Assembly (NCBI GenBank): GCA_019115765.1
Contig: DXCZ01000095.1
Location: forward strand, 1-64,000
From: Candidatus Mediterraneibacter stercoripullorum
GTDB taxonomy: Bacteria > Bacillota > Clostridia > Lachnospirales > Lachnospiraceae
Reading direction: 5' to 3'
DNA: 64,000 nucleotides
The first letter of the stretch is position 1. Every line of letters starts with the position of its first letter. A program made the position numbers and the translations under genes. Below the pieces are notes generated by a model that saw only the letters and a list, made by a program, of their open reading frames with translations, made no database searches and had not been told where the DNA came from. Shown here piece by piece: positions 1 through 64,000 of the stretch.

Positions 1-127
1 ATCAGTGGCGGGTGTCAATCCCCCATCTGATATACGCTCCGCGAGGCTGCGCAGGGATTCGGAGATGTATTATGTCAGCTAAAGCTGACCCGAATCCCGC
101 GCCAAGACTCGCAAGCGAGTCTTGAAT
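1..127 (+). repeat. Interspersed multi-hairpin repeat, copy A (may extend left of the window)
   Basis: 127 bp identical except one base to the reverse complement of 12656-12782. Contains GTCAGCT-AA-AGCTGAC and CAAGACTCGC-AA-GCGAGTCTTG hairpins. Confidence 0.9.
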
Positions 128-410
128 CTGAAGGAACAGGAAGGGATGCTCATTGCACCCTTTGTCCGCCACTCCTACGAGAAAACCACTGACGAATGGT
201 ACACTCTCTTTGCCACTTTTACCGGAACCGTTGAGAACGCGCTTCCACAGATGCTGGGGAACCGCCGTTTTATCCTGACCGGATCAGACCAGGGGAAACG
301 GATCGAAGATCTGGTCTCTGACTGTCTCGACATCTACTCTGCTTCTCCTGTAGACGAGGCCACCCTGTCTGTTGAATGCTATCGGCCTCACCGTAGAAGA
401 ACTGAGCCGG
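128..410 (+). pseudogene. Fragment of an AraC-family regulator (ligand-binding domain region), truncated at both ends
   Basis: Translation IAPFVRHSYEKTTDEWYTLFATFTGTVENALPQMLGNRRFILTG...LSVECYR resembles AraC-type sensor domains from Clostridia. No HTH follows, and the 5' end abuts repeat copy A. Confidence 0.4.
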
Positions 411-420
411 ATGGTATTCT

Positions 421-1548
421 CTACCGCTGCCCCGAATCCGCCAGATATCCGGCGATCTCCTTCATCCGTTCTCCGCATTTTTCGAAGAAATACCGATAAC
501 CTTCACAGAAATAGTTCCGATATCCTCCATCCTCATCCAGAATTGACCTGTGCCGTCTGCACCCTCCCCGACAGAGGCTGTACCAGGAGCATTCCCGGCA
601 TATGCCGGACACATTCCTGGATTCTCTTACAAACTCTGCTCCGATCTTGCTTTCAAAGAAGTCTTTCACCTTATCTGTATTGAAATTTCCAAGACAATAC
701 TTGTCCAGAACATAGAAATCACATGGATATACGCTCCCGTCTGCCTCTGTGACGCACTGGATACTGCATACGCCCCGCTGCTCGCAGGACTCTGGCGGAT
801 AACCCATGAGGATGCCGATATAGTTCTCAAACTGGCGGATAAAAGGCGCCCGTCCTTTCCTCCAGTCCCTGTACCAGAGATCGAAAAGCTCTGTCAGAAA
901 TGCTCCATACAGCTCCGGAGTAAGGGAATACTCCCGCTGTCCCGGTTTCTCTCCAAGTGGATCCAGACAGGCGATATACTGCTGATACATCCAGTCATTC
1001 CGCCGGAACTCCTGGTAAATCTCACGGATATGTTCTGCTGTCTGCCTGGTCACTACAGTAAGAATATTGTACTCCACTCCGTATTCTTCCAGCAGGCGGA
1101 TGGATCCGCGGACCCTCTCATAAGACGCTCCTCCGCCGGTGCCACGCCTGTACCGGTCATGTAGCGCCTGGGTGCCGTCAACTGACACCCCGATCAGGAA
1201 ACCATGATCTCGGAACAGCCGACACCACTCTTCATCCAGGTCATAGCCGTTGGTCTGCAGCGTGTTATGCACACGCACATGATTCCGGTTGAAACGCTCC
1301 TCCAGCTCTACGGCCTTCCGGAAGAAGTCAATTCCCCTCAGAGTCGGTTCTCCCCCCTGGAAGGCAAAGCAAACCTCCCCCTCTGCCTGAAACATGACCT
1401 TTTTCACCAGACGGCGCAGCGTCTCCTCCGACATCATCCCGTATGAGGCAGTCTCCCGGTTCTGTGCCTCATCGCAGTAGAAGCAGTAATCGCAATGCAT
1501 ATTACATAGCCCGGAAGCCGGTTTGATCAGTATATTGCCAAGGGTCAT
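421..1548 (-). CDS. Radical SAM/SPASM protein, anaerobic sulfatase maturase-like
   Basis: CNMHCDYCFYCD (CxxxCxxC) motif, FQGGEPTLRG, C-terminal SPASM cysteines (CSIQC, CRECSWYSLCRGGCRR). ATG at 1548 preceded by GGAGGAG. Confidence 0.85.
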   Translation of the reverse strand: MTLGNILIKPASGLCNMHCDYCFYCDEAQNRETASYGMMSEETLRRLVKKVMFQAEGEVCFAFQGGEPTLRGIDFFRKAVELEERFNRNHVRVHNTLQTNGYDLDEEWCRLFRDHGFLIGVSVDGTQALHDRYRRGTGGGASYERVRGSIRLLEEYGVEYNILTVVTRQTAEHIREIYQEFRRNDWMYQQYIACLDPLGEKPGQREYSLTPELYGAFLTELFDLWYRDWRKGRAPFIRQFENYIGILMGYPPESCEQRGVCSIQCVTEADGSVYPCDFYVLDKYCLGNFNTDKVKDFFESKIGAEFVRESRNVSGICRECSWYSLCRGGCRRHRSILDEDGGYRNYFCEGYRYFFEKCGERMKEIAGYLADSGQR

Positions 1549-1588
1549 GAGCTCTCCTCCTCTCAGGGAATTACGGGGACAGATATTT

Positions 1589-2507
1589 TTATAACGGATT
1601 CGGATCGTCGGCGATCCGCACGACAACCTTCATATAATCCCCGGGGTTTTTCTCGATATCACGTATCGTCTCCGGTGCTTCATCAATAGAGATCACCTTT
1701 GTCAGGATCTGATTCATATCAACTTTTTTCGTGTAGATCAGGTCCAGCGCTTCCTCAAACTCTCCGGCGCTCGTCCTTGCTCCTCTGATATCTATTTCTT
1801 TCTTTGTGATCACATCCGTTGGCAAAGCTGTCTCTGTCTTCGGCCAACCTGTCAGAGTGATGCGCCCGGCATTGGAAACATAATCCAGTGTACTGCGGAC
1901 AGCTGCATTAGCACCGGAGCACTTCATCACCTGATGAGCCATCTCCCCGTCAGTGATCTCGGCGATCCGCGCCACGGCATCTTCGTTTTTAGAATTGATC
2001 ACATACTCAATGCCTATAGACTTTGCAAAATCAAGACGCTCCTGCACCAGATCCAGAAGGATCGCATGTGCTCCATAAGCCTGCGCCACAAGACCGGCCA
2101 CAAGTCCGATGGGGCCTGCACCGATGATCTGCCGGATGTGTGAAATACTCAGCCATTCCTCCGTCCACATGAACTCCGAGCACTTTCAGATCTGTACAGC
2201 AGTTCGTCCGTCCGATGCGGCAAGGATAACAGTGTCCGCAGTAAATATAAGGATCTACCACAACACGGTCTCCGACTCTGATTCCATTCTTGTTATCTTC
2301 GGGGATCGATTCTACTACTCCTGCCAGCTCATGTCCGATCACTCTCGGATAAGTGACAAGCCCGTTTGTCCCGCGGAATGCTCCAATATCACTTCCACAG
2401 ATCCCTGCTGTAACGATCCGGATCAGTGCCTACCCCTCCTTTGGTACCGGTTTCTCCATATCCACACAGGATACATCCCATGGTTTTTCCAGTTTTACTG
2501 CTTTCAT
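1589..2507 (-). pseudogene. Zn-dependent alcohol/polyol dehydrogenase, disrupted (in-frame TAG plus internal out-of-frame deletion)
   Basis: Three pieces in order: MKAVKLEKPWDVSCVDMEKPVPKEG*ALIRIVTAGICGSDIGAFRG, then GHELAGVVES...GMAEYFTHPA, then (other frame) IIGAGPIGLVAGLVAQAYGA. Confidence 0.8.
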
Positions 2508-2582
2508 TTTTTACGCCTCTCTTTATTCATTTTTGATCTTATGTATCAAACCTACTCCATTATAGACAGGAAACCACGCCCC

Positions 2583-2618
2583 TGCAAGACTTTTTCGTAC
2601 CCATGCAAGACTTTTTCG
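2583..2618. promoter_or_regulatory. Tandem 15-bp direct repeat TGCAAGACTTTTTCG with 21-bp period (candidate regulator binding site)
   Basis: Exact copies at 2583-2597 and 2604-2618, in the divergent region between the dehydrogenase pseudogene and the DUF368 gene. Confidence 0.5.
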
Positions 2619-2724
2619 GAATGTCTTGAAAATCCATTCAAATCATAGTATGATGCTAGGGGCAAAATACCTTTTGCTCCAATATATTGTAATTAAATAT
2701 AGAAAAGAAAGGACACTTGAACAT

Positions 2725-3570
2725 ATGAGTGAAAATAAGAAAAGCAGTTTCTCACCCCTGCAGTTTGTCTATCGCATCGTGCAGGGAGCACTGATCGGCC
2801 TGGGCGCGGTACTGCCTGGGATCTCCGGCGGGGTGCTGAGTGTGATCTTCGGCATCTATAAACCTATCATGGAGCTGTTATCCAATCCCTTTAAGAATTT
2901 CAAAAGCCATGTTCCTCCACTGATCCCGGTCTTCATCGGCGGCATCATAGGATTCCTGGGAGTGGCAAATATTCTCTCCTTCTTCCTGGAGAAGTATCCG
3001 GATCAGTCCGTTTGTGTATTCATTGGTCTGATCACCGGGATGCTTCCTTCCCTCTTCCGTGAGGCTGGTGAACAGGGCCGCAGCAAAGGGTCTTTTATCT
3101 CCATGATTGTATGCATGTGTGTGATCTTCGCGCTGCTGATCGGACTGCAGATGTTCTCCATCGAGGTGAAGCCGAACTTTGCATGGTACCTCTTCTGCGG
3201 ATTCTGTCTTGCACTCAGCGTGATCGCACCGGGCATGAGCTTCTCCACACTGCTGATGCCGTTAGGGCTGTATACCCCCTTCGTGGACGGCATCGGACAT
3301 TTTGATCTTGGAATCCTGGTTCCCGGCGGAATCGGCGCCCTTGTCACTGTGATCTGCCTGGCAAAGGCTATCAATGCACTATTTGACAACTACTATTCCA
3401 TCGCCTTCCATGGGATCATTGGTATTGTGATTGCCGCCACTGTAATGATCATACCGGTATCAGGTTTCGCCGCTGTAGGGACCGCCGTAGTAAACATTAT
3501 CTGTATCGCAATCGGTATCGTAGTGGCTCTGGCACTGGATCATTTTAACAGCAAGGTCAAGGTTGAATAG
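2725..3570 (+). CDS. DUF368 family membrane protein (polyprenyl-phosphate translocase-like)
   Basis: Polytopic; GALIGLGAVLPGISGGVLSVIFGIY and VIAPGMSFSTLLMPLGLY match the DUF368 repeat motifs. Confidence 0.8.
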   Translation: MSENKKSSFSPLQFVYRIVQGALIGLGAVLPGISGGVLSVIFGIYKPIMELLSNPFKNFKSHVPPLIPVFIGGIIGFLGVANILSFFLEKYPDQSVCVFIGLITGMLPSLFREAGEQGRSKGSFISMIVCMCVIFALLIGLQMFSIEVKPNFAWYLFCGFCLALSVIAPGMSFSTLLMPLGLYTPFVDGIGHFDLGILVPGGIGALVTVICLAKAINALFDNYYSIAFHGIIGIVIAATVMIIPVSGFAAVGTAVVNIICIAIGIVVALALDHFNSKVKVE

Positions 3571-3662
3571 ACTGGTTAAAAAAGGAAACCACCAGTTCCC
3601 GCAGTAAGCAGGATCTGAGATTTCCTTCCTGAATAATATGATCAATAAGAGACATGTACTGT

Positions 3663-4844
3663 TCAGGCAGCACATGTCTTTTTTATCACCATCGTATACA
3701 TCACCGTCATCAGTACGGCAATGACCAACAGATAGACCGGCAGGAGCGATGCCGAAATATGATTCGCGATCAAACCGAACAGCGGCGGCATCAGACAGGT
3801 CCCTACATATGCGCTGGCCATCTGCACTCCGATCAGTGCCTGGGACCGTTCCGGACCGAAGCAGGCGGGCGTAGAGTGGATGATACAGGGATACACCGGC
3901 GCGCATCCCAGACCGATCATCACCAGTCCTGCCACTGCAGCCATACTGCCAAGCGGAAGCACCAGCACCACAATCCCTGTGATGATCAGAGTCTGGCCCC
4001 CGCGGATCATCTGTCTGTCACTGAAGCGCATAGTCAGGAATCCACTGACAAATCTTCCTGCTGTAATGCCGATGCAGAACAGACTGGCATAGGCAGCGGC
4101 CCTCTCAGCGGATATCCCGTTATGGAGTACCATGTAACTGCTGCCCCAGAGCATGGCCGTCTGCTCGACAGCACAATAGCAGAAGAAGGCAATCATGATC
4201 TCTTTCGCCCCCGGAATAGCGATTATTTCTTTTAAAGTAAGGGCCTTTTCCCGCTTTTCCTGCCCTTCCGGCTGCTTTACTATTCCTTTTTCCTTCTCCA
4301 TTTTCTTCCATATAGGGAGACTGAGAAACAGCGCCGCGCTGAGCACGATCTGCAGCAGAGAAATGTAAAAATATCCCCGGTTCCACGTCATGCCGTTCGT
4401 CAGAGCATATCCCATCACATTAGGGCCGACAATGGTTCCCACACCCCACATGCAATGCAGCCAGCTCATGTCTCTGCTTGTATAGTGCAGCGCCACATAG
4501 TTGTTCAGCGCAGCGTCCACACTTCCGGCTCCAAGTCCGTAGGGGACCGCCCATAAGCAGAGAGCAAAAAACGAATCGCTGATTGAGAATCCAAACAGCG
4601 CCGCAGCTGTCATGGCCACACTTACTGCCGTCACCACGCCTGCTCCCAGCTTCCTCGTGACCCGGTCACTCTGAAGACTTGATATGATCGTACCCAGAGC
4701 GATGATCATGGAGATCACCCCGGCAAAGGATACCGGCACCCCCATTTCACCATACATAGACGGCCAGGCAGAGCCCAGCAGAGCATCCGGAAGTCCCAGA
4801 CTGATAAACGATATGTATATGATGACTAATAAGATCTGTACCAT
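3663..4844 (-). CDS. MFS transporter
   Basis: About 12 hydrophobic segments, ISLGLPDALLGSAWPSMYGEMGVP start. AGGAGG upstream of ATG 4844. Confidence 0.85.
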   Translation of the reverse strand: MVQILLVIIYISFISLGLPDALLGSAWPSMYGEMGVPVSFAGVISMIIALGTIISSLQSDRVTRKLGAGVVTAVSVAMTAAALFGFSISDSFFALCLWAVPYGLGAGSVDAALNNYVALHYTSRDMSWLHCMWGVGTIVGPNVMGYALTNGMTWNRGYFYISLLQIVLSAALFLSLPIWKKMEKEKGIVKQPEGQEKREKALTLKEIIAIPGAKEIMIAFFCYCAVEQTAMLWGSSYMVLHNGISAERAAAYASLFCIGITAGRFVSGFLTMRFSDRQMIRGGQTLIITGIVVLVLPLGSMAAVAGLVMIGLGCAPVYPCIIHSTPACFGPERSQALIGVQMASAYVGTCLMPPLFGLIANHISASLLPVYLLVIAVLMTVMYTMVIKKTCAA

Positions 4845-4994
4845 AAGCATTTCCTCCTGTATTCCTTCGTCGTCCATCCTGAGATGTCAGAGCATATTGT
4901 AAGACATGTCGTCCCTTCTGTCTACCCGTGATTACCTATCCGGCAGTTCTATGCAACTTTATAGCAGTTTTCTGCAATTTTTATACAAATATAC

Positions 4995-5025
4995 TTGACT
5001 GTAAAGTCTCTTTACCCCCTATAAT
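4995..5025 (+). promoter_or_regulatory. MerR-type promoter: TTGACT-19 bp-TATAAT with central dyad GTAAAG-TCT-CTTTAC
   Basis: -35 at 4995-5000, -10 at 5020-5025, spacer counted as 19 nt, dyad at 5001-5015, 30 bp upstream of a MerR-family gene. Confidence 0.75.
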
Positions 5026-5054
5026 GAGTGCAGCAAATGAAGGAGGCGGGAAAT

Positions 5055-6545
5055 ATGACAATAAAAGAAATAGAAAACTTGACCGGCATGACCCGAGCCA
5101 ATATCAGATTTTACGAGACCGAAGGGCTGATCAATCCTTCCAGAAATGCGAACGGATACAGAGATTATACAGAAGAAGATATGGCATCCCTCCAGAGGAT
5201 CCGGCTGCTCCGGACCCTTCATGTGAGTCTGGAGGAGATAAAAGCGCTGGATCAGGGACAGCGCAGTCTTAATGACGCACTCTCCGATCATATCTCCCGC
5301 CTGAAGCGGGAGGAAAAAGACCTGGAACAGTGCCGGAACGTCTGCGAACAGATCTGCAGGGACCATGCGTCATACCAGTCCTTTGACGCCGGGCCCTACC
5401 TGGAACTGCTTGCCACTCCTTCCACCGGGACTGCTGAGCTGAAAGAGGACGCGCTTCCTAAGGTGACCTCTCCCTGGAAAAGACATTTTGCCAGAAATAT
5501 CGATCTTCTGCTCTATACCCTGGCATGGGATGCCTTCCTTTCCCTTGTATTCCGCATCAATATCCACCCGTCGGTGCTCAACACCGGACTGTATGCATTT
5601 ATAGCCGTATCCGGCACCATCGCAGGCGCTCTGCTCATGCTTCTGGCCGAGCCGCTGCTGCTCTCGCTGACCGGGACAACCCCCGGAAAACTGATTTTCG
5701 GCCTCTATGTGACCGCGCCGGACGGCTCAAGGCTGACCCAGAATGAAGCCCGCCGTCGGACCTGGGGCGTCATCCGATGGGGACTGGGATTCTTCATCCC
5801 GGTTTACGGATGGATCCGGCGCTGGAAATCCTACACTGCCTGCAAAAAGGAAGAAACGCTGGAGTGGGAACAGGAATCTGTTCTCGTTTTAAAGAAACGC
5901 AGCACATATCTGTCGGCATCCGCGTACCTCTGTGCCTTAGTCTTGCTTGAGGCGGCTTCCACTCTGGCCTGGCAGGCCGCCGCGATTCCTCCTCACAGAG
6001 GGTCCCTTACCGCTGCGGAGTTCTGTGAGAACTATAACTGGCTGCAGCATTTCTACGGGATCGAAGGCTCCCTGCTGGATGAAAACGGCAGCTGGAAAGA
6101 CCCGGAAGGCGTCTTTATCCTGCACTTTGCAGAACTCCCTGAGCTCCAGTTTGACAGATCCGGAGATCATATTACAGGCGTCCGGTTGGTTACGGATCAC
6201 GAAAATGACGACACCGTCCTTGGCACTAACGAGGACGTCATGGCAGTCGCCGCTGTCGCTTTCATCTGCGCACAGGAGGATTATCAGTTGCTGAAGATCC
6301 CACCTCAGGAAATCTATGATCAGATCACGGAAAATGCCTGGCTGTATGACGATTTTTCCTTTACGGCTGCCGGAGTCACGGTCAGCGCTTCCTTTGATTA
6401 CTCCGGATATGAGTGGTCAGAGAACGGACTGCTGATCCCCGCCTATGGAGAAGACCCATCTTATCATATGGAGTTTTCCATGGAGATCACAGGGGAGGCG
6501 GATACTCTGAAGACAAGTCCGCTGCAGTTCTTTCTGCTGAATTAA
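5055..6545 (+). CDS. MerR-family HTH regulator fused to an RDD membrane domain and C-terminal extracytoplasmic region
   Basis: N-terminal MTIKEIENLTGMTRANIRFYETEGLINPSRNANGYRDY is a MerR HTH; RHFARNIDLLLYTLAWDAFL...TTPGKLIFGLYV is RDD-like. Confidence 0.85.
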   Translation: MTIKEIENLTGMTRANIRFYETEGLINPSRNANGYRDYTEEDMASLQRIRLLRTLHVSLEEIKALDQGQRSLNDALSDHISRLKREEKDLEQCRNVCEQICRDHASYQSFDAGPYLELLATPSTGTAELKEDALPKVTSPWKRHFARNIDLLLYTLAWDAFLSLVFRINIHPSVLNTGLYAFIAVSGTIAGALLMLLAEPLLLSLTGTTPGKLIFGLYVTAPDGSRLTQNEARRRTWGVIRWGLGFFIPVYGWIRRWKSYTACKKEETLEWEQESVLVLKKRSTYLSASAYLCALVLLEAASTLAWQAAAIPPHRGSLTAAEFCENYNWLQHFYGIEGSLLDENGSWKDPEGVFILHFAELPELQFDRSGDHITGVRLVTDHENDDTVLGTNEDVMAVAAVAFICAQEDYQLLKIPPQEIYDQITENAWLYDDFSFTAAGVTVSASFDYSGYEWSENGLLIPAYGEDPSYHMEFSMEITGEADTLKTSPLQFFLLN

Positions 6546-6602
6546 TGCTCTGCCACATAAGAGAACACTGCGTCGCACAAAAAGAGAATACCGACAGAAT
6601 AA

Positions 6603-6652
6603 CCCCTCGGGCGCCTGATCCGAACAAGTATCAGACGCCCGAGGGGCTTTGA
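6603..6652. terminator. Hairpin terminator between convergent genes
   Basis: CCCCTCGGGCG-C-CTGAT ... ATCAG-A-CGCCCGAGGGG followed by CTTT. Confidence 0.7.
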
Positions 6653-6692
6653 TCTCCTTATCATCCGCGCCCGAAGTCTATCAGGCTGCTGT

Positions 6693-8027
<1,335 letters not shown>

Positions 8028-8067
8028 TCAGGCATTTCCGGGCAAAGGAGTTTCCATGATTCATTCA

Positions 8068-8097
8068 CATATAGTTAGTCATTGCTAACTATATGTA
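8068..8097. promoter_or_regulatory. Palindromic operator-like site upstream of eno
   Basis: ACATATAGTTAG-TCATTG-CTAACTATATGT, 12-bp perfect arms. Confidence 0.6.
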
Positions 8098-8301
8098 TCT
8101 TAACAAAATCATGGATTTAAAACAAGGGGTTTATTGAGATTGATTATCATTTAATGTTAATCAGTGCTTATTATCGATATTATTATCTCCGATATCATCT
8201 ATAATATACCGAAAATCGGCACTTTTTTATTCTCATAATCCATATTTCGTCCTTATATCCACTACAATATCGTCTGCTCTTCTGCACTGGCCCTGATCGG
8301 C

Positions 8302-8658
8302 GTGTTTCTTAAGCCATCCGGCAGTATCTGCTCGCCTGTCGACGGAGTGACTCTGACAGGTATCGGTTATATTGACGGATATCTCCATATCCAGGTTTGT
8401 TATAAAGATATTTTAAAGACGGATAACCACGGAACGATTGCTCTGATAAGCAAAGAAACCGGCGAGACGATCAGTGACGATGGTTCTGTCGCATTTTTTG
8501 ATAACACAGGAGAAAACAGCTATGAAGATTATATCTTCACCGAAATTCCTGCTGAAACACTTGGTGAATATGATCTGTACGGGGAATTCATTACTTCATC
8601 TGGTCCAATAGAGGGAACTTGGAGCGTAACTTTTCCACTGGAAAATATGGATAACTGA
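8302..8658 (+). CDS. Uncharacterised protein, probably a C-terminal fragment of a longer gene
   Basis: Frame open from about 8239; YIDGYLHIQVCYKDILKTDNHGTIALISKETGE resembles the C-terminal domain of larger secreted/anti-sigma-like proteins. No good start or RBS. Confidence 0.35.
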   Translation: MFLKPSGSICSPVDGVTLTGIGYIDGYLHIQVCYKDILKTDNHGTIALISKETGETISDDGSVAFFDNTGENSYEDYIFTEIPAETLGEYDLYGEFITSSGPIEGTWSVTFPLENMDN

Positions 8659-8670
8659 AACGTTATACAA

Positions 8671-8728
8671 CAGAGTATGCAGTCGGGTCTCAGCTTCTGT
8701 TCTGATCCAGACTGCGCACTCTGTTTTT
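8671..8728 (+). terminator. Probable intrinsic terminator
   Basis: CAGAGTATGCAGTC ... GACTGCGCACTCTG followed by TTTTT. Confidence 0.6.
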
Positions 8729-8731
8729 CCA

Positions 8732-8790
8732 ATTATGTCAGCTAAAGCTGACCCGAATCCCGCGCCAAGACTCGTGAGCGAGTCTTGAAT
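8732..8790 (+). repeat. Interspersed repeat, truncated copy C (3' 59 bp)
   Basis: Matches the last 59 bp of copy A with 2 substitutions, both in the final hairpin loop region. Confidence 0.9.
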
Positions 8791-8799
8791 TTACACAGG

Positions 8800-9390
8800 T
8801 CATCCCTTCCGCTTCCGGCCTGCCTTCTTCTTCCTTACGCTGTACCCGAAGGTGCCAAGCTTCTTCCCCAGCCCCAGATACTCCCCGTGGGAGTAAGCCA
8901 GAAGCCCGGTCCGGTTCAGCTCAAACTTGCCTTTTTCATCCATATAAGAATCATCCACCTGTACTGCTGTCACCTCGGCAAGGAACATATGATGACTGCC
9001 CAGCTTCTCGGTCTTCACTACCCGGCACTCGATATTCACCGGAGCCTCTTCAATAGCCGGAGCGTATTTCAGTGTCTCCGCCTTCTTCCTGGTCAGACGG
9101 CACTCCTTCCACTTGTCCACATCTCTGCCGGATCGCACTCCGCAGAAGTCCGTTGCCTGGGCAAGCTTCTCTGTCGTCAGATTGATCACAAATTCTCCCG
9201 TCTCCTCAATCATATGATAAGAATAACGCTCCGGACGCACGGATATATATGCCATAGGCGGGTTGGTACACACCGTTCCCGTCCATGCAATAGTAAGAAT
9301 ATTGCTGTTTCCGTCTTTATCTCCCACGCTGACCATAACAGCCGGGAGCGGGTACAGCATATTCCCCGGTTTCCATGTCTGTTTTGCCAT
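8800..9390 (-). CDS. Flavin reductase-like (FMN-binding) family protein
   Basis: NILTIAWTGTVCTNPPMAYISVRPERYSYHMIEETGEFVINL. Confidence 0.85.
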   Translation of the reverse strand: MAKQTWKPGNMLYPLPAVMVSVGDKDGNSNILTIAWTGTVCTNPPMAYISVRPERYSYHMIEETGEFVINLTTEKLAQATDFCGVRSGRDVDKWKECRLTRKKAETLKYAPAIEEAPVNIECRVVKTEKLGSHHMFLAEVTAVQVDDSYMDEKGKFELNRTGLLAYSHGEYLGLGKKLGTFGYSVRKKKAGRKRKG

Positions 9391-9417
9391 AAATTTCTGA
9401 TTCTCCTTTAAATCGTC

Positions 9418-11067
9418 TTACTGCTGCAGCGCTCCCACCAGGGTCGGCACCAGCTGTTTCTTACGGGATACAACGCCTCTCAGCATCAGGTCCTCGGTAT
9501 CTTCCCTCAAGTCAAATGCACTGATGATCTTCTCTCTTGCATCCGCTCCGCAGCAGAGAAGCTCGGAAGACTCTGTAATGATATTGGTCAGCATGAAGAA
9601 AATCATATTCAGCCCGTGGTTCTGGCGGGCTTTCTCCAGGTGAGGCAGAACGATATTCTTGATCTCTTTCAATTCGTCTGCGCTCATGGAATTCACCTGT
9701 CCCACTCCGAATACCGTATCGTTGACTGTAAACTGCTTGAAATCAAGGAAGCAGATCTCCTCTGCGGTCTTTCCTTTCAGGTTGCTTCCCGCATTAAACA
9801 TTTCCTGTGCCAGAGACTCGATCTCAATCCCGGCGATCTCTGCCAATGTCCGGGCAGTGGTCTCATCCAGAGGCGTACAGGTAGGTGAACGGAACATCAG
9901 CGTATCGGAAATGATAGCCGAGCAGAGAAGAGCCGCATTAGTCAGATCCACCTCTACTCCATTTTCCTGATACATCTGGTAAACAATGGTCGCCGTGCAT
10001 CCCACAGGCTGATTGCGGAAAAACACCGGTCCCATCGTCTCAATGCTGCTCAGTCTGTGGTGGTCGATGATCTCCAGCACATCTGCCTCTTCTACGCCGT
10101 CCACCGCCTGATTCTTCTCATTATGGTCTACCAGGATTACCTGTTTCTTCTTTACATTGAGAAGACGTCTCCGGGAAATGAGTCCCAGGAACCTTCCCTT
10201 GCCATCTACGATAGGGAAATCACGGAAACGCTTTCTCGCCATAACCTCTTTCACATCATCTACATAGTCCCGCATCTTAAAGGAAACCAGATTGTCCCGG
10301 GTCATGAAGTATTTTACCGGAATACTCTGATTGATATGCTGTGCCGCCGTAAACGTATCGTGAGGTGTGCGGATGATAACGATCTGCTTCTCCTCCGCCT
10401 GCCGGATAATGGCATCCGATATGGGCGCGTTCTGGCAGACTACCATACAACTGGCATCCATATCAACAGCGCACTTCTGAGCGTCCTTCCGGTCGCCCAT
10501 GATGACCAGATCATCTTTTGCAATAAAATCAGACATGAGGATCCGGCTGGATGCTGCTATCACAACCTTTCCCTTCTGGAAATAGCCATGCTCATTTCCC
10601 GTTACGATCTCACCATCGACTGCTCTGGCTATATTCCGGTACTGAGTCCTTGCCTTTGCCAGAATGGTGCTGTCATATACATCCATATATGTCTTGGCAA
10701 TATCTCCGATGGTGATCAGGCCCTCCAGCTTTCCGTCCCGGGTCACCGGCAGCGTATGTATGTTGGACTGACGCATCTCTTCCCATGCCGTCCGGATAGA
10801 AATACTGCTTTTCAGTCCCTCTACTTCTTTCAGTTCCACATCCTTGATCTGCTCCCTCAGATCAGACAAAAGGCCGGGAACCTTTACTTTAAAATGATCC
10901 AGCACATACTGAGTCTCCTCATTCAGTTGTCCTGCCCGCCGCGGTTCATGAGGCCTGCCAGTGATCTTTGTCTTCAGAGACGCATAGGCGATCGCCGAAC
11001 AGATGGAATCTGTATCCGGATTCTTATGGCCTACCACATACACTTTTCTTTCCTTTTCTCTGCTCAT
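9418..11067 (-). CDS. Putative manganese-dependent inorganic pyrophosphatase with CBS and DRTGG regions (DHH family)
   Basis: VVGHKNPDTDSICSAIAYA, VDHNEKNQAVDGVEEADVLEIIDHHRL, CBS-like segments. Confidence 0.9.
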   Translation of the reverse strand: MSREKERKVYVVGHKNPDTDSICSAIAYASLKTKITGRPHEPRRAGQLNEETQYVLDHFKVKVPGLLSDLREQIKDVELKEVEGLKSSISIRTAWEEMRQSNIHTLPVTRDGKLEGLITIGDIAKTYMDVYDSTILAKARTQYRNIARAVDGEIVTGNEHGYFQKGKVVIAASSRILMSDFIAKDDLVIMGDRKDAQKCAVDMDASCMVVCQNAPISDAIIRQAEEKQIVIIRTPHDTFTAAQHINQSIPVKYFMTRDNLVSFKMRDYVDDVKEVMARKRFRDFPIVDGKGRFLGLISRRRLLNVKKKQVILVDHNEKNQAVDGVEEADVLEIIDHHRLSSIETMGPVFFRNQPVGCTATIVYQMYQENGVEVDLTNAALLCSAIISDTLMFRSPTCTPLDETTARTLAEIAGIEIESLAQEMFNAGSNLKGKTAEEICFLDFKQFTVNDTVFGVGQVNSMSADELKEIKNIVLPHLEKARQNHGLNMIFFMLTNIITESSELLCCGADAREKIISAFDLREDTEDLMLRGVVSRKKQLVPTLVGALQQ

Positions 11068-11316
11068 AAATTTCACTCCATTCTTTTCTGTTTCTTACTC
11101 TTTTTGATTTATTTATACCTGTCATACATTCATATTTCAGAGTCATTTTCCACGTATGATTTTACTCTCCATCTAGTAGATTGCCATCTTTTTTCCGATT
11201 CGTCAATAAAAACTGTATATTTTTCACAGCTGTATCGCAAGGACCTGTTGTTTTTTCTGCGTCAGATATGATATACTGTTAAAGTATTTGAAAGAAAGAA
11301 GTAGAGGTGCTGCACT

Positions 11317-12054
11317 ATGAGCGAAGAAATGAAAGAAGAATTACAGACAAACGAAACTGCTGAAACGGCAGAAGCTGCAACAGAGAATACGGCTGCTGAC
11401 AAGCCGGCTGAGTCCATGGCTGATTACGAAGATCATTTTGACGATGCCAATCCCTGGAACAGGGTTCAGGAATATATGGATAACAAGACGATCCTGCCTG
11501 TCAAAGTTGAAGGTGTTGTCAACGGCGGTGTGATCGTTATGGTAGAAGGACTGAGAGGATTCGTTCCCGCTTCCAAGCTTTCTCTCTCCTACATTGAGGA
11601 TCTCGAGACTTACCTTCTCAAGGATATCGAGGTAAGAGTCATCGATGTGGATCAGGCCAGCAACCGCCTCGTCCTCTCCGCACGCGAGATCCTGAAGGAG
11701 AAAGAGAAGAAGGCCCGTGAGGAACAGATCTCAAACCTGAAGATCGGTACCGTTCTGGAAGGAACAGTCGAGACGCTCCAGAACTATGGTGCATTTGTCA
11801 AATTTGAAAATGGCCTGTCCGGTCTGGTACACGTATCCCAGATCTCACAGAAACGTGTTAAAGTACCGTCTGACGTACTCAGCGTCGGCGATACGGTAAA
11901 AGTTAAGGTTATCGGCATCAAAGACGGCAAAGTAAGCCTGAGCATGAAAGCTCTGGAAGAAGTCAAAGAAGAGCCGGAAGAAAAAGTAGTGATCCCGAAG
12001 AGCGAAAACATCGGAACAAGCCTTGGAGATCTCTTCAAAAATCTGAAACTCTAA
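11317..12054 (+). CDS. S1 RNA-binding domain protein
   Basis: IGTVLEGTVETLQNYGAFVKFENGLSGLVHVSQISQKRV, with a second upstream S1-like segment. Confidence 0.85.
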   Translation: MSEEMKEELQTNETAETAEAATENTAADKPAESMADYEDHFDDANPWNRVQEYMDNKTILPVKVEGVVNGGVIVMVEGLRGFVPASKLSLSYIEDLETYLLKDIEVRVIDVDQASNRLVLSAREILKEKEKKAREEQISNLKIGTVLEGTVETLQNYGAFVKFENGLSGLVHVSQISQKRVKVPSDVLSVGDTVKVKVIGIKDGKVSLSMKALEEVKEEPEEKVVIPKSENIGTSLGDLFKNLKL

Positions 12055-12140
12055 TAGTGATACTGAGGGACGCGGGACGGCAGCTGTATTACTTCAGGAT
12101 GCGGCGCCCGCTTCCTCAGCCATTCAGACGGATTATAACG

Positions 12141-12183
12141 AAAGAGCAGACACTCGTCCAAAGGGACTCCTGTCTGCTCTTTC
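12141..12183 (+). terminator. Intrinsic terminator
   Basis: AAAGAGCAGACA ... TGTCTGCTCTTT, 12-bp perfect arms. Confidence 0.7.
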
Positions 12184-12346
12184 TAACAATCCGGGCTGAA
12201 TGTCTTCGTCTGCTCCTGCTTAACGCATCCCTCCGCAATACAGCTGCCATCCCGCTTACGCTAGTCTCACCTGAAGTTTCTGTCTCATTTTCAACACGGT
12301 CTCCAATCCCAAACCCTACTGAAACCGGAAGCTGCGGCGAACCGCA

Positions 12347-12628
12347 TCATGCACAGACATTTCCAAGGATTTCTTCCAGTGCGTTTTTGCTGCTTGTATG
12401 GCATCTTACTACATTGGCGTTGCATCTGCCGGCCTCTTCTACAGCACAGCGGACCATCTTATGAGATACAGTATTTGTAAAAAGTACGATCAGATCAGGA
12501 CTTCCGATCTGTTTGCTCAGATTTGCTGACATCTGAGTAAATACTTTTGCCTTACAGTTATACTGTTTACATATTTTCTTATACTGACAAACCATTCTGT
12601 CATGTCCGCCTATGATCACGATACTCAT
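12347..12628 (-). CDS. DUF2325 domain-containing protein
   Basis: MSIVIIGGHDRMVCQYKKICKQYNCKAKVFTQMSANLSKQIGSPDLIVLFTNTVSHKMV; AGGAGG upstream. Confidence 0.8.
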   Translation of the reverse strand: MSIVIIGGHDRMVCQYKKICKQYNCKAKVFTQMSANLSKQIGSPDLIVLFTNTVSHKMVRCAVEEAGRCNANVVRCHTSSKNALEEILGNVCA

Positions 12629-12655
12629 ATAAGACCTCCTGTAATATACTTATTA

Positions 12656-12864
12656 ATTCAAGACTCGCTTGCGAGTCTTGGCGCGGGATTCGGGTCAGCT
12701 TTAGCTGACATAATACATCTCCGAATCCCTGCGCAGCCTCGCGGAGCGTATATCAGATGAGGGATTGACACCCGCCACTGATACTGATTTGTCACTCACC
12801 GCCTATAGAGGCGGGAGTCATCCCACATCTGATATAAATGATGTTGGGGTCAAAAGCCCCCAAC
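12656..12864 (-). repeat. Interspersed multi-hairpin element, fullest copy B
   Basis: 12656-12782 matches copy A; additional stems 12749-12776/12810-12836 and 12843-12849/12858-12864. Confidence 0.85.
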
Positions 12865-12889
12865 CATGATGCCTACGGATTGTTCCGTT

Positions 12890-12907
12890 AGTTAGTTATA
12901 TCTAACT
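12890..12907. promoter_or_regulatory. Palindromic operator-like site AGTTAG-TTATAT-CTAACT
   Basis: Same arms and 6-nt spacing as the core of the site upstream of eno. Confidence 0.5.
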
Positions 12908-12919
12908 TTTTATATAAGT

Positions 12920-12948
12920 ATAATACAATAATTGAGAACTGATATCAA
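12920..12948 (-). promoter_or_regulatory. Candidate sigma-70 promoter (TTGATA-17-TATTAT) reading toward DUF2325
   Basis: On the minus strand: TTGATA TCAGTTCTCAATTATTG TATTAT. Confidence 0.5.
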
Positions 12949-12986
12949 TATCGCATATCAATAAATTTTATCAATTTTGTTTTCTG

Positions 12987-13865
12987 TCATGCGCAGCAGC
13001 AGATCTTTTGCTCTCCCTTTTTCTCCTTCGGTTCCGTCGTTATGATCTGTCCCTTAGCATTTTCGTCGTCCATGATGATCTCGCCGACAGAAGGAACGCG
13101 GATACAGCCTGCTGCCGGATTTTTGATACTGATGACCGGAGTTGTGATCTCAGCATCCACTTCTGATTTTTCAAAGCAGAGATCCGTATCGATCATCTCA
13201 CAGTTCACCAGTCTCAGATTGCGGCAGTAACAGAACGGCTGGGTACCGATGATCCGGCAGTTGATCAGCGTCAGACCGTCGGAGTACCATGCAAGATACT
13301 CTCCTTTTACCACGCTGTCTTTTACTGTAATGTTCTCACCATGCCAAAATGCATCCTTTGTGTCAAAAACACAGTTCTCAAAAACAGCATTCTTAATATA
13401 CTGAAATGAATACTTTCCTTTAAACTCGACATTGGAAAATCTCAGATTCTCGGAACGCATCATAAAGTATTCGCTTTCCGCCTTTGTCTCTGTCATGGTT
13501 ATATTTTTTACTGACCATCCGAATTCCGGTGAGACAATGTCACAGTTATCTATCCTGATGTCACTGCATTCCCTCAGAGCCTTAATCCCGTACATTTTCG
13601 TTCCGGTGATCTCAATATGATCGGAATACCACAGCGCTGCCCGGCACAGTTCTGTCATCTCGGAGTCTGCAATCTGTAACATATGATCATGCCAGAAAGG
13701 ATATCTGAGATTACAGAATGTGTTTTCGACTTTTATATTACTACTCTCTTTCAGTGCGCTTTCCCCGTCTGCGGGGCCGTCAAAGGCACAGTTCTTCAGA
13801 TGCAGATCTCTGCTCCCGTAAAGGGCCCGTTCCATATCAAATGTCTGAGCTTCTATTAATTTCAT
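12987..13865 (-). CDS. DUF3737 family protein (right-handed beta-helix-like)
   Basis: Repeated CxF/Y-N-I patterns (LHLKNCAFDGPADGESALKESSNIKVENTFCNLRYPFWHD). Confidence 0.8.
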   Translation of the reverse strand: MKLIEAQTFDMERALYGSRDLHLKNCAFDGPADGESALKESSNIKVENTFCNLRYPFWHDHMLQIADSEMTELCRAALWYSDHIEITGTKMYGIKALRECSDIRIDNCDIVSPEFGWSVKNITMTETKAESEYFMMRSENLRFSNVEFKGKYSFQYIKNAVFENCVFDTKDAFWHGENITVKDSVVKGEYLAWYSDGLTLINCRIIGTQPFCYCRNLRLVNCEMIDTDLCFEKSEVDAEITTPVISIKNPAAGCIRVPSVGEIIMDDENAKGQIITTEPKEKKGEQKICCCA

Positions 13866-14094
13866 CGCAAATTCCTCCTCTATACTGCTTTATACCCCCG
13901 GCTGACTATGTTCATACCTGTCAGTTTTGATCTGTATTTCCTTACAGTACACAGTCTAGCACCGGATATCGCAAATAGCAAATATTTATAACGAATACAT
14001 TTCCATGCCTGAAACCTATGCGCCCCGCCCGAGTTGACATCTCTCTGTATTAATGCTAACATGAGTCAATACGCAAAGGAAAGAGGAATCAGTT

Positions 14095-15282
14095 ATGCAG
14101 TATACAGTCCCACATTATTTCAAACAGTTTCAATGCATCGGAGGAGCCTGTCCTGATACCTGCTGTGCAGGATGGCAGATTCAGATCGATCCCTCTTCTC
14201 TTCGAAAATACAGAAAGAAAAAAGGCCCTCTGGGCCCCCGTCTTAGAAATGAAATTGACTGGAAAGAGGGCGTATTCCGCAGATATGAAGGACGCTGTGC
14301 TTTCCTGAATGAGGAGAATCTGTGTGATCTGTATCTGGAGGGCGGCGGTGAAAAGGCATTCTGCCGAACATGCCGGATGTATCCGAGACACATCGAGGAA
14401 TTTGAGGGGCTGAGAGAGATTTCTCTGTCGCTCTCCTGTCCTGAGGCTGCCCGTCTCATCCTGAGTCAGCAGGAACCGGTCGGATTTCTCCATGCAGAGA
14501 ATACGAAACAGGAAAAGCCCTATGAGGAATTCGATTTTTTCCTTTTTACTAAGTTGGAAGATTCAAGATCCCTGATGATACAGATCCTTCAGAACCGTGA
14601 AAAGCCTTTCCGCCTGAGAGCAGCCATTGTCCTTGCGCTGGCACATGATCTGCAGCAGCGGATCGACAGAAACGCACTCTTCGAGACAGACAGCCTTCTG
14701 GAGCGATATTCATCGCCGCAGGTCTGGTCCTGGTTTGAAAGACGTCTCGAAAAAGCAGAATGCGAAAAAGCAGATAAAAATGAAGCCCGTCGCCTTGTGA
14801 TCGGAAGGTTCTTCGTGATCCTGGATCTGATGGAAAACCTCCGCCCGGAATGGAAGACCATTTTGCGGACTGCCCGTGAAGTACTGGAACAGAATGAAGA
14901 GACAGAGTTCTCCAATAAAGCGGATTCTGAAAATTCCGTTAAAGTTCGGAATCTCGATACAAACTTTGAAAATGTGTTCTCAGATAAAACCGCCGAACAG
15001 CTTATGGTATATTTTCTGTTCACTTATTTCTGCGGTGCCGTCTATAACCGGAATGCTTATGGCAAAGTAAAGCTGTGCTTCGCCTCCACTGTACTGATCC
15101 GTGAACTTACCCTCTCCGAATGGCTCCGGACCTCCGGAAATGTCTCTCAGGATTTTGCGATAACAGCTGCATACCGGTACTCCAGGGAGATCGAGCATTC
15201 GGATTATAATAAATGCAGAATGGAAAAAATGCTGGACGATGAAGAACGTTTTGGCCTGGATATGCTTTTTGCCGGAATATAG
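14095..15282 (+). CDS. FliB-type (flagellin lysine-N-methylase) family protein
   Basis: YFKQFQCIGGACPDTCCAGWQIQIDPSSLRKY and CRTCRMYPRHIEEFEG cysteine motifs. Confidence 0.85.
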   Translation: MQYTVPHYFKQFQCIGGACPDTCCAGWQIQIDPSSLRKYRKKKGPLGPRLRNEIDWKEGVFRRYEGRCAFLNEENLCDLYLEGGGEKAFCRTCRMYPRHIEEFEGLREISLSLSCPEAARLILSQQEPVGFLHAENTKQEKPYEEFDFFLFTKLEDSRSLMIQILQNREKPFRLRAAIVLALAHDLQQRIDRNALFETDSLLERYSSPQVWSWFERRLEKAECEKADKNEARRLVIGRFFVILDLMENLRPEWKTILRTAREVLEQNEETEFSNKADSENSVKVRNLDTNFENVFSDKTAEQLMVYFLFTYFCGAVYNRNAYGKVKLCFASTVLIRELTLSEWLRTSGNVSQDFAITAAYRYSREIEHSDYNKCRMEKMLDDEERFGLDMLFAGI

Positions 15283-15392
15283 TACAATACAGCCGCCAAT
15301 TACGAAAATTTAACATAGTTTCCATCGATTCTTCTCTTCACATATGTTAATATAGCATCATCATTACCATTTGAAACAGAGAGGACGAGACC

Positions 15393-16235
15393 ATGGCCGA
15401 CTTATATTTCGTCCGGACGGAAACGGACTTTACCAAAACAGAGCAGAAACTGATCAATTATATCATTACAAACCCGGGTGCCTTCATGCAGATGACCATC
15501 AGTGAAGCAGCGCGTGCTGTTGGCACTTCCGAGCCTACAGTATCCAGATTTGCCCGCCACTGTGGATATGAAGATTTTAAAGAGCTTCGTAACACGGTAT
15601 CCCAGCACTACAACGAGGAGAACTCCCCTGCGGGCAAGCTGTCTTCCACGATTGAGAATCTCTCTCCCGACTCACCGGAAGGATTTCTGCGGAACCAGCA
15701 GCTGTGCCTGGAGAAGACCATTTCCTTTATGGATCCACGGCAGCTGGAGCTGGCGGTATCCACCATCCTTCAGGCAGAAAATATCTATCTGTACGCAAAG
15801 GGCGCCGCGCTCTCCATGGCGCAGCTCCTCTCATTCCGTCTGTCTAGGTTCGGCATGCGGATCACGATCCTGCCTCCGGGAAGTTCTGAGCTGTTTGAAT
15901 ATATGAACTTCTTTACGGAAAAGGATCTTGTTATCCTCTTCGGCTTCCAGAAAACTCCAAAAGAAGCTGAGGTTCTCCTGGACTACCAGAAGCAGATACC
16001 ATATAAGGTCATCTTCTTTACCAGCAGGATGTATCAGCCCCAGGACGGAAGCAGCATCATTCCCCTGTATGTATACCGGGGGGAGCCGTCAGAGTACCAT
16101 TCCATGGCAGCGCCTGCCGCTCTCCTGGACGCGCTGGTGGTCATGATCGGTGCAAAGCTGGGCAGCCGCTCCAGAGAGAGTCTGGACCGGCTGTATCATC
16201 TGAAAGAACATTACAGATTGGAGATTCCGCGGTAA
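15393..16235 (+). CDS. MurR/RpiR family transcriptional regulator
   Basis: N-terminal HTH (MTISEAARAVGTSEPTVSRFARHCGYEDFKELR) plus SIS-like C-terminus. Confidence 0.9.
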   Translation: MADLYFVRTETDFTKTEQKLINYIITNPGAFMQMTISEAARAVGTSEPTVSRFARHCGYEDFKELRNTVSQHYNEENSPAGKLSSTIENLSPDSPEGFLRNQQLCLEKTISFMDPRQLELAVSTILQAENIYLYAKGAALSMAQLLSFRLSRFGMRITILPPGSSELFEYMNFFTEKDLVILFGFQKTPKEAEVLLDYQKQIPYKVIFFTSRMYQPQDGSSIIPLYVYRGEPSEYHSMAAPAALLDALVVMIGAKLGSRSRESLDRLYHLKEHYRLEIPR

Positions 16236-16260
16236 CCATTGTTCTATTTCCGTTTAATTC

Positions 16261-17082
16261 TCAGATCTCCGCCCCCTGAATGAGCACTTCCACATAATCC
16301 CCGCCCAGAGCATGGATGGTTTTCAGAGCACGTTTCAGAATTCCCGCAGTCTCCACCTGGAATTCCAGGTTCTGGGATGTGGCGATCCGGTAACTGCCCT
16401 GACGGATTTCTTCCATAAGGCCGGATACTGTATTCACTTCCCTGTCGAACACATTGTATGCGCAGCCGTACTGAAAGGACTGGTGGGTATCGCTTCCGGC
16501 TACAAGCGGTCGGCCAATTCTCTCAGAAAGGGCGCTCATCTTCTCCCAGGTCCCGTCATAGTCTCTGGCCAGGTCCTTTCCGTTCACATCCAGAAACATG
16601 AAGCGCCTCAGCAGTTCCTCCGGCAGTTCCGGAATATGTCCGCCTTCCCGGAAAGGATGTCCCGCGCCGAAGATCACCGGGTATTCCTCTGTCATCTCTG
16701 ACCATTTTTCAAAGGGGAGGAAGTTTCCCTTCTCTTTGTACGGCTCCAGGCGGCGGTTCATCTCCAGGATGCATTCCAGGGGACCTGCCACAAGTGTATG
16801 CCCGCCTTCCGCTATATCCACCTCCATACCGGGGAAAATACGGAATCCGCTTTCTGTCACCAGACTGTCCCCATCTCTTTCACTGCGGTCTGCGATATAC
16901 CGGTAGACCTCGGCAAATCCAAGGGTGTTGAAGTGCTCGGTCAGGCATAGGGCATCCAGTCCTGCCTTCCGTGCCTCACGGAACAGCCAGTCCGTATATT
17001 CTTTTGAAAATGGCAGTTTCTTTGCCAGTTTCGCATGTGTATGAAAATCAATCTTCACTTTTCTTCTTCCTTTCTCAGCCAT
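16261..17082 (-). CDS. PHP domain metal-dependent phosphohydrolase
   Basis: VKIDFHTHAKL, LDALCLTEHFNT, VIFGAGHPFREGGHIP, VAGSDTH. The upstream part of the 431-aa ORF is read-through. Confidence 0.8.
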   Translation of the reverse strand: MAEKGRRKVKIDFHTHAKLAKKLPFSKEYTDWLFREARKAGLDALCLTEHFNTLGFAEVYRYIADRSERDGDSLVTESGFRIFPGMEVDIAEGGHTLVAGPLECILEMNRRLEPYKEKGNFLPFEKWSEMTEEYPVIFGAGHPFREGGHIPELPEELLRRFMFLDVNGKDLARDYDGTWEKMSALSERIGRPLVAGSDTHQSFQYGCAYNVFDREVNTVSGLMEEIRQGSYRIATSQNLEFQVETAGILKRALKTIHALGGDYVEVLIQGAEI

Positions 17083-17150
17083 TCTGCCAATGTATAAGCT
17101 TTCTGCAGCCTGTACTGTGTGCCGGGTACTTTTCAGATCATCAGATAATC

Positions 17151-17987
17151 CTACAGCATGTCCTGAAGTGCTGCAGATACCGCCACACATACCGCGACCC
17201 ATATAATGGATATCACGACAAAGATCATATCCTGACGGGTTACCCTCAGCATGGCAAGCTTCATCCGCTTCACTTCCGGATTCTGAAGGGAGTAACGGTA
17301 CCCTCTCAGCTCCAGTGCCTCCACAGTCGTCCGTGACCGCTTCGCTGTGTTGAGCATCAGCGGATAGAAAGACTGGATGATCATTTTTATCTGATACCCC
17401 AGATATCTGATCTTTCCGATAAATGTCTTTTTCTGCGGGGGATTTCCTCTCAGTCGGAAGGAGAGCAGGATATTCTGGAACTCTTCCATCAATACCGGCA
17501 GGATCCGATAGGCAAAAGAGATGCTGAACGAGAGCTGTCCGGGGCACCCGAACCAAAGCATTCCATTTGCCAGCCGGTCCGGATCCAGCCCTGAGAATAC
17601 CGTGATAGAAGCCAGGGACACTACCGCTACCTTCAGCGTCATCACCAGAAGAGGCGCAATGGTCTCCGCATTTCCCCCGAAGAAGAGCGCAACAATAAAC
17701 AGATAGCCTGTCTGAGAGAATACCCCAACACAGAACAGAAACAGTACCAGAGGCGCGATCCTTGCTGCTCTGGTGGTCATTACTACGAAAAGGAACAGGC
17801 CCAGCAGCAAGGCAACATCATTCAGGAACCAGGGCACAAGGCCGAAAAACAGATACCATATGAGCAGCACTCTCGGGTCAAGCTTTGCGATGACAGTGTC
17901 ATCATTACCGTATGCATTTTTCAGTACCTGATTTCTGAGATAATCAATCGTCAGTTTGTCCAGGATATTTTCCGTCAGCTTATGCAT
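17151..17987 (-). CDS. Energy-coupling factor transporter transmembrane protein (EcfT-type)
   Basis: Membrane protein with ELRGYRYSLQNPEVKRMKLAMLR and FRLRGNPPQKKTF coupling motifs, adjacent to ECF ATPase. Confidence 0.85.
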   Translation of the reverse strand: MHKLTENILDKLTIDYLRNQVLKNAYGNDDTVIAKLDPRVLLIWYLFFGLVPWFLNDVALLLGLFLFVVMTTRAARIAPLVLFLFCVGVFSQTGYLFIVALFFGGNAETIAPLLVMTLKVAVVSLASITVFSGLDPDRLANGMLWFGCPGQLSFSISFAYRILPVLMEEFQNILLSFRLRGNPPQKKTFIGKIRYLGYQIKMIIQSFYPLMLNTAKRSRTTVEALELRGYRYSLQNPEVKRMKLAMLRVTRQDMIFVVISIIWVAVCVAVSAALQDML

Positions 17988-19722
17988 ATTTTTCACCTCT
18001 GTCCTTTTCTCTGTTTTCTTCTCTGTTCCTGTCTCTGAAATGATCCATGAAATCATCGATGGTAAAGCAGCTGTCCACAATCTCCAGCCCTCTCCCCATA
18101 TCATAAATCTGTGGAGGACGGATTCCCACCTGCCCCCTCACATACATATCTGAAAAGACCTGTTCTCTCGGTCCGTCCGCGATCACATACCCTGCCGACA
18201 GAACGATGATCCTCTCCGCCCAGTCACAGACCAGCTGCATATCATGTGTTGCTATGATCACAGTATCCGTGATGCCTTTTAACATCTGGAGCGTCCGCAT
18301 GATCTCCCTGCGGGTGGCAATATCCAGATTGGCTGTGGGCTCATCCAGGAGGAGCATCTCCGGATTAAGAGCGATTCCTATGGCAAGAGAGGCTCGCCTC
18401 ATCTGTCCCCCTGAGAGAAGACGCCCGTCCCTGTCCGCCAGGTCTGACAGCCGGAACATTGCCAGGAGTTCCTCTGTCCTCTCCTGATAGTTCTCTATCT
18501 TTCTGACTTTCATGGCATACTCAATGTCTTTGCGGATCGAGTCCTTGATGAACATCTCCTCCGGATTCTGATATACCAGAGACATAGTATGTCCCAATTC
18601 TTCTTTAGACATATTCCGGACAGGCTTTCCCTTTACCTTCACAGTACCGCTCTCCGGATGCACCAGTCCCATCAGCAGCTTCAGCATCGTAGATTTTCCT
18701 GCTCCATTTGAGCCGATCAGGGCAATCTTCTCTCCTTTACGGATATCCAGGCTGAAATCATCCAGGATCTTCGGCGCCTCTCCCTTCACAGAACGATACC
18801 TCACTGTAATATTCTGGAACGACGCCATTACCTCATCCTTTTTCTTTACCTCACTGTTCCTCCGCTTCTGGTCCTTTTCTTTGATCCAGGGGCCGAAGAT
18901 CTCCTTTCCCTCCTGGATACTGACAGGCAGGACAGTCTCCTCAGGCAGTATCCCTTCTTTTACCATACGGTTTGCAGCTATGGTGACCTGGGGCGGGAAA
19001 ATATTGCTCTCCTGAAGCTCATCCACTCTGCGCATAGCCTCCTCTGCCGGCAGTTTCCACTTGACAGTGCCATCCTTCAGCAGGACTACATTACGGCAGT
19101 ATCGGGCAATATACTCCGTATGGTGTTCGATCACGATGATCGTCTTGTTATATTTCTCATTCAGTTTCTTCAATACTTCATAGATTCCGTCAGCATGGGC
19201 GGGATCCAGCTGGGCGATCGGCTCGTCCAGGATCAGGATATCAGGGCTTAAGGCAGCCATTCCAGCCAGCGCCAGCAGATGCTTCTGCCCTCCGGAGAGC
19301 TGCCATACATAGTCGCTGATCTTGGAAGAAAGGCCGCATACCGTAAGGGCCTTTCTTCCTTTCTCCTGATAATCCTTCATTGCATAGTTCAAACAAGCGT
19401 ATGAGGCATCTTCCAGTACGGTGGGACAGACGATCTGATTTTCAAAATCCTGATACACATACCCCACCTTTGCCGCAAGAGTCCCGATCTCAAGTTCTTT
19501 CGTATCTCTGCCGTCCACCAGGACTTGTCCGCTCATATCTCCCACGATAAAATGTGGGATCAGTCCATTCAGCGTCTTACACAACGTGGATTTCCCGCAG
19601 CCATTGTTTCCTACAAGGGCAATAAAGTCGCCTTCCCCGAACGTGACGTTCACGTTTCTCAGAGTTGCTTCCCGGGCGCCGGGATATGTAAATGTCAGAC
19701 CTCTGATCTCAATCGTACTCAT
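17980..19722 (-). CDS. ECF transporter ATP-binding protein, two fused ABC domains
   Basis: Two Walker A (GNNGCGKSTLCK, GSNGAGKSTMLK), two signature (LSGGQ) and two Walker B motifs. Confidence 0.92.
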   Translation of the reverse strand: MSTIEIRGLTFTYPGAREATLRNVNVTFGEGDFIALVGNNGCGKSTLCKTLNGLIPHFIVGDMSGQVLVDGRDTKELEIGTLAAKVGYVYQDFENQIVCPTVLEDASYACLNYAMKDYQEKGRKALTVCGLSSKISDYVWQLSGGQKHLLALAGMAALSPDILILDEPIAQLDPAHADGIYEVLKKLNEKYNKTIIVIEHHTEYIARYCRNVVLLKDGTVKWKLPAEEAMRRVDELQESNIFPPQVTIAANRMVKEGILPEETVLPVSIQEGKEIFGPWIKEKDQKRRNSEVKKKDEVMASFQNITVRYRSVKGEAPKILDDFSLDIRKGEKIALIGSNGAGKSTMLKLLMGLVHPESGTVKVKGKPVRNMSKEELGHTMSLVYQNPEEMFIKDSIRKDIEYAMKVRKIENYQERTEELLAMFRLSDLADRDGRLLSGGQMRRASLAIGIALNPEMLLLDEPTANLDIATRREIMRTLQMLKGITDTVIIATHDMQLVCDWAERIIVLSAGYVIADGPREQVFSDMYVRGQVGIRPPQIYDMGRGLEIVDSCFTIDDFMDHFRDRNREENREKDRGEKYA

Positions 19723-19738
19723 GTTGTTCTCCTTCTTG

Positions 19739-19762
19739 TTCAAGACTCGCCCGCGAGTCTTC
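19739..19762 (-). repeat. Isolated copy (D) of the terminal hairpin of the interspersed element
   Basis: TTCAAGACTCGC-CC-GCGAGTCTT between the S-component and ATPase genes, just upstream of the ATPase RBS. Confidence 0.75.
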
Positions 19763-19789
19763 TCCTATCTGATAATTCCAGTTTGGACC

Positions 19790-20632
19790 TTACCGTTCTG
19801 CCTGTGCAGCTCTGTTACGGATTACTCCTATTGCCACAAGGGCAACAACAGCCGTGATGATTATGGCAATGATAATATTGGTTGTGCTTCCCGCCCATGC
19901 AGCTTCCCAGTCAATCAGCTCATATCCGCCGGACGCCAGCAGTTCTGCAACGATAGCCGCTGCGAAACCGATGATGCTCATAATAATAATCTTCGGTGAC
20001 AGACTGTTTTCTCCGCTGAATACTGTCTTCTCATCCCTGGGCTTCATGCCAAGCAGAGGCTCGATCTTGCCATACAGCTTCGGCACCAGATACATAGTAG
20101 GAAGCATACAGAACAGGATACCTGAGAACAGGATATCGTTCAGACAGGCGAACCCTTCTGTAAAGAACACACTCTGCGGAAGTCCTGCAACAGCTTCAAA
20201 ATCTTCAACTGCAAACTGTACCTTCAGGATATCTACCACACATCCCATAAGCTGCTGTACCGCAACACCGATAATGGATGCTGCTGCAACAACGCCTCTT
20301 CTGCGTGGATCCTTTACAAGACGTCCGGCAATATATACGCCGATGGTCACGGTAATGAATTTCTCCAGCTCGCCAAGTCCGCCGAACTGTCCCAGCATGA
20401 TCTCGCTGAAAACCAGTTCTCCGGCCGCCGCCCCGATTGCTGCTGACAGCGGGTCAAAAAGCATTGCAAGTGTCAGCGGGATAAAAAGGAAATATTCTAC
20501 TGAGAATTCCACGATTCCCACCTGGAAACTGGGTATCAGCTCTGTAAACAGAGTAGCCAGCCCGTAAAGTGACATGGACAGTACGAATACCATCATTTTC
20601 TGTGACTGTGTGATTTTGTTGTCCGGGTTCAT
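19790..20632 (-). CDS. ECF transporter S component-like membrane protein
   Basis: Polytopic; SVEYFLFIPLTLAMLFDPLSAAIGAAAGELVFSEIMLG; directly upstream of ECF A and T genes. Confidence 0.7.
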   Translation of the reverse strand: MNPDNKITQSQKMMVFVLSMSLYGLATLFTELIPSFQVGIVEFSVEYFLFIPLTLAMLFDPLSAAIGAAAGELVFSEIMLGQFGGLGELEKFITVTIGVYIAGRLVKDPRRRGVVAAASIIGVAVQQLMGCVVDILKVQFAVEDFEAVAGLPQSVFFTEGFACLNDILFSGILFCMLPTMYLVPKLYGKIEPLLGMKPRDEKTVFSGENSLSPKIIIMSIIGFAAAIVAELLASGGYELIDWEAAWAGSTTNIIIAIIITAVVALVAIGVIRNRAAQAER

Positions 20633-20815
20633 AATGATCTCCTCCATAAAACAATTAACTTTTTTCTGTTTTCCTCTGTCGTTTCCGACAAGGAAATTAT
20701 ATTATAGAGAAAACATGTTTGATATCATGAACCCATAAAATGTTAGTAAAATTTTCGTAAATTAAGTTTATGAAAATAAATTTTCATTGTATTTTCGATT
20801 GACACCGGAACGCAA

Positions 20816-20845
20816 AAGAGCGCCGGCATACGCCGACACTCTTCC
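20816..20845 (-). terminator. Intrinsic terminator downstream of rubredoxin
   Basis: Minus strand AGAGTGTCGGC-GTAT-GCCGGCGCTCTTTT. Confidence 0.65.
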
Positions 20846-20900
20846 TTTTTCTCTGTGAACTTGTTTATGAATCCTCTGTCAGATGACCCTGTCTTACGGA

Positions 20901-21062
20901 TTACTCAACTTCTGAGAACTCGTCTTTTCCTACTCCGCACAGCGGGCAGACAAAATCATCCGGTACATCTTCCCACTTTGTGCCCGGCTCAATCCCGTTA
21001 TCCGGATCTCCGGCAGCCTCATCATAAATATATCCGCATACATCACATACATATTTCTTCAT
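20901..21062 (-). CDS. Rubredoxin (53 aa)
   Basis: Hand translation: [53 protein letters not shown]; both CxxC knuckles. Absent from the ORF track because it is short. Confidence 0.95.
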
Positions 21063-21303
21063 CTTATTATCCTCCTGTATAATATTTATTTGAGCTTCCC
21101 TCTTCCCTCACCCCTGTCTGTTACCAGAACAGATCTGAGCGGAGATCAGACAGCTCTTCTGTTTTTCATCATACCATACCACTGCACCTTTTTCAACGTA
21201 TATCTTATGGAGCAATTTTCCGGCAGAATTTCTAATATTACTGTTCGGGCGCGTCTCAATATCCAGCCATAACGGAGCTCTGAGAACGAATGAACAGGAA
21301 GTT

Positions 21304-22425
21304 TTAATCCTTCCAGAGGCTCAGTAGTCCGGACATAAGAAGCTTTACATCATTCAGGATATAATCAAAAGCTCCCGCCTGATACATATTGATCAGCACC
21401 ATCCCCACCGGAACTGCGATGATCATGCCAAGTACTCCGCTGAACCGGTATCCAATATACAGCAGGAACAGCGTAAGCAGAGGATTCAGCCCCACACTGT
21501 CTCCCACCAGCTTGGGCTGGAGCAGCTGACGCACGACCTGGGTAATAACATAAATCACCACGAGGGCAACTGTTGTTCTGTAATCTCCCATAAAGAACTC
21601 GTATACCGCCCATGGGATCATGGCGGTACCCGTTCCAAAGAAGGGCAGGAAATCCAGAAATGAAATAAGGAACGCCACCAGTACAAAATACCGAGCCTGG
21701 AGAAACGCAAGTCCCACAAGCAGGATCAGAAATACCACACCCATGATCTTAAACTGTGCCTTGAAATATCCCCCCACCGCATACCGAAGGTTATCCATGA
21801 CAAGTGTCATCCTCTTTGTGATTGCATCCGGCGCGTTCTTCTTCATCCAGAGAAGGAGCTCTTCCCGCTGACCAATGAAGAAGTAGGCAGACATAACAGC
21901 TACAATGAAGGAAATCAGATAGTTGGGTACGCTTTTGGCAAAATTACCGGCTGCAGTCATTGTTGGTTCACTGATACCAGATACAAGATCTCCCATATAC
22001 TGGTCCAGATTTTCCACCACCGTATTCCATCCGTTCCGTATTCCTGACGGCAGTCTGTCAAATACTCCGGACAGAGTATCACCGATCTGCCGCAGCCCCT
22101 CCTCCAGCTGGGCATACATAGCCGGGAAATTACGAATCAGGTCTGCTATCTCGGCAACGATCCTGCTTATACCGAAATAAAAGATAAATACGATCACTGC
22201 CAGCACCAGAACGACGATCAGTGCAGAAGCCAGCTTTTTTACAATCCTCAGCCGCTTTTCCAGCCAGTTCACGAGAGGGGCTGCAATGGCAGCTATGATC
22301 CAGCCTATCACAAAAGGCATAAGGAATCTCAGCAGCAGAAGTCCTATAAACACAAAGGCAACAGTGGCAAGGATACTGAGCAGCAGCCGGACACCGATCT
22401 GCCAGTAAGGCCTTCTATTTTCCAT
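21304..22425 (-). CDS. AI-2E family transporter
   Basis: Polytopic; ISFLDFLPFFGTGTAMIPWAVYEFFMG, IIAVPVGMVLINMY. Confidence 0.85.
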   Translation of the reverse strand: MENRRPYWQIGVRLLLSILATVAFVFIGLLLLRFLMPFVIGWIIAAIAAPLVNWLEKRLRIVKKLASALIVVLVLAVIVFIFYFGISRIVAEIADLIRNFPAMYAQLEEGLRQIGDTLSGVFDRLPSGIRNGWNTVVENLDQYMGDLVSGISEPTMTAAGNFAKSVPNYLISFIVAVMSAYFFIGQREELLLWMKKNAPDAITKRMTLVMDNLRYAVGGYFKAQFKIMGVVFLILLVGLAFLQARYFVLVAFLISFLDFLPFFGTGTAMIPWAVYEFFMGDYRTTVALVVIYVITQVVRQLLQPKLVGDSVGLNPLLTLFLLYIGYRFSGVLGMIIAVPVGMVLINMYQAGAFDYILNDVKLLMSGLLSLWKD

Positions 22426-23041
22426 CCGCTTCTTCCTCCCCGTCTGCCGGATCATCCGGGAAACATTCTTCCTTGATCAGTTCCCATATTTCTTCCTTTC
22501 CCTGTTTTGTGACAGAAGAGAAGGGGATCACACGGGTTCCCGGCACAAGGGAAAGTCCGTCTTTGAGCATCTTCACATGTTTCTGTACCTGACTTCGTTT
22601 GATCTTATCAAGCTTGGTAGCAATGATCACAGGCTCAAACCCCTGATCCAGAATCCAGCGGTACATCATCCTGTCATTTTCCGAAGGCGTATGGCGGATA
22701 TCGATAAGCAGCAGGACCGCTCTCAACTGGTCTGATCCGTGGAGATACCGTTCGATCAGCTGCCCCCAGCGGGCTTTTTCCTGCTCTGAAACCTTCGCGT
22801 ATCCATATCCCGGCAGATCTACCAGATACAGCTCCTCATTGATGTTATAGAAATTGATCGTCTGCGTCTTTCCCGGCGTAGCAGAAATCCTGGCATAGGA
22901 TTTCCGGTTCATCAGAGCATTGATCAGGGAAGATTTCCCTACATTTGATTTCCCTGCGAAAGCTATCTCCGGCTTTCCGTTCTTCGGCAGGACACTTGTG
23001 ATTCCGCATACAGTCTCAAGATTGATACTTCTGATAACCAT
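22415..23041 (-). CDS. engB: Ribosome biogenesis GTP-binding protein YsxC/EngB
   Basis: EIAFAGKSNVGKSSLINALMNRKSYARISATPGKTQTINFY, VDLPGYGYAKV. Confidence 0.95.
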   Translation of the reverse strand: MVIRSINLETVCGITSVLPKNGKPEIAFAGKSNVGKSSLINALMNRKSYARISATPGKTQTINFYNINEELYLVDLPGYGYAKVSEQEKARWGQLIERYLHGSDQLRAVLLLIDIRHTPSENDRMMYRWILDQGFEPVIIATKLDKIKRSQVQKHVKMLKDGLSLVPGTRVIPFSSVTKQGKEEIWELIKEECFPDDPADGEEEADGK

Positions 23042-23044
23042 TTC

Positions 23045-25366
23045 TTATTCCTTTCCAAGTGCCAGTTTCAGCACTTCACTCATGCTCTCCACGGGGATGA
23101 TCTCCAGGCCTTTTGTAATCTCCGCCGATAGTTCTTCTACATCTGCAATATTTTTTTCCGGGACAAGGACTGTTCTGATCCCAGCGTTTTTAGCAGCCAG
23201 CAGCTTCTCCTTCAGTCCTCCGATAGGAAGCACTCTTCCCCGGAGTGTGACCTCCCCGGTCATGGCCAGATCCGCACGGACCTTTTTGCCGGTAATGGCG
23301 GAAAACATGGCTGTTGCCATTGTAATTCCGGCTGACGGACCATCCTTTGGCACTGCTCCTTCCGGAATATGTACGTGTATATCATGCTTTTCGAAGAAAT
23401 CATCCGGTATGTCATACTGTCTGCTGACAGAGCGGATATAGCTGATTCCTGTCCGGGCAGATTCCTTCATCACATCTCCCAACTGGCCTGTCAGCATGAT
23501 ATCTCCCTTTCCTGGCATGACGTTTACTTCAATCTGCAGAGTGTCCCCGCCTACGCTGGTCCAGGCAAGTCCCCGCACGATTCCCACCTCAGGAGCGGGA
23601 TTTGCCATCCTGTATCTGTACTTCTCTTTCCCAAGGAATTTATGGATATTCCTGTCCGTGACTGTGATCTTTTTCCGGTCTGTTGTAAGGATTTCTTTCG
23701 CAGCTTTGCGGCAGATATTGCCGATCTCCCGTTCCAGCTGCCGGACACCTGCCTCTTTTGTATAATTTCTCGCCATCTTCCAGATCGCATGGCGGCTGAA
23801 GCCGAGCTGCTCATCTGTAAGCCCGTTCTTCTCCAGCTGCTTCGGAATCAGGTGCTCCATGGCAATATGCAGCTTTTCATTCTCCGTATAACTGCTGATC
23901 TCAATCACTTCCATACGGTCCAGCAGCGGCCGGGGTATCGTCTGAAGTGTATTTGCCGTGGTAATAAACATGACTTCCGACAGATCCAGCGGAACTTCCA
24001 GATAATGATCTCTGAACTTACTGTTCTGTTCACTGTCCAGCACTTCCAGCAGAGCTGAGAATGTATCCCCTTTATAGTCTGTACTGACTTTGTCAATTTC
24101 ATCCAGCAGCATGACAGGATTTTTTACTCCTGCCATACGAATCCCGTTCGCGATACGGCCTGGCATGGCTCCTACATATGTCTTACGGTGTCCACGGATC
24201 TCCGCCTCATCTCTGACTCCTCCAAGAGAGATCCTGACATACGGCTTCTTCATGGCACGCGCCAGAGAACGGGCAATGGACGTCTTTCCGGTTCCTGGAG
24301 GACCAACAAGGCAGAGGATGGGACTGTCCCCTTTCTCTGTCAGAGTACGAACTGCAAGAAATTCCAGTATCCTCTCCTTCACCTGTTCAAGACCGTAGTG
24401 ATCTTCATCAAGGACATGCTTCGCGTAGGCGATATCCTGATTATCTTCTGCTCTCTTCTCCCAGGGCATCTCGAGCAGGGTCTCAATGTACGTCCGTATC
24501 ACTCCGTTCTCTGCCGGAGAGTTCAGAGAACTCTTAAATCTGTTAATTTCCTTCTGAAGCTTCTCTTTCACCTCATCAGATGCTTCAAGCTCCTTGAGTT
24601 TTTCCTCGAACTCTTCTGCATCCGAGATCGTCGATTCCTCTCCCAACTCCTCCCGGATCAGTTTCAGCTGCTCCCGCAGGATATATTCCCGCTGGTGCTT
24701 ATCTACTCTCTCTTTGACCTTTTTCTGGATCTCATCTTTGATATCAATGATCTGCACTTCATTTACAAGCTTAAAAGCCAGTTTCTCATATCTCTTCCAG
24801 AAATCCGTCTCACTGAGGATCTCCTGCTGATCCGTATAATAGAGAGGAATATTGGCAGCGATCTCATCAACCAGCCTTCTCAGATCTCGGATCTCCAGGA
24901 TCTGAGCCACGGATTCCTTGGATATCTTACCGTTTTTGGAAGCGTATTCTACAAACATATCCTTAATCCCGCGTTCCATAGCTTCCCCGTTCAGGTCATC
25001 CGGGATCGTTACTGCAGCATCATCTGCCGGCTCAACTTCAGCTCTCAGATAAGGATCGCTGTACTCAATATTTCTGAGGATTCCTCTCTTTTCCCCTGAC
25101 ACCAGGACTCTTACAATATGTTTCGGCAGCTTAATGATCTGCTTGATCGTACCGATAGTCCCGACCTCGTATACATCCTGAATACCGGGATTCTCTGTAT
25201 CAATGGACTTCTGTGCAACCAGAAATATCTCCTGTTTTTCTACCATTGCCTCCTGAACAGCGGCAATGGAACGCTGCCTGCTGACGTCAAAGTGTACAAC
25301 CATTTCCGGCATGATCGTCATTCCCCGCAGGGCTACCATGGGCAGGCTTATCGTCTCTCTCTCCAT
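23045..25366 (-). CDS. lon: Endopeptidase La (Lon)
   Basis: [33 protein letters not shown] catalytic Ser motif. Confidence 0.98.
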   Translation of the reverse strand: MERETISLPMVALRGMTIMPEMVVHFDVSRQRSIAAVQEAMVEKQEIFLVAQKSIDTENPGIQDVYEVGTIGTIKQIIKLPKHIVRVLVSGEKRGILRNIEYSDPYLRAEVEPADDAAVTIPDDLNGEAMERGIKDMFVEYASKNGKISKESVAQILEIRDLRRLVDEIAANIPLYYTDQQEILSETDFWKRYEKLAFKLVNEVQIIDIKDEIQKKVKERVDKHQREYILREQLKLIREELGEESTISDAEEFEEKLKELEASDEVKEKLQKEINRFKSSLNSPAENGVIRTYIETLLEMPWEKRAEDNQDIAYAKHVLDEDHYGLEQVKERILEFLAVRTLTEKGDSPILCLVGPPGTGKTSIARSLARAMKKPYVRISLGGVRDEAEIRGHRKTYVGAMPGRIANGIRMAGVKNPVMLLDEIDKVSTDYKGDTFSALLEVLDSEQNSKFRDHYLEVPLDLSEVMFITTANTLQTIPRPLLDRMEVIEISSYTENEKLHIAMEHLIPKQLEKNGLTDEQLGFSRHAIWKMARNYTKEAGVRQLEREIGNICRKAAKEILTTDRKKITVTDRNIHKFLGKEKYRYRMANPAPEVGIVRGLAWTSVGGDTLQIEVNVMPGKGDIMLTGQLGDVMKESARTGISYIRSVSRQYDIPDDFFEKHDIHVHIPEGAVPKDGPSAGITMATAMFSAITGKKVRADLAMTGEVTLRGRVLPIGGLKEKLLAAKNAGIRTVLVPEKNIADVEELSAEITKGLEIIPVESMSEVLKLALGKE

Positions 25367-25451
25367 CTGTCATCCTCCTCTGGATAATAATGGTTTTCTC
25401 TGTCATGCAGCCGCTCTCACAGCGGAAATCCACATAAAAACTAACCATATC

Positions 25452-25491
25452 ATAAAAACGGGTACATATGGTTGTGATTCCATTGTACCCG
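25452..25491 (-). terminator. Intrinsic terminator downstream of clpX
   Basis: Minus strand CGGGTACA ... TGTACCCG followed by TTTTTAT. Confidence 0.7.
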
Positions 25492-25523
25492 CCTGTAGAC
25501 AGGGCTGCTCACCCTGCCTCTCT

Positions 25524-26795
25524 CTATGCGCTTTCTGACGTCAGGAAAGAACGCCGCTCTTCTCCGTCACGGAAATAGACCGGATCCTCCTGTCCCAGTA
25601 CAGCCGCTTTTGTAATGCGGCACTCTTTTATGGTGTCGTCCGAAGGCACCGTAAACATCGTGTCCATCATGATATTCTCCATGATGGCCCGAAGTCCTCT
25701 TGCTCCAGTCTTCCTCTTCAGCGTCGTATCAGCGATAGCTTCAAGAGCGTCCTTGTCAAACTCAAGCTTCACGCCATCCAGTTCAAGAAGCTTCTGATAC
25801 TGTTTTACGATCGCGCTCTTCGGCTCAGTCAGAATCTTTATGAGTGCGTCGCGATCAAGAAGATCAAGGGAGACCGTCACCGGAAGTCTTCCTACAAGCT
25901 CCGGGATAAGTCCATATTTTACAAGATCCTGAGGGAGCACTTCATGGAGAAGGACATCCATATCGTACTCATGTTTTTCCGCGATCTCGGCATTAAATCC
26001 GATGGACTTTCTGTCCAGCCGGGTCTCGATGATCTTATCGATTCCCTCAAAAGCTCCTCCGCAGATAAACAGGATATTCGTTGTATCAATCTGGATCAGT
26101 TCCTGATGGGGATGTTTTCTTCCGCCCTGCGGCGGAACGGAAGCAACAGTCCCCTCAATGATCTTGAGCAGTGCCTGCTGTACGCCCTCACCGGATACAT
26201 CCCTCGTAATAGACGGATTCTCAGACTTCCTGGTGATCTTATCTATCTCGTCAATATAGATGATCCCGTGCTCAGCTCTCTCAATATCACCGTCTGCAGC
26301 CTGGATTACTTTCAGAAGGATATTTTCCACATCTTCTCCGACATACCCCGCCTCTGTCAGTGCAGTTGCATCAGCGATCGCAAATGGTACGTTCAGGATC
26401 TTCGCAAGCGTCTGTGCAAGAAGTGTCTTCCCGCATCCGGTCGGACCGAGCATCAGAATATTGCTCTTCTGAAGCTCCACCCCGAGATCCTGTTCTGCCA
26501 GTATTCTCTTGTAATGATTATACACCGCTACTGAAAGCACCTTCTTGGCCTCATCCTGGCCGATCACATAATCATCCAGAAATGCCTTGATCTCTTCCGG
26601 TGTCAAAAGATTGATATCATCCAGTGCGCTTTTCTCGTTATAGTCCAGTTCTTCCTCGATGATCTCTGAACAGATCGCCACACACTCATCACAGATATAA
26701 GTCCCGTTGGGACCGGCGATCAGTTTGCGCACCTGCGACTGGCTCTTATTACAGAAAGAGCACCTGACAATATCATCTGTCATTCTACCTGCCAT
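25524..26795 (-). CDS. clpX: ATP-dependent Clp protease ATP-binding subunit ClpX
   Basis: Zinc finger [42 protein letters not shown]. Confidence 0.98.
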
Positions 26796-26840
26796 ACATG
26801 TCACCTCATACTGCCATTATGGATTAATGCTTTGTAATTA

Positions 26841-27422
26841 TTAATGTTTTGTAATTACCTCGTCGATCAGTCCATACTCTTTTGCCTCTTCTGCTGACAT
26901 GAAGTTATCTCTTTCTGTGTCAGCCTGAATAACCTCAAGTGGCTTTCCTGTATTGGCTGCGAGGATTTCATTCAGTTTTTTCTTGGTGCGCAGGATATGC
27001 TCAGCGGCAATCTGGATCTCAGTTGCCTGTCCCTGTGCTCCGCCGGAAGGCTGATGGATCATGATCTCTGCATTGGGGAGTGCAAAACGTTTCCCTTTCT
27101 TTCCTCCTGACAGAAGAAACGCTCCCATACTTGCAGCCATACCGATACATACAGTTGACACGTCACACTTGATGTACTGCATTGTATCGTAAATAGCAAG
27201 TCCTGCTGTCACAGAACCTCCCGGGCTGTTGATATACAGCTGGATATCCTTCTCCGGATCATCTGCTTCCAGGAAAAGAAGCTGAGCAACTACAACACTT
27301 GCAGATGCATCGTTCACCTCTTCACCAAGGAAAATAATCCTCTCTTTGAGAAGTCTTGAATAAATATCATATGACCGCTCTCCGCGGCTTGTCTGCTCAA
27401 TGACATAAGGTACTAAAGCCAT
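26841..27422 (-). CDS. clpP: ATP-dependent Clp protease proteolytic subunit
   Basis: [35 protein letters not shown]. Confidence 0.98.
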
Positions 27423-27488
27423 GATATATCTTTCCTCCTTACTGTCTGACAAAAGGTGCACCTAACGGCACACCTTTCGAAATCATGC

Positions 27489-28778
27489 TTACTCTTCTAC
27501 TGCTGCCTCTGTAATGAAAGTAACCGCATCCTGAACCGCGATATCTTCTTTCATCTGTTTCTTTTCATTCTCTCCCATGAACTCTTTCAGCTTGTCAACT
27601 TCCATCTGATAGGACTCAGCCATCTTTGTGAGTTCTTCGTCAAGACGCTCGTCAGAAACCTCTATATTCTCTGCTGCGGCTACTGCTTCCAGCACCAGTC
27701 TTGTGCGGATACGCTTCTCTGCCTGAGGCTTCAGCTCTTCCATCATCTTCTCCTCAGACAGCCCTGTGAACTGGAAGTACTGCTCCAGAGTCAGGCCCTG
27801 CTGCATAATGCGGCGTGCGAAATCATCCGCCATCTGTCTTGCCTGAAGATCGATCATCGGCTCAGGAATATCGATCTGTGCATTCTCCACAGCCTTCTCT
27901 ACAGCCTGATCCTCTTTCTTCTGTTTTGCGTCATTTTCTTTACGCTCTTTCAGTCTGCCCTTCACTTCTGCCTTGTACTCTTCCAGAGTCTCGCTTTCCT
28001 CAGAAACATCAGAAGCAAACTCGTCATCCAGCTCAGGAAGCTCTTTTACCTTGATCTCGTGTACTGTGCATTTGAAGACAGCTGCCTTGCCTGCCAGATC
28101 CTTTGCCTGATAATCCTCAGGGAAGGTCACATTGACTTCTACTTCCTTTCCGATCTCTGCACCGATCAGCTGCTCCTCGAATCCCGGAATAAAGGAACCG
28201 GAACCGATTGTCAGCGGGTAATTTTCTCCCTTGCCGCCATCAAAAGCTTCACCATCAACAAAGCCTTCGAAATCAAGAACGACCTGATCCTTATCCTGAA
28301 CAGCTCTATCAGTCACTTCTACTGTTCTTGCATTGCGCTCGCGCTCTCTTTCGATTTCCTGGTCAACTTCTTCATCTGTAACTTCTGTAGAAATCTTATC
28401 CACTTTCAGTCCTTTATATTCACCAAGCTCAACTCCCGGCTTTACAGCTACTTCTGCCGTAAAGATAAACGGTTTTCCTTTTTCAAGCTGAGTAACCTCA
28501 ACCTTCGGCTGGGAAACGATCTCGAGCTCACACTCATCATAAGCTTTTCCGTACGCCTCGGAGATCATATGATTTGCTGCCTCATCGTAGAATACTTCCG
28601 GTCCGTACATCTTCTCGATCATCTGGCGCGGTACTTTTCCCTTACGGAATCCCGGAAGGCTGATCTTGCTGCGCTCTTTCAGATATGCTGCCTGAAGCGC
28701 CTTCTCCACTTCATCTGCTGACACTTCAATGGTCAGTTTTGCCATATTATGTTCTAATTTTTCTACCTGTAAACTCAT
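27489..28778 (-). CDS. tig: Trigger factor
   Basis: LPGFRKGKVPRQMIEKMYG; PPIase segment; position upstream of clpP-clpX-lon. Confidence 0.97.
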   Translation of the reverse strand: MSLQVEKLEHNMAKLTIEVSADEVEKALQAAYLKERSKISLPGFRKGKVPRQMIEKMYGPEVFYDEAANHMISEAYGKAYDECELEIVSQPKVEVTQLEKGKPFIFTAEVAVKPGVELGEYKGLKVDKISTEVTDEEVDQEIERERERNARTVEVTDRAVQDKDQVVLDFEGFVDGEAFDGGKGENYPLTIGSGSFIPGFEEQLIGAEIGKEVEVNVTFPEDYQAKDLAGKAAVFKCTVHEIKVKELPELDDEFASDVSEESETLEEYKAEVKGRLKERKENDAKQKKEDQAVEKAVENAQIDIPEPMIDLQARQMADDFARRIMQQGLTLEQYFQFTGLSEEKMMEELKPQAEKRIRTRLVLEAVAAAENIEVSDERLDEELTKMAESYQMEVDKLKEFMGENEKKQMKEDIAVQDAVTFITEAAVEE

Positions 28779-28909
28779 TTTCTTCCTCCTTGATAGTGCA
28801 AATCCTGGGTGTGCATTTCCTATGGCACAATATATTTGCAGTCATTGTAATAGTATATCACACAACCCCTTATATTGCCAGTGTTTTTTGTATATAAAAT
28901 TGCAACTGT

Positions 28910-29461
28910 TTACACATTATAAACAATGGATTTTCTGATTTCCTCTGATTTCGCATCCCCACAGAGCAGAGATGTAAGTCTGAGGGCAAATGGGATGGCC
29001 GCTCCCATGCCTCGTCCAGTAATGATATGTCCGTCAACTATCTCAGGAACTTTCAGAACTTCCTCACAGTCAAGTTCATCCTCAAACGATGGGTATGCGC
29101 ACGCTTTTCTTCCCTTAATCATTCCCAGCTCACTTAAAATACTCGGGGCCGCGCAGATGGCCGCAATATATTTTTTCTCTTCATCATATGTCTTCAGCAG
29201 ACTCCGCAGTCCCTCATGCGCCTTCAGATTCAGTGTTCCCGGCATTCCCCCGGGCAGTACCAGCATATCTGCACTTTCCGCGCTGATATCTTCGAACAGA
29301 ACGTCCGCATCTACCAGGATATTATGAGCCCCATGTATCTGCTTTCTTCCCATAACAGACACTGTATTAACCTCTACTCCTGCGCGCCTCAACACATCCA
29401 CAACAGTCAGTCCTTCGATCTCCTCAAAACCATCTGCAAGAAACACATATGCTTTCTTCAT
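28910..29461 (-). CDS. DJ-1/PfpI family protein
   Basis: AYVFLADGFEEIEGLTVVDVLRRAGV, AAICAAPSIL. Confidence 0.92.
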   Translation of the reverse strand: MKKAYVFLADGFEEIEGLTVVDVLRRAGVEVNTVSVMGRKQIHGAHNILVDADVLFEDISAESADMLVLPGGMPGTLNLKAHEGLRSLLKTYDEEKKYIAAICAAPSILSELGMIKGRKACAYPSFEDELDCEEVLKVPEIVDGHIITGRGMGAAIPFALRLTSLLCGDAKSEEIRKSIVYNV

Positions 29462-29666
29462 AAAATATACCTCCTGCCAGTGCAATTAATAACCCATTGA
29501 CAAGTTTAGCAGAGAAAAGGTGTAAATGCAATGGTTTACAAATTTTCTACAGGGGATTATTATAAGACATGCAGTTTCCTCTGTGATCATGCAGGATACA
29601 GACTTCTGATCCCGCATACTCGCAGAGAATACACAGACTTACCAATCAAAAAGGAGAACAGATAAC

Positions 29667-30125
29667 ATGGAAATCGAGAGAAAATTTCTTGTTGAGCCAG
29701 ACAGACTTCCTTTCCGGCCAGAAGAGTATCCTCACAGAAAGATTGAACAGGCCTATCTATGCACATCACCGGTTGTGCGGATACGCAGGGACGGCGATGA
29801 ATATTATCTTACCTATAAGTCCAAAGGTCTGATGGTCCGGGAGGAATATAACCTTCCTCTGACCGAAGAAGCTTACCGACATCTCCGTGAAAAAGCAGAC
29901 GGCCGCATCATAGAAAAGACACGCTACGTAATACCGCTGGAAAGCAGCCTCGCACTGGAGCTGGATATATTCGAAGGAGATCTCGCACCGCTTGTACTGG
30001 GTGAGATCGAATTTCCGGATGAAGGATCCGCCAGAGACTATCACGCACCGGAATGGCTTGGAGAGGATGTCACATACTCAACTCTGTATCATAACAGTAC
30101 TCTGAGCCAGATACCAGTAAAATAA
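29667..30125 (+). CDS. CYTH domain protein
   Basis: MEIERKFLVEPDRLP, EQAYLCTSPVVRIRRDGDEYYLTYKSKG. Confidence 0.92.
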   Translation: MEIERKFLVEPDRLPFRPEEYPHRKIEQAYLCTSPVVRIRRDGDEYYLTYKSKGLMVREEYNLPLTEEAYRHLREKADGRIIEKTRYVIPLESSLALELDIFEGDLAPLVLGEIEFPDEGSARDYHAPEWLGEDVTYSTLYHNSTLSQIPVK

Positions 30126-30253
30126 AGCCACATTTTGTTGCTCTTTCCGCTTACTTTTCGTTTCGTTGCATATAAGTCCATTTTCGGGAAAAGTTGTTAT
30201 AATGAAGACTAATTTTAACGATTTCATTATGTTTCCCGATGGAGGTATCTCAT

Positions 30254-30634
30254 TTGTCGAACGTGCAACTGATCGAAAATCTGCGCAGACTGAGAAAAGA
30301 TCACAAATTCACACAATTACAGATCAGTAAGAAGCTGAACATATCACGGCAGGCATATTCTAATTATGAAACAGGCCAGAGAATTCCAGATGTAGATACC
30401 CTGATCCGTCTTGCCGACATTTATCATATCACTCTGGAACAGCTGATCACCCAGCCGTGTTCCGGAGACGGCGTCATCAACGAGAGCCAGGGACCGTATA
30501 GTCCCGGAATGATCATTGATACCGCTGACACGGTTTATCTGACAAGAGAAGAGATCGATCTTCTTACTCATTACCGCAACGCATCCAGCGATGACCGCAG
30601 GCTTGTCCGGAAGGTTCTCGCTCTTCCCGAGTGA
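30254..30634 (+). CDS. XRE-family HTH regulator (probable TTG start)
   Basis: LIENLRRLRKDHKFTQLQISKKLNISRQAYSNYETGQRIPDVDTLIRLADIY; GGAGG 9 nt before TTG. Confidence 0.85.
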   Translation: MSNVQLIENLRRLRKDHKFTQLQISKKLNISRQAYSNYETGQRIPDVDTLIRLADIYHITLEQLITQPCSGDGVINESQGPYSPGMIIDTADTVYLTREEIDLLTHYRNASSDDRRLVRKVLALPE

Positions 30635-30707
30635 TATCCTGTAAAGCACCGACATTGAAAATGTCAGGAAAAGACAGGGAGCGGAAACACACAGAGAACA
30701 GAATAAT

Positions 30708-30753
30708 AAAAAGCACAGGCAGCATTTTCTGAAATGTTCTGTCTGTGCTTTTT
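30708..30753. terminator. Hairpin terminator between convergent genes
   Basis: AAAAAGCACAGGCAG ... CTGTCTGTGCTTTTTT. Confidence 0.75.
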
Positions 30754-30781
30754 TATATCTCTTATATCTGTTTATCCGATA

Positions 30782-31993
30782 TTACTGCTGAGTCTTTTCA
30801 ATCAGATGATCAATCAGACGGCATCCTTTTTCCACGAATACACCTGTTTCACGTCCGCTCTTTTCACTGTAACTGTTCTTTCCCTCTGCAGGGGCTGTAC
30901 TGTCATAGAGCATATAAGGAACCGGATCGCCAGTATGTGTACGGACATGTACCGGTGTCGGATGATCTGGAAGCACCAGCATACGGAAAGGAATATTCTC
31001 TGCAGACAATGCTTCCACGACAGGGCCGATGATCATTCTGTCAATAGACTCGATCGCCTGGATTTTTTTCTCCGCACTGCCCTGATGTCCCATCTCGTCC
31101 GGAGCTTCGATATGTACATACACAAAATCAAATCCGTCTTCGGACAGTGCCGTAACAGCAGCCTGCCCTTTTCCGGCATAGTTTGTATCCAGCCCTCCAT
31201 TTGCTCCTTCGACGATGATATTATGCATACCGGCGCCAACAGCAATCCCCTTCAGGAGATCGACAGCCGAGATCATTGCTCCTTTCACACCGTTCTTCTC
31301 CTCAAAGGAAGTCAGTGCGGGACGGGTCCCCGCTCCCCAGAACCAGGCTGAATTAGCAGGATTCTTTCCTTCTGCCCTGCGCTTCACATTAATCGGATGA
31401 TCCTTCAGGATATCATAGCTCCTCTCCATCATCTCACGCAGGACCGGATCTCCCGGAAGATATTCCCCGATCCTTTTTGTAAGAATATCATGGGGCGCAG
31501 TCAATTCTACAACGCTCCCGTTCTTCATGATCAGAAGATGTCTGTAACTCGTGCCCACATAGAACGTATATCCATCCCGTTCAAGCTTCTCCTTCAGAGC
31601 TTCGATAAGAACAGCAGCCTCTTCCGTACTGATCTCCCCTGAACTGTGATCAAGAATCCTCCGGTCACTGTAGTTTTCCTCTTCCTCGGATAAGGTAACA
31701 AGATTACAGCGGAAAGATACATCCGATGCATCCATATCTGCCCCGATGCTCAGAGCCTCCAGAGGGGAGCGACCGGAATAATATACCTCCGGATCATATC
31801 CGATCACGGACAGATTGGCAGTATCACTTCCCGGAGCCATTCCCTCCGGAACTGTCCGCACCATACCGATCTCGGAAACTTTTGCCAGACGGTCCATATT
31901 CGGCGTCGCAGCGGCTTCAAGCGGCGTCTTTCCTTCCAGCTCGGGAAGCGGTTCATCCGCCATCCCGTCACATAATATTACAATATACTTCAT
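30782..31993 (-). CDS. Cofactor-independent phosphoglycerate mutase (archaeal-type)
   Basis: MKYIVILCDGMADEPLPELEGKTPLEAAATPNMDRLA, HIEAPDEMGHQG, HPTPVHVRTHTGDPVP. Confidence 0.93.
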   Translation of the reverse strand: MKYIVILCDGMADEPLPELEGKTPLEAAATPNMDRLAKVSEIGMVRTVPEGMAPGSDTANLSVIGYDPEVYYSGRSPLEALSIGADMDASDVSFRCNLVTLSEEEENYSDRRILDHSSGEISTEEAAVLIEALKEKLERDGYTFYVGTSYRHLLIMKNGSVVELTAPHDILTKRIGEYLPGDPVLREMMERSYDILKDHPINVKRRAEGKNPANSAWFWGAGTRPALTSFEEKNGVKGAMISAVDLLKGIAVGAGMHNIIVEGANGGLDTNYAGKGQAAVTALSEDGFDFVYVHIEAPDEMGHQGSAEKKIQAIESIDRMIIGPVVEALSAENIPFRMLVLPDHPTPVHVRTHTGDPVPYMLYDSTAPAEGKNSYSEKSGRETGVFVEKGCRLIDHLIEKTQQ

Positions 31994-32098
31994 CTCTTCT
32001 GCCTTCCCTGTGGTTTTCATTCTGCGGCTGTCCGGATCATTCTCGGGCCGGAAGCCGCAGTATATATATATCCTGACCGACATCTGATCGGGCAGATA

Positions 32099-33316
32099 TC
32101 AGTCTTCCACACGTATCATATGAATAATATCCGCGAACTTTTCCGCATTTGTCTGATATTCTCTCTCTGACATCACACTGGTCACAAACCCGAACTCATC
32201 GTTCAGCTCAGGAACACTGACAACACGGACCTGACCAAATGCAGCCTCTATTTCCTGCTTACGTTCCTCCGCATTTCCCTTCATACGCACAAAGAAGCGC
32301 TTGCAAGTATCCTCAATCGGAAGCAGAGTCAGCTTTTCCTCATCCCACATTGTCATGATATTTCTGTGGAGATGCTTCGCTTCATCCACCACATCGGCAA
32401 CTACCGCACTTGCAGTAGGCAGCTTTCCTGCCCCGCTTCCATAGAACATGGCATCCCCTAATACATTACCGTTTACAAAGACCGCATTGAACACTCCATT
32501 TACGTTGTACAGAGGATGCTCCCTTCCCAGAAGCGCCGGAGCCACGATAGCGTGAAGATGATCTTCATGACGTTTACTTGAAGCAAGAAGCTTGATCGTC
32601 ATATCCATGGCTTTTGCATACATCATGTCCTTCTTCGTGATCTTAGTGATTCCCTCTGTATAAATATCCTCGAAGTCCACCTGCTGTCCGGAGATCAGGG
32701 AAGAAAGGATCGCGATCTTCCTGCATGCGTCATATCCTTCCACATCTGCTTCCGGATTGCGCTCCGCATAGCCGTTATCCTGAGCTTCCTTCAGCACTTC
32801 ATCATAATCTGCCCCCTCATAGAACATCTTTGTGAGCATATAGTTTGTCGTTCCATTGAGGATTCCTGTGATTTCCTCGATCTCATCAGCTGTAATACAG
32901 GAGTTCAGAGCCCGGATGATCGGGATCCCGCCGCCCACACTTGCCTCGAACAGAAAATTAATGTCCCTGTCCCTGGCTATGGACAGCAGCTCAGCTCCGT
33001 GTTTCGCAACAAGCGCCTTATTGGAAGTTGCCACACTCTTGCCGGCTTCCAGGCACCTCTTTACAAATGTATAGGCCGGTTCGATGCCTCCCATGACCTC
33101 TACTACAATCTGTATTTCCGGATCGTTGATGATCACGTCCACGTCATGGACGATCTTCTCCTGGATCGGATCCCCGGGGAAATCCCGGATATCCAGTACA
33201 TATTTTACATTGATCTCATCGCCTGCACGCTTATTGATAATGGCACCGTTTGTATTGATCACTTCCACTACTCCGGATCCTACTGTGCCGTATCCCATTA
33301 CCGCTATATTAACCAT
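32099..33316 (-). CDS. hom: Homoserine dehydrogenase
   Basis: VNIAVMGYGTVGSGVVEVI, GILNGTTNYMLTKM, C-terminal ACT-like region. Confidence 0.95.
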   Translation of the reverse strand: MVNIAVMGYGTVGSGVVEVINTNGAIINKRAGDEINVKYVLDIRDFPGDPIQEKIVHDVDVIINDPEIQIVVEVMGGIEPAYTFVKRCLEAGKSVATSNKALVAKHGAELLSIARDRDINFLFEASVGGGIPIIRALNSCITADEIEEITGILNGTTNYMLTKMFYEGADYDEVLKEAQDNGYAERNPEADVEGYDACRKIAILSSLISGQQVDFEDIYTEGITKITKKDMMYAKAMDMTIKLLASSKRHEDHLHAIVAPALLGREHPLYNVNGVFNAVFVNGNVLGDAMFYGSGAGKLPTASAVVADVVDEAKHLHRNIMTMWDEEKLTLLPIEDTCKRFFVRMKGNAEERKQEIEAAFGQVRVVSVPELNDEFGFVTSVMSEREYQTNAEKFADIIHMIRVED

Positions 33317-34437
33317 TGCTTCTTCCTTTCTGTACTTCTGCATCCATGCTTAAATATGCGTTGATAAACGGATCGATATTGCCGTCCATCACACTGTTCA
33401 CATTACTGATCTCAGCATTCGTCCTGTGATCTTTTACCATCGTATACGGCTGCATGACATATGACCGGATCTGATTTCCGAAATTGATGTCCTTTACCTC
33501 GCCGCGGATATCAGACATTTTTTCTGCCTGCTCCTGCTGCTTCATCAGATACAGCTTGGATTTGAGCATCTGCATCGCTTTGTCCTTGTTCATATGCTGA
33601 GAACGCTCATTCTGACACTGCACCACGATTCCGGTAGGAAGATGGGTAATACGCACTGCAGACGAAGTCTTATTGATATGCTGTCCGCCTGCGCCGCTGG
33701 ACCGGTAAGTATCAATCTTCAGATCGTCATCATTAATCTCGATGTCAATATCTTCTTCAATGTCCGGGATCACATCACAGGATGCAAAAGACGTCTGCCG
33801 TTTTCCCGCCGCATTAAACGGGGAAATCCTGACAAGTCTGTGAACTCCCTTTTCCGAGCGCAGATAACCATATGCGTTTTCTCCTGCCACCTCGAAGGTC
33901 ACGCCTTTGATACCGGCCACATCTCCTTCCAGATAGTCCAGCATCTCAACGGAAAATCCTTTTTTCTCTGCCCATCTCGTATACATACGGTACAGCATGT
34001 TGGTCCAGTCGCATGCTTCTGTCCCGCCCGCACCGGCGTGGAGAGTAACAATAGCATTGTCCTTGTCATAAGGTCCGATCAGAAGAGTTCCGATCCGCAG
34101 TTCTTCAAAAGACTCCTCAAACTGTTCTAGTTCTTCTTCAATTCCTTTGACCGTATCTTCATCCGCCTCTTCTTCACTCATCTCGATAAGAAGCATCATG
34201 TCATCATAATCAGAGTACAGTTTCTCGATCTGTTTTACAGAGTCCTGCAGACTCTTCAATTCTTTCATGACCTGCTGGGAAACCTCCGGTTCATCCCAGA
34301 ATCCCGGTTCCTCCAGCCTTTTTTCAAGTTCTTCGATCCTTAACTTCTTTGAAGCCAGGTCAAAGTGAATCCCTCAAATCTTTCAGCGGTTCTTCATAAG
34401 CGCCCAGTCTGGACTTTAATTCATCTAATAAAACCAC
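33309..34437 (-). CDS. prfB: Peptide chain release factor 2, with programmed +1 frameshift at 34359-34365
   Basis: Short ORF GTG GTT TTA TTA GAT GAA... to AGGGATTCA CTT TGA C, then +1 frame LDLASKKLRIEELEKRLEEPGFWDEP... continuing into the 319-aa ORF; GGQHINKTSSAVR. Confidence 0.95.
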
Positions 34438-34544
34438 CTTAATCACCTCTTTCAGAAAATTTTATATTATATTTTCAGACTGATCTGCCGCAGAAGCATC
34501 TCAGTCTGATTTTCCTTTTCAACAGAAAGCCGGCCTGATCCTGA

Positions 34545-37124
34545 TCAGACTGCTTTCTTCCTTCCGCAGCACTGCTTGTATTTCTTGCCGCTGCCGCATG
34601 GACAGGGATCGTTAGGATAGATTTTCTTGTCCTGTCGCTTCTTTGGCGCGCGGACAGCGCTGTCATCCTTGTTGGTTCCGGTAACCTTTGCTACTTCCTC
34701 ACGCTCAACCTTCTGCTCCACACGGATATGGAACAGGGTACGGATCGTAGACTCGGCGATTGCATTGGTCATGGCGCCGAACATATCGTATCCCATCATC
34801 TTATACTCTACAAGCGGATCTCTCTGGCCATATGCCTGGAGACCGATTCCCTGACGGAGCTGCTCCATATCGTCAATATGATCCATCCATCTGGCGTCGA
34901 TTACCTTCAGAAGAACGACACGTTCTACTTCTCTGATCTGTTCTGCCTCCGGGAACTCTGCCTCTTTCGCCTCATAGGCTTTGACAGCCCTCTCTTTCAG
35001 AAGGTGTTTGAGCTCTTTCTGACGCATGTCAGAGCACTCTTCCACAGTAGGCAGCTCCAGCTGCGGAATCACATTATGAAGGTTCACGTCAAGTCCCTTG
35101 AGATCCCACTCATCAGACTCTGCTTCCGGTGAAGCAAAACGATCCGTCAGATTCTCCACATATTCTGTGATCATATTATAGATCGTGTCACGCATGCTCT
35201 CGCCGTCAAGCACACGTCTGCGCTCTCCATATATGATCTCTCTCTGCTCATTCATTACCTGATCATATTCCAGCAGGTTCTTACGAATACCGAAGTTGTT
35301 GTTTTCCAGTTTCTTCTGAGCTTTCTCTATAGCGCTTGAAAGCATCTTATGCTCGATCTGCTCTCCGTCTTCTACTCCCAGAGTATTGAATACTCCCATC
35401 AGACGTTCGGAGCCGAACAGTCTGAGGAGGTCATCCTCCAGAGAAATATAGAATCTTGACTCACCAGGATCTCCCTGACGACCGGAACGGCCGCGGAGCT
35501 GGTTGTCAATACGGCGGGACTCATGACGCTCTGTACCAATGATCTTCAGACCGCCGGCTGCTCTTGCGTCATCATCCAGCTTGATGTCTGTACCACGTCC
35601 GGCCATGTTCGTCGCAATGGTCACAGCGCCATGGACACCTGCGTCCGCAACAATCTCCGCCTCAAGTTCATGGTACTTCGCATTCAGGACATTATGCTTG
35701 ATGCCTTCCTTTTTCAGCATCTTGCTGAGCAGTTCAGAGACTTCGATCGTAATGGTTCCCACCAGCACCGGCTGTCCGGTAGCGTGGGCTTCTTTTACCG
35801 CCTTAACGACCGCCTCGTATTTTTCTCTCTTTGTCTTATATACAGCATCTTCCAGGTCAACTCTCTGTACAGGAACATTCGTCGGAATCTCAACCACGTC
35901 CATGCCATAAATGTCGCGAAACTCCTTTTCCTCAGTGAGAGCTGTACCGGTCATACCACTCTTCTTATCGAATTTATTGAACAGGTTCTGGAATGTGATC
36001 GTAGCAAGCGTCTTACTCTCCCGGCGTACTTTCACATGCTCTTTTGCCTCGATTGCCTGATGCAGTCCGTCTGAATAGCGCCGGCCCGGCATGATACGTC
36101 CTGTAAATTCATCAACGATCATAACCTCGCCTTCCGGTGTTACCACATAATCCTGATCCCGGAACATAAGATTATGTGCCCGAAGAGCAAGAATGATATT
36201 ATGCTGTATCTCGAGATTTTCCGGATCGGCAAGATTTTCAATATGAAAGAACTTCTCAACCTTTTTCACGCCGTCTTCTGTCAGGTTAACCGCTTTTTCC
36301 TTCTCATTTACGATAAAGTCGCCGGTCTCTTCGATCTCTTCGCCCATGATGGCATTCATCTTTGAGAATTCACCACTGGCTTCACCACGCTCCAGCTGTC
36401 GTGCCAGAATATCGCATGCCTCATAGAGACTGGTTGATTTGCCGCTCTGACCGGAGATGATCAGCGGAGTCCGAGCCTCGTCGATCAGAACAGAGTCAAC
36501 CTCATCGATAATAGCAAAATGAAGTCCTCTCTGGACAAGCTGCTCTTTATATATGACCATATTATCACGCAGGTAATCAAAGCCAAGTTCGTTGTTTGTT
36601 ACATATGTGATATCACAGTTATATGCCGCACGACGTTCATCATTATCCATACTGTTCAGCACAACGCCTACGGTAAGTCCGAGGAATTCATGAACCTTTC
36701 CCATCCATTCCGCGTCACGCTTTGCCAGATAGTCATTGACGGTAACAATGTGGACTCCCTTACCTTCCAGTGCGTTCAAGTATGCTGGAAGTGTAGACAC
36801 AAGCGTCTTTCCTTCTCCTGTCTTCATCTCAGCAATACGCCCCTGATGAAGAACGACTCCGCCAATCAGCTGCACCCGGTAATGACGCATGCCAATGCTT
36901 CGAAACGCTCCTTCACGTACAACCGCATATGCCTCTGGCAGGATATCATCCAGAGTCTCTCCTTCTTTCAGGCGTTCTTTAAATTCTCTTGTTTTCCCCC
37001 TGAGTTCCTCATCGGACAGCGCCTTCATCTCCGGCTCCAGCGCCTCGATCTGGTCGATCACCGGACGAATACGCTTCAGCTCGTTCTCACTGTGGGTGCC
37101 GAAAATCTTCTCTATTATACCCAT
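34545..37124 (-). CDS. secA: Preprotein translocase subunit SecA
   Basis: [21 protein letters not shown]-terminal [14 protein letters not shown] zinc motif. Confidence 0.98.
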
Positions 37125-37310
37125 TTTCCGTAACTAACTCCTTAAAATAAATTTGACATTACAGTACAGCGGACAGCTGCTTTCAACAAATACTACACAT
37201 CCACTGTTCCGATTTCAGATGCCACTCCGTTTTCCATTCTAACACTAACTCTGTCTCAATTCAACCAGTTCATAACTTGTTAACAAATCAAGGTTGCAGT
37301 TCACACTGTA

Positions 37311-37371
37311 CTCAGGAAAAGGAGAACGCAGCGTCATGCTTGCATGTAAGAGGCATTCTCCTTTTCCTGAG
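37311..37371. repeat. Perfect 16-bp inverted repeat with 29-nt loop downstream of hisA (possible terminator)
   Basis: CTCAGGAAAAGGAGAA ... TTCTCCTTTTCCTGAG. Confidence 0.7.
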
Positions 37372-37389
37372 GGCGAGTAAAACTCGCAA

Positions 37390-38163
37390 CTACCGCATAT
37401 CCTTTATTTTTTCATAGGGAATGTTGCCTCCGAACAGGTCAAGGGCGCTTCCAATGGTAAAGTCCAGTCTGCCTCTGCTTACATTACGGAACTGCTCCAG
37501 GTCATCCAGGGAGCCGATTCCTCCTGCGTATGTAACCGGGATCTGATCCCATTCCGAAAGCATACGCACGAGTTCTGTTTCCATTCCAGATCTCTTTCCT
37601 TCCACGTCCACCCCATGGACCAGAAATTCGTCGCAGTATCCGGCAAGCCTGTTCAAAACTTCATGTGTCAGCCGCATATCCGTAAACTTCTGCCACCGGT
37701 CGGTTACTACATAATAATGCCCGTCTTCTTTTTTACGGCAACTCAGATCCAGGACCACATGTTCTTTTCCGGCACGATCAGCCAGGGCCTCCAGATTTTC
37801 TTCGTGAAATACTCCATTCTGGAATACATAGGATGTCACGATCACATGACTTGCGCCTGCTGCCAGATATTCCTTTGCATTGTCGGCAGTAACGCCGCCG
37901 CCTGCCTGCAGTCCGCCTGGATATGTATGCAGTGCATCCAGAGCCTGCTGCCTGGTACGCCCGTAATATTCTGAATCCCTGGAATTCAGCATGATCACAT
38001 GTCCGCCTTTCAGTCTGTCTTTCCTGTACAGTTCTGCATAGAAAGAAGCGCCCAGTTCCGATGAAAAATTAGTCTTTGCCTTATTGCCTTCGTCTTTCAG
38101 GCTTCCTCCTACGATCTGCTTTACCTTTCCATTATGTATATCGATACAGGGTCTGAATCTCAT
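37390..38163 (-). CDS. hisA: Phosphoribosylformimino-5-aminoimidazole carboxamide ribotide isomerase, eukaryotic HIS6-like type
   Basis: MRFRPCIDIHNGKVKQIVGGSL, LQAGGGVTADNAKEYLAAGASHVIVTSYVF. Confidence 0.85.
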   Translation of the reverse strand: MRFRPCIDIHNGKVKQIVGGSLKDEGNKAKTNFSSELGASFYAELYRKDRLKGGHVIMLNSRDSEYYGRTRQQALDALHTYPGGLQAGGGVTADNAKEYLAAGASHVIVTSYVFQNGVFHEENLEALADRAGKEHVVLDLSCRKKEDGHYYVVTDRWQKFTDMRLTHEVLNRLAGYCDEFLVHGVDVEGKRSGMETELVRMLSEWDQIPVTYAGGIGSLDDLEQFRNVSRGRLDFTIGSALDLFGGNIPYEKIKDMR

Positions 38164-38267
38164 ACTCTCTTCCTCCGTCTCATGACCCAGATCTGCCGCA
38201 GAACCGGTCAGACTCCCGGTTCTGCGGCAGATCTTTTCCTATCTTGCTTTTTTCATAACCATTTCAT

Positions 38268-38633
38268 TTATCGATTTGTATTATCCGTATCCTTCTGTAC
38301 CCCGTTGTCTTCGGTCAGATCATCTGCTGCCTTATCGACTCCGTCTGTCACGTCATCAGTCAGGTTGTCAACTCCGTCTGTAATATCATCCGTCACATTA
38401 TCAACTCCATCCGTCACGTCATCGACTGCATCATCAAGGACTCCGTTCCCCTCTGTAGCGTCATTCATATTGGGATCGTTTTTATTGGTCCCATCCATTG
38501 TCGATGAATCTCCACTCTGTCCGGACTGATCTGCGCCGTTATCCGCCTGATCCCTGCTGCTGCATCCTGTAGAGCCCAGCAGTACGAAGGCACAGGTAAG
38601 CAATAGCAGAAAATGTTTCATTTTCTTCAGCAT
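38268..38633 (-). CDS. Small putative lipoprotein with 11-residue repeats
   Basis: Lipobox LLGSTGC; VTDDITDGVDN/LTDDVTDGVDK repeats. Confidence 0.75.
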   Translation of the reverse strand: MLKKMKHFLLLLTCAFVLLGSTGCSSRDQADNGADQSGQSGDSSTMDGTNKNDPNMNDATEGNGVLDDAVDDVTDGVDNVTDDITDGVDNLTDDVTDGVDKAADDLTEDNGVQKDTDNTNR

Positions 38634-38720
38634 AATATCTGTATCTCCCTTTCCATAAATATTGTTGTATTCATACTATCTGCATATTTCCAATATTTAT
38701 TCAGGAAAATAATTCTATTA

Positions 38721-39572
38721 TCAGTCTGTTGCTTTTGACCTCAGCTTCTCCATAGCCCTTGCCTCTATCTGCCGCACACGTTCTCTCGTGACACCAAGCA
38801 TCTCACCGATCTCTTCCAGGGTATGTGTCTGGCCGTCTTCCAGACCGTAGCGCAGACGGATCACATTCTGCTCCCTCTCGTTGAGAGAATTAAGCAGGTC
38901 ACTGACCTCCTCTTTCTGCGCGATCATATTAAGAGCCTCGTCCGGTGTTGCTTCGGATTTATCCTCCACCATGTCTCCCAGGATGTTTTCGCCGTCCTCG
39001 CCCACCGGAGTTTCCAGCGATACCGGATTCTGAAGATATGTCAGGATGTCTTTTACTTCGTCGACATTTTTATCTTTCAGTTTTTCGGCGATCTCCTCCG
39101 GCATCGGATCTCTCCCGAGGATCTGCTGCAGTTCTTTCTGTGCCTTCTGCACTCTCTTCATATTCTCAGCCACATGGACCGGCACACGGATTTCCCTGGA
39201 CTGCTGGTCGACCGCTCTCTGCATGGCCTCCCTGATCCACCACGCGGCATAAGTGGAGAACCTGTTTTCCTTCGTATAATCGTACTTCTCCGCCGCACGC
39301 ATCAGCCCCATATTTCCTTCCTGGATCAGGTCGAGGAAAGGAACACCTCTTCCTGTATAATGTTTGGCAAGAGAAACCACAAGGCGGAGATTGCCTTCTG
39401 CAAGCCGTTGTCTGGCTTCCTCATCTCCCTGTGAACTTCTGCGTCCCAGCTCTTTTTCTTCTTCCGCGTCAAGCAGCGGTATGCAGCCGATCTCCCGGAG
39501 ATATATTTTCAACGGTTCTGTAGCCTCTGTCCCCTCCGGTATCTTCAGTTCTCTTTCAGTATCCTGACTCAT
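38721..39572 (-). CDS. RNA polymerase sigma-70 family factor
   Basis: [66 protein letters not shown]. Confidence 0.93.
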
Positions 39573-39626
39573 ATATGCCTCCCTTTTTTGCTTTTTTCAG
39601 GTTGTACCGCTGCTTCACGCAGCCCG

Positions 39627-41391
39627 TCATAATTTCTCTGTCAGCTCACCGTTTCTGTATGCCGCCAGAAGCCGTTCCAGATCTTTTACCTGTTCTCTCA
39701 GCTCACGTCCCACATCCGTATCTCCTACCAGCACTCTGTCATAGAGCCGCTGTACCACTACAGTTTCCGAATGGATGTCATTTTCCTTCCTCACGGCATC
39801 TTCTGTCGACTCAAAAGGCTCATGTGCAACGATCCTGAGCCCGTAGGAATTATAGATCAGCGTATAGCCCGCAATCCCCGTCTCTTTCTGATATGCCCTG
39901 GAAAATCCACCGTCTATGACCATGACCTTGCCGCCGCATTTGATGGGGCTCTCTCCGTCTTTGCGCTTCACCGGAACATGCCCGTTCACGATATGGGCGG
40001 TAGCCGGATCAAGGCCGAATTCTCTTAGGATCCCGTCTATGACCTTTTCATTCTCGATCAGAGAATAATAAGGATTCTTCTTTTCAACATGTGTCTCCTT
40101 CTCACTCAGGAAATATCTCTCGAAGGTAGCCATCCTGTTTTTCCCAAACAGCGGTGAATCCGGATGCAGCCAGATATACCACATGATATCCTTTCCGTCC
40201 TGCCGCTCCTTCTTATCCAGAGCAAAAAATCCTTTTCTCACATAGCTGTCAAGGACATCGTAGAGTTCCCGGCCTCTGTACATCTTCCCGAAGACCTCCA
40301 CTTCCTTGAGACTGCCATCCTCATTTAGCGGCACGCAGCCGTGATAAAGCAGATTGTCATTATAAACTTTATACAGGCCTCCCTTTGCCAGAAGGAAATG
40401 CATATGCTGTTGGAGCTTCTCACATCCTGTAAACGCCGCCTCCAGTCTGCGCATGATCTCCTCTTCCTCTTCTGTCAAAGCGTAAGGATCCGCCGGATCT
40501 ACTGTCGGGAAATTCATGTCCAGCATCTTATATTCTTTGCCATAAATAGTAACTGTACCCTTTTCGAAATCAATCCTGTGAAGAAGCGCCCGGTCATCCA
40601 GATGAAATGTCGTCTGCCGCCGGATGATCTGTCCCTCCACTTTAAACTGAATAACCGATATTGCTTTGTGGATCCTCAGGTTCATCTGCATCTCTTCAGA
40701 ATCTGGTTTGTCCGGCACTTTAAGTTTGAAACAGGTGCATGGATCATCCTCATATGTCCTGAGGGCGAATGTGGCAAGCGGAAGCAGATTGACCCCGTAA
40801 CCATCTTCCAGGATATCGAGATTCCCATAACGGGCGCAGATCCGGATCGCATTTGCAATGCATCCCCACTGACCTGCCGATTCGTATGATCGTGGAAATG
40901 ATCTCATTGTAATAAGATTCCTTATCATGTACTTCTGCCTTTTCTGTGATCAATTCCTCGATCACATAGGCAAAATCTTTCGGCAGCGCTTTGCGCACCT
41001 TTGATCTTGTGTATTTGCTGGCAGCACGCTTTGCCACCTCAATAAGAAGGTACAGATGAACTCTGTACCAGTCATCCATATTCGTCTCTGTTCTCTTAAT
41101 TATATCCATTTTTGCCTTGGGATAGCAGATCAGAGTAGCAAGAGCTTTCTTATCCTTCAGGCTCATGGCATTTCCAAACACATCATCGATCTTTCTCCGG
41201 ACAGATCCCGAGCCATTCTTGAGCACATGGGAGAAAGCCTCGTATTCTCCATGTACATCTGTCAGAAAATGTTCCGTACCTTTCGGCAGGTTCAGGATTG
41301 CCTGAAGATTGATGATCTCTGTGGATGCGGCTGCGATCGTGGGATACAGGCCAGACAGCCGTTCCAGATATCTGGTTTCCAGATCTTTCAT
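39627..41391 (-). pseudogene. fbp: Class III (Firmicutes-type) fructose-1,6-bisphosphatase, disrupted by internal out-of-frame deletion near 40864-40884
   Basis: N-part [53 protein letters not shown]...[10 protein letters not shown]-part in another frame [37 protein letters not shown]. The segment expected to hold GDIYDRGP and GNHD is missing. Confidence 0.85.
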
Positions 41392-41415
41392 AAATACCCT
41401 CCGATCATATCTGTT

Positions 41416-42171
41416 CTATCCGATCACATCACTCATATCGTACATTCCCGCTTCCTTCCCTGCAAGGAATTTTGCCGCTTCGATCGCACCCTTTCCAAAA
41501 ACGCTGCGGGAATAAGCCGTATGCTTAAACTCAATAACTTCGTCCGTTCCGGCAAAGATCACCTCATGTTCACCCACGATAGTCCCGCCCCTGACTGCTG
41601 AAATACCAATCTCTTTGCTGTCTCTTTTCTTTCTCACCTGGCTTCTGTCATATATATATGTATATTCTCCGCCAAGCGCATCATTGACCGAGTCCGCAAG
41701 TGCCAGAGCAGTCCCGCTGGGAGCGTCCAGTTTCTGATTATGATGCTTCTCTACAAGCTCAATGTCAAATCCCGCCGGAGCAAGCACTCTGGCCGCATCT
41801 TTAAGAAGCTTAAGCAGCAGATTGATACCCAGTGACATGTTCGCGGATTTCAGGATCGGAATCTTTTTCGAAATCTCGTTTACTCTGGCAAGCTGTTCAT
41901 CTGACAGTCCCGTTGTACACAGAACGACCGGCAGCTTTTTCTCCTCACAGTAGTCCAGAAGGCCGTCCATTGCTTTTGCAGTGGAGAAATCAATAACCAC
42001 ATCAGCTTCCACATCACACTTTTCAATGGAATCAAACACAGGATAATTGTTCGGCACCTCCGTATATGTATCAACTCCCGCCGTAATCTCTGCCGCATCA
42101 TCATTTTTCACAAGTTCTGTGATCATCTTTCCCATTTTTCCGTTACAGCCGTGCATGATTATTTTTATCAT
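41416..42171 (-). CDS. dapB: 4-hydroxy-tetrahydrodipicolinate reductase
   Basis: IKIIMHGCNGKMGKMITELV, VEKHHNQKLDAPSGTALALAD. Confidence 0.96.
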   Translation of the reverse strand: MIKIIMHGCNGKMGKMITELVKNDDAAEITAGVDTYTEVPNNYPVFDSIEKCDVEADVVIDFSTAKAMDGLLDYCEEKKLPVVLCTTGLSDEQLARVNEISKKIPILKSANMSLGINLLLKLLKDAARVLAPAGFDIELVEKHHNQKLDAPSGTALALADSVNDALGGEYTYIYDRSQVRKKRDSKEIGISAVRGGTIVGEHEVIFAGTDEVIEFKHTAYSRSVFGKGAIEAAKFLAGKEAGMYDMSDVIG

Positions 42172-42298
42172 AGTCTTTCTCCTCTCTTTATCTCATGTTC
42201 CGGAGCAGGATTCTCTCCTTTCCGTACTTCATATTTTAAAGAATACCACATTTATTCCGGTATCACAATATTGTTATTTTGTTAACGGGAGACAGGAA

Positions 42299-42341
42299 AC
42301 AGGCCGGCGCAGCAGTACTTTTCACTGCTGTTCCGGCCTGT
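42299..42341 (-). terminator. Possible terminator hairpin
   Basis: ACAGGCCGG ... CCGGCCTGT with inner GCAGCAGT/ACTGCTG; weak T-run. Confidence 0.45.
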
Positions 42342-42350
42342 GGATATCTC

Positions 42351-42980
42351 CTATTCGTCCAGACATTCCAGTTTGCTCACCGACACTTCATACGCTGTTC
42401 TTGTCTCTGTCTCCGTCTCAGAAAGTTTTTTCACATATTCCCTGCTCTGGATACGTCCCAGTATCCGGACATGCTCTCCGACCTCAAATCCGGACGCATA
42501 CCTTGCATTTCTTCCCCAGCAGATACACGGAATGTAGTCTGACTTGCCATAAGGCCGGTTTACCGCCAGCAGAAGATCAGCGATTTCTCTGCCCAGAGGC
42601 GTCTTCCTGTATACAGGCTTTTTGCACATGTAGCCTTCCAGCAGGATATGATTTGTCTTCGCCCCGTCAGGCTCCTCATCAATGAACTCCACTTCCCTCG
42701 CAAAAACAGACAGCACAAGTCTGTTTTTCTGTTCTTCATGACGGTTATAGGAGCGGAACTGTCCGGATACCATAATGCATTCTCCCCGGTAGTCCTGTGT
42801 GACATCCAGCAGCCGTTCCGAGATCATCACCGGGATCCGGTCGCAGGAGCTGCTCAGCCTCTTCACCCGGATATCTACCATGTAGAATCCTTCTCCGAAG
42901 ACTTCGTGGCTGTATGTAAACTCCGACACCACCTCACCGATAACCGTCACCTGATTGTTCTCAATAATCTTATCTGACAT
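42351..42980 (-). CDS. Single-stranded DNA-binding protein-like, two OB-fold halves
   Basis: NNQVTVIGEVVSEFTYSHEVFGEGFYMVDI ... NHILLEGYMCKKPVYRKTPLGREIADLLLAVNR. Confidence 0.75.
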   Translation of the reverse strand: MSDKIIENNQVTVIGEVVSEFTYSHEVFGEGFYMVDIRVKRLSSSCDRIPVMISERLLDVTQDYRGECIMVSGQFRSYNRHEEQKNRLVLSVFAREVEFIDEEPDGAKTNHILLEGYMCKKPVYRKTPLGREIADLLLAVNRPYGKSDYIPCICWGRNARYASGFEVGEHVRILGRIQSREYVKKLSETETETRTAYEVSVSKLECLDE

Positions 42981-43284
42981 AATTTATTTTCTCCCTTCCT
43001 CTGTTCGGTATTTTGAGTCACTACTAAATCTATGAACCGTATTCTCTCATTAGAACCTTATTTTTCCAGAATCGTTCGACGGCCTTTTCCGACAGAAATC
43101 GCAGCGGCTCAGCAAGTCTCGTTTATGAAATCGAACTGCGTACTTACTGCGGCTGATCAAGCCCGGCATCCCCCTTGTCAGCTGCACTTCTTCATAATAT
43201 GCTTGTAAATTCGGGATTTTGTGATAAAATAAAGCAGTTGCAGTATAATGGATTATGATTATTAGGAAAGAGTGTTGAATTAAT

Positions 43285-45114
43285 ATGAAAATGAAACGAG
43301 AAGATGTGAGAAATATCGCTATCATCGCTCATGTTGACCACGGAAAGACGACGCTGGTGGATGAACTTTTAAAGCAGAGCGGCGTATTCCGCGAGAATCA
43401 GGAAGTGGCGGAACGTGTCATGGACTCCAATGATATCGAGAGGGAAAGAGGTATCACGATCCTCTCCAAAAATACAGCGGTGCATTACAAAGGGACAAAG
43501 ATCAATATCATCGACACCCCTGGTCACGCTGATTTCGGCGGCGAGGTGGAACGTGTCCTGAAGATGGTAAACGGTGTTATCCTTGTTGTTGATGCCTTCG
43601 AAGGAGCCATGCCCCAGACGAAATTCGTGCTCAGGAAAGCGCTGGATCTGAATCTGCCGGTTATTGTCTGCATCAATAAGATCGACCGGCCGGAAGCCCG
43701 CCCGGAATCTGTTATTGATGAAGTACTGGAACTTCTCATCGATCTGGGTGCCTCTGACGAGCAGCTTGAATGCCCCATCGTCTATGCCTCAGCCAAAGCA
43801 GGTGTAGCCGTACTTGATCTGTCTGATGAAGAAGTAGATATGAAGCCGCTCTTCGAGACAATCCTGAACTATATCCCCGCGCCTGAAGGCGATCCGGAAG
43901 CTCCGACCCAGGTACTGATCAGCACCATCGACTATAACGAGTATGTGGGACGTATCGGTATCGGCAAAGTAGACAATGGAACCATCGCTGTCAATCAGGA
44001 GATGGTGCTGGTCAACCACCATGACCCGGACAAGCAGGAAAAAGTAAAGATCAGTAAGCTCTATGAGTTCGACGGACTGGACAAGGTAGAGGTAAAAGAA
44101 GCAACCATCGGTTCTATCGTAGCCATCTCCGGCATTGCGGACATTTCCATCGGGGATACCCTCTGCTCTCCGGAAAATCCGGAGCCCATCCCCTTCCAGA
44201 AGATATCCGAGCCGACCATTTCCATGCAGTTCATTGTCAATGACAGTCCTTTCGCAGGTCAGGAAGGAAAATATGTCACATCCCGCCACCTCCGTGAGAG
44301 GCTGTTCCGGGAACTGAACACAGACGTCAGCCTGCGCGTGGAAGAGACTGACAACACCGACAGCTTCAAGGTGTCCGGACGCGGAGAGCTCCATCTCTCT
44401 GTACTGATTGAAAACATGCGAAGGGAAGGATACGAATTTGCCGTAAGCAAGGCTGAAGTTCTCTACAAGACAGATGAAAACGGCAAAAAGCTGGAACCCA
44501 TGGAAATCGCCTACATTGATGTTCCGGACGAATTTACCGGAGTCGTTATCGAAAAGCTGGGACAGCGTAGAGGCGAACTAAGAAATATGGGTGTCTCCAA
44601 CGGAGGCTATACAAGACTTGAGTTTTCCATCCCCGCCAGAGGCCTGATCGGATACCGCGGCGAGTTCCTTACTGACACAAAGGGCAACGGCATCATGAAT
44701 ACCGCATTTGACGGATATGAACCTTACAAGGGAGATATCCAGTACAGAAAGCAGGGCTCTCTGATTGCTTTTGAGACAGGTGAATCCGTAACTTATGGAT
44801 TATACAGCGCACAGGAGCGTGGTACACTGTTCATTGGCCCCGGCGAAAAAGTATACGCCGGAATGGTCATCGGACAGAACGGCAAAGCCGAAGACATCGA
44901 ATTGAATGTCTGCAAGACCAAACATCTGACCAACACCCGTTCATCAAGTGCCGATGAAGCGCTCCGCCTTACCCCGCCGCGCATTTTAAGTCTGGAGCAG
45001 GCATTGGATTTCATTGATACTGACGAGCTGCTGGAGGTTACACCGAAGTCTCTCCGCATCCGCAAGAAAATCCTTGACTCCCGTATGCGTAAGCGCAGTG
45101 CGATGAAACAATAG
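43285..45114 (+). CDS. typA: Translational GTPase TypA/BipA
   Basis: NIAIIAHVDHGKTTLVDELLKQSG, RERGITILSKNTAV. Confidence 0.97.
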   Translation: MKMKREDVRNIAIIAHVDHGKTTLVDELLKQSGVFRENQEVAERVMDSNDIERERGITILSKNTAVHYKGTKINIIDTPGHADFGGEVERVLKMVNGVILVVDAFEGAMPQTKFVLRKALDLNLPVIVCINKIDRPEARPESVIDEVLELLIDLGASDEQLECPIVYASAKAGVAVLDLSDEEVDMKPLFETILNYIPAPEGDPEAPTQVLISTIDYNEYVGRIGIGKVDNGTIAVNQEMVLVNHHDPDKQEKVKISKLYEFDGLDKVEVKEATIGSIVAISGIADISIGDTLCSPENPEPIPFQKISEPTISMQFIVNDSPFAGQEGKYVTSRHLRERLFRELNTDVSLRVEETDNTDSFKVSGRGELHLSVLIENMRREGYEFAVSKAEVLYKTDENGKKLEPMEIAYIDVPDEFTGVVIEKLGQRRGELRNMGVSNGGYTRLEFSIPARGLIGYRGEFLTDTKGNGIMNTAFDGYEPYKGDIQYRKQGSLIAFETGESVTYGLYSAQERGTLFIGPGEKVYAGMVIGQNGKAEDIELNVCKTKHLTNTRSSSADEALRLTPPRILSLEQALDFIDTDELLEVTPKSLRIRKKILDSRMRKRSAMKQ

Positions 45115-45260
45115 TTCCTCAGATACCCTCAGCAGGAAAATCATCTGCGCAGAGGTGATTCGTTCTATACATCGGGGCCGTTCCATGCTATAATATTTAC
45201 ATAATACAAACATAGAATTTACTTTGCTTGTGTTAAATATGAACAAAGGAGTTGAGCAGC

Positions 45261-45818
45261 ATGAATTTTATTATCAGTGGAAAAAATATCGAGGTAACAC
45301 CCGGACTGAAAGATGCTGTGGAGCAGAAATTAGGAAAGCTGGAAAGGTATTTCACTCCTGAGACAGAAATCATCGTAACACTCAGTGTGGAGAAGGGCCG
45401 CCAGAAGATCGAGGTAACCATCCCCGTTAAAGGCAGCATTGTCCGCTCCGAGCAGACAAGCAGCGACATGTACGTATCCATTGATCTTGTGGAAGAGGTC
45501 ATAGAACGTCAGCTTCGGAAGTACAAGAACAAGCTGGTGGCAAGGAGCCAGGGACATCCCACAGCTTCCGCCACACCGAACAGCTTCAAAAAGGAATTCG
45601 TGGAATCTGAGGAAGAACCGGCGGAGGATGACGAGATCCGTATCGTTCGTACTAAACGTTTCGGCATCAAGCCTATGTTCCCGGAGGATGCATGCATCCA
45701 GATGGAACTCCTTGGTCACAGTTTCTTCGTATTTTCTAATGCGGAGACAGATGAAGTCAATGTAGTTTACAAGAGAAAGGATGGTTCTTTCGGACTGATC
45801 GAACCGGAATTTTCTTAG
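45261..45818 (+). CDS. hpf: Ribosome hibernation-promoting factor (long form, RaiA family)
   Basis: MNFIISGKNIEVTPGLKDAVEQKLGKLERYF; C-terminal VRTKRFGIKPMFPEDACIQMELLGHSFFVFSNAETDEVNVVYKRKDGSFGLIEP. Confidence 0.96.
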   Translation: MNFIISGKNIEVTPGLKDAVEQKLGKLERYFTPETEIIVTLSVEKGRQKIEVTIPVKGSIVRSEQTSSDMYVSIDLVEEVIERQLRKYKNKLVARSQGHPTASATPNSFKKEFVESEEEPAEDDEIRIVRTKRFGIKPMFPEDACIQMELLGHSFFVFSNAETDEVNVVYKRKDGSFGLIEPEFS

Positions 45819-45863
45819 AACTGGAATGAATAATTTTTCTAAATGAATAGTTGTTTCACTTAC

Positions 45864-45892
45864 AGGGGGAGCTGCCGGCGGCAGCTCCCCCT
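45864..45892. terminator. Hairpin terminator
   Basis: AGGGGGAGCTGCC-GG... CGGCAGCTCCCCCT perfect stem. Confidence 0.75.
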
Positions 45893-45903
45893 CTATAATT
45901 ACA

Positions 45904-45941
45904 GGCACGCGGGACTCGTGCCAGCTTTAGACAATATGTCA
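45904..45941 (-). repeat. Degenerate copy (E) of the interspersed element
   Basis: GCACGCGGGACTCGTGCCAGCTTTAGACAATATGTCAG compared with GCGCGGGATTCGGGTCAGCTTTAGCTGACATAATAC. Confidence 0.4.
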
Positions 45942-45961
45942 GAAGCGACCGATAGTTCTTA

Positions 45962-46615
45962 TCACTCCTGAAAGACGCGGATTCCCTCATCTGTATCTGC
46001 AAACCAGCACTCCTCTACTGTCTCAATGCCTGCCTTACCGCCTGTTCCCTCTGTAATCTCATCCCGGAAAGCCTTTTCCTCTGCATCCGGGACAAGCACT
46101 TCAAGTTCAACCTTCTCCGTATACACACTGTCCGCTAGATACAGACCTCTCTGTCCGATCATATACTGGATCTTCCCGAGCAAAGTGTAATCTGTGCTGA
46201 TCCGAATCCGTGATCCATGTATCTTCTCAATAATACTGCTCTGCCGGAGGCCCTCCGCCGCTGCTTCTGTATAGGCGCGCACAAGCCCGCCTGTTCCCAG
46301 AAGAGTCCCTCCGAAATAGCGGGTAACAACTACAAATACATCTGTCAGATGGTTTCCGCGTATCACCTCTAGAATAGGCTTTCCGGCTGTCCCCGCCGGC
46401 TCGCCGTCGTCACTCATCCGTTCCAGACATGGGGTCCGACCAGTCACATAAGCCCAGCAGTGATGCCGGGCGTCCCAGTACTTCTTTCTGGTCTCCTCAA
46501 GGTAAGACATGGCCTCCTCCTCTGAAGAAACCGGGAAAACTTCCGCGATAAACCGGGATTTCTTCTCTATGATTTCCCCAGAGCCGCCTCTGTATACTGT
46601 ATGATAACTTTTCAA
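45962..46615 (-). CDS. YigZ/IMPACT family protein
   Basis: GSGEIIEKKSRFIAEVFPV, DARHHCWAYV, DDGEPAGTAGKPILEVI, VVTRYFGGTLLGTGGLVRAY. Confidence 0.93.
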   Translation of the reverse strand: MKSYHTVYRGGSGEIIEKKSRFIAEVFPVSSEEEAMSYLEETRKKYWDARHHCWAYVTGRTPCLERMSDDGEPAGTAGKPILEVIRGNHLTDVFVVVTRYFGGTLLGTGGLVRAYTEAAAEGLRQSSIIEKIHGSRIRISTDYTLLGKIQYMIGQRGLYLADSVYTEKVELEVLVPDAEEKAFRDEITEGTGGKAGIETVEECWFADTDEGIRVFQE

Positions 46616-46780
46616 TATGCTCTCCTCCTGATCTATGCTGTATCTACTATATCAGATTGCAGTCAAATTCGGAAGAATTTCTTAAATTTGCAGCTTCAAT
46701 TGTGAAGTTTTTATTTTTTTCTTTATTTAAAAGAGCATCTTTGTTATAATCATAAGAGTGGGTAAAGGAGGATGTAATTC

Positions 46781-49435
46781 GTGAATTACGGAAAAAATAA
46801 TATTTCGAAGAAAAAGAAAAAGATCTCTTCGAAAAAAAGGATGAAAAAGAAGCGGCTTGGAGTTCGTCTTTTTAAAGCAATCATCATCTGTATCCTGCTC
46901 CTGGCCGTCATCTGTGTCGTCGGAGGCTGTGTGCTGGTGAAACATATCGTTGATAACACCCCGACTGTTACAGCAGAAGATATCCTTCCAAAAGGATACA
47001 CAACAAATATAGTAGATCAGAACGGCACGGTGCTGCGGACACTGAATGATTCAGATTCCAACCGCGTATATAAAACCTACGATGAGATTCCTGAGTATCT
47101 GGCTCATGCGTTCGTAGCCATTGAGGATGAACGTTTTTACGACCACAATGGTGTGGATCTCCAGGGAATCATCCGCGCCGGATTTGTAGGTATTACTAAT
47201 GGTTTCAATTTTACTGAAGGAGCCAGTACGATCACGCAGCAGCTGATCAAGAACAATGTCTTCCCTGATTTTATCAATGAAAGTGCATACGAGAGAGTCG
47301 AGCGAAAGATCCAGGAAATATATCTGGCACTGCAGATCGAACAGCAGATGAGCAAGGAAGAGATTCTGGAAGCATATATGAATACCATCAACCTGAGTCA
47401 GGGCTGCCTGGGCGTACAGACTGCTTCTCTTCGTTACTTTAACAAGGATGTCTCCGAGCTGACACTTTCAGAGTGTGCCGTACTGGCAGCCATTACAAAC
47501 CGCCCGGCGTATTACGATCCGGTCACCCATCCGGAGAATAATGCAAGCAGGCGTGAACGTATTCTGAAACTGATGCTTGAACAGGGATATATCAACCAGG
47601 AAGAGCACGATGAAGCCCTTGCTGACAATGTATATGACCGTATTCTGGAGACAGCGTCCAACACAACGAGCAGTGAGCCTTACTCCTATTTTGTAGATGC
47701 TCTGATCGAGCAGGTTGTGGAAGATCTGGTAAATGAAAAGGGCTACACACAGGCTCAGGCTTATAATCTGCTCTACAGCGGCGGCCTCACGATCCGCGCC
47801 ACACAGGATTCTGAAATCCAGCAGATCTGTGATGAAGAAGTAGATGATCTGGAAGAGCTGATCCCGGGTGTGGAATACGGCGTTGAGTATGCTCTGACGA
47901 TCCACCGAGAGGATGGTTCTGCTGAGAACTACAGCAAAGAAATGTTTGAGACCTATTATAAGGATGCTCATGATGTTTCTTATGTAAACTTTGATTCAGA
48001 GGACGAGGCCAGAGCAGCTATTGAGGAATATAAATCAACACTTAACATCACCGAGAAGGACAAGGTAGACGAGAATCTGGAGATCACGCCTCAGCCTCAG
48101 GTTTCCATAGTGATCATGGATCAGTACACCGGACAGGTCAAGGCTATCGTCGGCGGACGGGGCGAAAAGACGTCCAACCTCTCCCTGAACCGCGCAACCG
48201 GTTCATACCGTCAGCCCGGATCTGTATTCAAGATCCTTTCAACCTATGCACCTGCACTTGACAGCGGTGATATGACACTTGCTAGCATTATTCCGGACGA
48301 GCCCTATAAATATAAGGACGGTACTCCGGTCAACAACGTCAACCACCGCTATGCCGGGGATGTGACCATGAGATATGCGATCCAGCAGTCCATCAACACC
48401 TGTGCGGTAAGAACGTTAACAGAAGACGTTGGTGAAGAAGAAAGTTATGACTTCCTTCTGAATCTCGGCTTTACAACCCTGAATGAAGAGGACAGATATT
48501 CTCAGTCCAAGGCTCTCGGCGGTCTGAATCTGGGTGTATATAATATCGAACTTACAGCAGCATTTGCAGCGCTGGCAAACGGAGGAGTTTATACAGAACC
48601 GACTTTCTATACAGAGATTCTGGATCACGATGGCAATGTCCTGATCGACAACACTTCACCGGAAACAAAACAGGTCATGAAGGATTCTACCGCTTATCTT
48701 CTGACAAGTGCCATGGAAGACGTTGTTGATCAAGGTACCGGAGCAGCTGCAAGACTGGATGATATGACCGCTGCAGGTAAAACCGGTACGACAACCAACT
48801 ATGTGGATCTCTGGTTTGCAGGATATACTCCGTACTATACCGGAGCCGTATGGGGCGGTTACGACAATAACAAGCCAATGAGCAGCTCCAATTCCCGCTG
48901 GCGTAACCAGCTGTGGAAACGAATCATGGACAGAGTACACGAAGGACTGGAAAACAAAGAGTTTGAAGTTCCGTCTTCTGTAGAAAGGAAATCCATCTGT
49001 ACGAGAACCGGGCTTCTGGCTGTCAGCAGCTGTCCGTCTGTTACAGAGTATTTTGCAACAGACTCTCTGCCGACTCAGAGCTGTTCCGGACATTACGTAG
49101 CACCTGATCCGGAACCGGTAACACCGGACGAGACAACCGAAAGCAATAACGGAAATACAACCGATGATGGAAATAACACCGGAACAATTACTGATCCCAA
49201 TACCGGCGGAACTACCGGAGGAAACACTGGTGGATCTACCGGTGGTGAAACCGGCGGCAACACTGGTGGATCTACCGGCGGCGGGTCGACTGGCGGTGAA
49301 ACCGGTGGAGGGTCTACCGGCGGCGGATCTACTGGCGGTGAAACCGGTGGAGGATCTATCGGCGGTGAAACTGGCGGCGGATCTACCGGCGGTGAAACCG
49401 GTGGTGGATCTACCGGCGGTGAAACAACACAATAG
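46781..49435 (+). CDS. Class A penicillin-binding protein (transglycosylase/transpeptidase) with Gly-rich C-terminal repeat tail
   Basis: AIEDERFYDHNGVDLQGIIRA, EGASTITQQLIKN, GSVFKILSTYAPALD, AGKTGTT. Confidence 0.95.
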   Translation: MNYGKNNISKKKKKISSKKRMKKKRLGVRLFKAIIICILLLAVICVVGGCVLVKHIVDNTPTVTAEDILPKGYTTNIVDQNGTVLRTLNDSDSNRVYKTYDEIPEYLAHAFVAIEDERFYDHNGVDLQGIIRAGFVGITNGFNFTEGASTITQQLIKNNVFPDFINESAYERVERKIQEIYLALQIEQQMSKEEILEAYMNTINLSQGCLGVQTASLRYFNKDVSELTLSECAVLAAITNRPAYYDPVTHPENNASRRERILKLMLEQGYINQEEHDEALADNVYDRILETASNTTSSEPYSYFVDALIEQVVEDLVNEKGYTQAQAYNLLYSGGLTIRATQDSEIQQICDEEVDDLEELIPGVEYGVEYALTIHREDGSAENYSKEMFETYYKDAHDVSYVNFDSEDEARAAIEEYKSTLNITEKDKVDENLEITPQPQVSIVIMDQYTGQVKAIVGGRGEKTSNLSLNRATGSYRQPGSVFKILSTYAPALDSGDMTLASIIPDEPYKYKDGTPVNNVNHRYAGDVTMRYAIQQSINTCAVRTLTEDVGEEESYDFLLNLGFTTLNEEDRYSQSKALGGLNLGVYNIELTAAFAALANGGVYTEPTFYTEILDHDGNVLIDNTSPETKQVMKDSTAYLLTSAMEDVVDQGTGAAARLDDMTAAGKTGTTTNYVDLWFAGYTPYYTGAVWGGYDNNKPMSSSNSRWRNQLWKRIMDRVHEGLENKEFEVPSSVERKSICTRTGLLAVSSCPSVTEYFATDSLPTQSCSGHYVAPDPEPVTPDETTESNNGNTTDDGNNTGTITDPNTGGTTGGNTGGSTGGETGGNTGGSTGGGSTGGETGGGSTGGGSTGGETGGGSIGGETGGGSTGGETGGGSTGGETTQ
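49195..49429 (+). repeat. Low-complexity repeat inside PBP gene (27-bp unit encoding GGETGGGST)
   Basis: Repeated GGCGGTGAAACCGGTGGAGGATCTACC-like units. Confidence 0.9.
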
Positions 49436-49463
49436 AAAGATTTTAGTTCATTCTTAAATAAGA

Positions 49464-49513
49464 AAACCATGAAAACGGGATGTCATTTTGCTGACATCCC
49501 GTTTTCATGGTTT
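49464..49513. terminator. Bidirectional terminator, 22-bp perfect stem
   Basis: AAACCATGAAAACGGGATGTCA-TTTTGC-TGACATCCCGTTTTCATGGTTT. Confidence 0.85.
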
Positions 49514-49540
49514 CTCTTATTTGTTTTCTCTTCTACTAAG

Positions 49541-50488
49541 CTAGTTATCAAGAACCAGTTTGGCTGCGCCGCAGATTCCCGCATCATTTCCAAGTGTTGC
49601 AAGAACAAATTCCACACTCTTATTTGCAAAGAATGCACGTTCCATATACGGCTTCTTTATGTACGGGATCAGAACCTCTCCCGCCTTAGAAACCCCTCCG
49701 CCGATCACAAAGACTTCAGGATCAGTGACAGTCGCAAGATTGGCAAGAGCATGTCCCAGGTAGACACCAAACTCAACAGCAATCTCAATCGCAGTTTCAT
49801 CACCTGCTTTTACAGCATCAAATACATCCTTTGCCGTTACATCAGACTTGTTGAGGATCGTAGGGCGTACATCCTCTCCTAGTTTTTTCTTCGCCAATCT
49901 GACAATACCTGTGGCAGATGCATACTGTTCAAGACATCCATGGTTTCCGCATCCGCAACTGTCTGTTTCCTCATAATTCACACAGATGTGTCCGATCTCG
50001 CCACCTGCGCCATGTGCTCCTACGAGAATCTTGCCGTCGATGATCACGCCGCCGCCTACTCCGGTTCCAAGAGTCACCATGATCATATTTTTGTGACCTG
50101 CGCCGCCGCCTTTCCACATCTCGCCAAGAGCTGCAACGTTTGCGTCATTTCCGATAAATGCCTGCATTCCGGTCAGTTCTTCCATCTCTCTCTTTACTTC
50201 TTTATAGTTCCAACCGAGATTAGCGCTTCCTCTCACAATACCGTCAGAAGTTACAGGGGCGGGAACTCCGACTCCCACTCCCAGGACATCCTCAGAGGCA
50301 ATTTCGAACTCTTCTGTTTTCTTCTTGATCGACGCTGAGATATCAGGAAGGATTGCCTCGCCATTGCGGGATGTATCTGTGGTTATCTCCCATTTATCCA
50401 GGATCTTCCCTTCTCCTTCCGCCTCAAACAGTCCAAGTTTTACAGTTGTGCCGCCAATGTCCACTCCAAAACAATATTTCATGGCCAT
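49541..50488 (-). CDS. ROK family glucokinase
   Basis: YCFGVDIGGTTVKLGLFE, GTGVGGGVIIDGKILVGAHGAGGEIGHICV, CGCGNHGCLEQYAS. Confidence 0.95.
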   Translation of the reverse strand: MAMKYCFGVDIGGTTVKLGLFEAEGEGKILDKWEITTDTSRNGEAILPDISASIKKKTEEFEIASEDVLGVGVGVPAPVTSDGIVRGSANLGWNYKEVKREMEELTGMQAFIGNDANVAALGEMWKGGGAGHKNMIMVTLGTGVGGGVIIDGKILVGAHGAGGEIGHICVNYEETDSCGCGNHGCLEQYASATGIVRLAKKKLGEDVRPTILNKSDVTAKDVFDAVKAGDETAIEIAVEFGVYLGHALANLATVTDPEVFVIGGGVSKAGEVLIPYIKKPYMERAFFANKSVEFVLATLGNDAGICGAAKLVLDN

Positions 50489-50548
50489 ATATCTCCTCTC
50501 CGCTATAGATTTATAAAATATCAGCTGCCGGAACGACAGACAGATGTT

Positions 50549-51484
50549 TTAACTGTTTCTTTTTGCCAGATTCTCCTGGACTCTCTTGTACAGCTCCTGA
50601 GCCGCATTATATCCCATCTGCTTCTGGCGATGGTTAACAGCTGCAGATTCCGTAATAATCGCCAGATTTCTGCCCGGACGTATCGGAATCCTATGGCATA
50701 CCACTTTATTTCCAAGGAATTCTGTATATTCTTCCTCAAGCCCCAGACGATCATATTCCTTATCTCTGCTCCACTCTTCCAGCGTAATGACCAGATCGAT
50801 GTTCTGTGTTTCCCTGACGCTCTGCACACCGAACATGGATCTGACATCGACAATGCCGATTCCACGAAGCTCGATAAAATGTCTTGTGATATCAGGCGCC
50901 GATCCAACCAGCGTCTCATCACTGACTTTGCGGATCTCAACTACGTCATCTGTTACAAGACGATGTCCTCTCTTGATCAGTTCCAGTGCAGCTTCACTCT
51001 TTCCAATGCCGCTTTCTCCCATGATCAGAACTCCGACACCGTATACATCTACAAGAACTCCATGAATTGAAATACAGGGTGCCAGTTTGACGTTCATCCA
51101 CCGGATGATCTCTGCCATAAAGTCAGACGTCTGTTTTGGCGTAGTAAAAATCGGGACCTGATTTTCAACAGCTTTCTGGAGCAGCTCCTCCTCCGGGGGA
51201 AGATTCCTGCAGAATATCACGCACGGAATCTGATGTGACAGGAGTTTATCATACATCTTCATCTTCTCATCCTGTGGAAGTGTCTGAAGGTATGTGTACT
51301 CTACATATCCGATAATCTGAACCCTGTCTGAATCAAAGTGATCAAAATATCCTGTAAGCTGAAGAGCCGGACGGTTAATATCCGGAACATTAACCTCACG
51401 TTCGGTCATATCAACATCCGGTGTCAGATTTTTCAAATTCATCTTTTCTACTATTTCTCTTAATTTAATGCCATGTTGTCCCAT
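50549..51484 (-). CDS. hprK: HPr kinase/phosphorylase
   Basis: GVLIMGESGIGKSEAALELIKRGHRLVTDDVVEI; IELRGIGIVDVRSMFG. Confidence 0.96.
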   Translation of the reverse strand: MGQHGIKLREIVEKMNLKNLTPDVDMTEREVNVPDINRPALQLTGYFDHFDSDRVQIIGYVEYTYLQTLPQDEKMKMYDKLLSHQIPCVIFCRNLPPEEELLQKAVENQVPIFTTPKQTSDFMAEIIRWMNVKLAPCISIHGVLVDVYGVGVLIMGESGIGKSEAALELIKRGHRLVTDDVVEIRKVSDETLVGSAPDITRHFIELRGIGIVDVRSMFGVQSVRETQNIDLVITLEEWSRDKEYDRLGLEEEYTEFLGNKVVCHRIPIRPGRNLAIITESAAVNHRQKQMGYNAAQELYKRVQENLAKRNS

Positions 51485-51494
51485 TATTATCTCC

Positions 51495-51657
51495 TTTCTC
51501 CGTACAGCAGACGAACTCACGAACGCTCAGCTCGATTCCGCTTCGCTTCATCTCGCTGTTCGTTGCACTCACATAGGATTTTCTCAGAGTCCGATTGAAC
51601 GCGAGCGTTCATCGGCCTCTTCCAATATCCTGCGTTCGTCGCTATGCGTTCATTATA
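51495..51657 (-). repeat. GC-rich palindrome-dense leader element between uvrC and hprK
   Basis: Minus strand CCGATGAACGC-TC-GCGTTCAATCGG near-perfect stem, recurrent GAACGC/GCGTTC and AGCGA words. Confidence 0.5.
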
Positions 51658-53514
51658 TCATCTATGGAAAAAGTTGTACACTGATTCTGCGGCTTTTTCG
51701 TTCATTGAGGGGATTTGTGCGAGTTCTTCTTTGGTGGCGGCTTTTATGGCTTCCAGGCTGAGGTAGTGCCGCATCAGGGCCTTGCGTCTGGCCGGTCCGA
51801 TTCCTTCTATATCGTCCAGAATCGAGTGTACCTGTCCTTTTCCTCTGAGTTGTCTGTGGTATTCGATTGCAAAGCGGTGTGCTTCATCCTGGATTCTGGT
51901 GATCAGACGGAATGCTTCTGAATTTTTATCAATCGGTATTTCCACATTATGATAATATAATCCTCTTGTCCTGTGGTAGTCATCTTTTACCATTCCGCAG
52001 ACAGGGATATTCAGATGAAGGTCGTCCAGAACCTGAAGGGCTACGTTTACCTGGCCTTTTCCTCCGTCCATAAGGATCAGATCGGGAAACGCAGTGAATT
52101 TTCCCATTTCTTTATTTTCTTCTTTTTCTTTCAGTCCGTGTGTAAATCTACGAGTCAGCACCTCGCGCATACTGCCGTAATCATCCGCGCCTTTGATTCC
52201 CTTGATTCTGAATTTCCTGTAGTCATTTCTCTTTGGTCTGCCTCTCTCATAAACAACCATAGAACCTACCGACTCGAATCCATTGGTATTTGAAATATCA
52301 TATGCCTCCATTCGGATGATCTCGTCCAGATCGAGAAGTTCAGCGATCTCCTTTACAGCGCCGATCGTCCTGCCCTCCTCCCGTTTCAGCCGCTCCTTAT
52401 CTTTACTGAGTACTAGTCTTGCATTCTCCTCTGCTAGTTCCACCAGCTTTTCCTTTGTTCCTTTTTTGGGAATGCGGATGGTTACTTTCTGCCCTCGTTT
52501 TGCAGTAAGCCATGTCTCAAGCAGAGCCTGCTCCTCTACTTCTTCCGGAAGCATGATCTCTCCCGGAATGTACGGCGTCCCCGCATAATACTGCTTAATA
52601 AAGCTGTCAAGGATACTTCTCTTTTCTTCCCCTTTCATAATCCGAAGATAGAAATGATCTCTTCCGACGAGTCTTCCACTCCGTATGAAAAATACCTGAA
52701 CAACTGCATCTTCCTCTTCGGAAGCGACTGCAAGCACATCTCTGTCCTCTCCGCTTGAATCAGTGATCTTCTGCTTCTGTGCAGTCTTCCTTACACTGCT
52801 GATCAGCTCCCTGTACTCGATGGCCTTCTCAAACTCCAGAGCTTCAGAAGCGGTATTCATTTTTTCTTCCAGATCTTTCAGGACGCCGTCATAGTTTCCA
52901 TTCAGGAATCGAATCACCTCACCGATAGATTTTCTGTATTCTTCCTGTGAAATATACCCTTGGCACGGCGCGTCGCACTGTCTGATATGATAATTCAGAC
53001 AGGGCCGTTCCTTTCCGATATCTTTCGGCAGATTCCTGCTGCAGCTTCTCACATGATAAAGCTTGTGTATCAGATCTATTGTATCCCGCACTGCCTGTGC
53101 ATTAGTAAACGGCCCGAAATATTTCGCCTTGTCTTTCTGCATACGGCGGGACAGAATCACTCTTGGATACGCCTCGTTGGTCGTTACCTTTATAAACGGA
53201 TATGTTTTGTCATCCATCAGCATGGTGTTGTATTTCGGACGATGCTCTTTGATCAGATTGCATTCCAGAACAAGGGCTTCCAGTTCAGAATCTGTCACGA
53301 TATACTCAAATCTCCGGATATGCGTTACCATCTGTTCGATCTTGACGCCTTTGTTCCTGCTGCTCTGGAAATACTGTCTCACCCGGTTTTTCAGGCTGAT
53401 TGCCTTTCCCACATAGATGATGTGATCATTTTCATCATGCATAATATAAACTCCCGGTCGCCCCGGAAGTTTTTTCAATTCTTCCTGTATATCAAAATTA
53501 TTATTTTTTTCCAT
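51658..53514 (-). CDS. uvrC: Excinuclease ABC subunit C
   Basis: [35 protein letters not shown]-terminal HhH. Confidence 0.97.
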
Positions 53515-53595
53515 GATTTTTATTATACTGTTTCACTGACAAAAGGACAAGGGAAAATATTCCCCCTGTCCTCTGTAAAAGCATTTAGTTACTGA

Positions 53596-55776
53596 TTATT
53601 CCGTTGTCATGACATCCGACTGATCTTCGGTCTGCTCATCTGGATTTTTAACGGTAGTTCCGGTTGAAAGATTACTTTCCGGCTCAGTCGGATCACTTTC
53701 TCCGTCAGTTCTTTCGTCAGACGCTGTCTGCTGTTCTCTGCTTTCGGCATTATCAGATGAGGATAACGGTTTCATCATGATGCGCTCTGGTCTGTGACTG
53801 TCCTTATCCTCTCCTTGTTCCGGTTCAGGGATTCCTTTCACCTCGCGGAAGATCTTCATGAACTCTTTGCCTGTGATAGTTTCTTTTTCGATAAGGAATG
53901 CGGCAATCTTATCCAATGCCTCTCTGTTGTCAGCCAGAAGGCTCTTCGCCTCTTCATATGCCACTTTCAGCATACGCATTACTTCTTCATCAATCTCACC
54001 GGCAGTTGCATCTCCACAGTTCATTACCGGCCTTCCGTCAAGGTAACGGTTCTGTATGGACTCAAGTCCCATCAGGCCAAACCGGTCAGACATACCGTAC
54101 TGGGTGATCATTGCTCTTGCAACTTTGGTAGCCTGCTCGATATCATTTGCGGCTCCTGTTGTCACCGTATCAAATACCAGTTCTTCGGCAGCACGGCCGC
54201 CCAGTGCTACAACGATCATGGCTTCCAGTTCTTTCTTGGTATTCAGGAACTTCTCTTCCTCAGGAGTCTGCATGACGTATCCGAGTGCACCCATAGTCCT
54301 TGGTACAATTGTAATCTTCTGTACCGGCTCTGTATTTTTCTGAAGCGCGGACACAAGAGCATGTCCGACTTCATGATAGGAGACGATTCTTCTCTCCTCT
54401 TCGCTCATGATCCTGTCTTTCTTTTCCTTTCCGACAAGGACCACCTCTACCGCTTCAAACAGATCCTTCTGTGTGACTACCTGTCTGCCATTCTTCACAG
54501 CATTGATAGCTGCTTCATTGATCATATTGGCAAGGTCTGATCCGACAGCGCCGGATGTAGCCAGAGCGATTGCCTCCAGATCTACGCTTTCGTCCATCCG
54601 GACATCCTTCGCATGTACTTTCAGGACGTCGATCCTTCCCTTCAGATCCGGCTTATCCACGATGATCCGTCGGTCAAAACGTCCCGGTCTGAGCAGAGCC
54701 GGATCCAAAACTTCCGGACGGTTCGTCGCCGCCAGAATCAGAAGCCCTTTGTTGGTGTCAAATCCATCCATCTCCGCAAGGAGCTGATTCAGGGTCTGCT
54801 CGCGTTCATCATTGCCTCCCATCATAGTATCACGTGTCTTCCCAATGGCGTCAATCTCATCAATAAACACAATACAAGGTGCCATCTGCTGCGCCTGCTT
54901 GAAAAGATCCCGGACACGGGAAGCTCCTACACCGACATACATCTCCACAAATGCTGAACCTGACAGTGAAAAGAATGGTACTTTCGCTTCTCCTGCAACC
55001 GCCTTGGCGAGGAGAGTCTTTCCGGTTCCCGGAGGGCCTACCAGCAGCGCCCCCTTTGGAAGTCTTGCGCCTATTCCGCTGTATTTGCCAGGATTATGAA
55101 GGAAATCCACCACTTCCTGGAGAGATTCCTTCGCCTCATCCTGCCCGGCCACATCCTGAAATGTAACACCCGTTTCTTTCTCCATATATACTTTTGCATT
55201 ACTCTTTCCAATTCCCATCATGCCGCCGCCTTTTGTCATCTTGCGCATGAGGTAACTGAAAACGATGGCCAGCAGTGCGATCGGCAGGATCAATGTCACG
55301 AAAAGTTCAAAAAGCAATGAACTCATAGTACTTTGAACCTCACTGCCGAACTTCACGCCTGCCTCGTCCAGTCTCTGTGGAAGAGTATCGTCATTTACAT
55401 ACCCGGTGTAATAATCCGGGTCACTGCTGTTCCCTGACTGCTGTTCCAGACGCTGAAACAGTGAGCCGGCTCCTCCTGTCTCATCTGTGCTCTGGCTCTG
55501 ATCAGTATTCTGCTCATTTTCCTGATCTGATCCATTCTGTTCTGTCTCATCCTTCAGTGTAATATATATTGCATTGTTTCCCAGGTTGACTTCTGCAACT
55601 TTCCCGTCATCGACCAGTTCAAGGAATTCGTCATAACTGATCTGTTCCGGATCATTTCCCTGCATAAGAGAATATAAAGCCATAACAACAAAAGTGACCA
55701 GCAGGGTCGTAAAGAGGATGATTCCCCAACCCTGCCGGTTATTGTTGGAATTATTGTTTTTATTTTGGTTATCCAT
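53596..55776 (-). CDS. ftsH: ATP-dependent zinc metalloprotease FtsH
   Basis: [26 protein letters not shown] zinc motif. Confidence 0.97.
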
Positions 55777-55932
55777 CCTTCGCCTCCCATAAATCAACTA
55801 CATATCATTATAAGTACAGGTTTTCCATAAATCAACAAAAAGATTATGAAAATATTGTAAAACTGCGTCCTGTTATAGTATACTTGTCTGGTGTACAAAT
55901 TACGTATTAAGTCTGAAATGGGGGATAAAACA

Positions 55933-57411
55933 TTGAAAATCGGTTTTGACAATGAGAAGTATTTAAAGATGCAGTCTGAACATATCCGGGAGCGGATCGG
56001 TCAGTTCGACAACAAACTTTATCTGGAATTCGGGGGAAAGCTTTTTGATGATTATCATGCTTCCAGAGTGCTTCCCGGCTTTGCTCCGGACAGCAAGCTG
56101 AGGCTCTTAAAGGAACTGAGCAGCCAGGCAGAGATCATCATTGCCATCAGTGCAAAAGATATTGAGAAGAACAAGGTCCGCGGCGATCTAGGGATCACCT
56201 ATGACTCTGACGTTCTCCGGCTGATCGAAACCTATCGTGAGCAGGGCCTCTACGTAGGAAGTGTCGTGATCACTCAGTTTTCCGGACAGGAAAGCGCAGT
56301 ACATTTCAAGAACAGGCTTGAATCACTGAACATTCCTGTTTATGTTCATTACATCATCTCCGGATATCCGTCCAACATCCCGCTGATCATCAGCGATGAA
56401 GGATACGGAAAAAACGACTATATTGTTACTTCCCGCCCTCTTGTGATCGTTACTGCTCCGGGACCCGGAAGTGGCAAGATGGCAACCTGTCTCTCACAGC
56501 TCTATCACGAACATAAGAGAGGGATCCGTGCCGGTTACGCAAAGTTCGAGACCTTCCCCATCTGGAACCTGCCCCTGAAGCATCCGGTCAATCTGGCCTA
56601 TGAAGCGGCCACAGCAGACCTGAATGATGTTAATATGATCGACCCATTCCACCTGGAAGCATACGGGGAGACAACGGTAAATTACAACCGCGATGTGGAG
56701 ATCTTCCCTGTCCTGAACACCATTTTTGAAAAAATTTATGGAAAGAGTCCATATAAATCTCCTACTGATATGGGAGTTAATATGGCAGGAAAATGTATCT
56801 GTGATGACAGCGTATGCCGGGAGGCATCCTGCCAGGAGATCATCCGCAGATACTATGCTGCCCTGAACACTCTTCTCAAGGGTGAGACTTCTGATAAGGA
56901 AGCTCAGAAGATCGAGCTTCTCATGAACATGGCCGGCATCACCGTTGCCGACAGGAAAGTAGCGGTCAAAGCTCAGGAACGTGCCCGCGAGACCGGAGGC
57001 CCGGCGGCTGCTCTTGAACTTCACGACGGAAGGATCATCACAGGGAAAACGACAAATCTGCTCGGGGCTTCTGCGGCACTTATCCTGAACGTATTAAAGG
57101 AACTTGCCGGACTGGATCATGCTCTCCACATTATATCACCTGAGTCTATTGAGCCGATCCAGAAGCTGAAGGTAGATTATCTAAAGAGCAAAAATCCACG
57201 TCTTCACACCGACGAAGTGCTGATTGCTCTTTCTGCAAGTGCTGCCATGAATGAGGACGCCCGACTGGCTCTCTCCCAGCTTCCCAGGCTGGATGGCTGC
57301 CAGGCCCACACATCTGTCATGCTCTCTGATGTGGATATCAAGATTTTCAAGAAACTTGGTGTACAGCTGACATGCGAAGCGGTATATGAACATGATACCC
57401 TTTACCACTGA
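55933..57411 (+). CDS. DUF1846 family protein (start uncertain: TTG 55933 or ATG 55918)
   Basis: KIGFDNEKYLKMQSEHIRERIGQFDNKLYLEFGGKLFDDYHASRVLPGF. Confidence 0.9.
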   Translation: MKIGFDNEKYLKMQSEHIRERIGQFDNKLYLEFGGKLFDDYHASRVLPGFAPDSKLRLLKELSSQAEIIIAISAKDIEKNKVRGDLGITYDSDVLRLIETYREQGLYVGSVVITQFSGQESAVHFKNRLESLNIPVYVHYIISGYPSNIPLIISDEGYGKNDYIVTSRPLVIVTAPGPGSGKMATCLSQLYHEHKRGIRAGYAKFETFPIWNLPLKHPVNLAYEAATADLNDVNMIDPFHLEAYGETTVNYNRDVEIFPVLNTIFEKIYGKSPYKSPTDMGVNMAGKCICDDSVCREASCQEIIRRYYAALNTLLKGETSDKEAQKIELLMNMAGITVADRKVAVKAQERARETGGPAAALELHDGRIITGKTTNLLGASAALILNVLKELAGLDHALHIISPESIEPIQKLKVDYLKSKNPRLHTDEVLIALSASAAMNEDARLALSQLPRLDGCQAHTSVMLSDVDIKIFKKLGVQLTCEAVYEHDTLYH

Positions 57412-57505
57412 TGAATCATAGGCGGTACTTTGCCGTTTATCACAACGAAGCAATTCATACTGTATCTTCCTGATGGTATGTTTTTCAGAAAAACAAAAAA
57501 AAATA

Positions 57506-57535
57506 TTGTAATTTCCGTTTTAAGTGGTGTATACT
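57506..57535 (+). promoter_or_regulatory. Candidate pyrG promoter (TTGTAA-18-TATACT)
   Basis: Read directly; lies about 165 bp upstream of pyrG ATG. Confidence 0.5.
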
Positions 57536-57547
57536 TGGAGAGTATTT

Positions 57548-57593
57548 TTATTACAGCCCAGCCAAAGGCGGCAGGGCTGTAATAATTATTTTC
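57548..57593 (+). terminator. Terminator-like hairpin in the pyrG leader (candidate attenuator)
   Basis: TTATTACAGCCC-...GCCAAAGGC...-GGGCTGTAATAA then TTATTTTC. Confidence 0.6.
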
Positions 57594-57700
57594 AGAAACT
57601 TTTTTATCTGTAGTTTCTGTGCGGATCTTTTCCGGAAGTTCTGCCCGGAGACTTTGATTAAGTATTTATCAATGATATCTTGCACGAAGGAGGAGCGCAC

Positions 57701-59317
57701 ATGGCAGTAAAATATGTATTCGTCACCGGAGGCGTAGTATCCGGTCTCGGCAAGGGGATCACGGCCGCATCCCTTGGGAGGCTTCTGAAGGCCCGCGGTT
57801 ACACCGTCACCATGCAGAAATTTGACCCCTATATTAATATCGACCCCGGTACAATGAACCCGGTACAGCATGGAGAGGTATTTGTTACAGACGACGGTGC
57901 AGAAACAGATCTGGATCTGGGGCACTACGAGAGATTTATCGACGAAAGTCTGACAAAGAATTCCAATGTGACCACAGGAAAGATTTACTGGTCTGTCCTG
58001 CAGAAGGAACGCCGGGGTGATTTCGGCGGAGGCACCGTCCAGGTCATTCCTCATATTACAAATGAGATCAAGAGCCGATTCTACCGTAATCCTGCAGCAG
58101 AAGGCGTAGAAATTGCCATCATCGAAGTCGGCGGCACCGTAGGTGATATTGAGAGCCAGCCCTTCCTTGAGTCCATCCGTCAATTCCAGCATGAGAAAGG
58201 CCGTGAAAATGTTATTCTGATCCATGTCACCCTGATTCCCTATCTCCGGGCCTCTCAGGAGATGAAGACAAAACCGACTCAGGCCAGCGTAAAAGAACTG
58301 CAGGGAATGGGAATCCAGCCGGATATCATTGTCTGCCGTTCCGAATATCCACTGAGCACAGGCATGAAGGATAAGATCTCGCTGTTCTGCAATCTGCCGG
58401 CAAGCCATGTACTTCAGAACCTTGATGTAGAGTACCTCTATGAAGCGCCTCTTGCAATGGAGAAGGAGCATCTGGCTCAGGTAGTCTGCGATTGTCTCCA
58501 TCTGGACTGTCCGGAACCGAACCTGAAAGACTGGACCGAGATGGTAGACAATCTCCGCCATCCGACCCAGGAAGTCACAGTCGCTCTGGTAGGGAAATAT
58601 ATCCAGCTCCATGACGCGTATATCAGCGTAGTGGAAGCCCTAAAGCACGGAGGTATCTATAGTCATACAACTGTAAATATCAAATGGGTAGACTCTGAGA
58701 CTGTCACACCGGACAATGTAGACGAGATCTTCAGTGACGTCAGCGGTATCCTTGTTCCCGGAGGATTCGGTCACAGAGGGATCGAAGGTAAGATCGAGGC
58801 GATCAAATATGCCCGTACCCACAATATCCCATTCCTTGGGCTCTGCCTCGGTATGCAGCTTGCCATCGTAGAATTTGCCCGTAACGTTGTAGGATACAAC
58901 GATGCCCATAGTATGGAACTCAAACCAGACACAACCCATCCTGTCATTCATATTATGGAAGACCAGATCGGGGTGGAAAATATCGGAGGCACCCTCAGAC
59001 TCGGCGCTTATCCCTGTGTTCTCAAGGAAGGTTCTCTCGCTTACAGCCTTTATGGAACAAAGGAGATCAGCGAACGCCACCGTCACCGCTACGAGGTCAA
59101 CAATGACTACCGCGAAGTCCTGGAAGAAAACGGCATGTCTCTGTGCGGTCTTTCCCCTGACAGCCGGATCGTGGAGATGATCGAGATTCCCTCACATCCC
59201 TGGTTCATCGCCACTCAGGCCCATCCCGAGCTGAAATCCCGTCCGAACCGGCCCCATCCGCTGTTCAAGGGATTTGTGGAAGCGGCGTTGAAAAATAAAA
59301 AAGAGACCGATAAATAG
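57701..59317 (+). CDS. pyrG: CTP synthase
   Basis: [34 protein letters not shown]-terminal GATase [18 protein letters not shown]. Confidence 0.98.
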
Positions 59318-59393
59318 TATCTTTGCTGTCCATTTGCCCGGCATTGCCTGTTCATGCAGACACGGCAAGCCGCCTGCCGGGCTCATTATGCAG

Positions 59394-59466
59394 AGAGAGT
59401 CCCCGGACAGGACATCACATGAGCAGAGCGGATTCTGCAATATGATGTCCTGTCCGGGGACTCTCT
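59394..59466. terminator. Terminator with 24-bp perfect stem downstream of pyrG
   Basis: AGAGAGTCCCCGGACAGGACATCA ... TGATGTCCTGTCCGGGGACTCTCT then TTAT. Confidence 0.8.
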
Positions 59467-59758
59467 TTATTTAAATCTAAAACGGATTGTCTGTTTCTCA
59501 GACCACGATTCTATCCGGGCGTTCACCAAGCCTGCATTGTGCAGAAGATTTCTCTTTGAATTATAAACAAAAGCTGAAGGTGCTGTGTTGTCACGAAGGC
59601 CGCCGGGACAACACAGCTCCTCCATAGCGGCCGTCTGAGACCAGACGAACAGTACCAAAAAGATGACTATTCATGAAAATATTTTACAGAACACACATTG
59701 TCAGATCCATTAAATAATCGTAAAATAATAGCATATTCTGCCGGAAAGGAGCCGACCT

Positions 59759-60829
59759 ATGAAACTGAAATCACTCTGTCACCAGCTGATACATACAGGA
59801 AGCGCTGAAAATGTTCCTGAAATTTTATCCCGCTTCCGGATCCTGTGTCCGGAGTATTCCCCATGCGACGAGGAACGGAAACCATGGCCCGTCTCCGGAA
59901 ATGAACATCTCTTCGCACTGCTCTGGGAACTTCATGACGGACGGGCCCTGTCTGCCACTCTGCTTCCCCGAGAGGCGCCCTTTACATATGAAGCAGACTA
60001 TATTCCCACCACCCGCACCCAGATGCATTCACACGAATATCTGGAGCTCTTCTATATCATAGATGGGGAGTATCGGCAGAAGATCATGGATAATGAGTTT
60101 ACATTTTCCAGAGGAGAACTCTGTCTGATCGACCGCAACTGCATGCACCAGGAGATCCTGGACGGAACTTCTGCCACGATCCTCTTCCTTGGGATCACGC
60201 CGGACATTTTCGACGACGTCATGAAGACGAGGCTGGATACTTCCGGCATCACCGCCTTCCTGAGCATGGCACTTCTGGAGCAGAAAAACGTCCAGCAATA
60301 CCTGCATTTTCATCCCAGGCAGGAGGGAGGCACAGCCCAGGAAAATCCGGGAAATGATATGGAACAGGCGCTGGAATCTCTGCTTCGTGAGCTGCTCCGG
60401 CATGACGAGGCGTCCCAGATCATCTGTCAGGGACTGCTGCTCCGGGTATTCCGGTTACTGAGCACTCAGTATGAATTCTCTCTTTCGAAGAAGCTGAAGA
60501 AAGAGATGACATGGATTCTTTTTGAGGAAATCTCAAGATTTATAGACCGGCATCTCCAGGATATCTCTATCCGGATGCTGTCGGAAGAATTTCATTTTCA
60601 GGATGATTATTTCAACCGGCTCTTGAAGAACCAGACCGGTCTGACCTATACGGAATATCTCCAGGCCCGGCGGCTGGAACGAGCAGAATCGCTTCTCCGG
60701 GATACCGATATGAAGATTGATGATATTGCCTGTGAGGTGGGATACCACAACAAAGGTTATTTCTATAAAATATTTGCGGAACGGCACCGATTGACACCGG
60801 CACAGTTCCGCAAAAAGATGAAACATTGA
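59759..60829 (+). CDS. AraC family transcriptional regulator
   Basis: Cupin-like N-terminus (HSHEYLELFYIIDGEYRQ) and double HTH ending DIACEVGYHNKGYFYKIFAERHRLTPAQFRKK. Confidence 0.92.
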   Translation: MKLKSLCHQLIHTGSAENVPEILSRFRILCPEYSPCDEERKPWPVSGNEHLFALLWELHDGRALSATLLPREAPFTYEADYIPTTRTQMHSHEYLELFYIIDGEYRQKIMDNEFTFSRGELCLIDRNCMHQEILDGTSATILFLGITPDIFDDVMKTRLDTSGITAFLSMALLEQKNVQQYLHFHPRQEGGTAQENPGNDMEQALESLLRELLRHDEASQIICQGLLLRVFRLLSTQYEFSLSKKLKKEMTWILFEEISRFIDRHLQDISIRMLSEEFHFQDDYFNRLLKNQTGLTYTEYLQARRLERAESLLRDTDMKIDDIACEVGYHNKGYFYKIFAERHRLTPAQFRKKMKH

Positions 60830-60856
60830 TCTGTTTCAGGTTCTTATTTCAGATTA

Positions 60857-63256
60857 TTATTTTTCTTCCGGCACGTGCCACTTCCAGTCACGGATCTCAG
60901 GCATATCAATGCCGTATTCATGAATGTACTGCTTATGTTCTACAAGCTTGTCATTCATTTCCTGGATCAGATAAGCGCCGCGGTTGCCAAGCTGAGGCAG
61001 GAAGCGGATAGCGTTCTTCACAAGATGGAACCTGTCGATCTCATTCTGGACACGCATATCAAAAGGAGTCGTGATGGTTCCTTCTTCTTTGTATCCGTAT
61101 ACATGGATGTTCCTGTTCGTTCTCCGATAGGTCAGCTCATGGATCAGCGTATGGTAGCCATGGAAAGCGAAGATGATCGGTTTATCCTTGGTAAACAGGG
61201 CGTCATACTCTGCATCGGTAAGACCGTGGGGATGCTTTGTATGTGGTTCCAGTTTCATCAGATCCACTACATTGATCACACGGATCTTCAGCTCCGGAAG
61301 AGCCTCTCTCAGGATAGTCACAGCCGCAAGTGTCTCCAGAGTAGGAGTGTCTCCGCAGCATGCCATGACAATATCCGGCTCCTGTCCCTGATCATTGCTT
61401 GCCCACTCCCAGATACCGATTCCCTGGGTGCAGTGCTTCACAGCCTGTTCCATAGTCAGCCACTGCTGTCTCGGATGCTTGGACGCTACAATCACATTTA
61501 CATAGTCTCTGCTGCGGATGCAGTGGTCAAAGCAGGACAGCAGACAATTGGCATCAGGCGGAAGATACAGGCGGACTACATCTGCCTTTTTGTTGGCGAT
61601 ATGCTCCAGGAATCCCGGATCCTGATGGGTAAATCCATTGTGATCCTGCTGCCATACATTGGAGGAAAGGATCAGGTTCAAAGATGCGATGGACTGTCTC
61701 CACGGGAGCTGATTACATACCTTAAGCCATTTTGCATGCTGCGCGCACATAGAATCCACTACCCGGATAAATGCTTCGTAGCTGGCGAAGAAACCATGGC
61801 GTCCTGTCAGCAGATAGCCTTCCAGCCATCCCTCGCACATGTGTTCACTGAGCATGGAATCCATGACTCTCCCATCCGGAGCGAGGAACTCATCGGAGTC
61901 GTATTTCTCATTGTTCCAGTCTCTGTTTGTAGCCTCGAACACCTTTCCAAGCCGGTTTGACATCGTCTCATCTGGTCCGAATATACGGAAATTGCGGGCC
62001 TCTTCGTTGAGTTTGAAGATATCTCTCACAAATCCTCCCAGCTCGATCATATCCTGAGCTTCCACAGCGCCGGGAGCCGGCACATCTACCGCGTAATCAC
62101 GGAAATCCGGAAGCCGCAGGTCTCTGAGCAGCTTGCCGCCGTTTGCATGAGGATTGGATCCGATCCTTCGGTCTCCCTTCGGAGCCAGTTCTTTCAGCTC
62201 AGGGATCAGTCTTCCATTCTCGTCAAACAGTTCCTCCGGATGATAGCTCATCAGCCAGTCTTTGAGCATCTGCAGATGTTCCGGCTTGTCCATCATAATG
62301 GGAACCTGATGTGCCCGGAAGGAATTCTCGATCTGCTGTCCATCCACTGTCCTCGGCCCGGTCCATCCCTTAGGCGTACGCAGAACGATCATGGGCCATT
62401 TCGGTCTTCTTGTATCATTGTTTTCCCTTGCGTTTTTCTGGATAGCTTTGATCTCATCCATGCACTGGTCAAGGGCTTCCGCCATTTTCCTGTGCATTGC
62501 CATATGGTCGCTTCCGTCATCCTCTGTCTCTACGAAATATGGCTTCCATCCGCATCCGTCCAGGAAATGCTCCAGCTCCTCATGAGTGATACGTGCAAGG
62601 ATCGTCGGATTGCTGATCTTGTATCCGTTCAGGTGAAGGATGGGCAGCACCGCGCCGTCGTTAACCGGATTCAAGAACTTGTTGCACTGCCAGGATGTGG
62701 CCAGTGGTCCTGTTTCTGCCTCTCCATCACCTACGATACAGGCAGCGATCAAATCCGGATTGTCAAATACAGCACCGAAGGAATGTGCCAGGGAATATCC
62801 CAGTTCACCTCCCTCGTTGATGGATCCCGGTGTCTCCGGTGCCACATGGCTGGAGATACCGCCCGGGAATGAGAACTGCTTGCACAGTTTCTTCAGTCCG
62901 TCCATATCCTCTCCGATATTGGGATATACCTCGCTGTATGTTCCCTCAAGATAGGTGTTCGCCACGAAGAAGTTTCCACCGTGGCCCGGCCCTGAAATCA
63001 GGATCATATCCTGGTCATATTTCTTGATAACACGGTTCAGATGGACATAGACAAAGTTCTGTCCCGGGACTGTCCCCCAGTGTCCTACGATTTTTTTCTT
63101 AACGTGTTCCATGGTCAGCGGCTGGCGGAGAAGAGGATTATCCAGGAGATACAGTTGTGCTGCTCCCAGATAGTTTGCCGCACGCCAGTAGGCGTCCATC
63201 TTTTTCAGATAGTCTTCCGTGACCGGCTGTCTTTCTACAACATTCTGCTCTGACAT
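60857..63256 (-). CDS. Phosphoketolase (xylulose-5-P/fructose-6-P)
   Basis: [55 protein letters not shown]. Confidence 0.96.
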
Positions 63257-63417
63257 TCTGACTTTCCTCCTAAAAACATTTGCTTTCTGTCTAAAAGAAA
63301 GATTTTTTCTTTCTTTGATATATTTTAGACAATCTTTCCTTTTTCCGCAATTTCCGCAGTCTGTCTGATTTCCCAAAAGTTACCTCTTCCGACCTCAACA
63401 CATTTGCCAACTTTTAT

Positions 63418-64000
63418 TTACAGTTTGATCTTCATATCCTGCTTCTGGATTCCGTGTCTGTCTGCGTATCCTGACAGGATCAGAGTAAGCGCCCCGTCTC
63501 CTGTGATGTTGCACGCCGTTCCGAAGCTGTCCTGGAGAGCAAAGATTGTCAGCATCAGCGCAGTTCCTGATTCATTAAAGCCAAGGATGCCGGTGATCAG
63601 TCCCAGGGAAGCCATGACCGTGCCGCCCGGCACACCCGGAGCTCCGATTGCGAAGACTCCCAGAAGCAGACAGAACAGGATCATAGTCCCCGGTGAAGGA
63701 ATATCCCCATAAAGGATCTGAGATACCGCCATCACAAAGAACACTTCCGTCAGGACAGAACCGCACAAGTGAATATTCGCAAAAAGCGGGATGCCAAAGT
63801 CAACCATATCGTCTCTCAGCGGAGGCTCCGATTTCTTCGCGCATCGCAGCGCTACGGCCAGCGTCGCGGCGGAAGACATGGTGCCCACTGCTGTGATATA
63901 GGCAGGGCCGTAGTTTCGTATCACCTGTAAAGGATTTCTCCGGGAATATATCCCCGCCGCCAGATATAATACGGCCATCCAGATAAAATGTCCAAGTATC
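63418..64000 (-). CDS. Dicarboxylate/cation symporter-family protein, truncated by the window end
   Basis: YITAVGTMSSAATLAVALRCAKK, GAPGVPGGTVMASLGLITGILGF, FALQDSFGTACNITGDGALTLIL. Confidence 0.8.
   Translation of the reverse strand, partial: ILGHFIWMAVLYLAAGIYSRRNPLQVIRNYGPAYITAVGTMSSAATLAVALRCAKKSEPPLRDDMVDFGIPLFANIHLCGSVLTEVFFVMAVSQILYGDIPSPGTMILFCLLLGVFAIGAPGVPGGTVMASLGLITGILGFNESGTALMLTIFALQDSFGTACNITGDGALTLILSGYADRHGIQKQDMKIKL

Follow-up and report, generated by a model that had tools for sequence, protein, structure and literature searches.

A small hairpin-rich element of Lachnospiraceae, probably moved by an IS200/IS605-like single-strand mechanism

The leader of a DUF2325-like gene in a Mediterraneibacter genome holds a long array of hairpins, and the question it raises is whether this array is a piece of mobile DNA or an RNA that acts on the gene below it. 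The window analysed here is a stretch of 64,000 nucleotides (contig C61, bases 1-64000) from a Mediterraneibacter MAG of 123 contigs that is 89% complete. A first-pass annotation, made from the letters of the window alone, had placed the array at 12656-12886 and offered both hypotheses, a palindrome-type mobile element or a structured RNA acting in cis. We consider it likely that the array is a small transposable element, rich in hairpins and non-autonomous, whose movement follows a single-strand mechanism like that of the IS200/IS605 family.

Limits of the element and its surroundings

The hairpin array in the leader is real and all of the stems that had been listed for the minus strand are present in the sequence, but the interval first given for it was about 55 bp too long, with comparison to empty sites giving 12657-12831 (Table 1). 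The stem GTTGGGG/CCCCAAC, which had been counted as part of the element, is rejected as such, being already present in the empty site and recurring alone elsewhere. The palindrome GCATCATGGTTGGGGGCTTTTGACCCCAACATCAT at 12837-12874 is an independent short repeat that is also found at C43:17448 in the same genome and in several other Mediterraneibacter genomes.

The match of 1-127 on the plus strand to 12656-12782 on the minus strand is borne out, its single mismatch lying at position 23, with the 127-bp length set by an assembly break point and not by a second element end. Position 1 of the window is the start of the contig and lies inside a copy, and many contigs of the assembly begin or end within copies, as would be expected if the assembler had collapsed an exact repeat that exceeds its word length.

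Both the 27-nt gap between 12656 and the DUF2325 ATG and the TTGATA-17-TATTAT promoter-like site upstream are in the sequence as reported. The DUF2325 gene has its closest relatives in Mediterraneibacter, and the window copy sits between the promoter-like site and the RBS of this gene. It is probably co-transcribed with the gene, and could plausibly, as a side effect, alter how well the DUF2325 mRNA is translated or how stable it is. Just past the -10 box a GTTAG-N4-AACTAAC palindrome (12894-12907) is kept before DUF2325 in close relatives and resembles an operator, perhaps of a DtxR-like regulator.

Table 1. Features of the element and of its surroundings in the window
Feature	Position	Strand	Basis
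Complete element, 175 bp, 5'-CAGATG...CTTGAA-3'	12657..12831	-	Empty-site comparison with G069 (CALWLJ010000005.1); same limits in other copies
Host target 5-mer TATAT, directly 5' of left end	12832..12836	-	Also in empty orthologue
Internal putative guide arm ATATA, 3' foot of left-end hairpin, complementary to target 5-mer	12749..12753	-	Target/guide covariation
Long hairpin at left end, (TATAT)CAGATG...CATCTG(ATATA), enclosing a CCGCC/GGCGG hairpin; module A	12749..12836	-	Folding, alignments
Most conserved block CGCTCCGCGAGG, between left and right parts	12737..12748	-	Alignments
Right-part hairpin GCGCAGGGATTCGG/CCGAATCCCGCGC around GTCAGC-TAAA-GCTGAC (12694-12709)	12681..12734	-	Covariation
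Terminal right-end hairpin CAAGACTCGC-AA-GCGAGTCTTG; putative right cleavage point (AA^) 2 nt on	12659..12680	-	Covariation; empty sites for the end
Further near-identical copy, right 126 bp, truncated by contig start	1..126	+	
Old decayed right-part copy, 53 bits, common to sister genome (L290)	8708..8789	+	
Separate palindromic repeat GTTGGGGGCTTTTGACCCCAAC (GTTGGGG/CCCCAAC), outside element	12843..12864	-	In empty site; independent copies in other genomes
DUF2325-like gene, 93 aa, downstream; start 28 nt past element right end	12347..12628	-	Family name from the first-pass annotation
Sigma-70-like promoter TTGATA-17-TATTAT, upstream	12920..12948	-	Sequence; relatives retain -10 and GTTAG..CTAAC palindrome

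Folding, copies and distribution

Read as RNA the minus strand has a folding energy of -116 kcal/mol, where shuffled sequences average -75 (z -8.4) and none of 200 is as good, and folding as DNA gives a similar departure from shuffles (z -8.6). The right part of the element consists of three helices, in which 96.7% of pair cells are paired across 40 distinct family sequences, and in the same set changes on both sides are seen in 22 of the 28 pairs, a level that none of 500 shuffles matched; the alignment behind this count was fitted to the covariance model, and the MAFFT alignment A1 is concordant. There are subterminal hairpins at both ends, those of the right part covarying and the left one seen in alignments, with its length and internal loops differing among copies. 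Neither end is an inverted repeat of the other. Only 18 of about 1080 pairs in the family set are G-U, and overall G-U pairs barely outnumber A-C mismatches, 50 vs 32; such rarity is more in keeping with hairpins of DNA than of RNA. A possible TCC/GGA pseudoknot adjoins CGCTCCGCGAGGA.

A search of this genome with the covariance model of the right part returned 48 matches, with the 28 that score at least 103 bits being near-identical to one another, apart from one at 93%, and the remaining 20 or so diverged and older. Bursts of near-identical copies occur in several genomes, such as G441 (94% complete) with nine almost identical copies, and it is shown by these that the element has been amplified recently. 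Copies range from 125 to 230 nt in length.

Covariance-model searches found the element in 26 of 58 Mediterraneibacter genomes, and in 75 of the 397 Lachnospiraceae genomes sampled (69 of 334 genera), carriers in this sample often having at least 10 copies per genome; restriction to Mediterraneibacter is ruled out by this family-wide search. An order-level sample yielded 26 positive genomes from Lachnospiraceae and one from another family, so that this is essentially a Lachnospiraceae family. The plasmid sequences searched contained no match to the element, and viral contigs gave a lone 22-nt hit, which is not an element, with none for a second pattern. Among phage sequences a single diverged copy was found, in the GenBank entry 'Bacteriophage sp.' MT836069 (L391:2210-2294), which from its LysR-type regulator and permease-like genes is probably a mislabelled fragment of a bacterial chromosome.

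No Rfam family matched at its gathering score, and a relaxed threshold gave only eukaryotic families far below threshold. Nothing relevant on a Lachnospiraceae repeat of such a kind was found in the open-access literature. The element is common in an abundant gut family and recently active, it breaks assemblies, and it is absent from Rfam. Beside one copy, and outside of it, lies a match resembling the Clostridiales-1 RNA (L031:1331-1452), with 41.9 bits against a gathering score of 48.

Insertion, target pairing and orientation

In the sister genome G069 (CALWLJ010000005.1) the DUF2325 leader lacks the element and reads CATCATTTATAT^TTAATAAG at the point of insertion. Three more orthologous pairs, with the empty site found in both directions, read TATAT^CAGGAAC, TATAT^TCAAAGC and, in a diverged case, TACAT^TTATATA. 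At these four empty sites, all of the TATAT lineage, exactly 175 bp have been added 3' of a pre-existing TATAT (TACAT in one) with neither duplication nor deletion of the target; two further sites, L255 and L284, were also compared and have junctions too diverged to read. TATAT accounts for only 0.15% of positions. The base at +1 in recent copies is T in 25, C in 9, A in 2 and G in none, a pyrimidine in 34 of 36.

The 5-mer that lies 5' of the element pairs at all five positions with the internal arm in 88 of 106 copies of the family set, copies that are related and so partly non-independent, although each target was acquired separately; shuffling of guides among the 106 gave a mean of 36 full pairs and a maximum of 49 in 2000 shuffles. 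The main classes of target and guide in these copies are TATAT/ATATA (54), TTTAT/ATAAA (20) and TTTAA/TTAAA (13). In the genus set all 42 copies with a TATAT or TTTAT target are matched, 35 as TATAT/ATATA and 7 as TTTAT/ATAAA, with no cross-combinations. As the 5-mer was outside the element at the empty sites tested, which are of the TATAT class, the covariation is best read as recognition of the target through base pairs with an internal guide. Relative to the foot of the left hairpin, the putative guide arm is on the 3' side and not on the 5' side.

Orientation of the element mostly follows replication. The element strand is the G-rich strand in 38 of 41 copies within Mediterraneibacter regions of about 20 kb, the figure for genes being 83%, and next to genes that run against the fork the element still runs with it at 7 of 8 sites. 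Within the complete genome G265 the orientation flips with GC skew at 1.5-1.6 Mb (22 of 26 copies, Fisher p 5e-4), while the bias is weaker in the complete genome G392, the skew of which flips between 1.28 and 1.6 Mb and where only 20 of 30 agree. The orientation bias is partly confounded with gene direction.

It is against these data that a cis-acting structured RNA, working on the gene below it in the manner of a riboswitch or attenuator and spread by chance, has to be weighed. The strong and covarying secondary structure would suit it, as would the promoter upstream of the window copy, the 55 sense against 6 antisense copies found between co-oriented genes, and the many copies placed 13-80 nt ahead of an RBS and start codon. 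Sense bias alone, however, does not prove a regulatory role, since the orientation of the element and that of genes both follow the fork, and a riboregulator specific to leaders was dropped after the replication-strand test. The adjacent genes are unrelated and, by inspection, vary without pattern, some copies lie inside genes, the scarcity of G-U pairs is unlike a typical RNA, and no Rfam family matched. A cis-acting RNA as the main function, the second of the two hypotheses first offered, is therefore unsupported and we regard it as improbable.

Proposed mechanism, mobilising enzyme and related systems

In the transposition mechanism that we prefer, the mobilising protein would be an HUH-type enzyme that acts in trans and recognises the top strand when this is folded on the lagging-strand template. 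It would cut 3' of a 5-nt sequence paired with the presumed guide, the arm with which the left-end hairpin ends at its foot, and a second cut would fall past CTTGAA at the right end, with the element then inserted precisely and without target duplication; both the enzyme and the single-stranded intermediate are what we infer. IS608 inserts 3' of a tetranucleotide that is read by base pairing and can be re-programmed (PMC5934647), and IS200/IS605 elements such as IS608 and ISDra2 use the lagging-strand template (PMC6006769). The present element is like these two in its insertion 3' of a short left-flank sequence, the absence of target site duplication, subterminal hairpins at both ends, target pairing, +1 base preference and lagging-strand orientation (PMC5934647, PMC6006769). 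It differs from the IS200/IS605 family in being without tnpA, in a guide that is 3' of the left hairpin (5' in IS608) and forms five Watson-Crick pairs, in a right cleavage 2 nt from the hairpin foot, and in that an IS with the same ends was not found. Since searches found neither a related transposase nor a matching end and the position of the guide differs, the element is not filed as a member of that family. The mobile element first suggested, with its likeness to IS200/IS605, has held up strongly as regards mechanism, through the empty sites, guide-target covariation, strand bias and covarying hairpins, but has not emerged as a demonstrated derivative of a known IS.

The question that the element poses is which enzyme moves these copies. 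An IS or tnpA gene with matching ends was not found in any genome examined, and the Y1 transposase family PF01797 went undetected in six element-rich genomes, G441 among them. The Y1 genes resident in this genome are those of an IS605 (C35), IS200-like copies of two types and two RAYT-like genes, all rejected as the source for having different ends or repeats of their own. Nor is any Y1 class common to all carriers. Close-spaced pairs of copies were considered as the ends of an autonomous element and rejected, the intervening genes all being ordinary. Incompleteness of MAGs could hide a Y1 gene in some carriers, though hardly in all unless bins systematically lose mobile genes, and the mobilising enzyme may be a Y1 that has been lost or has escaped detection, or else a different HUH enzyme. 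PATEs are gene-less, palindrome-associated non-autonomous derivatives of IS200/IS605, presumed to be mobilised in trans by an HUH enzyme. The element shares with them its lack of genes, its palindromes and its presumed HUH mobilisation in trans, but PATE ends are shared with a resident IS and none such was found here.

Much more tentatively, and with considerably more doubt than belief, the family could be seen as a Lachnospiraceae-wide class of DNA-guided mobile hairpins that depend on an enzyme other than the known Y1 family (PF01797). The target would then be read as a full 5-bp duplex formed with the arm on the 3' side of the left hairpin, and lineages would have re-programmed their targets naturally (TATAT, TTTAT, TTTAA and rarer ones). 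Editing of the guide can re-target IS608 in the laboratory, and this family is an apparent natural counterpart, in which several lineages show a joint change of guide and target and the outcome is readable from empty sites.

In an RNA-mediated alternative, a transcribed copy might pair with its target in the IBS-EBS manner of group II introns, enter single-stranded DNA at the fork and be reverse transcribed in trans, and the pairing of the 5' target with the internal arm, the lack of target duplication and the Y1 transposases undetected in several element-rich genomes would all allow this, while the homing of endonuclease-less introns could also give fork-linked orientation. The ends, however, are CAGATG/CTCAG...CTTGAA in place of GUGYG...AY, the Rfam search gave no match to group II introns or to any other family, G-U pairs are few, and known group II introns are far larger than 125-230 nt, making an RNA-mediated route very unlikely.

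Spread of REP/REPIN-type repeats by a RAYT (TnpA-REP) is held to be equally unlikely. REP and REPIN sequences are intergenic hairpins in many copies, for which a Y1 enzyme acting in trans is held responsible (PMC6006769), and the element too is a set of multi-copy intergenic hairpins, placed 3' of a short tag. This genome has RAYT-like proteins, which hit NF047646 just under the cut-off, and many carriers have Y1 proteins as long as a RAYT. Against this, the GT[AG]G tag is absent from the hairpin foot, the element has several hairpins in its 125-230 nt, and no RAYT accompanies it consistently: RAYT genes are flanked by other repeats or none, as on C121 where the repeat is a different one, no RAYT-type PF01797 protein was seen in G003, G069, G065, G409 or G392, and six carriers are those in which Y1 went undetected. 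At L169:3311-4400 a RAYT-like gene is flanked by repeats of its own (TCCCAAATC..., GGGACA...), which form a REP-like family distinct from the element. If the element were a classical MITE that depends on a DDE transposase, it would also be short, gene-less and multi-copy with palindromic ends, but the four empty sites without target duplication, ends that are not inverted repeats and the fork orientation bias leave this reading next to no credence.

The BOX elements of Streptococcus pneumoniae are modular, strongly folded and intergenic, likely affect co-transcribed genes and are considered parasitic (PMC3049150). The element is similarly modular, strongly folded and intergenic, but belongs to another host family and has a readable, guide-paired insertion, being set apart from BOX by description and not by sequence. 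In some lineages (L190, L192, L195, L287 and L422) an extra middle module of about 50 nt (GCGCTGAACGTCC...GTAGTGGAACGAAGA) is present, a build of modules like that of BOX.
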